This document shows, piece after piece, positions 1 to 64,000 of a stretch of DNA of 64,000 nucleotides; position 1 is the stretch's first letter; the number at the start of each line of letters is the position of its first letter. The notes under the pieces were generated by a model. It was not told the origin of the DNA and searched no databases. It saw nothing but the letters and a program-made list of their open reading frames with translations. The translations under genes and the position numbers were made by a program. This stretch comes from Thunnus maccoyii (lineage: Eukaryota > Chordata > Actinopteri > Scombriformes > Scombridae), in assembly GCF_910596095.1 (NCBI RefSeq), contig NC_056550.1, forward strand, positions 29,830,151-29,894,150. The letters are read 5' to 3'.

Positions 1-2021
1 CAGGTAGAAACAGGTAACGGATTGTAGGAACAGGTAACAGGTTGTAGGAACAGGTAACGGATTGTAGGAACAGCTAACTGACAGGTAGAAACAGGTAACG
101 GATTGTAGGAACAGCTAACTGACAGGTAGAAACAGGTAACGGGTTGTAGGAACAGCTAACTGGCAGGTAGAAACAGGTAACGGGTTGTAGGAACAGCTAA
201 CTGGCAGGTAGAAACAGGTAACGGGTTGTAGGAACAGGTAACTGACAGGTAGAAACAAGTAACGGATTGTAGGAACAGGTAACAGGTTGTAGGAACAGGT
301 AACGGATTGTAGGAACAGGTAACTGACAGGTAGAAACAGGTAACGGGTTGTAGGAACAGCTAACTGGCAGGTAGAAACAGGTAACGGGTTGTAGGAACAG
401 CTAACTGACAGGTAGAAACAGGTAACGGGTTGTAGGAACAGCTAACTGGCAGGTAGAAACAGGTAACGGGTTGTAGGAACAGCTAACTGGCAGGTAGAAA
501 CAGGTAACGGATTGTAGGAACAGCTAACTGACAGGTAGAAACAGGTAACGGATTGTAGGAACAGCTAACTGACAGGTAGAAACAGGTAACGGGTTGTAGG
601 AACAGCTAACTGGCAGGTAGAAACAGGTAACGGGTTGTAGGAACAGCTAACTGGCAGGTAGAAACAGGTAACGGGTTGTAGGAACAGCTAACTGGCAGGT
701 AGAAACAGGTAACGGATTGTAGGAACAGGTAACAGGTTGTAGGAACAGGTAACTGACAGGTAGAAACAGGTAACGGGTTGTAGGAACAGCTAACTGGCAG
801 GTAGAAACAGGTAACGGGTTGTAGGAACAGGTAACTGACAGGTAGAAACAGGTAACGGATTGTAGGAACAGGTAACAGGTTGTAGGAACAGCTAACTGAC
901 AGGTAGAAACAGGTAACGGGTTGTAGGAACAGCTAACTGGCAGGTAGAAACAAGTAACGGATTGTAGGAACAGGTAACAGGTTGTAGGAACAGGTAACGG
1001 ATTGTAGGAACAGGTAACTGACAGGTAGAAACAGGTAACGGATTGTAGGAACAGCTAACTGACAGGTAGAAACAGGTAACGGATTGTAGGAACAGCTAAC
1101 TGACAGGTAGAAACAGGTAACGGGTTGTAGGAACAGCTAACTGGCAGGTAGAAACAGGTAACGGGTTGTAGGAACAGCTAACTGACAGGTAGAAACAGGT
1201 AACGGGTTGTAGGAACAGCTAACTGGCAGGTAGAAACAGGTAACGGGTTGTAGGAACAGCTAACTGGCAGGTAGAAACAGGTAACGGATTGTAGGAACAG
1301 CTAACTGACAGGTAGAAACAGGTAACGGTTTGTAGGAACAGCTAACTGACAGGTAGAAACAGGTAACGGGTTGTAGGAACAGCTAACTGGCAGGTAGAAA
1401 CAGGTAACGGGTTGTAGGAACAGCTAACTGGCAGGTAGAAACACGTAACGGATTGTAGGAACAGCTAACTGACAGGTAGAAACAGGTAACGGGTTGTAGG
1501 AACAGCTAACTGGCAGGTAGAAACAGGTAACGGATTGTAGGAACAGGTAACAGGTTGTAGGAACAGGTAACTGACAGGTAGAAACAGGTAACAGGTTGGA
1601 GGAACAGGTAACTGGCAGGTAGAAACAAGTAACGGGTTGTAGGAACAGGTAACTGACAGGTAGAAACAGGTAACGGATTGTAGGAACAGGTAACAGGTTG
1701 TAGGAACAGCTAACTGACAGGTAGAAACAGGTAACGGATTGTAGGAACAGGTAACAGGTTGTAGGAACAGGTAACTGACAGGTAGAAACAGGTAACGGAT
1801 TGTAGGAACAGGTAACGGGTTGTAGGAACAGGTAACTGACAGGTAGAAACAGGTAACGGATTGTAGGAACAGGTAACAGGTTGTAGGAACAGGTAACTGA
1901 CAGGTAGAAACAGGTAACAGGTTGGAGGAACAGGTAACTGGCAGGTAGAAACAGGTAACAGGTTGGAGGAACAGGTAACTGACAAGTACAAACAGGTAAC
2001 AGGTTGGAGGAACAGGTAACT
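1..2021. repeat. Minisatellite of about 20/41-bp units
   Basis: The window opens inside a tandem array built from half-units of about 20-21 bp of the form CAGGTAGAAACAGGTAACGG and ATTGTAGGAACAGCTAACTGA, usually alternating to give a unit of about 41 bp. Variants (GGTAAC or GCTAAC, GGGTTG or GGATTG) recur in blocks, which suggests expansion by unequal exchange. The array runs off the left edge and stops abruptly at an L2 fragment. The long minus-strand open frames across it follow from the repeat and are not genes. Confidence 0.95.
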
Positions 2022-2931
2022 TCAATTAAACAAAGATAAAACTGAAGTAATTGTTTTTGGAGCCGAGGAAGAACAATTAAAAGTCAGCACTCATCTTCAG
2101 TTGATAATTACACCTTGAGGTGGACGGGCAGTCCACGCCTTTACTTGAAGAGTTTACCAACTTTTATGTAAACAGTGTCACGGCTCTTGTCAATCAGATG
2201 TAATTGTCTTTTTACTGGTGGTCCCTACAGTCTTTAAAAGTAGAATGGGAGGCAGAGCCTTCAGCTATCAGGCTCCTCTTCTATGGAACCATCTACCGGA
2301 TTCAGTCCGGGGTGCAGACACCCTCTCTATGTTTAAGAGTAGGCTTAAAACTTTCCTTTTTGATAAAGCTTATAGTTAGGGCCGACCAGGCTCGCCTTGG
2401 ATCAGCCCTTAGTTATGCTGCTATAGGCCTAGACTGCTGGGGGACTTCCCATGATGCACTGAGCTCCTCTCTCCTCCTCCTCCTCTCCATCTGTATGCAT
2501 TCATGTAACATCAATGCATGTCACTAACTTTGCTTCTTCCCCGGAGTTTTTTGTGCTTTCTCATCTCACAGAAAAACCTGACTCCCGGGCCGAACCTTCG
2601 TGGTCCTTCACAGTCCTGATGGCATCCTTCCCTGGCTGTTGCTGCTTGTGCTTGTTGTTGTTTGTTGTTGTGATTGTTTTTCTTCTGTCCCCCCTCCCCC
2701 TTTCCCTCTCTCTTTCTCTCTCTCAACCCAACTGGTCAAAGCAGATGGCCGCCCACCAAGAGCCGGGTTCTGCTTGAGGTTTCTACCCGTTAAAGGGGAG
2801 TTTTTCCTTACCGCTGTCGCCAAGTGCTGCTCATGGGGGAATTGTTGGGTCTCTGTAAATTAAAGAGTTCGGTCTTGACCTACTCTATGTGAAAAGTGCC
2901 TTGAGATGACTTCTGTTGTGATATGGCGCTA

Positions 2932-2963
<32 letters not shown>

Positions 2964-3806
2964 TAATGATAAAAACTACAAATCAAGCCAGAAATCTTGG
3001 TGTCGTCATGGACTCAGACCTGAACTTCAACAGCCACATTAAGACAATTTCAAAGTCAGCCTACTATCACCTGAAGAATATATCAAGGATTAAAGGACTT
3101 ATGTCCCAGCAGGATTTGGAAAAACTGGTCCTGCATTTATCTTCAGTAGACTCGACTACTGTAACGCTGTCTTCACAGGTCTCCCTAAACAATCCATCAG
3201 ACAGCTGCAGCTGATCCAGATGCTGCTGCTCGAGTCCTCACTAAGACCAAGAAAGTGGATCATATCAGTCCAGTTCTCAGATCTTTACACTGACTTCCTG
3301 TCTGTCAAACAACTGATTTTAAAGCACTGAATGGTTTAGGGCCAAAATACATCTCTGATCTGCTGCTACGTTATGAACCATCTAGACCTCTCAGGTGGTC
3401 TGGATCAGGTCTGCTCTCTGTCTCCAGAGTCAAAACTAAGCATGGAGAAGCAGCGTTCAGTTTTTATGCTCCACATATCTGGACAAACTCCCAGAAAACT
3501 GCAGGTCTGCTGCAACTCTCAGTTCTTTTAAATCACAGCTGAAGACTTTTCTGTTTGCCGCCTTTTATTAAACCAAATTTGAGGGTTAATATTTTACACT
3601 GCACTGTTACTATTATTCTCCTGTATTATCTGTCTTATTCCTTTTTAGCTTCTTTTTATTTCCAAATTTAACACTTTGTAATTGTATTTAAATATATGTT
3701 TTATTTGTGTTGCTTTTATATTCTGTTTTAATGCCTTTTATGCTCTATGTAAATCACTTTGAATTGCCTTGTTGTTGAAATGTGCTGTACAAATAAACTT
3801 GCCTTG
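2022..3806 (+). mobile_element. L2-clade LINE fragment (family B), split by a nested L2
   Basis: Two blocks of one non-LTR retrotransposon, 2022-2108 and 2960-3806, read on the plus strand as the C-terminal part of reverse transcriptase. The first block encodes [11 protein letters not shown], typical after the YADD region. The second encodes ARNLGVVMDSDLNFNSHIK and then SKSAYYHLKNISRIKGLM, followed by a frameshifted tail. It ends in a 3' UTR with GCTGTACAAATAAACTTGCC. The reading frame continues from one block to the next if the intervening DNA and one copy of TTGATAAT are removed. It is 5'-truncated at the minisatellite and not functional. Confidence 0.8.
2109..2959 (+). mobile_element. Nested L2 (family A) 3' end
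   Basis: From about 2211 the sequence matches the 3' end of the L2 family seen at 44231-49214: the last coding segment (ACTGGTGGTCCCTACAGTC onward), the CT-rich 3' UTR, GGCGCTATATAAATAAAG and a (GATT)n tail. The 100 bp at 2109-2210 do not match the other L2 copies and are unexplained. The whole block is flanked by TTGATAAT at 2101-2108 and 2960-2967, so it looks like one insertion into the older L2-B element. Confidence 0.75.
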
Positions 3807-4540
3807 ATGTTTACATTTGAAAACCTCTCCCAGCCAAATAGCACAGTCAGCAGGAGGAGAGTTTCCAAAGTGGCGAATTGACCATTTCCCTACTCTGATG
3901 AGTGACTCATAGTCATAATTGTCCAATTATTCACAAAAAGTTCAGAAAAGTTTATCAAAACTGATGGAGAAATGTCTGGATAGGTCCACGCCTTCGAGAG
4001 TCCAGCTTGTGTAAATAAAACTATGTTATGAACTATATATGAAAATAAAAGATGAAATTATGAAGATTTCATAACAATGAGATGAGTTTTAATACTTTCC
4101 TCAATTATTTCACTAAATTGTTTGCTTGTTCAGTCATATATTTTACTAATTTTATTCATGCGACTGTCTATTTCATGTTTTCTCTTTTTAATTTAACACT
4201 GACCACTATCATATGTTTGTTCCATAGTTAGCTTAGTTTGTACATTTGGCATTGATGTTGAATTTGCATTTTGTCAATTTAACAAACACACTTCAGACCA
4301 TGTCGTTCATGTTCAGATTTTATTTGTCTTACAGACTGAGTGACTGAGAACAGGCACATTGTACATGTAGAGATAGTCACAGACACAGAAGGACCTGAAC
4401 CATTTGGAAAGAGTGGGAATGGTGACAGTCAGTTAACCAGTATTGAACCAGTCACTGCAGCATGTTTTTAAGTTTTTAGATTTAAAATATCAGTTCAGTA
4501 AAAAATAAAATGTGTTTGATGATATCAACATTTGAGTAGA
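3807..4540. other. Intergenic DNA, nothing recognised
   Basis: AT-rich non-coding sequence between the L2 relic and the 3' end of the actinoporin-like gene. No convincing coding exon, RNA gene or terminal repeat was seen on either strand. Confidence 0.4.
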
Positions 4541-4544
4541 TTCA

Positions 4545-4550
4545 TTTATT
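4545..4550 (-). terminator. Candidate polyadenylation signal of the actinoporin-like gene
   Basis: AATAAA on the minus strand, about 530 nt after the stop codon at 5081-5083. A weaker ATTAAA lies at about 4856-4861. Which one is used cannot be told from sequence. Confidence 0.4.
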
Positions 4551-5080
4551 TGATTTAAACTACACTTTCTGTCGTACTGGGCCAACTGGGATTGATTGAC
4601 TGATTGATAGATTGATTGATCGAGTGCATGGAGAAAAAGGTGAGAATAAACTAGAAGATAAGTCTTGAGAGCAGACAGAATCAGGCCCGACAGGTTTGCA
4701 GCAGGTAGGAAATGTTTCGGGGGAATTTTGGATGATTTCCAGTGAGTTATAATCCCAGTTACAGATTATATGTGTGTTAATGTTTTCAAATGATGAGAAA
4801 CACCTGAGTTCTATGTTGCAGCCAAATTTATAATGTAAGAACATTTAAATACCCATTTAATGCACATTTTATCAAAAGTATAAAGAATAAACAAACATTA
4901 CGTAACGTCACAGTTCATCATCTCAACAACGTTGCTGATTGTCTTCATGTTCTGTTCGGCGCTCTGTGGTTTAAAATAACGTGCACTCTGACAGCTTTGG
5001 AACTAAATCAGGACACACTTTCTAAAACATATTAAGTCTTTGTTTAACTGGTTATTTTACATTTAAAAGCCCCGCTATGC

Positions 5081-7007
5081 CTATTCAAAGGCATCTCGGG
5101 GAATTTTGAGAACTTGCACCTTGATGTCAGGTTGGTAACTGTCTGACATGGTGGCTGTGATGGTATTAAGTTTACTTTCATGAGTCAGACTGCCGTCTGC
5201 AGCTTTACCTCTGACAAACTTTCTCTCTGCATCGTAATACATCTCCTTATAAAGACCACAATCACATTTTTTGGCCATGTCAAAGACTCCCACTGCATAC
5301 GAGTTAGAGTACAGGTTGAAATCAAAAGGATTAGAGAACATGACAGCTATTTTTCCATTGTTTTGATTTGTGGATCCATTCAGGAGATCGTAGGTGAAGA
5401 CTCCAACAGATCCAGAGGCTGTCTGAGGAGTCTTGATGAACAGAGCGCTGCCAGATTTAGAGGGGTCAAGCGTTGGTGGAAAAGGTGTTTTACAGAATCC
5501 ACTGTAAGTGTACCAACTGGTCACAGAAAGAAGAGAAACATTTTAGTGACTAAAAGACAACAGATAGATTCATTTTTGAGTGTTCAATACAGACATAACG
5601 TGTGGAGCTGGAGGCGGAGGGAAACTGCTAGTTTAGCTCCATTAAAAGAGAAAAAATAAACCTTTAACCAGACCCAAAGCAAAACAATTTTTTTAACACA
5701 ATATAAAGTCAATGACATCTCTGAATTGGGCTACAAATGTTTGCTGATGATACAGTTTTAGTTGTGGCAGCAAAAACAACTACTGTTGCTGCAGCCAAAC
5801 TAACAGACTGCTCGGGCAAGGTGGCACACTGACACTTCCTGCCAAACACTGAATGTTTGAAAAACTGTCTCTATGTGCTTCTCAGCCAGAAAAATCACAA
5901 TCACAAACACTTTACAAGTGAGTATAAAACACAGTGAACGAGAGACAGTTCAGGAGTTTAAGTATCTTGGAATTGTTTTGGACCCTCAGCTAAGATTTGA
6001 CAAACATAATAAAGTTAGGTAGAATCTTCAAACCTTTAGGCAAATCAGACACTGATTACCATTTCATACAACTCTATTATCTATACATGAAATGATATTT
6101 TCACATCTCTCATACTGCATAACCTCTTGGTCTCAGGCATTAAACCACTAACAAACCTTTCTAACCAAGCTATCAAAGTTCAAGAAATACCTGAGATTTC
6201 ATCATTACAATATTCTAAAAAGTATAATTTTCTCAGTTTTGATCATTTTATTAATTACTCCAACCTCACACTTACATTTAAATGTCTCCACCATCTAGCT
6301 CCACCCATCCTCAACACTTTCATGACTAGACGTCACTATACTGCCACTAACACCCGAAATACACCAGAAGGAAACTAGAATTAGACACTGTCAGACTTCC
6401 TTTGATCAACTGCGTTCTCCATTAAAGGCACAACCCTCTGAAATTCCCGACCTGCCAGTTCAAAGCAGGTTCTGGATTTTAAAATGTTTCCTACAACAGT
6501 CAAGTCCAGTTATCATGACACCAACTAGTCATTATTTGTTCATGCTAAAATGTTTTGTGATATGTTTTGTCTGTTGTCATTGATGGTTGCTGCTCTTGCT
6601 TTATTAATATATGCACTGATTTTAAACTGTAACATCTCATTTTAATGATTACTTGACCCGTCAATGCCCATCAAGGGACTGGTGTTGGACATTATTTTTG
6701 GTTATATACACATGTACAGCACATCGTACACTATTTCAGTTCAATTAACTGTGGGAACAAATTCTTTATTCCAGTTCAAAAGAAAGAAAATGAAACAATA
6801 AGAAAGAAATTGTTGTTGTGATTTACTCAATGTTGATATTGATTCTGATATCCCCAGGATTATTAGGAGAGGGTCTATGGGGTCAAATAATGTAAGAAAA
6901 GACAGACTGGGAGAACCTGAACTATGTACTCACCATGGGTTACACAGGATGTACTTAGAGGTCTTATTCTCAACCTCAATGCTGCACTGGCGATGAGTGT
7001 TTCCCAT
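5081..7007 (-). CDS. Actinoporin-like pore-forming protein (two coding exons)
   Basis: Two coding exons, 6934-7007 (ATG at 7007-7005; the exon itself begins at 7019) and 5081-5516, are joined over an intron with a GTGAGT donor and a pyrimidine-rich CAG acceptor. They give 169 codons plus TAG, in the usual range for fish actinoporin-like proteins. Family marks visible: SGSVGVFTYDL-type strand, the FDFNLYSN lipid-binding loop, and the LYKEMYY tyrosine cluster with RGK after it. Compared with sea-anemone actinoporins, the paired Trp of the lipid-binding loop is replaced, while the Tyr cluster is kept. Such proteins are small beta-sandwich proteins that bind membranes and oligomerise through an N-terminal helix; the role of fish members is not established. 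There is no signal peptide from this ATG. The intron carries a LINE relic. Start choice: first ATG in the exon, preceded by a splice acceptor, implying an upstream non-coding exon. Confidence 0.8.
5517..6933 (-). other. Intron of the actinoporin-like gene
   Basis: The donor GTGAGTAC is at 6933 downward and the acceptor TGACCAG ends at 5517, both on the minus strand. A codon is split two bases plus one across the junction and restores a continuous frame. Most of the intron (about 5715-6520) is an antisense non-LTR retrotransposon relic. Confidence 0.75.
5715..6520 (+). mobile_element. Degenerate non-LTR retrotransposon (reverse transcriptase C-terminal part)
   Basis: The plus strand reads, with several frameshifts and stops, as the segment from the catalytic FADDTV-like motif (near 5738), through EFKYLGIVLDPQLRFDKH (near 5955) to the C-terminal SFDHFINYSNLTLTFKCLH (near 6235). 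These are order-conserved landmarks of non-LTR reverse transcriptases; the clade was not resolved. It lies wholly inside the actinoporin-like intron, antisense to it. Confidence 0.65.
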
Positions 7008-7019
7008 GATGTCTTCAAC

Positions 7020-7659
7020 CTGTACAGCAACACAGAACATGAGACAGATTTGGTATTGATTAAAAATTCACATATCAGCAGACACCATGGGCCTACTTTT
7101 GTGCCTGTGCATCATAGAATAGAACAGAACAGAACAGAATAGAATAGAATTTAATATGTTTAAGTTATTTAACTAGCAAAGCTGTTGTCAGCTGGTGACG
7201 TCACCTGATTTTCGGACATTTTCTCTTCCACTGAGATGCAAACATTTATTGTTATTAACCACAACTGCCTTCTTTCAGCATCTCTCAAAGGAAATCTCTG
7301 GAACACATTTTCCAATCACTTGTGTCCTTCACAGCAGATAAAGGTCATGAAATAAATAAAAGGAAAAAGGAAAGGTGGTTCGGTTAATAAGCTCACTAAT
7401 GAAAGAGGTTGCAGTCCGCCAGTGGAATGGTGCAGACTGGTGTGCTGAACGGGAAGGAGGGAGTCCAGTCTGATCTGTGTGTGTTGAATGTACCTGTAAG
7501 AGATGTGTGAATCCTAGTCGTACCTGGAGTTGAAGTGAAATGCCAAGACTATATGTCAGATGTGTCTGTGAAGGTTGCATAGCAGCAGTAGAAGCAGATC
7601 TAAAGACTTACCTACACACCTATGTTACACCTGACTTCAAACCTGATATAATCTAAGGC
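7020..7659. other. Probable intron DNA, no gene seen
   Basis: Upstream of the first coding exon of the actinoporin-like gene and probably part of its long first intron. It holds a short AGAAC/AGAAT repeat at about 7115-7150 and no recognisable coding sequence. Confidence 0.4.
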
Positions 7660-8640
7660 ATACAAAGATTATGGAGAAAACAAACTGCAAACTGACAGTG
7701 ACCATGGCAATGGATGGAGTGGTAGTAAGCGTTAGTGCATACTGGGGTTGTGGGTACAGTACACTACGCTTCACTGTCAGGGACACTACCACGGTGGCTC
7801 CACTCCCCTTCAATGTGGAGGCTGCTCCATGCATCCAGGGAGTAGAATTGGCTGGAAAAGTCCAGTCAGGAGGAAGGTCTGGTCATCACCCCTGTTTTGT
7901 TTCCCACCCCGCCGGCGAGGTGGTTGGTGCCTGGGAGGTCCCGTTCTGGCGAGGATTCTGGCGTCGTCTTCCTGCCCTCTAGCAGGGTGTGGGAGGTGAG
8001 GTGACTCACCCTGGTGGTGTTCGACTTCCTGGAGATAGTTGTCGATGTGTGAATCTTGACTATCTGAGTCGAAGCTTTCAACTTCGCTTGTGAGGGACAA
8101 GGAGGTGTGGCTGAGGATTGAGGGGGGTGCACCATCAGAGTGAGGGGCACCTGTGTTCATTGGGTGGGCTGATGGAGACACTTGGCAGTCATCTGGACTG
8201 TTGAGGTCGGAGACTGCATCACCAGGGGTCGCTAGGCTACTAGGTTTCATCTCCTGGTGGACTGGGGTCATCTGCTCCTTTACCTGTAGGGCTTCTTGGG
8301 GCATGCTTCGGCTGGTTGTGCCGGGAGGAGGGACCTCTTTGAGGTCAGGAATGTCACGTGGTTCCTGGGTGGCCATGTCAGCAGCGGTGCTCGTCTGTCC
8401 AGTCTGGCCTTCTTTGTGACTGTCCTCTACTCTCCTCTGAAGAGACTGGATCTGTGCGCGCAGGGTTCTGTTGGCATCCTATAACCAGAGTATCTCAGTA
8501 CCTGAGTGTAGGCGGTCTTCATGCAGCCTGCGGTTCTCCTCCAGTACAGCCTGGTAGCTGTGCTGCAGCTGGCTCTGCTGTGCTTGGTCGTCTGGCCTCT
8601 GCGGAGCTACGGCTCCGGCCACGTGGGGTGCCTAGTGACT
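7660..8640 (-). pseudogene. GC-rich coding-like island, unidentified (probable transposon ORF)
   Basis: This stretch is clearly richer in G+C than its AT-rich surroundings and holds an open minus-strand frame at 7810-8376 (188 codons, ATG start). The frame continues upstream through one in-frame stop (TAG near 8482) to about 8635. The upstream part looks like a coiled coil (YQAVLEENRRLHEDRL, then LRAQIQSLQRRVED). The downstream part is rich in Ser, Pro, Asp and His with a basic patch (RHQPPRRRGGK). No family was recognised. Composition and layout resemble a gag/ORF1-like segment of a transposable element, but a host pseudogene is possible. Confidence 0.4.
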
Positions 8641-9276
8641 CATTTTGCTAGTAGTAAATACACAGTATATGACAGCTCTAACAATGTGTGATACAAAACT
8701 GCTAATGCTGCACAAATGCACAGGTGAGAGGCAGACTTGTGACTTACATAGTTGGTTACTCAAAACTGCAACCTATCTTGTCCTGACAGGACCCTAATAG
8801 TGACTCTAGCACCTAGGTGAGTAACAACCAGTTAGTGTCTATGCTAATTACTCTACAACCTATCCTGTTAGTATGTTAGTGAGGTGGTTTCAGTACCTCT
8901 GGTGAGTAATAGCTGGTTACTGTGTTAGGGGGCTAAACAACTAGCATGCAAAATGCTAACAACTCTCTGCTAACACAACCACTAGTGCACACTATATACA
9001 ATACACAACCACACTGGATATGCTTGGCAGAGCACAAGAGAAGTCAAAATTTCAAAAATTGAAATTTCTGGAAAAATAATTAATAATTCACAAATTATTA
9101 ATGATTGATTATTGTGCATAAATATTGCAAAAAAAATCCTATCACAGATAGCATATGATTGCCTGCGGACGACATCATTGCCACATTTCAAAGTAAGAGC
9201 ATGCAGTCTTTCTATGAGCTGTTTTTTTTTTTTTTTTTAATGATCAGCGATAAGTATCGTGCATCCATTGTGCATC
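8641..9276. other. AT-rich non-coding DNA
   Basis: No gene seen. It contains repeated short motifs of the type GTGAGTAA-AGCTGGTTA / ACAACCAGTTAG near 8815-8920 and a run of 18 T at about 9222-9239. Confidence 0.4.
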
Positions 9277-9436
9277 CAGATTACTTCTAACAGACCTAGA
9301 CAAAGCTCTACAGAGCTTTCCCTTCCACATGATGACCATGATGTCCATATGAATATCATAGTGTTCCCCTCAAAGCCCTGCCGCCAAATATATACATACA
9401 TATGACCATACCTACTTGACTAATACATGGATTTTT
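9277..9436 (+). repeat. 160-bp direct repeat, copy 1
   Basis: From CAGATTACTTCTAAC to ACATGGATTTTT this block matches 12198-12357 with only one difference that I can see (A versus C in position 7). The flanks on both sides differ. It has no evident coding content. Confidence 0.9.
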
Positions 9437-9525
9437 CTATCAGTGTTGTTTTGGTTTTTTGGTCTTTTGTAAAGAACGTTGAAACCATGTTTTGAAAAGT
9501 GCTGTATAAATAAAAAATGTAAGGA
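9437..9525 (+). mobile_element. Possible LINE/SINE 3' tail
   Basis: GAAAAGTGCTGTATAAATAAA near 9495-9515 resembles the 3' ends of fish LINE/SINE families. No coding part is present, so the assignment is tentative. Confidence 0.3.
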
Positions 9526-11743
9526 TTTTTTCTTCAACTTCATCTGAACCGGAGAGACAGACATCATCAACTTTCAGGTCAGAAGATGTAGACATGACAT
9601 TTTAAGTCTGAACAGAGAAGCAGTGATGTTGATTTTGAGGTCGTCCACAGCAGTAGAATGAAAGCATCAGTTGTTTGTTCAACTCTTAAAATGATAAAGT
9701 GTCTGACATCACAGACTGCAGGTTTCTTCTCATCTCAGCACATTAACACAGACGCATCTTGTAGAACAAGTTCTGTCATCTAAAATATACATCAGATTAT
9801 ATTTGTTTTCTGGGTCATGATAAGAATCCTGCAGACCCTTTGTTCTGTCATCCTGAGACTCAGCCCATTGACTCGTGTCCTCTGTACTGGACATTTTGTT
9901 CAAAATCATTTTACTCTTTTGAGCTACTCTATCAGTCCCTGCTGTATTGTAAAGAGGACATCTTGGGCTTTCCAGTGACATGTCATGTTATAGGCTGGGA
10001 TGCTGAGAACATAGCAGTAAGCACATTTTATGGAGAGAGGAGAGGTAAATTAAATATTGTTTATCTAGTGTTTTTTAAACTATGATAATCATATTTGTTC
10101 TTGTTTATTAACTTGTCAGGAATAATATATTTAGTTTTGAGAGCAGTTAAATTATATGATATTTGTGTTTTGAAATAATAGTCCTTTTATGAATGTCAAT
10201 TATAGTGGACATCAAGACCATCTTAATGTACTTAATGACTCAACATTGTTGTAGGAGATAGAACTACTACTAATAATAATGCTTTTATTTATATTAACAT
10301 AAATCTAATTTATATTATAAGTTTATTTAGTATAGCACCTTTCACAGAAAGAAAATTCACAAAGTGCTTCACAAGAATAAAAGCTAAAAGAACATAAAAC
10401 ATACAAACAATAAAAACATAAGCCACAAGATAAAGTTAACATATACACAAAACACAGGCAACTACTTCAAAGGAAAGATCACCTTTTGTTAAAGCAGAGA
10501 GGATTCTTTAGTGAGTAGGTGATTTCTGAAATGGTGTCATGAAATATATGCAAATTGCCTCAAGAATGCAAAATTTGTGCTTATTAGTATAGTCAATAGG
10601 AGACCATATCACATCGATAGCACTGGAATTGTCCCAATGATGCACTACTACCTGACTGCATTTAACCCAAATAGATTTGTGGGAGGTTTAATTGCTGAGG
10701 TTTAATATTATTATTTTTCATTACTTGGTGTTTTTTCCATCATCATCGATTTACACCTGTGCTACTTTTTCCATTACATTGACAATAAAGTCTTTGAGGA
10801 TTTGGCAATGCGACAATGTGTTCGGTTTTAATAGAAAATATACTACCATCTTTGCAACCAACAAGTAACTGAAACAACCCAGAACGATACATATTCTTGT
10901 TTTTTAATCAGATTGATTGTATTCTTGGTTTAATATGACTTTACTCCTACATGCATCACATGGACTGTAAATCATTGTCAGCAGTGATGTCTCAGAAATG
11001 TCATCATAGTTTGTAGCTCATATCCAAACCAACTTTATAAGGTGTGACACAACTAAGGATAAAATAAAAAGAATATTAACAGCAAAGTAAAACGTGAATC
11101 CTGTGTAAATTGTGTAAATTAAAAGAATGATAAAATTAATCACACAAAGTAATTAATCAATGTTACCTTAATAAAGGCACCTTTGATTTGCATTTTACAA
11201 ATCTGTTTGTAAACGTAAAAATAATCAGACAATCAGTGCAGCTGGTTATCAACATAAACTATGTTTTACTAAAAGATTCTGTCTCAGCTTATATTTCATC
11301 TCCACCTCATCAGATCCCACACAAACACCAACAACTCTCCTTGCGTCTCCTCCCAGCAGTTCACCTCTATGGTAAACTCACCACGGGACAAACTATCAGT
11401 GCGTCATGATGGAGAAAGCTCTGTGTTTACAGGGGATGAAAGTAGCAAATGTGATTGGCTACAATGTCACAGCCTGTTATTCACCATTTATAATATATGA
11501 TAATTATCTGTCTGATCTCTAATCCAAGTGTGTCACATTTGCGCTGGTGCACCTGGCCATGAAGATACCAGAAGTGTGCAGTGCGCACTTGACTGATTGA
11601 TTGATCAATTGACCTCAAACTCCACCAGATAACAACATTCATGAAAACTGATTCTGGGATTACTAAAATATCATTTGCAATATAGCAAAGTAAATGTTTT
11701 TGGAGAAATAATGTAGAAAGTGAACATTTAAATTTGTCGTCTT
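9526..11743. other. AT-rich DNA, probable intron 1 of the actinoporin-like gene
   Basis: No convincing exon was found. At 10318-10410 the minus strand carries a CACTTTGTGAATTT / GGTGCTATACTAAATAAAC-type motif like the 3' end of a fish LINE or SINE. The rest is AT-rich and unrecognised. The block lies between the candidate first exon (11746) and the coding exons. Confidence 0.4.
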
Positions 11744-11745
11744 AC

Positions 11746-11850
11746 CTTCTTAGTTGTGTTCAGAAAAGTCTCGTCTGACATTCAGCGTTCAGGTTTACAT
11801 ATTTATACCAGAAGAGAGCAGGAAACTTTTATCCTGTCTTTCTATTGGCT
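11746..11850 (-). promoter_or_regulatory. TATA/CCAAT promoter with non-coding first exon
   Basis: On the minus strand a CCAAT box (ATTGG on plus at 11844-11848) is followed about 40 bp later by TATAAATA (plus 11800-11807). Some 25-30 bp beyond begins a short leader ending AACTAAGAAG at 11746, directly followed by a GTAAGAC splice donor. This spacing is that of a complete polymerase II core promoter plus a short 5' UTR exon. The nearest downstream minus-strand acceptor belonging to a recognised gene is the one at 7020 of the actinoporin-like gene, which needs an upstream exon. The link is inferred, not shown. Confidence 0.5.
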
Positions 11851-12527
11851 GTTTCAGAATCACATATTAAAGTATTACACCTGTAAGTCATAGTGAAACC
11901 ACTGTGATCTAAGTATTGTGCTGTTAATGTTTAACTGTGAAAATCCCCCAACATTTCCAAGACACAGAGACACAAGACACTGCTTAAACACAGATTTGAT
12001 ATTAACTTTATCAGTGTTTGACAGGTAAAAATTACCAAATAGACTGAGGTTGGTTGAAGTCAAGCGTCTCTTTAATTCAAACCGAACATATGTTGCAGGC
12101 ACAGAGAGTCCACAGAGTCTCCGTGAAGAATTCTGACAAGACAAAGGAAAGTCACTGGTATATATTGATGCCCTTGGGAGGCACCTTTAGTTGGTTACAG
12201 ATTCCTTCTAACAGACCTAGACAAAGCTCTACAGAGCTTTCCCTTCCACATGATGACCATGATGTCCATATGAATATCATAGTGTTCCCCTCAAAGCCCT
12301 GCCGCCAAATATATACATACATATGACCATACCTACTTGACTAATACATGGATTTTTCCCCCGTTTATACTTTGTGAAACAAATATCAAAAATATAGAAA
12401 AAGGTATTGTGAGGACTAAATGTGTAATTGATTAGGACATTCGTAATACAGGACAAATCAAATCAACATCAAAATCATCATAAATGAGCATGGTTATAAG
12501 AGTGGATTCAAAAGTGATTACATAGTT

Positions 12528-12529
<2 letters not shown>
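11851..12529. other. Intergenic DNA with repeat copy
   Basis: No gene recognised. It contains the second copy of the 160-bp repeat (12198-12357). Confidence 0.4.
12198..12357 (+). repeat. 160-bp direct repeat, copy 2
   Basis: Near-identical to 9277-9436, same orientation, 2.92 kb away. Near identity implies a recent copying event or gene conversion. Confidence 0.9.
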
Positions 12530-12565
<36 letters not shown>

Positions 12566-13227
12566 TTTTATTTATATAGCACCATATCACAACAAAAGTC
12601 ATCTCAAGGCACTTTTCACATAGAGCAGGTCAAGACCGAACTCTTTAATTTACAGAGACCCAACAATTCCCCCATGAGCAGCAGCAGGAAAAACTCCCCT
12701 TTAACGGGTAGAAACCTCAAGCAGAACCCGGCTCTTGGTGGGCGGCCATCTGCTTTGACCGGTTGGGTTGAGAGAGAGAGAGAAAGAGGGAAAGGGGGAG
12801 GGGGGACAGAATAACAACAATCATAACAATAACAACAAGCATTAGCATCAATAGCCAGGGAAGGATGCCATCAGGACTGTGAAGGTTCCTGTGAGATGAG
12901 AAAGCACAAAAAACTCCGGGGAAGAGGCAAAGTTAGTGACATGCATTGATGTTACATGAATGCATACAGATGGAGAGGAGGAGGAGGAGAGAGGAGCTCA
13001 GTGCATCATGGGAAGTCCCCCAGCAGTCTAGGCCTATAGCAGCATAACTAAGGGCTGATCCAAGGCGAGCCTGGTCGGCCCTAACTATAAGCTTTATCAA
13101 AAAGGAAAGTTTTAAGCCTACTCTTAAACATAGAGAGGGTGTCTGCACCCCGGACTGAATCCGGTAGATGGTTCCATAGAAGAGGAGCCTGATAGCTGAA
13201 GGCTCTGCCTCCCATTCTACTTTTAAA
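12530..13227 (-). mobile_element. L2 (family A) 3' end, inverted arm
   Basis: It starts with an (ATCA)n tail and then reads, on the minus strand, as the L2-A 3' UTR and the last coding segment. It stops at TCTACTTTTAAAG, where it fuses head to head with the plus-strand L2-A copy beginning at 13228. Confidence 0.85.
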
Positions 13228-15075
13228 GTAGCTGTAATTAAACCTCTTCTTAAGAAGCCTACTCTTGATTCAGGTGTTTTAGCCAATTATAGACCTATAT
13301 CTAACCTTCCATTTCTCTCTAAGATCCTTGAGAAAGCAGTCTCTAATCAGTTATGTGACTTTCTACATAACAATAGTTTATTTGAGGATTTTCAGTCAGG
13401 ATTTAGAGGCATCATAGCACAGAGACAGCACTGGTGAAAGTCACTAATGACCTCCTAACTGCATCAGACAAAGGATTTGTCTCTATACTTGTCCTGTTAG
13501 ATCTTAGTGCTGCATTCGACACAATTGATCATCAAATCCTTTTGCAGAGACTGGAACATTTAATTGGCATTAAAGGAACTGCATTTAGCTGGTTTAAGTC
13601 CTATTTATCAGACCGATTTCAGTTTGTACATGTTAATGATGAATCCTCCGTGAAGGCCAAAGTTAGATTTTCATTGTTATGCAGATGATACCCAATTATA
13701 TTTATCAATGAAGCCAGATGAAACCAATCAGTTAAACAAACTCCAAACATGCCTTAACGACATAAAGACCTGGATGACCTGCAATTTTCTACTACTAAAT
13801 TCAGATAAAACTGAAGTTATTGTGCTTGGCACTAAACACCTTAGAAACACATTATCTAATGATAAAGCTGCTCTGGATGGCATTACCCTGGCCTCCAGCA
13901 CCACCGTAAGGAATCTGGGAGTTATCTTTGATCAGGATATGTCCTTTAACTCCCACATAAATCAAATCTCAAGGACTGCCTTTTTTCACTTACGTAATAT
14001 CACAAAAATCAGGCACATCCTGTCCCTAAAAGATGCAGAAAAACTAGTTCACGCATTTATTACTTCTAGGCTGGATTATTGCAATTCCTTATTATCAGGC
14101 TGCTCTAACAAGTCTCTAAAGACTCTCCAGCTGGTCCAGAACGCAGCTGCACGTGTTCTGACTAAAACTAGAAAAAGAGACCACATTTCTCCCATTTTAG
14201 CTTCACTACATTGGCTTCCTGTAAAATCTAGAATAGAATTTAAAATCCTTCTCCTAACTTACAAAGCCCTTAATGGTCAAACACCATCATATCTTAAAGA
14301 GCTCATAGTACCGTATTATCCCACTAGAACACTGTGCTCCCAGTATGCAGCTTACTGGTGGTTCCTACAGTCTTTAAAAGTAGAATGGGAGGCAGAGCCT
14401 TCAGCTATCAGGCTCCTCTTCTATGGAACCATCTACCGGATTCAGTCCGGGGTGCAGACACCCTCTCTATGTTTAAGAGTAGGCTTAAAACTTTCCTTTT
14501 TGATAAAGCTTATAGTTAGGGCCGACCAGGCTCGCCTTGGATCAGCCCTTAGTTATGCTGCTATAGGCCTAGACTGCTGGGGGACTTCCCATGATGCACT
14601 GAGCTCCTCTCTCTTCCTCCTCCTCTCCATCTGTATGCATTCATGTAACATCAATGCATGTCACTAACTTTGCTTCTTCCCCGGAGTTTTTTGTGCTTTC
14701 TCATCTCACAGGAACCCCTGGGTTCTGGGCCGAGCCTTCGCGGTCCTTCACAGTCCTGATGGCATCCTTCCCTGTCTATTGATGCTTATACTTATTGTTA
14801 TTGTTATGATTGTTGTTCTCCTGTCCCCCCCCACCCTCTTCTCTCTCTCTCAACCCAACCGGTCAAGGCAGATGGCGCCCACCAAGAGCCGGGTTCTGCT
14901 TGAGGTTTCTACCCGTTAAAGGGGAGTTTTTCCTGCTGCTGCTCATGGGGGAATTGTTGGGTCTCTGTAAATTAAAGAGTTCGGTCTCGACCTGCTCTAT
15001 GTGAAAAGTGCCCTGAGATGACTTTTGTTGTGATTTGGCGCTATATAAATAAAAATTGATTGATTGATTGATTGA
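13228..15075 (+). mobile_element. L2 (family A), 5'-truncated, reverse transcriptase to 3' tail
   Basis: The copy begins in the reverse transcriptase region ([20 protein letters not shown]) and passes [19 protein letters not shown] and the YADD region. The C-terminal frame is open at 13708-14667, and the copy ends in a (GATT)n tail. A deletion of about 92 bp at about 13666, relative to the copy at 44231-49214, removes the PQG motif. A one-base loss near 13408 breaks the frame; the same loss is present in the 44231-49214 copy. Not able to encode an active enzyme. Confidence 0.9.
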
Positions 15076-15619
15076 ACTTGCTGCTAACATGTCATTCTCC
15101 AGTGAAATATAGACACTCACAGACATTTACCAGAACAAACACACACACACACACACACACTCTGAAATGTAGACTTGTCTAAGGACAATTAATATTGTAT
15201 GTTGATGTGATGTGTTGATGATGTGTGTATATCATATGTGTGTTGTTATGAGCTTTAGTTAGACTTTTATTCCACTGTCTTTAGCCAAGAAATATACAAC
15301 CAACATAATTCCATCATCCTTGATAACACTATCATCATGTTTAGTACCATGCTGCTTGTTTCACTCTCAGAACACTAAAGATACTATCAAAGATGTAAAA
15401 TTGGAAAATCATGCAATTGTTAAATGTTCTTTACTTTGATTAAAAGAATAACCACATTCAGGAACTGTACCTGCCTGTCCATAGACAGGAGGGGGCTGAC
15501 TCTGCTCCCCCAGGATGCACCTTCTGGGCAGGCAGACCAAAACGTTAAAACAGAGTCTTCTTATCTGAGACTCTAGGCTGACTTTGTGCTGGCTGCTGGT
15601 TTCTTCTTGTTTTTATCTT
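15076..15619. other. Intergenic DNA
   Basis: No gene recognised. It includes a (CA)n microsatellite at 15138-15160 and an imperfect inverted repeat (CTGCCTGTCC near 15470 and GGGCAGGCAG near 15526). Confidence 0.4.
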
Positions 15620-16090
15620 TGTCCTCCTCCACTATGTGACTTCGTCTTCACTCGCTCAGTAAGTTCTATTAGATCCTCCAGAATATCCTCTATACAAGAT
15701 TGGACCATTTCATCACACTGCATTTGGACAGTCAGCTTCCTCTGTGAAGCCACAACTCAGTGAACGTCCTACCTGATGATATGAAGAGCTGCAGTTCTAC
15801 TGCAGAATCTAAACTCCATCTATGGTCGTCTCCTCAGTGCAGGTAGTCTTGCTTTACAGTTTACATTATTAATTATTCATTGACATTGTGGGTGTATGTG
15901 ATGTGCTGTTGAGTGTAACTTTGTATTTTGTATTTTGTGTTCTGTGTGTTTTTTGCTTTGTACTGTTTGTTGTTGTGCTGTTGAATGTTTTGATTGTCGG
16001 GGGACTGCGGATGTAAATTAGCTTTGAGCTAACTCCAGTGCAGTGCATCTTTAATGTTAAAAACTGCACACTGTCCCAATAAATAAATAC
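15620..16090 (+). mobile_element. Possible LINE 3' UTR
   Basis: The stretch resembles the 3' end of a fish LINE: degraded coding-like text, then a GT-rich segment with GGGGGACTGCGGATGTAAAT, and a terminal AAATAAATACAATAAAATAAAT tract. No reverse transcriptase motif is present, so it is tentative. Confidence 0.3.
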
Positions 16091-17035
16091 AATAAAATAA
16101 ATAAATCTTGCTTTCTGCCATGCAGGTGGAAAGCTTGCATTTTGCTAGTCTGAAGATGTGATTCAGAACAATAGGAGTGAAACTTCAGACATGTAGAGTC
16201 ATGAGTTAAGGATCAAACAAGGAAAGCCTAAACCAGCAGCTCTCTTCCAATGGGAACTTTTCAAATCTGGACCGGTCCGATTCAATCATCACTACAAGAT
16301 CCAGACTCCAGTTTCTCACCCCAGCATCGGACTCCATTCTCTGAACAAGTTTTTTTTCTTCGTTTTTTTTTTTTGGCCTATTCTTTTCTATTTAATGATT
16401 AACTTTCCTGCTCCTACCATGGGGGAAACTGATCTCTTCCAGTCAGCCAATTGCAAAGCTTAAAATCCGGGATTTCAAATTCAATTCATCCCTGACTCAG
16501 CAAACATGCCCATGCAGGCCCACTGTGGGTATGTGTGGGTTTAAAGGAAAATATGTGTTGTAGTGACAGTGTGAAAGGGTCTCTAAAATTGACAATCTCA
16601 GACTCAGTTAATCTTACAATCAGAACACCATGAGAGAGACAAGAGTTCATTCCCACGCTCACTTTCAAATCTCATTTAGTTTCTCTTTCTGTTTGTCTGC
16701 AGCTGCTGAGATAAAATGTCACTCTGGTTGTGGTTAGAAAAACAGGAAGGTCAAAGACTGAGGAACAGCTTATTGAAAGTCACTGACTTCACCTTGAAGT
16801 GAGAAACTTATGACTGTCTTCAGTGTCTGCATATACAGAATACTGTCTGAGGACTTTTTATTCCTGATTCAATGAGTTTTCTTTTAGCTTTTTGGATTCA
16901 CAGAAGTTCAGGATGATTCACCTGACTGATGGACAGTCTTTCGGCGCTTTGTTTTTTATCGCACCATTTTATATTAAGGCCTGAACCTGCTTTAATATAA
17001 GACAGCTGTAATTATAAGATGATCCAGTCTGCCAG
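16091..17035. other. Intergenic DNA, nothing recognised
   Basis: No supported exon or RNA gene on either strand. Two T-rich runs lie near 16350-16373. Confidence 0.35.
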
Positions 17036-17175
17036 TCTAATGGAGGTCTATGGAGAAAATGCTGTTTGGGCTGCTGGGAGGTTTTCACTGTAATACCACC
17101 AGCGACCACTGGGAGAAACTGGCTGCAGGGCTGAGCGGCGGAGGCGTATCCAGCTCTTATTATACATACATGAGA
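17036..17175 (+). repeat. Dispersed repeat, copy 1
   Basis: TAATGGAGGTCTATGGAGAA followed by ATGCTGTTTG, ACCACCAG-GACCAC and CAGCTCTTATTATACAT matches the block at 51178-51272 with substitutions and a length difference. It is an old interspersed element; the family is not identified. Confidence 0.7.
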
Positions 17176-17539
17176 TCAACCCCCAGATGTTCATGACTCC
17201 ACCATCTTTCCTCCAGCGCCACCCTCAGGACAGACTTTATATGAGCAGCTCCACTATTGGTCAGACTCTAAGAACAGATAAATCCTCAGGATGCTGTTTT
17301 TTCTGTCCAACACATGTTGTTTGTACCATCAGCATCATGGAACCTGATAAACAGTGATGATGTTGGAGCTGCAGAGTATCTGCTGTCTGATTGGCTGAGA
17401 CTGGCTAGTTAGAGAATGATGTCACCTGTCAGAGAGCTCACTGCAGTGTGATGATCACTCCAGACATCATCTAACATGAATACGCATCACCCGACTGCTG
17501 CAACGTGCTTTGATCACTAAACATTAAAAACATATTAAA
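17176..17539. other. Intergenic DNA downstream of the interferon gene
   Basis: Nothing recognised apart from short inverted motifs. Confidence 0.35.
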
Positions 17540-17558
17540 CAGAGCTGCAAAAAACGTC

Positions 17559-17564
17559 TTTATT
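17559..17564 (-). terminator. Polyadenylation signal of the interferon gene
   Basis: AATAAA on the minus strand, about 190 nt after the interferon stop codon at 17752-17754, just beyond the AU-rich 3' UTR. Confidence 0.7.
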
Positions 17565-17648
17565 GTGTCAGTTTGTAAAATGTTTCCAGTTTTATGTTTT
17601 CGAGTAAAATCATACAAAATGTCTTTAAATACAAAACTGTCAGAAGAC

Positions 17649-17706
17649 AATAAATAGTAAATAAATAGTAAATAAAGTAAATAAATAAACAAATAAATAA
17701 ATAAAA
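17649..17706 (-). promoter_or_regulatory. AU-rich element in the interferon 3' UTR
   Basis: Read on the minus strand, the segment is almost pure A/T with many overlapping ATTTA pentamers and TTATTTATT nonamers, starting about 46 nt after the stop codon. Such class II AU-rich elements target cytokine mRNAs for rapid decay through TTP/ZFP36-type proteins. Presence is direct; function is inferred from that family knowledge. Confidence 0.7.
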
Positions 17707-17751
17707 TATCAGTGTTCTCACAGAGAAACATGATGAACATGAAACAGACAG

Positions 17752-17871
17752 TTAGTGTGGAGACGCTGCAGAGCGCCTCCTGCTGGTGATGATGGAGACC
17801 AGCATCTCCAACTGGTCCAGGTGCCGTTTAGTTTCCATCCTGATCAGCTCCCAGTACGTAGTACCGCCCCC
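17752..17871 (-). CDS. Interferon exon 5 (helix F and C-terminus)
   Basis: 120 bp including TAA at 17754-17752. It starts after GCATACAG with three Gly codons, followed by YWELIRMETKRHLDQLEMLV, the best-conserved interferon signature, and a basic tail with SRRRSAA. The 3' UTR with the AU-rich element follows. Confidence 0.85.
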   Translation of the reverse strand, partial: GGGTTYWELIRMETKRHLDQLEMLVSIITSRRRSAASPH

Positions 17872-20800
17872 CTGTATGCAGTACACAGTACTACAGTTAG
17901 TACACTCAGTACACACAATACTACAGTTAGTACACTCAGTACTACAGTCAATACACACAGTACTACAGTCAGTACACTCAGTACTACAGTCAATACACAC
18001 AGTACTACATCAGGACTTGTATTTACCGTACGGTCCAGAGCGCTTTTTTCCAGTGACTTGTAGTATTCGCTCAGCGTGACGTTGACTGGTTTTTCAACCG
18101 GAAGCTGAAAACAAAAACAGTTCTGAGTTTAATTCTGCAGTAAAACCTGAAGCTGAAACTCCCAGGACGAAGTACTGCCCTCCTGTATGCAGTACACAGT
18201 ACTACAGTCAGTACACTCAGTACTACAGTCAGTACACACAGTACTACAGTCAGTACACTCAGTACTACAGTCAGTACACACAGTACGACAGTCAGTACAC
18301 ACAGTACTACAGTCAGTACACTCAGTACTACACTCAGTACACTCAGTACTACAGTTAGTACACACAGTACCACAGTCAGTACACTCAGCACGACAGTCAG
18401 TACACACAATACTACAGTTAGTACACACAGTACTACAGTCAGTACACACAGTACTACAGTCAATACACTCAGTACTACAGTCAGTACACACAGTACTACA
18501 TCAGGACTTGTACTTACCATACGGTGCAGAGCGCTTTTTTCCAGTCTCTTGTAGTATTTTCTCAGCAGGACTTTAACTGGTTTTTCAATCGAAACCTGAA
18601 AACAAAAACAGTTCCGAGTTTAATTCTGCAGTAAAACCTGAAGCTAAAACTCTGACAGTCTCACTTAAAGCTTCAGGTGAAGTCAAACTGCTGACAGGAG
18701 TTAAAGTGTTTAAAGTATTTTTGTAAGTATTTGAGTACTCACGCATTTGTTGAGCTCCTCGTTCTGTCTGTCGATGGTGATCAGGAAGTTGGTCTCCTCG
18801 TTGGTATTCCAGGCAGCGGAGGAGCGGTTGCCGTGGTGATAGAGATCAGAAATAAGCTTCAGACTGTCTCTGATGAACAACAGCTGGGACTCCAACACCT
18901 GGACAGAGACAGACAGCTGTGAATCCTGGCTCTCTGATTGGCTGACAGAGCAGAGTGTCATCAGCGTAACAGTTTGTTTGTTTACTACAAATTTCACATG
19001 AAACAATAAGGACATATTTATGAACACAAGTCCGTCTTTTTTTGAATCTTGGCTCCAAAACCACATTATTCTGGTGGATCAGGTGTTTAATAACTGTGAC
19101 ATCGAGGGATTATGTAAAGGTTTCTGGTATTTGTGCTATTTATGCAACAACCGGAGGTTAATCATCAAACTGTGAGATGAATATTTTCATATTTTATATA
19201 TTATGTTGTGGAAGAAGAACTTGTGATTGTTTTATGTCAATGAAGAAAAAAATTGTGTTTAGATGTTTGTATGTTAATGTGTGAATAGTAACATACAGGT
19301 GAAGCAGTCAGTGTGTGTGACAGTACCTGTGTGTTCCTCATGCTTTGGTAGAGATCGTATGGAAAGGGAACTGGACTCTCCTCCTCAGTCAGCGGATCAC
19401 CCTGAAACATCAGCACAGTGACTCAGCTGTGTGTTAAACACAAACACCAATAAATATACAACGATTTTATGTGTTAGTGAATCTTTGCTGATTTAATTAA
19501 AACAAAAGCTTCCTAGCACTAAAGATGAAAACACACTAACAACACAACTAACAACACAACTAACAACACACTAACAACACACTAACAACACAACTAACAA
19601 CACACTAACAACACAACTAACAACACAACTAACAACACACTAACAACACAACTAACAACACACTAACAACACAACTAACAACACACTAACAACACAACTA
19701 ACAACACAACTAACAACACACTAACAACACACTAACAACACAACTAACAACACAACTAACAACACAACTAACAACACACTAACAACACAACTAACAACAC
19801 AACTAACAACACACTAACAACACACTAACAACACAACTAACAACACACTAACAACACAACTAACAACACAACTAACAACACACTAACAACACACTAACAA
19901 CACACTAACAACACAACTAACAACACACTAACAACACACTAACAACACACTAACAACACACTAACAACACAACTAACAACACACTAACAACACACTAACA
20001 ACACAACTAACAACACACTAACAACACAACTAACAACACAACTAACAACACACTAACAACACACTAACAACACAACTAACAACACACTAACAACACAACT
20101 AACAACACAACTAACAACACACTAACAACACACTAACAACACACTAACAACACACTAACAACACAACTAACAACACACTAACAACACAACTAACAACACA
20201 ACTAACAACACACTAACAACACACTAACAACACAACTAACAACACACTAACAACACACTAACAACACACTAACAACACAACTAACAACACACTAACAACA
20301 CACTAACAACACAACTAACAACACACTAACAACACAACTAACAACACACTAACAACACAACTAACAACACACTAACAACACACTAACAACACAACTAACA
20401 ACACACTAACAACACACTAACAACACACTAACAACACAACTAACAACACACTAACAACACAACTAACTACACACTAACAACACAACTAACAACACAACTA
20501 ACAACACACTAACAACACAACTAACAACACAACTAACGACACACTAACAACACAACTAACAACACACTAACAACACAACTAACAACACACTAACAACACA
20601 ACTAACAACACAACTAACAACACACTAACAACACACTAACAACACAACTAACAACACACTAACAACACAACTAACAACACAACTAACAACACACTAACAA
20701 CACAACTAACAACACACTAACAACACACTAACAACACACTAACAACACAACTAGCAACACACTAACAACACACTAACAACACACTAACAACACACTAACA

Positions 20801-23800
20801 ACACAACTAACAACACACTAACAACACAACTAACAACACACTAACAACACACTAACAACGCAACTAACAACACACTAACAACACACTAACAACACAACTA
20901 ACAACACAACTAACAACACAACTAACAACACAACTAACAACACACTAACTAACAACACAACTAACAACACAACTAACAACACAACTAACAACACAACTAA
21001 CAACACAACTAACAACACACTAACAACACAACTAACAACACACTAACAACACACTAACAACGCAACTAACAACACACTAACAACACAACTAACAACACAC
21101 TAACAACACACTAACAACACAACTAACAACACACTAACAACACACTAACAACACAACTAACAACACACTAACAACACACTAACAACACACTAACAACACA
21201 ACTAACAACACACTAACAACACAACTAACTACACACTAACAACACACTAACAACACAACTAACAACACAACTAACGACACACTAACAACACACTAACAAC
21301 ACACTAACAACACACTAACAACACAACTAACAACACAACTAACAACACACTAACAACACACTAACAACACAACTAACAACACACTAACAACACAACTAAC
21401 AACACAACTAACAACACACTAACAACACAACTAACAACACACTAACAACACACTAACAACACACTAACAACACAACTAGCAACACACTAACAACACACTA
21501 ACAACACACTAACAACACACTAACAACACAACTAACAACACACTAACAACACAACTAACAACACACTAACAACACACTAACAACGCAACTAACAACACAC
21601 TAACAACACACTAACAACACAACTAACAACACAACTAACAACACAACTAACAACACAACTAACAACACACTAACTAACAACACAACTAACAACACAACTA
21701 ACAACACAACTAACAACACAACTAACAACACACTAACAACACAACTAACAACACACTAACAACACACTAACAACGCAACTAACAACACACTAACAACACA
21801 ACTAACAACACACTAACAACACACTAACAACGCAACTAACAACACACTAACAACACACTAACAACACAACTAACAACGCAACTAACAACGCAACTAACAA
21901 CACACTAACAACACACTAACAACACACTAACAACACAACTAACTACACACTAACAACACAACTAACACAACTAACAACACACTAACAACACACTAACAAC
22001 ACACTAACAACACACTAACAACACAACTAACAACACAACTAACAACACACTAACAACACACTAACAACACAACTAACTACACACTAACAACACAACTAAC
22101 ACAACTAACAACACACTAACAACACACTAGCAACACACTAGCAACACACTAACAACACACTAACAACACAACTAACAACACACTAACAACACAACTAACA
22201 ACACAACTAACAACACACTAACAACACAACTAACAACACACTAACAACACAACTAACAAGACACTAACAACACAACTAACAACACAACTAACAACACACT
22301 AACAACACACTAACAACACAACTAACTACACAACTATCTACACAACTAACTACACAACTAACAACACACTAACAACACACTAACAACACACTAACAACAC
22401 AACTAACAACACACTAACAACACAACTAACAACACACTAACAACACACTAACAACACACTAACAACACAACTAACTACACACTAACAACACAACTAACAA
22501 CACACTAACAACACACTAACAACGCAACTAACTACACACTAACAACACAACTAACAACGCAACTAACAACGCAACTAACAACGCAACTAACAACACACTA
22601 ACAACACACTAACAACACAACTAACTACACACTAACAACACAACTAACACAACTAACAACACACTAACAACACACTAACAACACAACTAACAACACAACT
22701 AACAACACAACTAACAACACAACTAACAACACACTAACAACACACTAACAACACAACTAACAAGACACTAACAACACAACTAACAACACACTAACAACAC
22801 AACTAACAAGACACTAACAACACAACTAACAACACAACTAACAACACACTAACAACACACTAACAACACAACTAACTACACAACTAACTACACAACTAAC
22901 AACACACTAACAACACACTAACAACACACTAACAACACAACTAACTACACAACTAACTACACAACTAACAACACACTAACAACACACTAACAACACACTA
23001 ACAACACAACTAACAACACACTAACAACACAACTAACAACACACTAACAACACACTAACAACACACTAACAACACAACTAACTACACACTAACAACACAA
23101 CTAACAACACACTAACAACACACTAACAACACAACTAACTACACACTAACAACACAACTAACAACACACTAACAACACACTAACAACGCAACTAACAACG
23201 CAACTAACAACACACTAACAACACAACTAACAACACACTAACAACACACTAACAACGCAACTAACAACGCAACTAACAACACACTAACAACACAACTAAC
23301 AACACACTAACAACACACTAACAACACACTAACAACGCAACTAACAACACAACTAACAACACACTAACAACACACTAACAACACAACTAACAACACACTA
23401 ACAACACACTAACAACACACTAACAACACAACTAACAACACACTAACAACACAACTAACAACACACTAACAACACACTAACAACACACTAACAACACAAC
23501 TAACAACACACTAACAACACACTAACAACACACTAACAACACACTAACAACGCAACTAACAACACACTAACAACACACTAACAACACACTAACAACACAC
23601 TAACAACGCAACTAACAACACACTAACAACACATTAACAACACACTAACAACACAACTAACAACACACTAACAACACACTAACAACACACTAACAACACA
23701 ACTAACAACACAACTAACAACACACTAACAACACAACTAACAACACAACTAACAACACACTAACAACACACTAACAACACAACTAACAACACACTAACAA

Positions 23801-26800
23801 CACACTAACAAAACAACTAACAACGCAACTAACAACGCACTAACAACGCACTAACAACACACTAACAACACACTAACAACACAACTAACACACTAACAAC
23901 ACACTAACAACACACTAACAACACACTAACAACACACTAACAACACAACTAACAACGCACTAACAACGCACTAACAACGCACTAACAACACACTAACAAC
24001 ACACTAACAACACAACTAACACACTAACAACACACTAACAACACAACTAACAACACACTAACAACACACTAACAACACACTAACAACACAACTAACAACA
24101 CACTAACAACACACTAACAACACAACTAACAACACAACTAACAACACACTAACAACACACTAACAACACACTAACAACACACTAACAACACACTAACAAC
24201 ACACTAACAACACACTAACAACACAACTAACACACTAACAACACACTAACAACACACTAACAACACAACTAACAACACACTAACAACACAACTAACAACA
24301 CACTAACAACACACTAACAACACACTAACAACACACTAACAACACAACTAACAACACACTAACAACACACTAACAACACACTAACAACACAACTAACAAC
24401 ACAACTAACAACACAACTAACTACACACTAACAACACACTAACAACACACTAACAACAACGCAACTAACAACACACTAACAACACACTAACAACACACTA
24501 ACAACACACTAACAAGACAACTAACAACACACTAACAACACACTAACAACACACTAACAACACACTAACAAGACAACTAACAACACACTAACAACACACT
24601 AACAACACAACTAACAACACACTAACAACACACTAACAAAACAACTAACAACGCAACTAACAACGCACTAACAACGCACTAACAACGCACTAACAACGCA
24701 CTAACAACACACTAACAACACACTAACAACACAACTAACACACTAACAACACACTAACAACACACTAACAACACAACTAACAACACAACTAACAACACAC
24801 TAACAACACACTAACAACACACTAACAACACAACTAACAACACAACTAACAACACAACTAACTACACACTAACAACACACTAACAACACACTAACAACAC
24901 ACTAACAAAACAACTAACAACGCACTAACAACGCACTAACAACGCACTAACAACGCACTAACAACACACTAACAACACAACTAACAACACACTAACAACA
25001 CACTAACAACACACTAACAACACAACTAACAACACACTAACAACACACTAACAACAACGCAACTAACAACACACTAACAACACACTAACAACACACTAAC
25101 AACACACTAACAAGACAACTAACAACACACTAACAACACACTAACAAGACAACTAACAACACACTAACAACACACTAACAACACACTAACAAGACAACTA
25201 ACAACACACTAACAACACACTAACAACACACTAACAACACACTAACAACACACTAACAAGACAACTAACAACACACTAACAACACACTAACAACACACTA
25301 ACAACACAACTAACAACACACTAACAACACAACTAACAACACACTAACAACACAACTAACAACACACTAACAACACACTAACAACACAACTAACAACACA
25401 CTAACAACACACTAACAACACAACTAACAACACACTAACAACACACTAACAAGACAACTAACAACACACTAACAACACACTAACAACACACTAACAACAC
25501 AACTAACAACACACTAACAACACACTAACAACAACGCAACTAACAACACACTAACAACACACTAACAACACACTAACAACACACTAACAAGACAACTAAC
25601 AACACACTAACAACACACTAACAACACACTAACAACACAACTAACAACACACTAACAACACACTAACAACACACTAACAACAACGCAACTAACAACACAC
25701 TAACAACACAACTAACAACACACTAACAACACACTAACAAGACAACTAACAACACACTAACAACACACTAACAACACACTAACAACACAACTAACAACAC
25801 ACTAACAACACACTAACAACACAACTAACAAGACAACTAACAACACACTAACAACACACTAACAACACAACTAACAACACACTAACAACACAACTAACAA
25901 CACACTAACAACACACTAACAACACACTAACAAGACAACTAACAACACACTAACAACACACTAACAACACACTAACAACACACTAACAACACAACTAACA
26001 ACACACTAACAACACAACTAACAACACACTAACAAGACAACTAACAACACACTAACAACACACTAACAACACACTAACAACACACTAACAAGACAACTAA
26101 CAACACACTAACAACACACTAACAACACACTAACAACACAACTAACAACACACTAACAACACAACTAACAACACAACTAACAACACACTAACAACACACT
26201 AACAACACAACTAACAACACAACTAACAACACACTAACAACACACTAACAACACAACTAACAACACACTAACAACACAACTAACAACACACTAACAAGAC
26301 AACTAACAACACAACTAACAACACACTAACAACACACTAACAACACACTAACAACACAACTAACAACACAACTAACAACACACTAACAACACAACTAACA
26401 AAACAACTAACAACACACTAACAACACACTAACAACACACTAACAACACACTAACAAGACAACTAACAACACACTAACAACACACTAACAACACAACTAA
26501 CAACACACTAACAACACACTAACAACACAACTAACAACACACTAACAAGACAACTAACAACACACTAACAACACACTAACAACACAACTAACAACACACT
26601 AACAACACACTAACAACACAACTAACAACACACTAACAACACACTAACAACACACTAACAACACAACTAACAACACACTAACAAGACAACTAACAACACA
26701 CTAACAACACAACTAACAACACACTAACAACACACTAACAACACAACTAACAACACACTAACAACACACTAACAACACAACTAACAACACACTAACAACA

Positions 26801-29390
26801 CACTAACAACACACTAACAACACAACTAACAACACACTAACAAGACAACTAACAACACACTAACAACACACTAACAACACACTAACAACACACTAACGAC
26901 ACACTAACAACGCAACTAACAACACACTAACAACACAACTAACAACACACTAACAACACACTAACGACACACTAACAACGCAACTAACAACACACTAACA
27001 ACACAACTAACAACACACTAACAACACACTAACAACACAACTAACAACACACTAACAACACACTAACAACACACTAACAACACACTAACAACACAACTAA
27101 CAACACACTAACAACACACTAACAACACAACTAACAACACACTAACAACACACTAACAACACACTAACAACACAACTAACAACACACTAACAACACACTA
27201 ACAACACAACTAACAACACACTAACAACACACTAACAACACAACTAACGACACACTAACGACACACTAACGACACACTAACAACGCAACTAACAACACAC
27301 TAACAACACAACTAACAACACACTAACAACACACTAACAACACACTAACAACGCAACTAACAACACACTAACAACACAACTAACAACACACTAACAACAC
27401 ACTAACAACACACTAACAACACACTAACAACACAACTAACAACACACTAACAACACACTAACAAGACACTAACAACACACTAACAACACACTAACAACAC
27501 AACTAACAACACACTAACAACACACTAACAAGACAACTAACAACACACTAACAACACACTAACAACACAACTAACAACACACTAACAACACACTAACAAC
27601 ACAACTAACAACACACTAACAACACACTAACAACACACTAACAACACACTAACAAGACAACTAACAACACACTAACAACACACTAACAACACAACTAACA
27701 ACACACTAACAACACAACTAACAACACAACTAACAACACACTAACAACACACTAACAACACACTAACAACACACTAACAACACACTAACAACACAACTAA
27801 CAACACACTAACAACACAACTAACAACACAACTAACAACACACTAACAACACACTAACAACACAACTAACAACACAACTAACAACACACTAACAACACAC
27901 TAACAACACAACTAACAACACACTAACAACACACTAACAACACACTAACAACACAACTAACAACACACTAACAACACACTAACAACACACTAACAACACA
28001 ACTAACAACACACTAACAAGACAACTAACAACACACTAACAACACACTAACAACACACTAACAACACACTAACAAGACAACTAACAACACACTAACAACA
28101 CAACTAACAACACAACTAACAACACACTAACAACACACTAACAACACACTAACAACACAACTAACAACACACTAACAACACACTAACAAGACAACTAACA
28201 ACACAACTAACAACACACTAACAACACACTAACAACACAACTAACAACACACTAACAAGACAACTAACAACACAACTAACAACACACTAACAACACACTA
28301 ACAACACACTAACAAGACAACTAACAACACAACTAACAACACACTAACAACACACTAACAACACACTAACAACACAACTAACAACACAACTAACAACACA
28401 CTAACAACACACTAACAACACAACTAACAACACAACTAACAACACAACTAACAACACACTAACAACACACTAACAACACACTAACAACACACTAACAACA
28501 CACTAACAACACACTAACAAGACAACTAACAACACAACTAACAACACACTAACAACACACTAACAACACACTAACAACACACTAACAACACACTAACAAG
28601 ACAACTAACAACACAACTAACAACACACTAACAACACACTAACAACACACTAACAAGACAACTAACAACACAACTAACAACACACTAACAACACACTAAC
28701 AACACACTAACAACACAACTAACAACACAACTAACAACACACTAACAACACACTAACAACACAACTAACAACACAACTAACAACACAACTAACAACACAC
28801 TAACAACACACTAACAACACACTAACAACACACTAACAACACACTAACAACACACTAACAACACAACTAACAACACACTAACAACACACTAACAACACAC
28901 TAACAACACACTAACAACACACTAACAACACAACTAACAACACAACTAACAACACACTAACAACACACTAACAACACAACTAACAACACAACTAACAACA
29001 CAACTAACAACACACTAACAACACACTAACAACACACTAACAACACACTAACAACACAACTAACTAAACAGTAAGACTGACTTTAGCAAAACAGACAAAA
29101 CCAATGTTAGCTCATACAACAAGACCAGGACCTCTAACCCTTCCTCCAGGACCTCTAAAACTTCCTCCAGGACCTCTAACCCTTCCTCCAGGACCTCTAA
29201 AACTTCCTCCAGGACCTCTAACTCTTTCTCCAGGACCCTTGAAACTCCTCCAGGACCTGGTGTCAGTACTCACCATGAGCTTCAGGTGAGTCAGACATTC
29301 GTTGTTCACGTTACTAAACCGTTGATCGAGCCAATCACAGCAGAGAGCCGGCGTCAGGGCGCTGCAGAGGACGAAGAACACGAACAACAT
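17752..29390 (-). CDS. Type I interferon (five-exon teleost gene)
   Basis: Minus-strand coding exons: E1 29274-29390, E2 19327-19401, E3 18743-18898, E4 18518-18595 (E4a) or 18027-18104 (E4b), E5 17752-17871. All have GT/AG borders and join in phase 0. Using one E4 gives 181 codons, the usual teleost length; using both gives 207. E1 begins with a hydrophobic leader (MLFVFFVLCSALTPALC) followed by CDWLD. E2 has FPYDLYQSM, E3 ends AAWNTNEETNFL-ENKC-like text with a Cys, E4 is helix E (RKYYKRLEKSAL) and E5 carries the helix-F signature YWELIRMETKRHLDQLE. The position corresponding to the fourth interferon cysteine before YWE is Thr, so it fits the two-cysteine group I of fish interferons, although E1 has an extra Cys. 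The product is a secreted antiviral cytokine signalling through CRFB receptors and JAK/STAT. Oddities: giant satellite intron 1 and duplicated exon 4. Mammalian type I interferons lack introns; teleost ones have four. Confidence 0.87.
17882..18006. repeat. 21-bp minisatellite, interferon last intron
   Basis: Units of the type AGTACACTCAGTACTACAGTC, about six copies, between exon 4b and exon 5. It is the same family as 18190-18505. Confidence 0.9.
18027..18104 (-). CDS. Interferon exon 4, copy b (helix E, alternative)
   Basis: 78 bp, 26 codons (EKPVNVTLSEYYKSLEKSAL core), with an intact TTTTCAG acceptor and a GTAAAT donor, slightly weaker than copy a. It lies 491 bp from copy a. It may be spliced in place of copy a, together with it (in frame, adding 26 residues), or not at all; sequence alone cannot decide. 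Confidence 0.75.
18129..18182 (-). pseudogene. Remnant of interferon exon 5 between the two exon-4 copies
   Basis: GCATACAG followed by GAGGGCAGTACT matches the acceptor and first codons of the real exon 5 (17871). After about 25 bp the homology stops and the frame runs into intron sequence, ending at a stop at 18129-18131. If spliced to exon 4a it would add 17 residues (WEFQLQVLLQN at the end) and terminate, giving an interferon without helix F. It was created by the tandem duplication that also copied exon 4. Confidence 0.65.
18190..18505. repeat. 21-bp minisatellite between exon 4a and the exon-5 remnant
   Basis: About 15 copies of the same AGTAC-rich 21-bp unit as at 17882-18006, so it was carried along in the segmental duplication and then changed copy number. 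Confidence 0.9.
18518..18595 (-). CDS. Interferon exon 4, copy a (helix E)
   Basis: 78 bp, 26 codons, encoding EKPVKVLLRKYYKRLEKSAL and its short flanks. It has a TTTTCAG acceptor and a GTAAGT donor, both consensus, and phase-0 borders. Relative to copy b (18027-18104) it differs at 13 of 78 positions, 12 of them changing the amino acid; this copy is the more basic. Confidence 0.8.
18743..18898 (-). CDS. Interferon exon 3 (helices B to D)
   Basis: 156 bp, 52 codons, from VLESQLLFIRDSLKLI to RQNEELNKC. The acceptor is CTGTCCAG and the donor GTGAGTAC. The AWNT segment and the Cys at the exon end are typical of fish group I interferons. Phase 0 at both borders. Confidence 0.85.
19327..19401 (-). 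CDS. Interferon exon 2
   Basis: The 75 bp (25 codons) begin GGTGATCCG after a TTTCAG acceptor and end ACACAG before GTACTG. It encodes GDPLTEEE and PVPFPYDLYQ, the short exon-2 segment of fish interferons. It lies about 9.9 kb from exon 1 because of the satellite in intron 1. Confidence 0.82.
19530..29065. repeat. 9.5-kb satellite of mixed 11- and 12-bp units inside interferon intron 1
   Basis: An almost uninterrupted array of two words, CAACACACTAA (11 bp) and CAACACAACTAA (12 bp), in irregular order; roughly 800 units. The plus strand is nearly free of G; rare G-bearing variants (CAACGCAACTAA, CAAGACAACTAA, CTAGCAAC) mark higher-order duplications. For example, variants at 20754, 20860 and 20945 recur at 21479, 21585 and 21670, each exactly 725 bp away. 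The array fills most of the interval between interferon exons 1 and 2, so the primary transcript would carry about 9.5 kb of G/U-rich repeat. Confidence 0.97.
29127..29260. repeat. 21-bp minisatellite in interferon intron 1
   Basis: Units GGACCTCTAACCCTTCCTCCA and GGACCTCTAAAACTTCCTCCA alternate, about six copies, directly next to the exon-1 donor side. Confidence 0.9.
29274..29390 (-). CDS. Interferon exon 1 (signal peptide and helix A)
   Basis: ATG at 29390-29388, 39 codons, ending CTCATG followed by a GTGAGTAC donor. It encodes a leucine/phenylalanine-rich leader with probable cleavage after TPALC or TPAL, then CDWLDQRFSNVNNE, the conserved start of mature fish interferons. The first in-frame ATG before the hydrophobic run was chosen. 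Confidence 0.85.
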
Positions 29391-29422
29391 GATGAAGATG
29401 ATGCTGCGGAGAGCTGTATGTC

Positions 29423-29479
29423 TCAGTGTCTGATGAAGATGATGAAGAAGAGTAGGATGCGTCTCAGTGTGTCCGACAT
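29423..29479 (-). other. Upstream ORF in or next to the interferon leader
   Basis: An 18-codon ORF (MSDTLRRILLFFIIFIRH) ends 32 bases before the interferon ATG and is in a different frame. Its sequence partly repeats the region around the true start (CTTCATCATCTTCATCA, ACACTGAGAC), suggesting a local duplication. Its ATG lies only about 15 bp downstream of the TATA-like box, so it may not be in the mRNA. Confidence 0.4.
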
Positions 29480-29493
29480 GCTGCAGCTCTCGA

Positions 29494-29545
29494 CTTTTAT
29501 TGCAGACAGGAAACAGAAAACAGAAAGACAGAAATTCCCGCCATG
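29494..29545 (-). promoter_or_regulatory. Proximal interferon promoter: TATA-like, ISRE/IRF and NF-kB-like sites
   Basis: On the minus strand CAATAAAAG (plus 29494-29502) is a TATA-like box about 105 bp before the ATG. Immediately upstream, the plus strand reads GGAAACAGAAAACAGAAAG (about 29509-29527), overlapping GAAANNGAAA interferon-response/IRF motifs. Then comes GGGAATTTCT (minus strand, plus 29530-29539), one mismatch from the NF-kB consensus. This compact order is typical of virus-inducible interferon promoters. Motifs are seen; function is inferred. Confidence 0.6.
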
Positions 29546-30016
29546 TTTCAACTCTCACTTTCCACACAGCAGAGAAAGTTCTTTCCTTCTTTCCTTCTTT
29601 CTTTATATATTTATATATTTATATGTTTATTTGTTTGTTTATGTGTCTTTAGACCTTGATCACATGTTACGCAGCACAAACAGAACCGACAGTTTAATAA
29701 AACCAAGACAACAGCAACAGCAGGATAAAATACAACAAATGTTGGTGAAACAAAGGAAGGACGTTCTTCAAGAAGCAGCTAATTGACATTTAAGCTTTGA
29801 CTGATTGTAATAACAACATGAGTTTAAAGATAGAAGGCAGGTTTAAATAACACTTTCTCTATAATTCATTATGTTCACATTCTTCCATTCAAACAACAGA
29901 TGAGACTCATATCTGCTCTGGTTTCTATCTGCTGTTGTTATTGATTATTTTATTCAGTATTTATTAAATATGTAAATGTTCACAGTCACAGATCTGATCA
30001 CTAATCAAACTGGTGT

Positions 30017-30019
<3 letters not shown>
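29546..30019. other. Interferon upstream region
   Basis: Pyrimidine-rich and TTTATATA-rich DNA at 29580-29640, otherwise AT-rich. No gene recognised. Confidence 0.4.

Positions 30020-30073
<54 letters not shown>
30020..30073. repeat. (GT)n microsatellite
   Basis: About 27 uninterrupted GT dinucleotides. Confidence 0.95.
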
Positions 30074-30075
<2 letters not shown>

Positions 30076-30084
30076 GTCCCTCCG

Positions 30085-30119
30085 CTTTCATTTTCCAAAC
30101 ACCACAGAAAGTGACGTCA
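30085..30119. promoter_or_regulatory. IRF-like plus CRE motif pair, about 0.7 kb upstream of interferon
   Basis: Minus strand GGAAAATGAAAG (plus 30085-30096), containing GAAANNGAAA, lies 15 bp from a perfect TGACGTCA (30112-30119). The same two motif types recur at 30341-30378. Confidence 0.45.
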
Positions 30120-30170
30120 AAATAAAAGCTGGCATCGTGTCGCTTTGCCAACAGAATCGTAGAGATCAAT

Positions 30171-30215
30171 GTGTGTGTGTGTGTGTGTTTGTGTGTTTGT
30201 GTGTGTGTGTGTGTG

Positions 30216-30280
<65 letters not shown>

Positions 30281-30281
30281 T
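30171..30281. repeat. (GT)n microsatellite, interrupted
   Basis: GT repeat with a few T insertions between the two CRE/IRF motif clusters. Confidence 0.95.
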
Positions 30282-30340
30282 AAATGTGTAAAATTGCTCA
30301 TGTTACAATCATCAACTTTTATTCTGAAGGCTCAATCTGT

Positions 30341-30378
30341 TGACGTCAGTCTCATTTTCTGTTTCCTGTTTCACTTTC
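30341..30378. promoter_or_regulatory. CRE plus strong ISRE-like cluster, about 1 kb upstream of interferon
   Basis: A perfect TGACGTCA at 30341-30348 is followed by TTTTCTGTTTCCTGTTTCAC and TTTC (30355-30378). On the minus strand this contains GAAAGTGAAAC and GAAACAGAAAA, close to ISRE/PRD I-III motifs. The ATF plus IRF arrangement recalls the mammalian IFN-beta enhancer. Inference only. Confidence 0.5.
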
Positions 30379-30439
30379 TGGAGTCCGATGCAGCTGCAGC
30401 GAGCGTGCAGTATCTGCACCACACACCCACCTGGTCACG

Positions 30440-30500
30440 TCTAGGCACGAGGAGGGGGGGGTTAGTGGGCAGGGGTTAGGGGTCAGGGGTCAGGGGTCAG
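30440..30500. repeat. Short GGGGTTA/GGGGTCA repeats
   Basis: GGGGTTAGGGGTCAGGGGTCAG-type run of 7-bp units, a few copies. Confidence 0.7.
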
Positions 30501-31189
30501 GAGTGTGTCGTGTAGGATGAAGGTGAGTCTGCATTTCATTTCATTTTTTCACTTCATTTTATCTGAGACTTTTGGAGGCTTTTGTAAATTCTGGATTATT
30601 AAAAGAGAAGTCTGTTAAATCTGAGATTTGTTTCAGCATCTAACGGTGTAATACACAGTCATCTCAACAAAATGTTTCTTCCAAACTTTATTGAACAATT
30701 CAGGAGTAATTCTCCAACAAGGCAACAGCGCCATCAAGTGACCATGTAAAAAACAGCAACACATAGTTTGAAACTGAGACTCGAGATAAAGGAAGAATAG
30801 ATAAATAACCACATGGAATAGAAACGCAAGAAGATCAACAGATACAGTCATTAATATTATAAACCAAATTTTGTATATAGTCTATGGTTTATATTATATT
30901 GGGTCTCAAAGGATGTTTGATGATTTGTTTCACCACATCACATCATCAAGATGGGACCCAAAATCTTCCCCCCAGGATGTTTTACTGTTGATAGTAGGGA
31001 TGTTAACATAACATATAACTTTCTTCTTTAAATAAGAAGTTTTCAGTTGTATCTTTTCCAAATTATTCATGTTCATACCACTCATATATTGGATTGGACA
31101 TAACTACTTAATTGTAAATAACAAAAAAAATTGTACTTGAGGAAGGTAGAGTTCCTTTGTTTTGCTGCAGTAATACATTAGTAGCAGCT
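30501..31189. other. Intergenic DNA
   Basis: AT-rich, no supported gene. The part beyond 30940 may be a degraded continuation of the L1 relic at 31190-31690. Confidence 0.35.
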
Positions 31190-31690
31190 GCAGTGATCGG
31201 GGACGTTTGTTGATTGATGAAGAGTGTTGAAACATTCTTGTCAGGAGGGAGGAGAAAATACCTTTAAAGGTTTAATAGATAGACCATCTGGTCCACAAGC
31301 CTCTCCAGATGCCGAGGTACATATCACCTCCTCAACCTCTTTACTAGTAACATCCATATCACATTTATTCCTGACTTCCTCGAAGACCTTTGGGAGTCTC
31401 ATATGTTAGAAGAAATCTTTCTTTTTATCCTCACAATGATTTTGAGGAATACAAAGATGAATAAAAATCACTAAACACTTCAGCAAATGCTGAGTCGGTA
31501 TGATGCGGCTGACGGTTCTCATCCTGAGTTCCAGTGATACATTTATCTGATATATATATATATATATCATATAAACGTATCAGCGTGTTCGTGTATCTTG
31601 TGTTTTTGTGTTTTTGTTTGAACATCTTTCTGCATTTTGAGAGAAGAGCGTATTGAGAGCAGATCTGGTTCTTATGAGTTTGGGTTACGC
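31190..31690 (-). mobile_element. L1-type LINE relic (ORF2 linker region)
   Basis: The minus strand reads, with frameshifts, FSDFYSSLYSSKSL (near 31440) followed by a segment with EEVICTSASGEACGPDGLSI (near 31260-31320). This matches the order and form of the region just before the reverse transcriptase of L1-clade ORF2 (…FYSSLYSSE… then …GKAPGPDG…). It is short and inactive. A (TA)n run lies at about 31551-31566. Confidence 0.6.
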
Positions 31691-31734
31691 TCATGTTCAG
31701 ATTCTACTTCCTGTGATCTGTCCGACCGACGTCG

Positions 31735-33345
31735 TCCCCTGAACCCTGAACCTGAACCCTGAACCCTAACCCTGAACCCTGACCCTGAACCCTGAACCCT
31801 GAACCCTGAACCTGAACCCTGAACCTGAACCTGAACCCTGAACCCTAACCCTGAACCCTGAACCCTGAACCTGAACCCTGAACCCTAACCCTGAACCCTG
31901 AACCCTGAACCCTGAACCCTGAACCTGAACCTGAACCCTGAATCTGAACCCTAACCCTGAACCTGAACCCTGAACCCTGAACCCTGAACCCTGAACCTGA
32001 ACCCTGGACCTGAACCTGAACCCTGAACCCTGAACCTGAACCCTGAACCCTGAACCCTGAACCCTAACTATGAACCCTGAACCCTGAACCTGAACCCTGG
32101 ACCTGAACCTGAACCCTGAACCCTGAACCTGAACCCTGAACCCTGAACCCTAACTCTGAACCCTGAACCCTAACCCTGAACCCTGAACCTGAACCCTGAC
32201 CTGAACCCTGAACCCTGAACCCTGAACCCGAACCCTGAACCCGAACCCGAACCCTAACCCTGAACCCTGAACCCTGAACCTGAACCTGAACCCTGAACCC
32301 TGAACCCTGAACCCTAAACCCTGAACCTGAACCCTGAACCTGAACCCTGAACCCTGAACCTGAACCTGAACCCTGAACCCTGAACCCTGAACCCTAAACC
32401 TGAACCCTGAACCCTGAACTCTGAACCTGAACCTGAACCCTGAACCCTGAACCTGAACCCTGAACCCTAACCCTGAACCTTGAACCCTGAACCTGAACCC
32501 TGAACCCTGAACCCTAAACCTGAACCCTGAACCCTGAACCTGAACCCTGAACCTGAACCCTGAACCCTGAACCCTGAACCCTAACCCTGAACCCTGAACC
32601 CTACCTCTGAACCCTGAACTCTGAACCTGAACCCTGAACCCTGAACCTGAACCCTAACCCTGAACCCTGAACCCTGAACCTGAACCTGAACCTGAACCCT
32701 GAACCCTAAACCTGAACCCTAAACCTGAACCCTGAACCCTGAACCTGAACCCTGAACCTGAACCTGAACCCTGAACCCTGAACCCTAACCCTGAACCCTG
32801 AACCCTGAACCCTACCTCTGAACCCTGAACTCTGAACCTGAACCCTGAACCCTGAACCCTGAACCTGAACCTGAACCCTGAACCTGAACCCTAACCCTGA
32901 ACCCTGAACCCTGAACCTGAACCTGAACCTGAACCCTGAACCCTGAACCCTGAACCCTAAACCTGAACCCTGAACCCTGAACCTGAACCCTGAACCTGAA
33001 CCTGAACCCTGAACCCTGAACCCTAACCCTGAACCCTGAACCCTGAACCCTACCTCTGAACCCTGAACTCTGAACCTGAACCCTGAACCCTGAACCTTGA
33101 ACCTGAAGCCTGAACCCTGAACCCTGGACCTGAACCTGAACCCTGAACCTTGAACCCTGAACCCTAACCCTGAACCCTGAACTCTGAACCCTGAACCCTA
33201 ACCCTGAACCCTGAACCTGAACCCTGGACCTGAACCCTGAACCCTGAACCCTGAACCCTGAACCCTGAACCCTGAACCTGAACCCTGACCTGAACCCTGA
33301 ACCCTGGACCTGAACCCTGAACCTGAACCTTGAACCCTGAACCCT
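31735..33345. repeat. Telomere-like degenerate array (CCCTGAA / CCTGAA, with CCCTAA)
   Basis: About 1.6 kb of CCCTGAA heptamers and CCTGAA hexamers with scattered CCCTAAC units, C-rich on the plus strand. Larger blocks (for example CCCTACCTCTGAACCCTGAAC near 32600, 32815 and 33050) recur about 220-240 bp apart. It resembles a degenerated interstitial telomere-type repeat. Confidence 0.95.
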
Positions 33346-33399
33346 GAACCAAGTAACTCTTACTCTTAACCGTTACAGCGACAGTTGAAACACTGGAAG

Positions 33400-33784
33400 T
33401 TCAGCAGGAATTTGTACATTTTTATTGAACATGAGGATTTGTAACATCAGAGCAGAAACCTGCAGGCACTTCTCTCTGAACAAAGGACCCAACCTGAAAG
33501 ACAGACAGACTGCGTTCATACGACAGTATCATGATTCTATTGATTCTGTTTTTCGTATAAAAACTAATGAACACATTTACCTGTTGTTTCAGCCAGCCAT
33601 GATGTGCTTCACAAAAGCTGGAAAACAAATGCACAGCTTCATTCAGTATTATTTTACATTCATATTATTTTATTTTGCTTTCGGTGTGTTTCAGTATGGA
33701 TGTTACCTTCATAGTTTATACATCCATTAGCATCTTCCTGTCCTGCCAACAGCTGGTCCACTTCTCCCTCCGTCATCCTCTCCC
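33400..33784 (-). CDS. Essential (alkali) myosin light chain, last three exons
   Basis: Minus-strand exons: 33707-33784 (first two bases complete a split Gly codon), 33581-33617 with TGA at 33591-33589, and a non-coding exon from 33493 to about 33400 with AATAAA at 33421-33426. Coding text reads [20 protein letters not shown], then CINYE joined across the intron to AFVKHIMAG: the C-terminal EF-hand end of muscle/non-muscle essential light chains (MYL1/3/4/6 group). Stop codon exon followed by a separate 3' UTR exon is the usual layout of these genes. The protein binds the myosin heavy chain neck. The upstream exons (about 120 residues) were not found in the 30 kb to the right, so the gene is partial here. 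Linkage with fish interferon genes would suggest myl4, but this sequence cannot separate the paralogues. Confidence 0.8.
33421..33426 (-). terminator. Polyadenylation signal of the myosin light chain gene
   Basis: TTCAATAAAAATG on the minus strand inside the 3' UTR exon. Confidence 0.75.
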
Positions 33785-35099
33785 CTGATAACAGAAAAAC
33801 CTCTGAGCATGCTCACTGTGGATAAAACTCGTCTGAAAACATCATGTTGAACTGGTGAAACAGTATTTGGTAACTGATGGACGTAGGACCAACCTGCTTC
33901 ACTTCACAGGAAAATGTCTGAACGTGTAATTTTATAAGAGCACCTGCTGTCCTTCATGTTTACACCAACATTATTTACCGACTGATTCAATCACTTTCAT
34001 TTATAATCACATCTTCATAAGCATATTTTCAGCTACTTTAACTTACAAACGTGGCTGAAAATATTGGTTCCCTTCCACCTTTTTTTAAATAAACTATATT
34101 TACTCTGTATTAAGCTGAAACTGACAGAAGTATCTGGGATCCATTATTCTTTATTTGACATTCAACATAACTGAAACTTTGTTTTTGATTTACATCTTAA
34201 CATATTATTTAATACAATAAAACAAATGAAAATGGCCAAAAATAACTTAACTAAACTTAACTAAATATTTATATCACTAATGTTAATTAATGTTCTGTGT
34301 TCTTCTGCACATCGCAAAGGTCAGCTGTTACACACACACACACACACACACACATACCATTTATTCCTTCCTGTGGTTGTTGTACTTCCCTGCTTTCACC
34401 AGTGGAGGGCAGCATCTATCACTAACTGAGCTACACACTCAGAGTGAGTTGTTCCTTAAAGGAGGACATGCTGCTGTTCTGTTGTACACACAGAATGAAC
34501 AGCGGCTGACTGACCGTAACATCCTCACATCTATAAAAACACATTCAGACTGAATCAACATGTTCTCGTTGGTTTCTCACTGATGCCGAGAGGCCAGACG
34601 CTGCTCCACGGTTCTGTGCTCAGGACAAACAGCTCCGTGTTTTCTGCTGTTAACAGGAACCAAACTCTGTTGATCTGAGAGAAGTTCACTGGAGGTGACG
34701 GCTGAAGACCCTCAGTACGTTTACAGCTGTTCTAAGTCAGCAGTAGGCGGCGCTCAGCTGACAGTTCGGTGTGTGTTTCTACCAGATGACACACACTCAC
34801 TGATCTGGTTTGTTCTCAGTGACAATAAAGTTATTGTTTTTTTGAAGGTGTGCAGACTACATTTCACTGATTTTTGAGTGTTCTGTTGAGTAATGCCTTT
34901 GTCCCAGAATGCACTGCACAAAGGAAACAGGGTAGCTCACATCTGGAAGACGTAAAAAAAAACTGACGAGAAAAATACAGTTTTAAATGTTTGATAACTT
35001 GTTCTCACGTTGGTTTAACATCCGTTTCTTCTCATGATGAAGCACATTCATTTCTTTTACACTAACAAGACTGTATTCTACAATCATTGTTATATAATG
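33785..35099. other. Probable intron/intergenic DNA upstream of the myosin light chain exons
   Basis: No further myosin light chain exon was recognised. It contains a (CA)n run at 34330-34353. Confidence 0.4.
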
Positions 35100-35355
35100 T
35101 ACTTTATAAAACGGATGGTTAAAATCTTGCAATCTGATTGGTTGACAGCTGTGATATAATGAGCGTCTGCTACTGCTATGACTTTTAATGTCCTTTTACA
35201 AGTTACGGCAAACACTTTGCAGCGTGACCCCAGTGACACTGGACAGTTTCTCCATGGCTGCACGATCAATGGGAACAATTATGTGAATAAATAAGCTATA
35301 TATAAAGAACCATAATTTCTATATTGTAATATTTGGTAACCGTTTTATAATAGCA
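35100..35355. mobile_element. MITE-like element with short inverted ends
   Basis: Left end TTTATAAAACGGATGGTT (from about 35102) and right end AACCGTTTTATAATA (to about 35354) are imperfect inverted repeats sharing TTATAAAACGG. The interior has no coding capacity and contains GATTGGTTGACAGCTGTGATA. Likely a non-autonomous DNA transposon; superfamily not determined. Confidence 0.45.
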
Positions 35356-35856
35356 GTATCTGACGACTGGCTGTGGTATATTGTGCTACCAGTATGTACT
35401 GTACTATACTGTAGTATCCAGAGCTGATGGGATATTTGATCCTCCAGTGTTCTGGGTCTGTCCTGTGGTTCTCTCCCAGTTTGTCCAGTAAATGTCCACA
35501 GGGAGGCCTCCTGGAGGACCTGGATCAGATGTTGGACCACCAACGTTAAGCAGCAGGTTCATGAAGTGAAAGTTGTTTGTCAGTTTCTTCAGAACTCCTT
35601 TTGTTGACTTCTTTCAGCCATTGAAAACTCTGGGCTGTGATTGGCTGGAAGGTGTTCATAAACATTTAGTAACTGGCCTTCACATCATGGATATTATCCC
35701 TGAAACTCTTCTGGGGCTTGTTAAGATTCATCAAACATGTAACAGGGTTACAAAACTATTCATTCATTCATTCATTCATTTATTTATTATAAACAGTATG
35801 TTGTTGATTTTCTGCTTTTATATGTTTAGATTCATTTCTGTCACTAATTTATTTAG

Positions 35857-35860
<4 letters not shown>
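35356..35860. other. Non-coding DNA with (ATTC)n
   Basis: No gene recognised. An (ATTC)n run occurs at 35757-35785. Confidence 0.4.

Positions 35861-35928
<68 letters not shown>
35861..35928. repeat. (GT)n microsatellite
   Basis: 34 GT dinucleotides without interruption. Confidence 0.95.
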
Positions 35929-35929
<1 letters not shown>

Positions 35930-35992
35930 TGACACAGTACCTGACCTCTCAGGTTTCAGTCAGGGAGGCGAAGCAAGGCGAGGCCAGAAGAC

Positions 35993-36262
35993 ACCAGACA
36001 GACAGTTAGAGTGAGAGACAGACAGTCCGAGAGGCTGACAGAGAGACAGGCTGAACGGCAGACAGACAGTCAGAGAGGCTGACAGAGAGACAGGCTGAAC
36101 GGCAGACAGACAGTCCGAGAGGCTGACAGAGAGACAGGCTGAACGGCAGACAGACAGTCCGAGAGGCTGACAGAGAGACAGGCTGAACGGCAGACAGACA
36201 GGCTGAACGGCAGACAGACAGTCCGAGAGGTTGACAGACAGACAGGTTGAACGGCAGACAGA
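35993..36262. repeat. Minisatellite of about 44-bp units
   Basis: Five to six copies of CAGACAGTCCGAGAGGCTGA followed by CAGAGAGACAGGCTGAACGG and CAGA. The minus-strand open frame across it is repeat-derived. Confidence 0.9.
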
Positions 36263-36364
36263 CAGGCTGCTGAGACTCGGATGTTTACTGGAATTATTTT
36301 GGAATAAACAACAGAAACAGGTGAGACTGAACCATCGTTTGTTTACCAAGACTGAGAGGACAGA

Positions 36365-36366
<2 letters not shown>

Positions 36367-36403
<37 letters not shown>

Positions 36404-36409
36404 TGTGTG

Positions 36410-36458
<49 letters not shown>
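36367..36458. repeat. (GT)n microsatellite, interrupted
   Basis: GT repeat with GA and TT interruptions. Confidence 0.95.
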
Positions 36459-38940
36459 ACATTAACGAGTCCTGCTTCGTTCTGTTGGTGGTGTTTTATG
36501 TTGATTTATGACGCTGCATTCAAAACAACATGAAGTGTTATGTTAATCCAGATTTCTGGATAAACTACATTTTTATTCTTGAATTGAAACATTTGATCAG
36601 ATAAATCTTCCTCATGAGAATCGTAAACAAATCATTCATGAGAGGCAGTTTGTATGACTGATTTTGAATGTATCATTCATGTCAGACTTCATCTGTGTGT
36701 GATTAAACTCTGCAGACAGACAGAAACCGTTCAGTTCAGAGTCACAGCAGGTAAACTGAAACCCTCACAGACGTGACAAAGACCCAACCAGCTGCTGGCT
36801 TTGACAGCGCCGACCGCCGCAAAACCATTCATTATCCATTTACTTGTATTTATTTTCACACACACACTGGTGAGGCACTGCCGTGTCCACCAGGAGGACC
36901 CGTGTCTTCCTCTCTGTTGGCTTTTGAACCAGTAATTAATGGACGACCTGTGTGGCACCAACCCACAACCCAACCCAGGTGTAGCAGGTTAGGCTTTAAG
37001 GGGTTAATGGACATCAGTCACCCTGAGACAGTCCCAGCTGATATAACTGATCACTGCTGTTTGGTGGGTCAAAGGTCAAGTCAAAGCTCATTGGAATCAC
37101 ACATCTGGTGACTGTTGGATTACACAAACAACGCGGATTAATATAAGATATATATAATAATGCCTGTTTTCAGTTAGAGTTACAGTTAGTATCAGAGCTC
37201 TTTAAAAACCACCAAACCAGAATCACTTTTAATACTTTAATTTACATTTACAGCATTTTTTCTTCATTTCAACATTTGTCATATTATTTGATATTTAAAC
37301 ACGAAGCTTTGTGTAATTTAGTGAAAAGTGGTCAGAATGAGAAACGTGTTTGTTCTTGGAAAACAGTCACAATAGTTAATAATGATGATTCGCTGTTCAG
37401 AGGTAACCATAGCAACAGCACTGATACCTGAGGCTGTCTGTTTAGGTGGTCTGGTCACAGGTGTCCATGTAGAGATGAACAGGTTCTCACCTGTACCATG
37501 GCAGACCTGAGGACCAGTATGTGGTACTGGGAGAAGTCAGGGGGCACACTGGTCCAGGTTTGATCCATCAGACTGCAGCAGTGGCAGCCATGCTGTGATT
37601 GTAGAGCTTAGTGTCTGCCATGTTATCCTGCTAAATGTGACTCTGGCAGATTTTTAATAGTTTAAAGAGCAGCTCTTCAGATCGATGACGAGGTTCATGT
37701 TGGGTTTTATAAGACAGAGCGCTGACTCGAGGTGACATGTTGGGGTTAAGGTTTGAGATAAGTCAGCACACTCAGTATTTATAGGCCAGCAGACTGTGTT
37801 GAACAAGCTGATCAGGGATAAGATATTAACAACTGCTGCCTCCAACAACTGCTGCAGTCTAAATTAGCTCAGTGTGGCTGTGGCCAGGCTAACCACTAAC
37901 TGAGCAGGGTCACACAGAAAGGTTAACAGCCTGCCAGAGGAAATAGCATTTAGCTAGCTGGATTAGCACTGTTAGCTTCAGTTCAGTATGTATGCTATAA
38001 GGCGGGACGGCAGTTCCTGACAGGAAAGCTTCAAAGGATCAATGGATTATCAGACGTGTCTGGTTGCTAATGCTATCTGTGCTGCAGAAGTGACGACAGT
38101 GGCCTGATGGAGGCGCTAATAGCTAGCTAGCTTCAACACTGGTGCTACTAGCTGCTAACATCTGGCTAGGTTCTTAAGCTAATCAGCTAAGAGTCACAGA
38201 AACTAGCAAGTTCACCCTTGAACTCCGATTCATCTCTTGAGTTTCCACTTTAAAGTTAAAAAATATATTGTGTCAGTTCGTTCCAGCTCGTCTTTAACGT
38301 ATATGATGTTAAACTGACAGCAGCTCATATATACATAGTTTATACACATGAAACACACTATATAATGTATGTGACATCATAAACATTGTGGTTTCACTCA
38401 GTGAAATATGATGTTTTTGTGGCTGCACTGTTTCATCAGGTGTAAATATCGGACATGTCTGCTGCAGCGTCTGTGATCTCTGCTGCAGTTTAAATAAAGC
38501 TCAGTGAGTTTGTAAAAGCAGTTTTGTCGTTCAGACAAACAAGTGAAAATCTCTTTTCAGACGGTTGTAAACAGGAAGTCAGCATTGACAACATTTCTTA
38601 ACTTTTCAGATGAATAATGACAAGATGATTGTTTCTGTAAATACACCTGTACATAAGATAACACTGTCGAGGACAGTCTTGTAAAGCCAGACACTCTGAT
38701 CTGTCCATCAGATGTGACAGATGTGTTAGCGGTACACCTCAAGAGTTCAGGAGCAGCTTCTGTAAATACACCTGCTTATTTCTCTCTGTTAGTGTATCAG
38801 GTCACTGTGATCAATCCCCTACTGATCAATAAGACTGTAATGGCTGCGTTGTTGTTTCATTCAGTTTCTTTGTAGGTTTGAACTATTCAAAGGAAATAAG
38901 ACTGAATGACGCTGCTGCAGAGAGTCAGAGTACAAACAGA
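36459..38940. other. Non-coding DNA, nothing recognised
   Basis: About 2.5 kb with no exon that I could assign. The segment at 37860-38220 is rich in GCTAGC/TTAGCT-type words. Confidence 0.35.
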
Positions 38941-38967
38941 GAGACAGAGTATCACTGTACACTGATC

Positions 38968-39320
38968 ACACACACACACACACATATTTGGAGGTTTTAG
39001 AGTTACAAGTTACTTGGCATCTGAATCGAAATGTGATCCCCACAAAACACACACTCAGCAGACATGAAACACATCCGCACACACACACACACACAAATGT
39101 TTACTTAGCTCACTTTAGGGGACATTATATATACGGACTTACATTAATTTCCTGGAGACTTACCCTAACCCTAACCATCACCCTAACCATCACCCTAATG
39201 ATCACCCTAACCTTAACCACTGACCCATAAACCATCTTTTTCCAAACTGGGGACACGGCTTTTGTCTTCAGTTAACTGGTCTTTAGTCTGAAATTTGTCC
39301 CTAAAAGTAGCCTATGACAG
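38968..39320 (+). repeat. Old dispersed teleost repeat with CCCTAACC tract
   Basis: CA runs (38968-38983, 39079-39093), GGGGACATTATATATACGGACTTACATTAATTTCCTGGAGACTT split by short words, then (CCCTAACCATCA)n at 39168-39230 and CTGGGGACA near 39246. The order GGGGACA, CTGGAGACTTA, CCCTAACC, GGGGACA is one I know from dispersed fish elements. Assignment is from memory, not a search. Confidence 0.4.
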
Positions 39321-39604
39321 ACACACGGAAACACACAAACAGTGTGTAGATGTGTCTCATGTCTGGTAGCAGCTCTGTAGCTGGTTTGTGTCTACAATAA
39401 TTTCACAGACAAACTGGAGAAACATCTTAGCTGAGCTGTCAGTGTGTTCTTGTCTCTGTACAGCTCAATCAGAGAACTTCACACAGCCGTTTAACACCAA
39501 CCACCCACCTGGTGAGCTCAATTTATCATTCATCACCTCAGTTCAGTCAGCTGAGGAGTTAAAACTGATCCAACTGTGGCCGTCAACTACAGCACAAGTG
39601 AGCA

Positions 39605-39757
39605 CTTTGCTGTGGCTATACCATTAGTGGGACTATACTGTTAGCTGTCTTTATACCATTAGCTATACTTATACCATTATCTGTATCTATACCATTAGCT
39701 GTGACTGTAGTGTTAGCTGTGGCTATACCATTAGCTGTGGCTATATCGTTAGCTATA
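39605..39757. repeat. Short minisatellite (CCATTAGCTGTGGCTATA)
   Basis: About eight degenerate copies of an 18-20-bp unit CTATACCATTAGCTGTGG. Confidence 0.8.
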
Positions 39758-39958
39758 CTCTGCTCCTCGGGGCTCCATGTGTGCGTAGAGCGGCAGCTTC
39801 ACCCGCAGTGACACAGAGCAGAGGAGAAAGACTCAGTGCAACCGTAACTGACAGCAAAACACATTAGAGAGCCTCACACTGCTGAAATGAAACAAGTTCA
39901 CAAAAATTAGGTAAAATAATATGAATGAACATAGACTCTACTACGTTTTGCTGTCATT
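39758..39958. other. Spacer between minisatellites
   Basis: No gene seen. Confidence 0.35.
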
Positions 39959-39959
39959 T

Positions 39960-41725
39960 ATGTTCATATCTATACATATGTTCATATCTATACACATATT
40001 CACATTCATACACATGGTCAAATCTATTCTGTACACATGTTCATACTTATATATCATACACATGTCCACATCTATACACATGTTCATATCTATACACATG
40101 TTCACATCTATACACATGTCCACATCTATACACATGTTCATATCTATACACATGTTCATATCTATACACATGTCCACATCTATACACATGTTCATACTTA
40201 TATATCATACACATGTCCATATCTATACACATGTTCATATCTATACACATGTCCACATCTATACACATGTTCATATCTATACACATGTCCACATCTATAC
40301 ACATGTCCACATCTATACACATGTTCACATCTATACACATGTTCATATTTATACACATGTCCACATCTATACACATGTCCACATCTATACACATGTTCAC
40401 ATCTATACACATGTCCACATCTATACACATGTTCATATTTATACACATGTTCACATCTATACACATGTTCATATTTATACACATGTTCACATCTATACAC
40501 ATGTTCATATTTATACACATGTTCACATCTATACACATGTTCATATTTATACACATGTTCACATCTATACACATGTCCACATCTATACACATGTTCACAT
40601 CTATACACATGTCCACATCTATACACATGTTCACATCTATACACATGTCCACATCTATACACATGTTCACATCTATACACATGTCCACATCTACACACAT
40701 GTTCATATTTATACACATGTTCACATCTATACACATGTCCACATCTATACACATGTTCATATCTATACACATGTTTATATCTATACACATGTTCACATCT
40801 ATACACATGTTCATATCTATACACATGTTTATATCTATACACATGTTCACATCTATACACATGTTCATATCTATACACATGTTTATATCTATACACATGT
40901 TCACATCTATACACATGTCCACATCTATACACATGTCCACATCTATACACATGTTCATACTTATATATCATACACATGTCCACATCTATACACATGTCCA
41001 CATCTATACACATGTTCATATCTATACACATGTTTATATCTATACACATGTCCACATCTATACACATGTTCATATCTATACACATGTTCACATCTATACA
41101 CATGTCCACATCTATACACATGGTCAAATCTATTCTGTACACATGTTCATACTTATATATCATACACATGTCCACATCTATACACATGTTCATATCTATA
41201 CACATGTTCACATCTATACACATGTCCACATCTATACACATGTCCACATCTATGCACATGTTCATATCTATACACATGTTCATATCTATACACATGTCCA
41301 CATCTATACACATGTTCATACTTATATATCATACACATGTCCACATCTATACACATGTTCATATCTATACACATGTTCACATCTATACACATGTCCACAT
41401 CTATACACATGTCCACATCTATGCACATGTCCATATTTATACACATGTTCACATCTATACACATGTCCACATCTATACACATGTTCATATTTATACACAT
41501 GTTCACATCTATACACATGTCCACATCTATACACATGTTCATATCTATACACATGTTTATATCTATACACATGTCCACATCTATACACATGTTCATATCT
41601 ATACACATGTTCACATCTATACACATGTCCACATCTATACACATGTTCATATTTATACACATGTCCACATCTATACACATGTTCATATTTATACACATGT
41701 TCATATCTATACACATGTCCAGAAG
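39960..41725. repeat. 18-bp minisatellite (ACACATGTTCATATCTAT family)
   Basis: Nearly 100 units of 18 bp with variable positions (TTCATA, TTCACA, TCCACA, TTTATA). Because 18 is a multiple of three and no unit variant makes a stop in most frames, open frames of up to 710 codons run on both strands. The unit CACATGT contains an E-box/palindromic ACATGT in every copy. Larger segments ending in CATACTTATATATCATACAC recur near 40040, 40195, 40950, 41150 and 41315. Confidence 0.95.
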
Positions 41726-42096
41726 GAGTGTGCCCGAATACAAATACGTTATTCGGCAAAGCACAAATAGTGGGCTTTTTACGATATTTTTGTTCCATAG
41801 AAATAATTTAAAAATTATTTGTTTTCAAGAAGAAAAAAAAACATGTCAAATACCAGCGTGCAGGTCCATTACATCACTATCTCAGTGTCTCTCCTCTGCT
41901 CCACTGTTACGTCTATCAGCAGGTCTCAACGAGGGGAGTCACATCCATCGCATAATTCCTAATGTGGACATCACTCCCGGAGTTAGGGGATCACCTTTGA
42001 AGTTCTTCCCTACATGTTACACGCTGTGCTGTCTCTGTGTTATGGGTGTATAAATAGGTAGAGGTCTGTCTGCAATGAGGTGATAAGTAAAGTTTT
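41726..42096. other. Unidentified segment, possible DNA transposon or LTR fragment
   Basis: Starts with GTGTGCCCGAATACAAATACG and TTATTCGG, a near-inverted pair. It has no intact ORF. GTGTATAAATAG near 42047 could be a TATA box. Confidence 0.3.
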
Positions 42097-42166
42097 AGCT
42101 CAGTAGTCAGCGCAGTCGTCTCTGATCTGGGAGACACCAGTTAGAGACCTGGTGTGGGGACCTCCT
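42097..42166 (+). tRNA. tRNA-like sequence (SINE head or tRNA pseudogene)
   Basis: TTAGCTCAGTAGTCAGCGCA resembles a polymerase III A box, and AGTTAGAGACC matches 9 of 11 B-box positions. CACCAG and CTGGTG form a perfect six-pair T-stem, and GTCTC/GAGAC an anticodon stem with an 8-base loop. No clear acceptor stem, so it is not a functional tRNA; a tRNA-derived SINE head is the likelier reading. Confidence 0.4.
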
Positions 42167-42189
42167 TCATAGGATAGTTTATTCATGAA

Positions 42190-44230
42190 CATTTAACCAC
42201 CAGACACCAGTTAACATCAACAGTCACCAGTTAACATCCACCAGTCACCAGTTACATTCACCAGATACCAGTTAACATCCAGCAGACACCAGTTAACATC
42301 CACCAGTCACCAGTTACATTCACCAGATACCAGTTAACATCCAGCAGACACCAGTTAACATCCAGCAGACACCAGTTAACATCCACCAGTCACCAGTTAA
42401 CATCCACCAGTCACCAGTTAACATCCACCAGACACCAGTTAACATCAACACTCACCAGTTAACATCCACCAGTCACCAGTTACATTCACCAGATACCAGT
42501 TAACATCCAGCAGACACCAGTTAACATCCACCAGTCACCAGTTAACATCAACACTCACCAGTTAACATCCACCAGACACCAGTTAACATCAACACTCACC
42601 AGTTAACATCCACCAGTCACCAGTTAACATCCAGCAGACACCAGTTAACATCCAGCAGACACCAGTTAACATCCACCAGTCACCAGTTAACATCCACCAG
42701 ACACCAGTTAACATCCACCAGTCACCAGTTAACATCCACCAGTCACCAGTTAACATCCACCAGACACCAGTTAACATCAACACTCACCAGTTAACATCCA
42801 CCAGTCACCAGTTACATTCACCAGATACCAGTTAACATCCAGCAGACACCAGTTAACATCCACCAGACACCAGTTAACATCCACCAGACACCAGTTAACA
42901 TCAACACTCACCAGTTAACATCCACCAGACACCAGTTAACATCAACACTCACCAGTTAACATCCACCAGACACCAGTTAACATCCAACAGACACCAGTTA
43001 ACATCCAGCAGACACCAGTTAACATCCACCAGACACCAGTTAACATCAACACTCACCAGTTAACATCCACCAGACACCAGTTAACATCCACCAGACACCA
43101 GTTAACATCAACAGTCACCAGTTAAAATCCACCAGACACCAGTTAACATCCACCAGTCACCAGTTAACATCCACCAGACACCAGTTAACATCCACCAGTC
43201 ACCAGTTAACATCCAGCAGACACCAGTTAACATCCACCAGTCACCAGTTAACATCCACCAGACACCAGTTAACATCCACCAGACACCAGTTAACATTCAC
43301 CAGACACCAGTTAACATCCAGCAGACACCAGTTAACATCCACCAGACACCAGTTAACATCCACCAGTCACCAGTTAACATCCACCAGTCACCAGTTAACA
43401 TCCACCAGTCACCAGTTAACATCCAGCAGACACCAGTTAACATCCACCAGTCACCAGTTAACATCCACCAGACACCAGTTAACATCCAGCAGACACCAGT
43501 TAACATCCACCAGTCACCAGTTAACATCCACCAGACACCACTTAACATTCACCAGACACCAGTTAACATCCACCAGTCACCAGTTAACATCCACCAGTCA
43601 CCAGTTAACATCCACCAGTCACCAGTTAACATCCACCAGACACCAGTTAACATCCACCAGTCACCAGTTAACATCCACCAGACACCAGTTAACATCCACC
43701 AGACACCAGTTAACATCCACCAGTCACCAGTTAACATCCACCAGACACCAGTTAACATCCACCAGTCACCAGTTAACATCCAGCAGACACCAGTTAACAT
43801 CCACCAGACACCAGTTAACATCCAGCAGACACCAGTTAACATCCACCAGTCACCAGTTAACATCCACCAGACACCACTTAACATTCACCAGACACCAGTT
43901 AACATCCACCAGTCACCAGTTAACATCCACCAGTCACCAGTTAACATCCACCAGTCACCAGTTAACATCCACCAGACACCAGTTAACATCCACCAGTCAC
44001 CAGTTAACATCCAGCAGACACCAGTTAACATCCACCAGTCACCAGTTAACATCCACCAGTCACCAGTTAACATCCACCAGACACCAGTTAACATCCACCA
44101 GACACCAGTTAACATCCATCAGTCACCAGTTAACATCCACCAGACACCAGTTAACATCCATCAGTCACCAGTTAACATCCACCAGACACCAGTTAACATC
44201 CACCAGTCACCAGTTAACATCCACCAGACA
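42190..44230. repeat. 21-bp minisatellite (CCAGTTAACATCCACCAGACA), left part
   Basis: About 97 units of 21 bp with variants CAGTCA, CAGCAGACA, CATCAACACTCA and CATTCACCAGATA. The array is interrupted at 44230 by an L2 element and resumes at 49215. Minus-strand open frames (WWMLTGD/V repeats) are repeat-derived. Confidence 0.97.
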
Positions 44231-44249
44231 ATCAATCAATCAATCTCAA

Positions 44250-44281
<32 letters not shown>

Positions 44282-44833
44282 TAGCGCCATATCACAACAG
44301 AAGTCATCTCAAGGCACTTTTCACATAGAGCAGGTCAAGACCGTACTCTTTAATTTACAGAGACCCAACAATTCCCCCATGAGCAGCACTTGGCGACAGC
44401 GGTAAGGAAAAACTCCCCTTTAACGGGTAGAAACCTCAAGCAGACCCCGGCTCTTGGTCGGCGGCCATCTGCTTTGACCGGTTGGTTTGAGAGAGAGAAA
44501 GAGAGAGGGAAAGGGGGAGGGGGGACAGAAGAAAAACAACGACAACAACAAACAACAACAAGCACAAGCAGCAACAGCCAGGGAAGGATGCCATCAGGAC
44601 TGTGAAGGACCGTGAAGGTTCGGCCCGGGAGTCAGGTTTTTCTGTGAGATGAGAAAGCACAAAAAACTCCGGGGAAGAAGCAAAGTTAGTGACATGCATT
44701 GATGTTACATGAATGCATACAGATGGAGAGGAGGAGGAGGAGAGAGGAGCTCAGTGCATCATGGGAAGTCCCCCAGCAGTCTAGGCCTATAGCAGCATAA
44801 CTAAGGGCTGATCCAAGGCGAGCCTGGTCGGCC

Positions 44834-47693
44834 CTAACTATAAGCTTTATCAAAAAGGAAAGTTTTAAGCCTACTCTTAAACATAGAGAGGGTGTCTGCA
44901 CCCCGGACTGAATCTGGAAGATGGTTCCATAGAAGAGGAGCCTGATAGCTGAAGGCTCTGCCTCCCATTCTACTTTTAAAGACTGTAGGGACCACCAGTA
45001 AGCCTGCATACTGGGAGCGCAGTGTTCTAGTGGGATAATACGGTATTATGAGCTCTTCAAGATATGATGGTGCCTGACCATTAAGGGCTTTGTAAGTTAG
45101 GAGAAGGATTTTAAATTCTATTCTAGATTTTACAGGAAGCCAATGTAATGAAGCTAAAATGGGAGAAATGTGGTCTCTTTTTCTAGTTTTAGTCAATACA
45201 CGTGCAGCTGCATTCTGGACCAGCTGGAGAGTCTTTAGAGACTTGTTAGGGCAGCCTGATAATAAGGAATTGCAATAATCCAGCCTAACAAAAGCGTGAA
45301 CTAGTTTTTCTGCATCTTTTAGGGACAGGATGTGCCTGATTTTTGTGATATTACGTAAGTGAAAAAAGGCAGTCCTTGAGATTTGATTTATGTGGGAGTT
45401 AAAGGACATATCCTGATCAAAGATAACTCCCAGATTCCTTACGGTGGTGCTGGAGGCCAGGGTAATGCCATCCAGAGCAGCTTTATCATTAGATAATGTG
45501 TTTCTAAGGTGTTTAGGGCCAAACACAATAACTTCAGTTTTATCCGAATTTAGTAGTAGAAAATTGCAGGTCATCCAGGTCTTTATGTCGTTAAGGCATG
45601 TTTGGAGTTTGTTTAACTGATTGGGTTCATCTGGCTTCATTGATAAATATAATTGGGTATCGTCTGCGTAACAATGAAAATTTATGGAGTGTTTCCTAAT
45701 ATTATTACCTAAAGGAAGCATATATAAGGTGAACAGAATTGGTCCAAGTACAGAACCTTGTGGAACTCCGTGTCTAACTTTTGCCTTCACGGAGGATTCA
45801 TCATTAACATGTACAAACTGAAATCGGTCTGATAAATAGGACTTAAACCAGGTTAATGCAGTTCCTTTAATGCCAATTAAATGTTCCAGTCTCTGCAAAA
45901 GGATTTGATGGTCAATTGTGTCAAATGCAGCACTAAGATCTAACAGGACAAGTATAGAGACAAATCCTTTGTCCGATGCAGTTAGGAGGTCATTAGTGAC
46001 TTTCACCAGTGCTGTCTCTGTGCTATGATGCCTCTAAATCCTGACTGAAAATCCTCAAATAAACTATTGTTATGTAGAAAGTCACATAACTGATTAGAGA
46101 CTGCTTTCTCAAGGATCTTAGAGAGAAATGGAAGGTTAGATATAGGTCTATAATTGGCTAAAACACCTGAATCAAGAGTAGGCTTCTTAAGAAGAGGTTT
46201 AATTACAGCTACTTTAAAGGACTGTGGTACATACCCTGTTACTAAAGACAGATTGATCATATCTAGTAAAGAAGTGCTCACTAAGGGTAAGGCTTCCTTA
46301 AGCAGCCTAGTTGGGATGGGGTCTAAGAGACAGGTTGATGGTTTAGCTGAACAAATCATTGAAGTTAGTTCAGACAAGTCTACTGGAGAAAAACAGTCCA
46401 AATATATGTCAGGATTTACTGCCGTTACCAAGGTTCCTGTGTTTGGGGAGAGAACGGTGCCTGTTGAGGGCAGGAGGTGGTTAATTTTGTCTCTAATAGT
46501 TAGAATTTTATCATTAAAGAAGCTCATAAAGTCGTTACTACTGAGAGCTATAGGAATACATGGATCAGTAGAGTTATGACTCTTTGTCAGCCAAAGTGCT
46601 GAAAAGGAACCTAGGGCAGTTTTTATTCTCTTCTATTAATGCTGAGTAATAGGCAGTTCTGGCATTACAGATGGCCTTCCTATATGTTTTAACACTATCT
46701 TGCCAGACTAAGCGAGAATCTTCTACTTTGGTGGAACGCCAAATCCTTTCCAATTTTCGCGATGTTTGCTTTAATTTGCGGGTTTGGGAGTTATACCATG
46801 GAGCTAACCTCTTACGTTTTATTATCTTCTTTTTTAAGGGGGCGATGGAGTCGAGTGTTTGTCTTAGTGAGCCTGCAGCACTATCAATAAGATTATCAAT
46901 TTGGGAGGGACTAAAGTTAACATAAGAGTCCTCTGTAGTATTGAGACATGGCAGTGAATTCAGTATTGACGGAATTGCTTCCTTAAATTTATCTACAACA
47001 CTATCAGAGAGACATCTAGTGAGGACATTTTTATCTAATGGTGTGTAATCCAGTAATAGGAATTCAAAAGTTATTAAGTAATGATCTGATAAAATAGGAT
47101 TTTGTGGAAAAATTATTAAATGTTCAATTTCAATCCCATAAGTTAGAACAAGGTCTAGAGTGTGGTTAAGATGGTGAGTGGGATTATTTACACACTGAGA
47201 GAAGCCAATTGAGTCTAATAATGAGATAAATGCAGTGCTGAGACTGTCACTATCAACGTCCACATGAATATTAAAATCACCTACTATAATTACTTTATCT
47301 GTACTAAGGACTAAATACGACAAAAACTCTGAGAATTCAGATAGGAATTCAGAGTACGGGCCAGGAGGACGGTACACTATAACAAATAGAACTGGCTGTA
47401 AAGTTTTCCAGGTTGGCTGAGAGACTAAGAACAAGGCTTTCGAATGAGTTATAATTAAATTTAGGTCTAGGGTTGATGATTAGGCTTGAGTTGAAAATGG
47501 CTGCAACTCCTCCTCCTCGGCCAGTGTCTCGAGGTATATGAGTATTAATATGACTGGCGGGAGTGGATTCATTAAGGCTGACATATTCTTCATGACACAG
47601 CCAGGTTTCAGTGAGACAAAATAAATCAATACGATGATCTGAAATTAAATCGTTTACTAAAACTGCTTTAGATGAAAGAGATCTAATGTTCAA
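44834..47693 (-). pseudogene. L2 ORF2 (endonuclease, reverse transcriptase), frameshifted
   Basis: Segments: 47349-47693 endonuclease start (NIRSLSSK, FCLTETWL); 46574-47434 rest of the endonuclease (VIVYRPPG, IVGDFNIH, LSDHYLITF) and linker; 46003-46527 reverse transcriptase start ([20 protein letters not shown]); 44834-46006 catalytic part ([34 protein letters not shown]) and C-terminus to FDKAYS. Frame breaks fall at about 47400, 46580 and 46027. The last break is shared with the copy at 13228-15075. It has the domains for target-primed reverse transcription but cannot make a full protein. Confidence 0.88.
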
Positions 47694-47811
47694 AAGTCAC
47701 ATTTAATTATCTTATTTTGTTGTACTATTGCAGCAGTGGTTTTAATTTTTACTAGATTTTCATGAATGACTCTTCTTTTATATACTTTGGATTTAATTGA
47801 TTTATGTGGTC

Positions 47812-47962
47812 GGGGGACAGACACAGTCTCTATGTGGTTTTGGGGGACAGATGCAGTCTCTATGTGGTTTTGGGGGACAGATGCAGTCTCTATGTGGTTT
47901 TGGGGACAGACACAGTCTCTATGTGGTTTTGGGGGACAGATGCAGTCTCTATGTGGTTTTGG
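47812..47962. repeat. 30-bp tandem repeat inside the L2 spacer
   Basis: Five copies of a unit with GACAGATGCAGTCTCTATGT and GGTTTTGGGG between ORF1 and ORF2. I did not see it in the other L2 copies of the window, which are truncated before this point. Confidence 0.85.
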
Positions 47963-48039
47963 GTGGGTAACTGCTCTAATGGAAGCGCAGAGAAGCGTGT
48001 AGGACTGCAGCTCCGCCTCCTGGTCTCAACTCTGGGTTG

Positions 48040-48924
48040 TCATAGTATTGGTTTACTAATAAACTCAGCCATATTTCTAGATATGAGAGCAGCTCCATCC
48101 AGAGTGGGATGTATGCCGTGTCTCCTAATCAGACCAGGTCTTCCCCAGAAAGTCTGCCAATTATCTATGAAGCCCACATCGTTTGCTGGACACCACCTCG
48201 ACAACCAGCGGTTGAATTGTGACATGCGGCTATACATGTCATCACTGGTCAGATTAGGCAGCGGTCCAGAGAAAATTACGGAGTCCGACATTGTTTTAGC
48301 AAATGTACACACCGACTCAACATTAATTTTGGTGACTTCTGATTGGCGTAATCGGGAGTCGTTGCCGCCGACATGGATGACGATCGTACCATATTTACAC
48401 TTATTCTTAGCCAGCAGTTTTAAATTTGACTCAATGTCGCCCGCTCTGGCCCCAGGAATACATTTAACTATGGCTGCTGGTGTCGCTAACTTCACGTTTC
48501 TGACTATGGAGCTGCCAATAATCAGAGTTTGTTTCTCAGCGGGTGTGTCGCTGAGTGGGGAGAACCAGTTAGAAACATGAACTGGTTGGTGGTGAACCGT
48601 GGGCTTCTGCTTAGGGCTATGCTTCCTTCGGACAGTCACCCAGCCACCCTGGCTTCCCGGCTGCTCCGGAGCTACCGGGGGAGTGGGAGCTACGCTAGGT
48701 CGGCCCGCACCGGATACTAGGGGCTGGCTAACTATATTAGCAGCTGATTGTTTTTCCATGGTGCGGAGCCGCGCTTCCAATTCACTAAGCCTTGCCTCCA
48801 GTGGTGCAAATAGACTACACTTATTACACTTATCACTATCACTAAAGGAGGCAGAGGAGTAACTGAACATTTGGCACACCGAGCAAGAGAGAGCAGGAGA
48901 ACGAGAGGGAGAGAGAGAAGCCAT
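48040..48924 (-). CDS. L2 ORF1 with SGNH/GDSL-type esterase domain
   Basis: An intact 294-codon ORF. The N-terminus has a CxxC…CxxC pair (CSVCQ, CNKCS) and a short leucine-rich coiled coil ([20 protein letters not shown]). A Pro-rich linker follows, then an SGNH hydrolase domain: block [11 protein letters not shown] (Ser), block [11 protein letters not shown] and a C-terminal GIHPTLDG with the catalytic His. An esterase domain in ORF1 is known for CR1/L2-clade elements; the protein probably binds RNA and lipids or membranes. Preceded by the 5' UTR and followed by ORF2. Unlike ORF2 it has no frameshift. Confidence 0.88.
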
Positions 48925-49214
48925 CGCTAACTGCTTAGTTTGAGTTAGCTGCTAGTGCTAGCTGCAGAGCTAAAGTGACTAACAACTTGTGCGATTAGCG
49001 AGAAAAGTCGTTAAGAGAAAAGCGCTGAGAGTGCTTGTGTAAAACTAGCGAAAGTTTAAATATACAGCAGATATTAATCAACAGTAATGTGATATATATA
49101 GGAAAATCAACTGAGATGAGAGCAGCAACAACGCTATCAGTAGACACAGTCGGCAACCGGAAATGATACAATACGCTTACCGTAGCACGTCAGCACGTCC
49201 GTCAGCACGTACGT

Positions 49215-50310
49215 AGACACCAGTTAACATCCAGCAGACACCAGTTAACATTCACCAGACACCAGTTAACATCCACCAGTCACCAGTTAACATCAACAGT
49301 CACCAGTTAACATCCACCAGACACCAGTTAACATCCACCAGTCACCAGTTAACATCCACCAGTCACCAGTTAACATCAACAGTCACCAGTTAACATCAAC
49401 AGTCACCAGTTAACATCCACCAGACACCAGTTAACATCCACCAGTCACCAGTTAACATCCAACAGTCACCAGTTAACATCCACCAGTCACCAGTTAACAT
49501 CCAACAGTCACCAGTTAACATCCACCAGACACCAGTTAACATCCACCAGTCACCAGTTAACATCCACCAGTCACCAGTTAACATCAACAGTCACCAGTTA
49601 ACATCCACCAGACACCAGTTAACATCCACCAGTCACCAGTTAACATCCACCAGTCACCAGTTAACATCAACAGTCACCAGTTAACATCAACAGTCACCAG
49701 TTAACATCCACCAGTCACCAGTTAACATCCAACAGTCACCAGTTAACATCCACCAGACACCAGTTAACATCCACCAGACACCAGTTAACATCCACCAGTC
49801 ACCAGTTAACATCCACCAGACACCAGTTAACATCTACCAGTCACCAGTTAACATCCACCAGTCACCAGTTAACATCCAACAGTCACCAGTTAACATCCAC
49901 CAGACACCAGTTAACATCCACCAGTCACCAGTTAACATCCACCAGTCACCAGTTAACATCCACCAGTCACCAGTTAACATCCACCAGTCACCAGTTAACA
50001 TCCAACAGTCACCAGTTAACATCCACCAGACACCAGTTAACATCCACCAGACACCAGGTAACATCCACCAGACACCAGTTAACATCTACCAGTCACCAGT
50101 TAACATCCAACAGTCACCAGTTAACATCCACCAGACACCAGTTAACATCCACCAGACACCAGGTAACATCCACCAGACACCAGTTAACATCCAGCAGACA
50201 CCAGTTAACATCCACCAGACACCAGTTAACATCCAGCAGACACCAGTTAACATCCAGCAGACACCAGTTAACATCCAGCAGACACCAGTTAACATCCAGC
50301 AGACACCAGT
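49215..50310. repeat. 21-bp minisatellite, right part
   Basis: It continues the array of 42190-44230 with the same unit, ending near CAGTTAAACCAGTTAAGGG. The right part is richer in CATCAACAGTCA and CATCCAACAGTCA variants than the left. Confidence 0.97.
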
Positions 50311-50520
50311 TAAACCAGTTAAGGGTTGGGGACCAGTAACTGAACTCTGCTCTGTATTAGGTCATGTTGCCTCCAGCATGAAGGACAAACTGCTTCCTGC
50401 TGAACGTAAATCATCAGCTGCACAATAAGTTGATTCCTGCGTCAGCGCCCCCTGCAGGAGACGTCTCACACGGAGAATCTGTCAGCTGTAGTCTGTCACT
50501 TATTTCCTGCAGGATGCCCC
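50311..50520. other. Spacer, nothing recognised
   Basis: No gene. Confidence 0.35.
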
Positions 50521-50524
50521 AACA

Positions 50525-50598
<74 letters not shown>

Positions 50599-50617
50599 CA
50601 CACTCACACACACACAC
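50521..50617. repeat. (CA)n microsatellite with CTCA interruptions
   Basis: CA repeat interrupted by several CTCACA units. Confidence 0.95.
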
Positions 50618-50730
50618 TTCATTTAATTTAGTGTGTAGAGCTGACAGAGAGAGAGAGGAAATGCCTGGCGTCTCTGACTGCGTCCAACAACATTCTGTGG
50701 TCTACAGTTCCCTCTGACTGCATCAGTGTC

Positions 50731-50732
<2 letters not shown>

Positions 50733-50812
<80 letters not shown>
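50733..50812. repeat. (CA)n microsatellite
   Basis: About 40 CA dinucleotides with a single G interruption. Confidence 0.95.
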
Positions 50813-50814
<2 letters not shown>

Positions 50815-50907
50815 GCGAGTTGCTGCATTAAAAGCAGGAGGACTTTTCTCTATCAGTGTGACACACTATCACACTCTTCTGGAGCAACAACACCGATAAC
50901 AGCTGTT

Positions 50908-50967
50908 TGTGTGTGTGTGTGTGTGTGAGTGTGTGTGTGTGTGTGAGTGTGTGTGTGTGTGTGTGTG
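50908..50967. repeat. (GT)n microsatellite
   Basis: GT repeat with two GA interruptions. Confidence 0.95.
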
Positions 50968-51177
50968 AAGTGCGACAGGACAGACAGACAGCTTCATGAC
51001 TCACCTGTTTGTCTCTCTGAGAGAAAGACACCACTGGAGTTTTATTAAAGGAGCAGTGCCATGTGTAATAAGTAGTAAAGTTTTACAAATATAAAACCTT
51101 CAAGGATGGAAACCTTGTAACAGAAAGAGTCGTAATTGACCTTGTTAGCAGTCGGAGGCGTCCTGTCAGCGGTTTTA

Positions 51178-51272
51178 TAATGGAGGTCTATGGAGAAAAT
51201 GCTGTTTGTTGACCGTAACACCACCAGTGACCACTTGGAGCGGCGCCGTATTCAGCTCTTATTATACATCCA
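51178..51272 (+). repeat. Dispersed repeat, copy 2
   Basis: Homologous to 17036-17175: TAATGGAGGTCTATGGAGAA, ATGCTGTTTG, ACCACCAGTGACCACT and CAGCTCTTATTATACAT in the same order. Confidence 0.7.
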
Positions 51273-51798
51273 TGGGACGTTCAGACCGACGTCACATGAC
51301 TCAGGAGAGGGGGGTGGGGCTCAATCCGGCTGGTCACCTGACCAACATTTTAGTATCATTACATGTTGAGTTAGCATGATAAAACAGAGGTGTCCTTTTT
51401 AAACACGTCAATCATTAAACCTTCCAGGTGATAAAATCATTGATGGTTGCTGTTAGAAGCTGTTATTGTCTGATATCAAAGACCTATTGATCAAATAGTA
51501 CGAAGAATATTGATCAGTAAATCTGTGCGTTATCACTGTAAAATGAAAACATGCAGTGCTTAAAAATATTAGTTGGCAACAGTAACTAAGGTACACTTTG
51601 TGTTTGTGGTAATGTGTGTTTTTAATATGTAATCTCTAATGTATTTTTTTTTATTTGTTATTTTGTGGGATTTGAATCTTCTGATGACATCTTGTGGTGA
51701 AAAAAGACACTGTGATGTCTGTTGGTGCAGTTTGTCTCTGACTTTCCGTGTGGCGCCTCTTATCGCAAAGACAAGAGGCTGAACGACATGTTCCTGAT
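51273..51798. other. Non-coding DNA
   Basis: Nothing recognised. Confidence 0.35.

Positions 51799-51872
<74 letters not shown>
51799..51872. repeat. (CA)n microsatellite
   Basis: 37 CA dinucleotides. Confidence 0.95.
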
Positions 51873-51874
<2 letters not shown>

Positions 51875-52406
51875 TCACTTTAGAGGACGCAACGAACCAG
51901 CAGCAGCTGAACACAGTAAGACTCATGTTTTCTAACATTACATCTAATATTAACATCAATGAGTTTCTGTAGTCACATGTTTGATCAATTGTTCGATCAC
52001 GTGTTTTACACGTGTTCATACATGTTTCATATATGTGTGTTTTACCGGTTAATGAGTGTTTATGTTTCCTCACAGTCTGTCAGGACATTTCAGTTCAGTT
52101 GAATATTTGAATTATAATTATAATTATAAACATGTTGCTGTTTGTTTGAGGAAGATGTTTTCAGATGTTTGAAATAACTTTAGAAACTGAAACTCTGAGA
52201 GAGATTTGACCTCCTGACACTGAGCTCTGACACGTTGTGTTTGTTGAAGCAGAACAAATCTAACTGGGGGCATCAAGGTAACCGCAGGGGCACAAACTGC
52301 CGTTTGAGGCTCAATCTATGATGGAAATGCTTGATAATATGAATTTGCTGTCAACAACCAACACACCAACCCAGCTCCAATTTGAAAACATGCTGCAAAG
52401 TCGCTC

Positions 52407-52410
<4 letters not shown>
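51873..52410. other. Non-coding DNA
   Basis: Nothing recognised. Confidence 0.35.
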
Positions 52411-52467
<57 letters not shown>

Positions 52468-52490
52468 CACGCGCACACACACACACACAC
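52411..52490. repeat. (CA)n microsatellite
   Basis: CA repeat with AACGCACGCG near its end. Confidence 0.95.
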
Positions 52491-53029
52491 TGCATTGTGC
52501 GCGTCATGGGAACATCATTTGAAATAGACTTCATAGTCCACTCTTACCGAATATGTTCAGACAGACCCAAAAATCATTTAACATGTTGTGGATAATTGTG
52601 AAACGACGGCTGGCGTCATGAAGTGAACAAACCACATGGTTTATCTCTAGAAGACTTGCAGGGAGCGAGTGTTGGTGCTGAACCTTCTAAGAATGGTGTC
52701 CTTCCACTCAGTTGTGCATTTTGGGGTTAAATCCCTCTCAAATGATGGCTGAACCATCCAGGCCTTTCTTTGTGGAGCACTGCGTGTCCGTGGTCTGAAA
52801 ATATGTTTCTCACAGTGGAGAATGAATTCTCGCATATTGCTGTGGAGGCTTGTTGGTGCTGGTCAGTCCCAAGGTCATCTATGGGTTGTCTTCCACAGCT
52901 AGCACTTACGCTAGCAGGTGCATCATGGCTGCTCACAGAAGGAGGCTCTTGCTCTTCAGAGGTGGTGGCACATTTGCACCCTCTACTGTCAATTGAGCTG
53001 TTGGAGGCCTTGAAGAAGCAGCAGCATCA
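52491..53029. other. Unidentified, possible degraded coding DNA
   Basis: Minus-strand frames of 62-69 codons (52647-52835, 52727-52936) overlap in a less AT-rich stretch. No family was recognised and stops are frequent; probably a degraded transposon. Confidence 0.25.
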
Positions 53030-53362
53030 AGCCATTAGCTTACAGCTAACTCTGCTAACACCGATGCTTTATTGGCACTTAGCTTACAGCTAACTCTGCT
53101 AACACTGATGCTTTATTGGCACTTAGCCTACAGCTAACTCTGCTAACGCTGATGCTTTATTGGCACTTAGCTTACAGCCAACTCTGCTAATACGGATGCT
53201 ATATTGGCACTTAGCTTACAGCTAACTCTGCTAACGCTGATGCTTTATTGGTACTTAGCTTACAGCCAACTCTGCTAATACGGATGCTATATTGGCACTT
53301 AGCTTACAGCTATCTCTGCTAACGCTGATGCTTTATTGGTACTTAGCTTACAGCCAACTCTG
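53030..53362. repeat. 44-bp minisatellite
   Basis: Seven to eight copies of ACTTAGCTTACAGCTAACTC followed by TGCTAACGCTGATGCTTTAT and TGGC, in two alternating subtypes (CTAACTC…CTGATGC and CCAACTC…CGGATGC). Confidence 0.92.
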
Positions 53363-53501
53363 CTAACATTGATGTAGTACAGTATCTAACTTTAACGTTT
53401 CAACACATTAACACTTTATTTCACATCATTATTATTATTACTGCTTCTTAAATACAACTGGCACCACAGCAAATGTGTGTGTGTGCACTTGTGTGTGTGT
53501 C

Positions 53502-53534
<33 letters not shown>

Positions 53535-54940
53535 GTATGGGTGTGTGCTTGTTACTGTATTTAGCAGCGTGTAGCCTAATATTTGTGGGAACCAGCAGTC
53601 ACAGAGCTGATAGATGATCTGTGAGAGACAGACAGACAGACAGGTGAACTTGGTAAGAAACTATATTTTCTGTATTTAGTCAAAGTGACAAAGTGATATC
53701 AGTGAAAATAAAGTTCACTGTAAAATCACTTAAACCAATATTTCTTTGATTAGTAATTGATTGTAATCAGATCAATCTGACAGTGATAAGTTCATTAAAG
53801 TCTGTGTAAAACAATTAATATGTGTTCTGAGTTTGTCACACCACAGAAAAATGTGTAATTAACCACCCAGCTAAATTTGAATGATTAAAAAAAATACAAA
53901 ATTTGTCTTCAAAGTGGTGTAAAAATGAGGAATATTTTCTGCTCTGAAACGCTGGGGGTGTCCACTGAAGGTGCTGAGAACGCAGCCCAACTGAACAGCC
54001 TCTGAGTTAACAATGCTCATACCAAACTCCTGTATAAAAATACACAATTGTCACACAAAATACACAAAAACATCTTGTCTGTAGTTGTAAGGCTGCAACA
54101 TGGTCGACAATTTAAAAATAAAGTAACATTAGGAGCCACTGTTTAATTCAGCACATATTTTGTAGGTAAATGTGGACTTGTTTCTTTAAAAATGTAACTT
54201 AAATGACTAGTAAACAATCGATCCATCACCAATCATCATTATATCAAATTGTTTTTTTTTTTAATGGAGTTTGGTGCACTCAGCGTTACTCACTCCTCTG
54301 CTGAAAAAACGGCTTCATTGTGGCCGTCGCCCTTGGAGCAAAAGCCTCTCATGCTGCTTTTTGGTGAATTGCTGCCCGGCAAACGCTTTCCCTCTGGCCG
54401 GGGACGTCCCAGCCGCACAGCTGGTGTTTAAGCTGAAGCTGCTGGCGGCTCCACTCGTCAACGGACGCTTCAGCTGGGTTTAAAATAACTCATTGAGCGC
54501 TAACGTTGACAGAAAATCGCCTCATTCACCAGTAACAGCTGATTATTTGAAGTGAATCCCAGTTGTCTCTGATGAAAGTTTGTAAAACTACCCAGTGTAA
54601 AAATAGTAACTATGAGTACATGTGCACTAGTGTTTTGACAGTGGGGGAGGGGTCATACTAGTAACCTCTCTACATCATGGAGGCACCATTTCAGGCCTGC
54701 CCAAAAAGTCCTGAGCACAGAAATGGTGAAAAACAGTTTTAACACTCTAACTCCTCAATTCAGTACTACATAGTTCACATAGCTCATTACATGAACAATG
54801 TGCTATTTGCGCTCGTATTCTGCACTTGTTCTCACTTTCTGTGCATGCAGCCTCAGTCTAGCTTCTCACAGTCATTCCAGCAACAAGCTCAAGCTACCAC
54901 CAGATATTAGCTGTTTGTCTGATTTCTCGCCAGACAGATC
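53363..54940. other. Non-coding DNA
   Basis: Contains a GT-rich stretch at 53474-53550 and a GC-richer patch at 54270-54480 (open for 70 codons on plus but not recognisable). No gene supported. Confidence 0.35.
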
Positions 54941-55436
54941 ATGACGTCATACCTAATTGGAAGATTGCGTCATCTAAAACTTGGGCAAACATCATCATTT
55001 GGATTCCAAACAGACAAAAAGATTCAACTCATCATGGATCACGAACTGCAGATCAACCTGTCCAATTTAGATGATTTGATGAAACCAGTTCTCCTCCAGC
55101 CATGACACAGCAGTCAGACCAAAGCCAAGCGTCACAGTGGAGCCACTGCGCTCAGCGGTGCACACACCATGGCCTCATGGGCACCTCCAATCAAGCTCCC
55201 CTAACGACATCTTTCTGACTCCCGATAAATATCAGGTCTCCTCTTCTCTGTCAGTGAGGGCGGCCTCAACTCTCTATGGTACCTCTCTACAGTGCACCCT
55301 CCTCTTTGATCCAGCTGTCTTCAGATCCACAATGGAGCCCAACATCACAGACTGAACCGTCGCCGGACTCCAACTATTCCTGGAAAGGAAGGCATTCCCT
55401 TCAACCACAGCGAAAATAAAGCCAGACTTTTCTATA
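54941..55436. other. Unidentified, weakly coding-like
   Basis: C-rich on the plus strand with short proline/serine-rich frames; no conserved motif recognised. Confidence 0.25.
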
Positions 55437-56365
55437 GTTACTGGCAGTTACTAATACCACTAATTTAATGTCACTTTAGTAATGTCTGCTGTCATGTGCA
55501 CCAGGTTGCCAGTTTCTAATACAACTAATATAACATCACGTCAGCAACGTCTGTCATTATGTGCATCAGGTTGCAAGTTACTAATACAAGTAATCTAACA
55601 TCACTTCATTAATAAAGTGGAAACCGCTTATATGGATCAAAAAGCTTGGGACAGAATCATTCCTATACAAATGCTGTTTAAATAATTTACTTATAATAAT
55701 GAAGTAGTCCGCTTATAGTGTTCATTTTGGCTCTTTTAATACATGAAAACATTTTAAAACTATGGTTACTATTTTTTTTAATCTTATTGCCATGATATTT
55801 ACTTGTGGCACCATTATCAGGCGTTGCAGTGCACCTCTGCAGGTTTGTGTGGAGGTGCGGGGTGTGGTTGTGTTTATTTGTAACCGCTGTGAAACATTCA
55901 GAAAATAATGTTTTGTTCCTCTTATTCACTGGCTTTCTCACTACCACTGCGCCCTCTCCTCATCCACTCTCTAGCTCATTCGACCACTGCTTCTCTCTCT
56001 CTCTCTCTTGTCTTTTTTAAAATGAGTCGGGAAACCAACAGCAAAGCCTAACTTTACTTTTAACGTCATCAAACAAAGAGAAATGTCCTCCTAGTAATAT
56101 TTTGTCTTCCCTCACGGCAGGGTTACAGCTCTAATCAGTCCAATCGCTGGCTGTAACATCCAAATGTCAATTAGTAATCTGCATTAGATTTAGATATATA
56201 GTTATAATAATCATCTGCTTATAGTGATCAATTTGACCTGGACAGACGTGATCACTATAAACAGTTTCCACTGTACTATTTTGGTACCTTGCCAGTCACC
56301 AATACAACTAATCCAACATTACTTTAGTAGCTTTATGCTGTTTCCATTATTCGACACTGGGTTGC
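55437..56365. repeat. About 65-bp tandem repeat split by a DNA transposon
   Basis: Copies at about 55445-55506, 55507-55571 and 55572-55613, and part of a fourth at 56290-56360. Each has a form of CTAATACAACTAATCTAACATCAC and a GCACCAGGTTGCCAGT end (written here in degenerate form). The element at 55614-56276 lies between the third and fourth. Confidence 0.7.
55614..56276. mobile_element. Non-autonomous DNA transposon with about 24-bp terminal inverted repeats
   Basis: Left end AAGTGGAAACCGCTTATATG then GATCA (55616 on); right end TGATCACTATAAACAGTTTC then CACTG (to 56273) is its inverse with a few mismatches. TA flanks both ends. Next to the right end a perfect 12-bp inverted pair TTATAGTGATCA / TGATCACTATAA forms a 20-base-loop hairpin. 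The CAGTGGAAAC-type end and TA target suggest a pogo/Tc1-mariner-like family. There is no transposase frame. Confidence 0.65.
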
Positions 56366-57412
56366 CAGTTGCCCAATTGCCCATTATCACCTCACTTCAG
56401 TATTTCAGATAGAGCACCCAACACCAGAACTCCAGGGCCCTCAACCTCCTATCAGGTTTTCAACACCACCAATCAGCACCAGCAGTCTAAATCATCCAGG
56501 GCAAATGGCACCAGGATTTCAGTACCCCTCGCCATCCAGCTCACATCAGCCAGCCTTAGCAGGGGAACCTGGCACCGGGATGCCAGCACCTCCAGCTGCC
56601 CACTCCAGCAACTGTTTCCACTGGGTTTCCATGGTGGACGATGGTTCTCTGTCAAATGTCCAACCAAGATCATGCAGTCTATCCAGTTGTCATTGCTTTT
56701 ATGACCAGTGCAACATAACTTTCCCATTGTTCAATGTCATCACAATGACCATTTCATTACGTACGCCCAGTCCATGAAAGTCATCAAAACACATACCATC
56801 CTAGTGGCCTTAGCTTCTTCTCAAAAGTCCGAACCAGCAGCCCGGGCCTGGCTTCTAGCCAACCACAGATAACTTCACTCCTCAGAGGACTTCTATGCCA
56901 AGAGCCAGCTCATAATCCTCAACGCCTTCCTCTTACTGCCAATTTGCTGTTAGTCTGCATCGACAGCATCTGCTTCAGGTACAGCATTCCTCAAGTTAAT
57001 CAAACTTAAGAAACCATGTTCTTGCTTGCATTCATCATTTCCTCAGATGCTCTAAATTCACCACCTCAAACCTTCACTTCAACCCACATCACAATGCTTG
57101 CATTTCAGACTCATCTTGTTTCTCAGACAACACCATGGTATTCTACTTAAAGTGAATTAAAACCAATCAGTCCGGTCAGTTCATACACATTTTTACTCCA
57201 AAATCCAATCTCCGCCGAATCCTTTTGAGACCTTCGCAAATTATTTTCAATTCTGGAAATCCCAGAGTATATTATTGACAGATCCTCTCTTCATCTCTGA
57301 ATCTGGACAAGTAGCTACTTGTTGCTGGTTCCACCAGCACTTCCGCCATGTAATCGCCTTGTCTAGCATCTCACCCGTTCATTACCCCGGACACTCCTTC
57401 AGGATGAGATCC
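56366..57412. other. Unidentified, weakly coding-like
   Basis: Plus-strand frames at 56369-56704 and 56505-56777 (Pro/Ser/His-rich) overlap. It may be a decayed gag-like transposon segment continuing from 54941-55436, but no landmark motif supports that. Confidence 0.25.
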
Positions 57413-57772
57413 ACCCCAGATAGCAAAATTGCTGTGGCCCAGATCCAACGCCCAACACATTCAGCACTTTCATCCAGCCCACATAACACATGGAATGATG
57501 GCACTTGGGCAGTCTGCTCCTGTTTGCCAGATCTGGGCCACAAGCAAGCCGTATGTCAACCAAGAACAAATCAGATAAACCAGAACTGGCCCACATCAAG
57601 AGAGCACCACATCTTTACCAAAAAAGGCCCACATTTCATTTGGCATATTTGGGCCATATTTGCTATTTTACATGTGGGCCATTTCAGGCTCACATCCATT
57701 TTGTCCAGGCCAGAAGAAGGCCAGCAGTGCTGCATCATTGCCTGAAGTGGCCCACTTCCATATGCTATCTGG
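57413..57772. mobile_element. MITE with CCCAGATAGCA inverted ends
   Basis: Left end CCCAGATAGCAAAATTGCTG (57415 on) and right end CATATGCTATCTGGG (to 57772) share an 11-bp inverted repeat. The interior is rich in GGCCCA/TGGGCC words in both orientations (GTGGCCCAG, GGCCCACAT, TGGGCCAT), which makes it partly self-complementary. No coding capacity. Confidence 0.6.
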
Positions 57773-58496
57773 GACCACATCAGCCTCCAAAGCGCCATCC
57801 CAGAACACTTAATACAACTCATGGGCAGGTGGTCCCCCCAAGCATATCACCACATCTATCCAGATTTCAAAGATCTTAGACCCGTTCAATCTTGTCTTGT
57901 CTTAAGTAACTGGAGGTTTTTTGAGGTGCTATCATGGATTCTCTACTGAAGCTTCCCCACAATGCAACAGCAAGCAAAAGACCTACAACTAAATTTCAAC
58001 CCTCACACACCAATCATGTCTTTTTGGTTAATAAATTGTTTAAATGCATCTTGTTGGTGGTGTGGTGCTTACTAGTGAGATATGAAGCAGCAGAAGCAGG
58101 AAATGTTTTCATCTGCAGTAATTTAACATAACTCAGACATGGTTGAAAGCAAGGAAACAGTAAAATAAAGTAGACATCCGCAAGTAAAAACAAAATTAAA
58201 CTTCAAACCACAGAGACTCAGGTTCTATGAAAGTACTGAGAGCTGAACACACTGAGGCTTTTAAAAACAGCTTTCTCTCTGGTCTCCAGCACAGACATGA
58301 GTTGAGCTCATGTCTGGAGATGGTCCATCTTGGGTGTAACTTGGCATGTTTAAACTGGTGATGAAAATCTATGCATGGTTTGACTCAGCATGGCCAAAAG
58401 TGCCAATGGAAAAACCCTACATGTTACTTTCGTCCCTCTCCTGTCTCTGTCAACTTTACCTGGCTAGCACTAAAGATAGGCTTGCATGATAAATTA
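57773..58496. other. Non-coding DNA
   Basis: Nothing recognised. Confidence 0.35.
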
Positions 58497-58616
58497 AACC
58501 TTCACTTCACTGGCATTAAGGGCTAAGGATTAGGGGGTTGGGGTTAGGGGTCTAGGGTTAAGGGATAGTGATTAGGGTTTAGGGGGTTAGGGTTAAGGGC
58601 TAGGGATTAGGGGGTT
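58497..58616. repeat. TTAGGG-like degenerate array, left part
   Basis: Units such as TTAGGGGGTTAGGGTTAAGG, continuing after the LINE fragment at 59228. Confidence 0.9.
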
Positions 58617-59226
58617 ATTTGTTTATTTGTGTATTTCTTAGTATCCCCATTAGCTGTGCCCTAAAGCACAGCTAGTCTTCCGCTAGTTTTCAAAAATCCA
58701 CTTTCCAATAATATCTAGCTCCCCTCAAGATGTCAGTCAAATCAGCAGGTGTTGTTGCTGATGCATGTACAGTAGTGTCATCTGCATACATAGTTAATTT
58801 AGCATTATTTAGTACGAGAGGTAAATCATTGGTAAAAATGGAATACATAAGTGGGCCTAGGCAGCTCCCTTGCGGAACTCCACATTCCTCAGACATGCTA
58901 TCTCCATTAAAGAAGACTCCCTGCCATCTGTTTACCAGATAGCTTTCCATCCAGGCAACTGCAGATGGTCTAAATCCTTAGCACTCAAGCTTTTCAGGAA
59001 GAAGCTTGTGGTCAGTAACATCAAATGCTGCCGTAAAATCTAGTACGCCTTCGCCACATATCATTTTGTTGTCCAGATCTCTGTACCAGTCATCTGTCAT
59101 TTGCACTAAAGCTGTGCATGAAGAGTGTCCTTTCTGTAAGCATGCTGGAAGTTTGTTATCAGATTATTTACTGAGATGTACTCTTGTATTTGATCAAATA
59201 CTTCTTTCTCAAAGATCTTACTCACG
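58617..59226 (-). mobile_element. Non-LTR retrotransposon fragment in the telomere-like array
   Basis: The minus strand encodes reverse transcriptase landmarks: a LDFTAAFDVTDHKLL-like block (near 59020), WMESYLVNRWQGVFFNG, CGVPQGSCLGPLMYSIFTND (near 58870) and MYADDTTVHA (near 58780). It then passes a short 3' end with AAATACACAAATAAACAAAT. 5'-truncated and with breaks upstream of 58950. The clade differs from the L2 copies. Confidence 0.75.
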
Positions 59227-59227
59227 G

Positions 59228-61008
59228 GATGAGGGGTTAGGGTTAAGGGCTACAGGTTAGGGGGTTAGGGTTAAGGGCTAAGGGTTAGGGGGTCCAAGTT
59301 AAGGGCTACAGGTTAGGGGGTTAGGGTTAAGGGCTAAGGATTAGGGGGTTAGGGTTAAGGGCTAAGGAGTAGGGGGTTCGAGTTAAGGGCTAAGGGTTAG
59401 GGGGTTAGGGGTTAGGGTTAAGGACTAAGGAGTAGGGGGTTCGAGTTAAGGGCTAAGGGTTAGGGGGTTAGGGGTTAGGGTTAAGGGCTAAGGGTTAGGG
59501 GTTAGGGTTAAGGGCTACGGATTAGGGGGTTAGGGTTAAGGGCTAAGGGTTAGGGGTTAGGGTTAAGGGCTAAGGAGTAGGGGGTTAGGGTTAAGGGCTA
59601 CGGATTAGGGGGTTAGGGTTAAGGGCTAAGGGTTAGGGGGTTAGGGGTTAGGGTTAAGGGCTAAGGGTTAGGGGTTAGGGTTAAGGGCTAAGGGTTAGGG
59701 GGTTAGGGTTAAGGGCTAAGGATTAGGGGGTCCAAGTTAAGGGCTAAGGGTTAGGGGGTTAGGGTTAAGGGCTAATGATTAGGGGGTTAGGGTTAAGGGC
59801 TAAGGGTTAGGGGGTTAGGGTTAAGGGTTAAGGGTTAGGGTTAAGGGCTAAGGGTTAGGGTTAAGGGTTAGGGGGTTAGGGTTAGGGTTAAGGGCTAATG
59901 ATTAGGGGGTTAGGGTTAAGTGTTAAGGAGTAGGGGGTTCAAGTTAAGGGCTAAGGGTTAGGGGGTTAGGGTTAAGGGCTAATGATTAGGGGGTTAGGGT
60001 TAAGTGTTAAGGAGTAGGGGGTTAGGGTTAAGGGCTAAGGGTTAGGGGGTCCAAGTTAAGGGCTACAGGTTAGGGGGTTAGGGTTAAGGGCTAATGATTA
60101 GGGGGTTAGGGTTAAGGGCTAAGGGTTAGGGTTAAGGGCTAAGGGTTAGGGTTAAGGGTTAGGGGGTTAGGGTTAGGGTTAAGGGGTTAGGGTTAGGGTT
60201 AAGGGCTAAGGAGTAGGGGGTTCGAGTTAAGGGCTAAGGGTTAGGGGGTTAGGGGTTAGGGTTAAGGGCTAAGGAGTAGGGGGTTAGGGTTAAGGGCTAA
60301 GGATTAGGGGGTTAGGGTTAAGGGCTAAGGGTTAGGGGTTAGGGTTAAGGGCTAAGGATTAGGGGGTTAGGGTTAAGGGCTAAGGGTTAGGGGGTTAGGG
60401 TTAAGGGCTAATGATTAGGGGGTTAGGGTTAAGGGCTAAGGGTTAGGGTTAAGGGCTAAGGGTTAGGGTTAAGGGTTAGGGGGTTAGGGTTAGGGTTAAG
60501 GGGTTAGGGTTAAGGGCTAAGGGTTAGGGGTTAGGGTTAAGGGCTAAGGATTAGGGGGTCCAAGTTAAGGGCTAAGGGTTAGGGGGTTAGGGTTAAGGGC
60601 TAATGATTAGGGGGTTAGGGTTAAGGGCTAAGGGTTAGGGTTAAGGGCTAAGGGTTAGGGTTAAGGGTTAGGGGGTTAGGGTTAGGGTTAAGGGCTAATG
60701 ATTAGGGGGTTAGGGTTAAGTGTTAAGGAGTAGGGGGTTCAAATTAAGGGCTAAGGAGTAGGGGGTTCGAGTTAAGGACTAAGGGTTAGGGGGTTAGGGT
60801 TAAGGGCTAAGGATTAGGGGGTTCAAGTTAAGGGCTAAGGGTTAGGGGTTAGGGTTAAGGGCTAAGGATTAGGGGGTTCAAGTTAAGGGCTAAGGGTTAG
60901 GGGTTAGGGTTAAGGGCTAAGGAGTAGAGGGTTCGAGTTAAGGACTAAGGGTTAGGGGTTAGGGTTAAGGGCTAAGGGTTAGGGGGTTAGGGGTTGGGGG
61001 GTTAGTCT
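59228..61008. repeat. TTAGGG-like degenerate array, right part
   Basis: About 1.8 kb of TTAGGG, TTAGGGG, TTAAGGG and CTAAGG words in higher-order units such as GGGTTAGGGTTAAGGGCTAA. G-rich on the plus strand, opposite to the array at 31735-33345. Confidence 0.95.
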
Positions 61009-61280
61009 AGCGCCTACTGGTGTAACGGTATGTGTATTCATGGGGTACAGGATGTTTGGTTCAAGTTGATCAGGGCTGATTCAGTAGTTTCTTCATGCAG
61101 GTGAAGATGAGTTAAAGCTGCAGGTCTCCCAGGTGAGGAAAAAGTAAACAAGGAAACAGAGAGGAAACAAGAAAACAAGGAGTGTAGACTGGGAGAGGAG
61201 GAGGTCAGCGGTTTATCAGAGGGAGGTGAGGAGGGGCTGAAAGAAAATCATGTAGGAACACAGAGAGGAATGAACCCTTG

Positions 61281-61313
<33 letters not shown>

Positions 61314-61444
61314 GGAATGAGCTGGGTCATCTTAGTGAATGAAACTTTACACCAAAGGGGTCAAACTGATGACTCGCAACAGCTGCTGCTGCCATGGCAA
61401 CGCAAGGGTGGGGTCAACCCTGGCAACGCTGAAGACACCAGAGA

Positions 61445-61502
<58 letters not shown>

Positions 61503-62025
61503 GGCAGTGGAATAATGACATCTGTTCATGAGGAGCAGAAGGAAAGATTGTGAAGGACAAAGAAAGCAAAGACTTGTAGAGCTGAAGTTTGAACATAATC
61601 ACCGTTACCATAACGATGGATGGGGCAGGGTGGAGCAAACCTGTAATGACCCAACCCTGCAGACATATCACTCTGGATGACTGAACTGAACATAGAAGCG
61701 GAGAAGTGAGAAAAGAAACGCAAGACAGACAGACAGACAGGTAGTGAGGACAGGTGAGACAGGTGGATGCAGAGGACAGAGAGCTGCTGCCATGACAAAC
61801 AGAAAAATGTCCTTTTTTGAGTTTTGGAGGAGTAAGAGGCAGATGCGAGCGCTTCTGGAGAGAATCAATCAGCTGAGGCTTTTTCCTTCACAGCTGTAAG
61901 TGTGATTCTACACAGAACAACATTTAAACAGACTGAAGTGAGCTGATGTAAACATGCTCTGGCTGTGATGAGCCTGTTTGTAGACAGCAGACATCCCGAC
62001 TCATTACAGCAGCTGTGATCAATAA
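61009..62025. other. Non-coding DNA with two (GT)n runs
   Basis: (GT)n at 61281-61312 and 61448-61501. A 35-codon plus-strand ORF at about 61792-61899 (MTNRKMSFFEFWRSKRQMRA start) is not recognisable and is not called. Confidence 0.4.
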
Positions 62026-63195
62026 CATGAACGCAAAATTAGATGAAGTCGGGATATGGAAGAAATGCCATTGATACATTTTAATCTGTTGTTACATAAG
62101 ATCAAAACAAATTTAGATAAATGGGAGAAACTGAAACTCACATTATGGGGTAAAATCAGTATTTTGAATATGACTACAGTTCCCTGGTTTGATTACTTAT
62201 CAAGTATTTTACCACTTACAATACCACCTAACATTTTTAATAAATATGAAGGTACGGTTTAGCAGTTGCCGTGGGACGGGAAAAGACCAAGAATCAAAAC
62301 AAGCAAACTATGGTGGAGGAGTAGGCCTGCCCAGCCTTACACTGTATGCTTTATCCTTTGATATTGCCAAATTAATGCAACTCTGGCAGCTGGGAGAAGA
62401 CAGAGTGAGTAGATATTAGTCCTATGGATGTATAATCTGAGAAACTAAATATAATTAATCCTATTAATTTAAATTCTAGAAAGATATGGACCACAATTTA
62501 CAGCCTGCTTAAACTGTCACTTTATGTACATAGATATTCTTCAATATGGAATAATCCTTCATTAATCACTGGGAAAACACCAGTGTACTGGAAACACTGG
62601 CATTCCAGTGGTATACGATGTTTTGGAGATCTCTATAGATAATTATTTCCCGTCTTACAGACATCTAACGGATAAATTTGGCCTGAAAGGTAAAGAACAT
62701 TTTTATTTACAGATTAAAAATTGTTGACCTCCATGGTCAACAGTATTGATAATAATCCTATTATGTATTTTATGTTGCCACAGGAATGCCACATGGCTTC
62801 ACAATTTTATAAATACAGTATATAAATAACAATATAAGCAGTAATTGTTCCAATATTAAACTGCAGCAGAATCTAGGAAGGTGTGTGGGACATTTATAAA
62901 GGAGGCAAAGGGGAAATTTAGACAATACAAAGTATTACATACATAATATCACACACCATTAAGACTACAGAGAATGAAAATAATGAAGGATAATTTGTGC
63001 TGTAAGTGGAACATTTCTGCAGTTTATATGGCGTCAGAACATTCTTAGTTTCAGTTGTGGGATTTCTAAGTGAATGGTTTAATGGTTTAATTACTCCTCT
63101 GACTCTCAGCTTGTGTCTGTTGGGGGAGAAATCCCAAATGCTAAATGTGACAAAGTGTGTATCCTCAGTCTTAATGGTCGGCTTTGTCATAGATT
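62026..63195 (+). mobile_element. L1-type LINE relic (ORF2 C-terminal region)
   Basis: The plus strand, over several frames, reads KIKTNLDKWEKLKLTLWGKI, SILNMTTVPWF, then GGGVGLPSLTLYALSFDIAK and WKHWHS. Near the end come CCKWN and LCLLGEKSQMLNVTKCV. These follow in order the post-catalytic part of L1-clade ORF2 (…W..L.LSL.GRI…, …GGLGLP…, C-terminal Cys region). Many frameshifts; 5' and 3' ends missing. Confidence 0.7.
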
Positions 63196-63613
63196 AATTG
63201 TAAGAAATCAGTTAAAGCTCCTGACATGAAGGAATGGACGAGTGCAGCATCATATGAAAGTGCCTAACAGACTGAACGTGATCAGTGACCCTGTGTGGCC
63301 TCTTATTTGGCTCATATTAGAACCACTGATGTGCCCACCTAAAGGCAGTGTTCTTCATCATTTACACCATGGTCTGGGTGAATACCCGATTCTGATTGGC
63401 TGCAGGGTGTCCATTAATTCCTGATAATGGACACCTATTAAGTAGTTCCAGTGAATCTGTCTGTTCACCGTCATTGCGCTGACTAAAATGAGTAACCATA
63501 GTAACAGGGATGCAGTCAAAGCCTCCGTTTACATAACGAACTGTAATATGTACGTTTAAAAAGATATAATATAATATATAAGCTTTAGTTCGTGTCAATA
63601 ACCCAACAGGAAA
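63196..63613. other. Non-coding DNA with a short palindrome
   Basis: GGTGTCCATTAATTCCTGAT followed by AATGGACACC at 63407-63436 is an imperfect inverted repeat around an AATTCCTG centre, probably from a MITE. No gene. Confidence 0.35.
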
Positions 63614-64000
63614 ATCAATCAATCAATCAATTTTTATTTACATAGCACCAAATCACAACAAAAGTCATCTCAAGGCACTTTTCACATAGAGCAGGTCAAG
63701 ACCGTACTCTGTAATTTACAGAGACCCAACAATTCCCCCATGAGCAGCAGCAGGAAAAACTCCCCTTTAACGGGTAGAAACCTCAAGCAGAACCCGGCTC
63801 TTGGTGGGCGCCATCTGCTTTGACCGGTTGGGTTTAGAGATAGACAGAAAAGGGGGGGGGGGGGGGGGGGGGGCAGAATAACAACAATCATAACAATCAC
63901 AATGACAGCAGCAATAGCCAGGGAAGGACACCAACAGGACTGCGAAGGCTCGGCCTGCAACCCAGGGTTTCCTGTGAGATGACAGAGCTCAAAAAACTGC
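63614..64000 (-). mobile_element. L2 (family A) 3' end, running off the window
   Basis: (ATCA)n tail, then the L2-A 3' UTR on the minus strand, including GAGCAGGTCAAGACCG and AACTCCCCTTTAACGGG. A run of about 22 G lies at 63852-63873. The element continues beyond the right edge. Confidence 0.88.

Follow-up and report, generated by a model that had tools for sequence, protein, structure and literature searches.

Fish type I interferon genes are described as having five exons and four introns (PMC5332411, PMC5127012), and the alternative splicing described for them affects the 5' end and gives intracellular forms (PMC5332411, PMC5127012, PMC3828176). Since these genes still have introns, internal exon duplication is open to them, whereas it is closed to the intronless genes of mammals. 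Among human genes, mutually exclusive exon events are reported to be mostly ancient, and the paired exons tend to differ by conservative changes (PMC9741552). Among the open-access literature matches listed, none described an interferon gene with duplicated or exclusive exons, and no tuna publication on the interferon genes treated here was found in the open-access literature.

We analysed a window of 64,000 nucleotides from Thunnus maccoyii, which is the whole stretch of DNA under study. An interferon gene in this window carries a duplication of its fourth exon that is real, unusual and polarised, and through which this gene may encode more than one interferon.

An IFNh-like gene with a second copy of exon 4

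The minus strand of the window carries one fish type I interferon gene, IFNh-like, with the five-exon, four-intron layout of such genes plus one additional copy of exon 4. All introns are in phase 0, and all exon coordinates given here are window positions on the minus strand. Exon 1 (29274..29390, donor GTGAGT) is identical to the corresponding part of P0001 and, judging from the structure model of the sister protein P0002, probably encodes the signal peptide and helix A. By the same reasoning, exon 2 (19327..19401) would supply the AB loop and helix B, and exon 3 (18743..18898), which has the conserved Cys116 at its end, would supply helices C and D. These are followed by exon 4a (E4a, VSIEKPVKVLLRKYYKRLEKSALHRM, 18518..18595), coding for the DE loop and helix E, and by exon 4b (E4b, LPVEKPVNVTLSEYYKSLEKSALDRT, 18027..18104), a diverged second copy that is open and bounded by GT-AG sites. 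Exon 5 (17752..17871) codes for helix F and includes the stop codon. The 3' UTR is ATTTA-rich, and an AATAAA lies 188 nt past the stop codon. On the 5' side of the ATG there are a TATAAA and a single IRF-like element (GAAAATGAAA), both being consensus matches only.

The encoded protein matches the Pfam Interferon family (PF00143) with 44.1 bits for the form using E4a and 40.8 bits for the form using E4b, relative to a cut-off of 26.8. The P0002 model (mean pLDDT 87) has the type I interferon fold and matches solved fish and mammalian type I interferons, including grass carp IFNa, zebrafish IFN1 and croaker IFNd. The IFNh label is taken from named records: the matches with a subgroup in the record name (P0009, P0020 and P0022, 54-56% identical to P0002) are all IFNh. 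IFNh is described with six cysteines (PMC5332411), whereas the E4a form has four from Cys17 on (Cys17, 18, 31 and 116). A 207-aa protein of Thunnus maccoyii, P0001, corresponds to the window gene letter for letter, with both exon-4 copies in series.

Intron 1 of the window gene is filled by a 9.5-kb array of an 11-bp repeat (window 19530-29064) and reaches 9.9 kb, whereas it measures about 1.2-1.3 kb in genes 1 and 2, two sister genes described below. Elsewhere in the window, a 147-aa ORF on the minus strand (5081-5524) matches Pfam Anemone_cytotox with 51.7 bits and presumably belongs to a fish actinoporin-like gene. Pieces of a non-LTR retrotransposon lie at 44834-47434 and 48040-48924 (minus strand) and include reverse transcriptase, endonuclease and a GDSL-like ORF. 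In that scan, Pfam gave no match for a plus-strand ORF at 13708-14667, which by eye repeats part of the 44834-46006 ORF.

Extent of the duplication

The earlier note had proposed that the helix-E exon of this gene exists twice, 491 bp apart, and the locus bears this out. Both copies are 78 nt long and in phase 0, with an AG acceptor, a GT donor and no stop codon; the distance from start to start is 491 bp; and in the P0002 model exon 4 accounts for the last part of the DE loop together with helix E (residues 125-142). Its counts are reproduced as well, with differences at 13 of 78 exon positions (12 replacements and one silent GTT/GTC change at codon 7), at 2 of 57 positions in the intron before the exon and at 2 of the first 36 in the intron after it.

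The duplication extends further than the earlier note had recognised, from the last 57 bases of intron 3 into the first 24 bases of exon 5. Because the duplication reaches into exon 5, a truncated exon 5 sits between E4a and E4b. Copy 1 (18159..18652, minus strand) comprises 57 nt of intron 3, E4a, intron 4a and this pseudo-exon 5, whereas copy 2 (17848..18161, minus strand) comprises 57 nt of intron 3, E4b, intron 4b and the first 24 nt of exon 5. The two meet at a GAG microhomology, where the exon-5/intron-3 junction has GAG common to both ends. The resulting order is exon 3, E4a, a 21-bp minisatellite, truncated exon 5, the end of intron 3, E4b, minisatellite and exon 5. The minisatellite makes up most of intron 4a (14.9 copies, 18194..18504, minus strand) and most of intron 4b (6.1 copies, 17886..18013, minus strand). 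Overall, the duplication consists of two 260-nt stretches that are 92% identical, which is far above chance. Pseudo-exon 5 (18159..18182, minus strand) repeats the initial 24 nt of exon 5, and the acceptor before it is identical over 25 nt. Its frame continues as EGSTSSWEFQLQVLLQN to a stop (ORF 18129-18182); use of its acceptor would therefore add 17 residues before termination.

A false duplication introduced during assembly is extremely improbable. Minisatellite introns and the 9.5-kb satellite in intron 1 make this repeat-rich gene hard to assemble, but 17% of exon bases differ between the copies, they are joined by a specific exon-5/intron-3 junction, and no other E4b was found in the genome. 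In addition, P0001 contains both copies, though it may itself derive from this assembly. A partial internal duplication covering the end of intron 3, exon 4, the minisatellite-bearing intron 4 and the start of exon 5 would have left the two exon-4 copies. Given the GAG junction and the nearby minisatellite, it may have arisen by misaligned exchange.

Sister genes and the age of the duplication

A search of the genome (782 Mb in 54 contigs) with E4a or E4b as query yields five exon-4 places with either query, and these belong to four interferon genes on a single contig. E4b is found in the window gene only, whereas genes 1, 2 and 4 each have a single exon 4. Gene 1 (contig 29797186-29799784), gene 2 (29822716-29825414, corresponding to P0002) and the window gene, which is gene 3, form a tandem of three. 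Gene 4 (30204731-30208543) lies on the opposite strand and corresponds to P0003 through exon 4; its exon 5 is absent from the contig, which ends in minisatellite.

The three tandem genes recur every 25-26 kb as near-identical units (contig 29794000-29894150). Units 2 and 3 are 98.0% identical, with 218 mismatches in a 16,973-column match (about 1.3% mismatch). Gene 4 is located about 345 kb from the tandem, near the contig end and in opposite orientation. Between genes 3 and 4, exon 1 is identical and exon 2 matches at 74 of 75 bases, whereas 24 of 156 bases differ in exon 3 and 18 of 78 in exon 4, with the divergence running from the middle of exon 3 through exon 4. This pattern is likely to be a mosaic produced by gene conversion.

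When gene 4 serves as the outgroup, the 13 differences between E4a and E4b can be polarised. Six are derived on a branch common to gene 1, gene 2 and E4a (exon positions 7, 21, 24, 28, 29 and 70), and five are derived in E4b (positions 4, 36, 37, 49 and 50). Position 77 is derived in E4a alone, and position 1 has three states. Maximum likelihood trees group genes 1 and 2 with E4a apart from E4b, with bootstrap values of 96 for the exon and 100 for exon plus flanks. The tree from flanks only has a bootstrap of 83 for this branch, which is of zero length with no flank change on the stem, and so the flanks give no independent support to an older split. Neutral divergence within the duplication is 8/155 with pseudo-exon 5 included, compared with about 1.3% between gene units 2 and 3 (p=0.001), or 4/131 when pseudo-exon 5 is left out (p=0.09).

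Together, the exon tree and the neutral divergence indicate that the exon duplication probably preceded the gene triplication, although the flanks alone do not show that the E4b lineage is the older; genes 1 and 2 would then have lost one exon-4 copy later. Recent decay of a copy of E4a was considered and is disfavoured, since E4b keeps six outgroup states that are lost in E4a and in genes 1 and 2. The derived base at exon position 64 (Ala22) is common to gene 1, E4a and E4b but not gene 2, and together with the mosaic of genes 3 and 4 this suggests that conversion has probably mixed these genes.

Conversion confined to the exon could be an alternative account of the exon/flank pattern. In this history, another interferon exon served as donor to E4b, or to E4a along with exon 4 of genes 1 and 2, and the copies differ by old paralogue divergence rather than by changes that followed the duplication. 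Such an origin is consistent with the mosaic of genes 3 and 4, in which exon 1 is identical and exons 3 and 4 are diverged. It also agrees with the six exon changes and zero flank changes on the stem of genes 1, 2 and E4a, and with the residues V3, N8, T10 and D24 that E4b shares with gene 4. However, no donor emerged from the genome search, where the best match to E4b besides itself is 86% identical and gene 4 is 81% identical, the region past the contig end and the missing exon 5 of gene 4 lying out of its view. Moreover, the sites that E4b shares with gene 4 and those that it shares with E4a interleave, as they would for retained ancestral states. We therefore consider this history unlikely. 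It concerns where the exon came from, and thus overlaps with each of the readings of E4b as a cassette, a pseudoexon or an exchangeable exon that are weighed below.

Divergence and selection

The argument for diversifying selection made in the earlier note proved half right. The excess of exon changes over flank changes stands, at nominal significance (p 0.0014-0.029) that varies with the flanks chosen. The 13/78 of the exon was set against flanks with 2/57 (p=0.024), 3/90 (p=0.004), 7/114 (p=0.029), 7/178 (p=0.0014) or 12/243 differences (p=0.0024), and against the 8/155 that includes pseudo-exon 5 and its acceptor side (p=0.0065). Random draws place at least 13 of the 16 differences in the exon 0.3% of the time. 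Because the flank choices share sites and the flanks are short, we take this excess as suggestive rather than decisive.

The contrast between replacement and silent changes carries less weight. By the Nei-Gojobori method, E4a and E4b differ at 12 of 59.5 replacement sites versus 1 of 18.5 silent sites, which is not a significant difference (p=0.28), and finding at most one silent change among 13 has a probability of 0.15 under the mutation model, or 0.07 with transitions weighted. Between E4a and gene 4, over the end of exon 3 and exon 4, pN (0.229), pS (0.206) and the divergence of intron 3 (24/147, or 0.16) are about equal. These rates are near neutrality, suggesting that the family evolves loosely in this region, and strong diversifying selection is therefore not shown. 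Furthermore, 6 of the 13 differences fall on the branch shared by E4a and genes 1 and 2, where there are 6/78 exon versus 0/90 flank changes (p=0.009), while the E4b branch has 5/78 versus 2/90 (p=0.25). The replacement surplus of E4b would be made up of changes in two exon lineages, with relaxed or positive selection as a partial cause.

Predicted splicing of the two copies

Every use of exon 4 leaves an open product: 181 aa with E4a only, 181 aa with E4b only, 207 aa with both and 155 aa with neither. The introns of 413 and 155 nt have GT-AG sites throughout, and an exon of 78 nt keeps the frame. At this locus, we saw no feature that would prevent joint inclusion of E4a and E4b, be it a frameshift, an intron that is too short, incompatible splice sites or a pairing structure. 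The array in intron 4a folds on itself, but an RNA structure that loops out one exon was rejected, as the region is not clearly more stable than its shuffles (z-score -1.37, with 1 of 20 shuffles as stable). Also, the proposal that alternative use of helix E yields two interferons has no direct support, since the exons fit in series and P0001, the sole public model found, includes the two of them. As this record is a prediction, its series arrangement may simply reflect two open exons. A search with the E4b form returned four candidates, all from Thunnus, with E4b in P0001 only; the candidates are clusters at 90% identity, and a further tuna record with E4b could therefore be hidden in one.

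The account we prefer, with about an even chance of being correct, is that E4a is a constitutive exon, whereas E4b is a cassette that keeps the frame and is either skipped or added to E4a in series, but not exchanged for it. E4a, which is near-identical to exon 4 of the sister genes, would give the working 181-aa interferon. Inclusion of E4b in series would give a protein of 207 aa with an extra helix before helix F, and otherwise E4b would be skipped.

The donor sites bear on whether E4b is included at all. The E4b donor (GTAAAT) carries a G to A change at position +5 and is weaker than that of E4a, with predicted U1 pairing of -5.5 versus -10.5 kcal/mol. Along with the loss of common residues at positions 1, 2, 12, 13 and 17 and the single exon 4 of genes 1, 2 and 4, this is what one would expect of a pseudoexon that is being lost, is never or hardly included and accumulates neutral changes. 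The open frame of E4b does not count as evidence of use, because 13 changes would be expected to leave no stop by chance 55% of the time. However, a simple weight matrix scores the E4b donor at 2.45, which is better than two other donors of the gene, those of exon 3 (0.34) and exon 2 (0.02), and easy skipping is therefore not predicted. In addition, divergence of the exon is three to five times that of its flanks, and neutral decay cannot exceed the neutral rate, but on the E4b branch by itself the excess is not significant (p=0.25). Loss of E4b as a pseudoexon seems rather unlikely.

Helix E and its residues

Over exon 4, the net charge (K+R-D-E) goes from +6 in E4a to 0 in E4b. To compare residues we used 101 relatives outside Thunnus, which are the 108 proteins minus P0001, the fragments P0015, P0016 and P0108, and three other tuna proteins. 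Leu1 of E4b occurs in none of 100 relatives, with Val there in 88 of 100; Ser17 occurs in 1 of 95, with Arg there in 52 of 95; and Ser12 and Glu13 occur in 5 and 2 of 95. E4a keeps residues common in fish interferons, but at positions 8 and 26 E4b has the common residue (Asn in 29/95 and Thr in 52/94) and E4a a rare one (4/95 and 2/94). A model of P0001 with the two copies in tandem has a mean pLDDT of 83; the E4a helix reaches 81-83, whereas the E4b helix is poorly defined, with blocks at 52-66.

On a helical wheel, positions 11, 14, 15, 18, 22 and 25 of the hydrophobic side are the same in E4a and E4b, the buried side being deduced rather than read from coordinates. Positions 10, 13, 17 and 24, which form one 60-degree sector, are all changed, two of them on the E4a side. 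Helix E is described as lying on the IFNAR1 side in human type I interferon (PMC8980424). These points speak for mutually exclusive exons. The gene would then make two interferons of 181 aa, with helices A-D and F in common, a different helix E and a different receptor affinity. Both exons are open and spliceable, they have diverged more than their flanks, and they are tandem homologous exons of equal phase and length, as expected for such a pair. Yet there is no sign of an exclusion mechanism, the fold of the region is not unusual, and the public model carries both exons in series. In addition, charge is lost or reversed at three positions where relatives mostly have a basic residue, unlike the changes reported for human exclusive pairs (PMC9741552). 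Exclusive use is accordingly improbable in our judgement.

The Arg at exon position 12 aligns with the Arg of LRRYF in human IFN-omega and of VRKYF in an IFN-alpha2 (mouse), and we take it to be Arg120 of human IFN-alpha2. This numbering agrees with PMC8980424, where Arg120 corresponds to Asn126 of grass carp IFNa. For an antagonist based on R120E, IFNAR1 binding is reported to be below detection (PMC4497658), and R120A is reported to lower affinity 60-fold (PMC8529159). As proof of a dead receptor site, the loss of this Arg is weakened by the Asn of grass carp IFNa (PMC8980424); among the relatives, P0007 has Gly and P0012 has Glu at this position. It is very unlikely, in our view, that the E4a form is an agonist and an E4b-only form has the opposite effect as a built-in partial agonist or antagonist. 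Such a form, with a neutral exon 4 that lacks the Arg aligned with Arg120, would bind one receptor chain and bind the CRFB5/IFNAR1 side weakly.

Comparison with known systems

The duplication is young, it is polarised, and three sister genes serve as controls, so the fate of a duplicated cytokine helix can be tested directly here. Use of E4b would mean that splicing adjusts the interferon strength of a single gene, and its use in series with E4a would show that the helical cytokine fold accommodates an entire additional helix.

Models from wrasses hint that events of this kind recur. A loose helix-E pattern occurs twice in 2 of the 108 proteins, namely P0001 and P0043 from Labrus bergylta. A stricter pattern gives a second, different match in P0087 (Cyprinodon) and misses many proteins altogether. 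The Labrus records P0043 (NCBI, 230 aa) and P0051 (UniRef, 192 aa) are identical save for 38 extra residues that P0043 has ahead of the normal helix E and that include an exon-4-like segment, VSSTSRRVDVKLRNCNRRLTRSILDRT. Compared with Thunnus, the Labrus case is known from protein predictions and its two copies look more diverged by eye; presumably, it is an independent event. Three further predictions (P0019, P0026 and P0033), from genera that we take to be wrasses, have an in-frame insert of about 36 residues resembling the sequence on either side of the junction between exons 3 and 4. In ungapped comparison with this region, 18/36 residues are identical in P0019 and 9/36 in P0033, P0026 being unscored. 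These inserts are possibly an independent duplication of helix D.

Among described genes, the IFNh genes of percomorphs (Larimichthys, Siniperca and Lateolabrax records) share five coding exons and phase-0 introns with the window gene, as well as a CC near the start of the mature protein and the conserved Cys116. The window gene differs from them in having a second exon 4 and four cysteines rather than six. Like trout IFN1 and other fish interferons, it has introns and may give more than one protein, but the variation in those genes is at the 5' end. With tandem duplicated exon substitutions, it shares adjacent homologous exons of equal length and phase. Compared with the mutually exclusive exons described in human (PMC9741552), the pair in the window is younger, no exclusion mechanism is seen, and both exons can be included.
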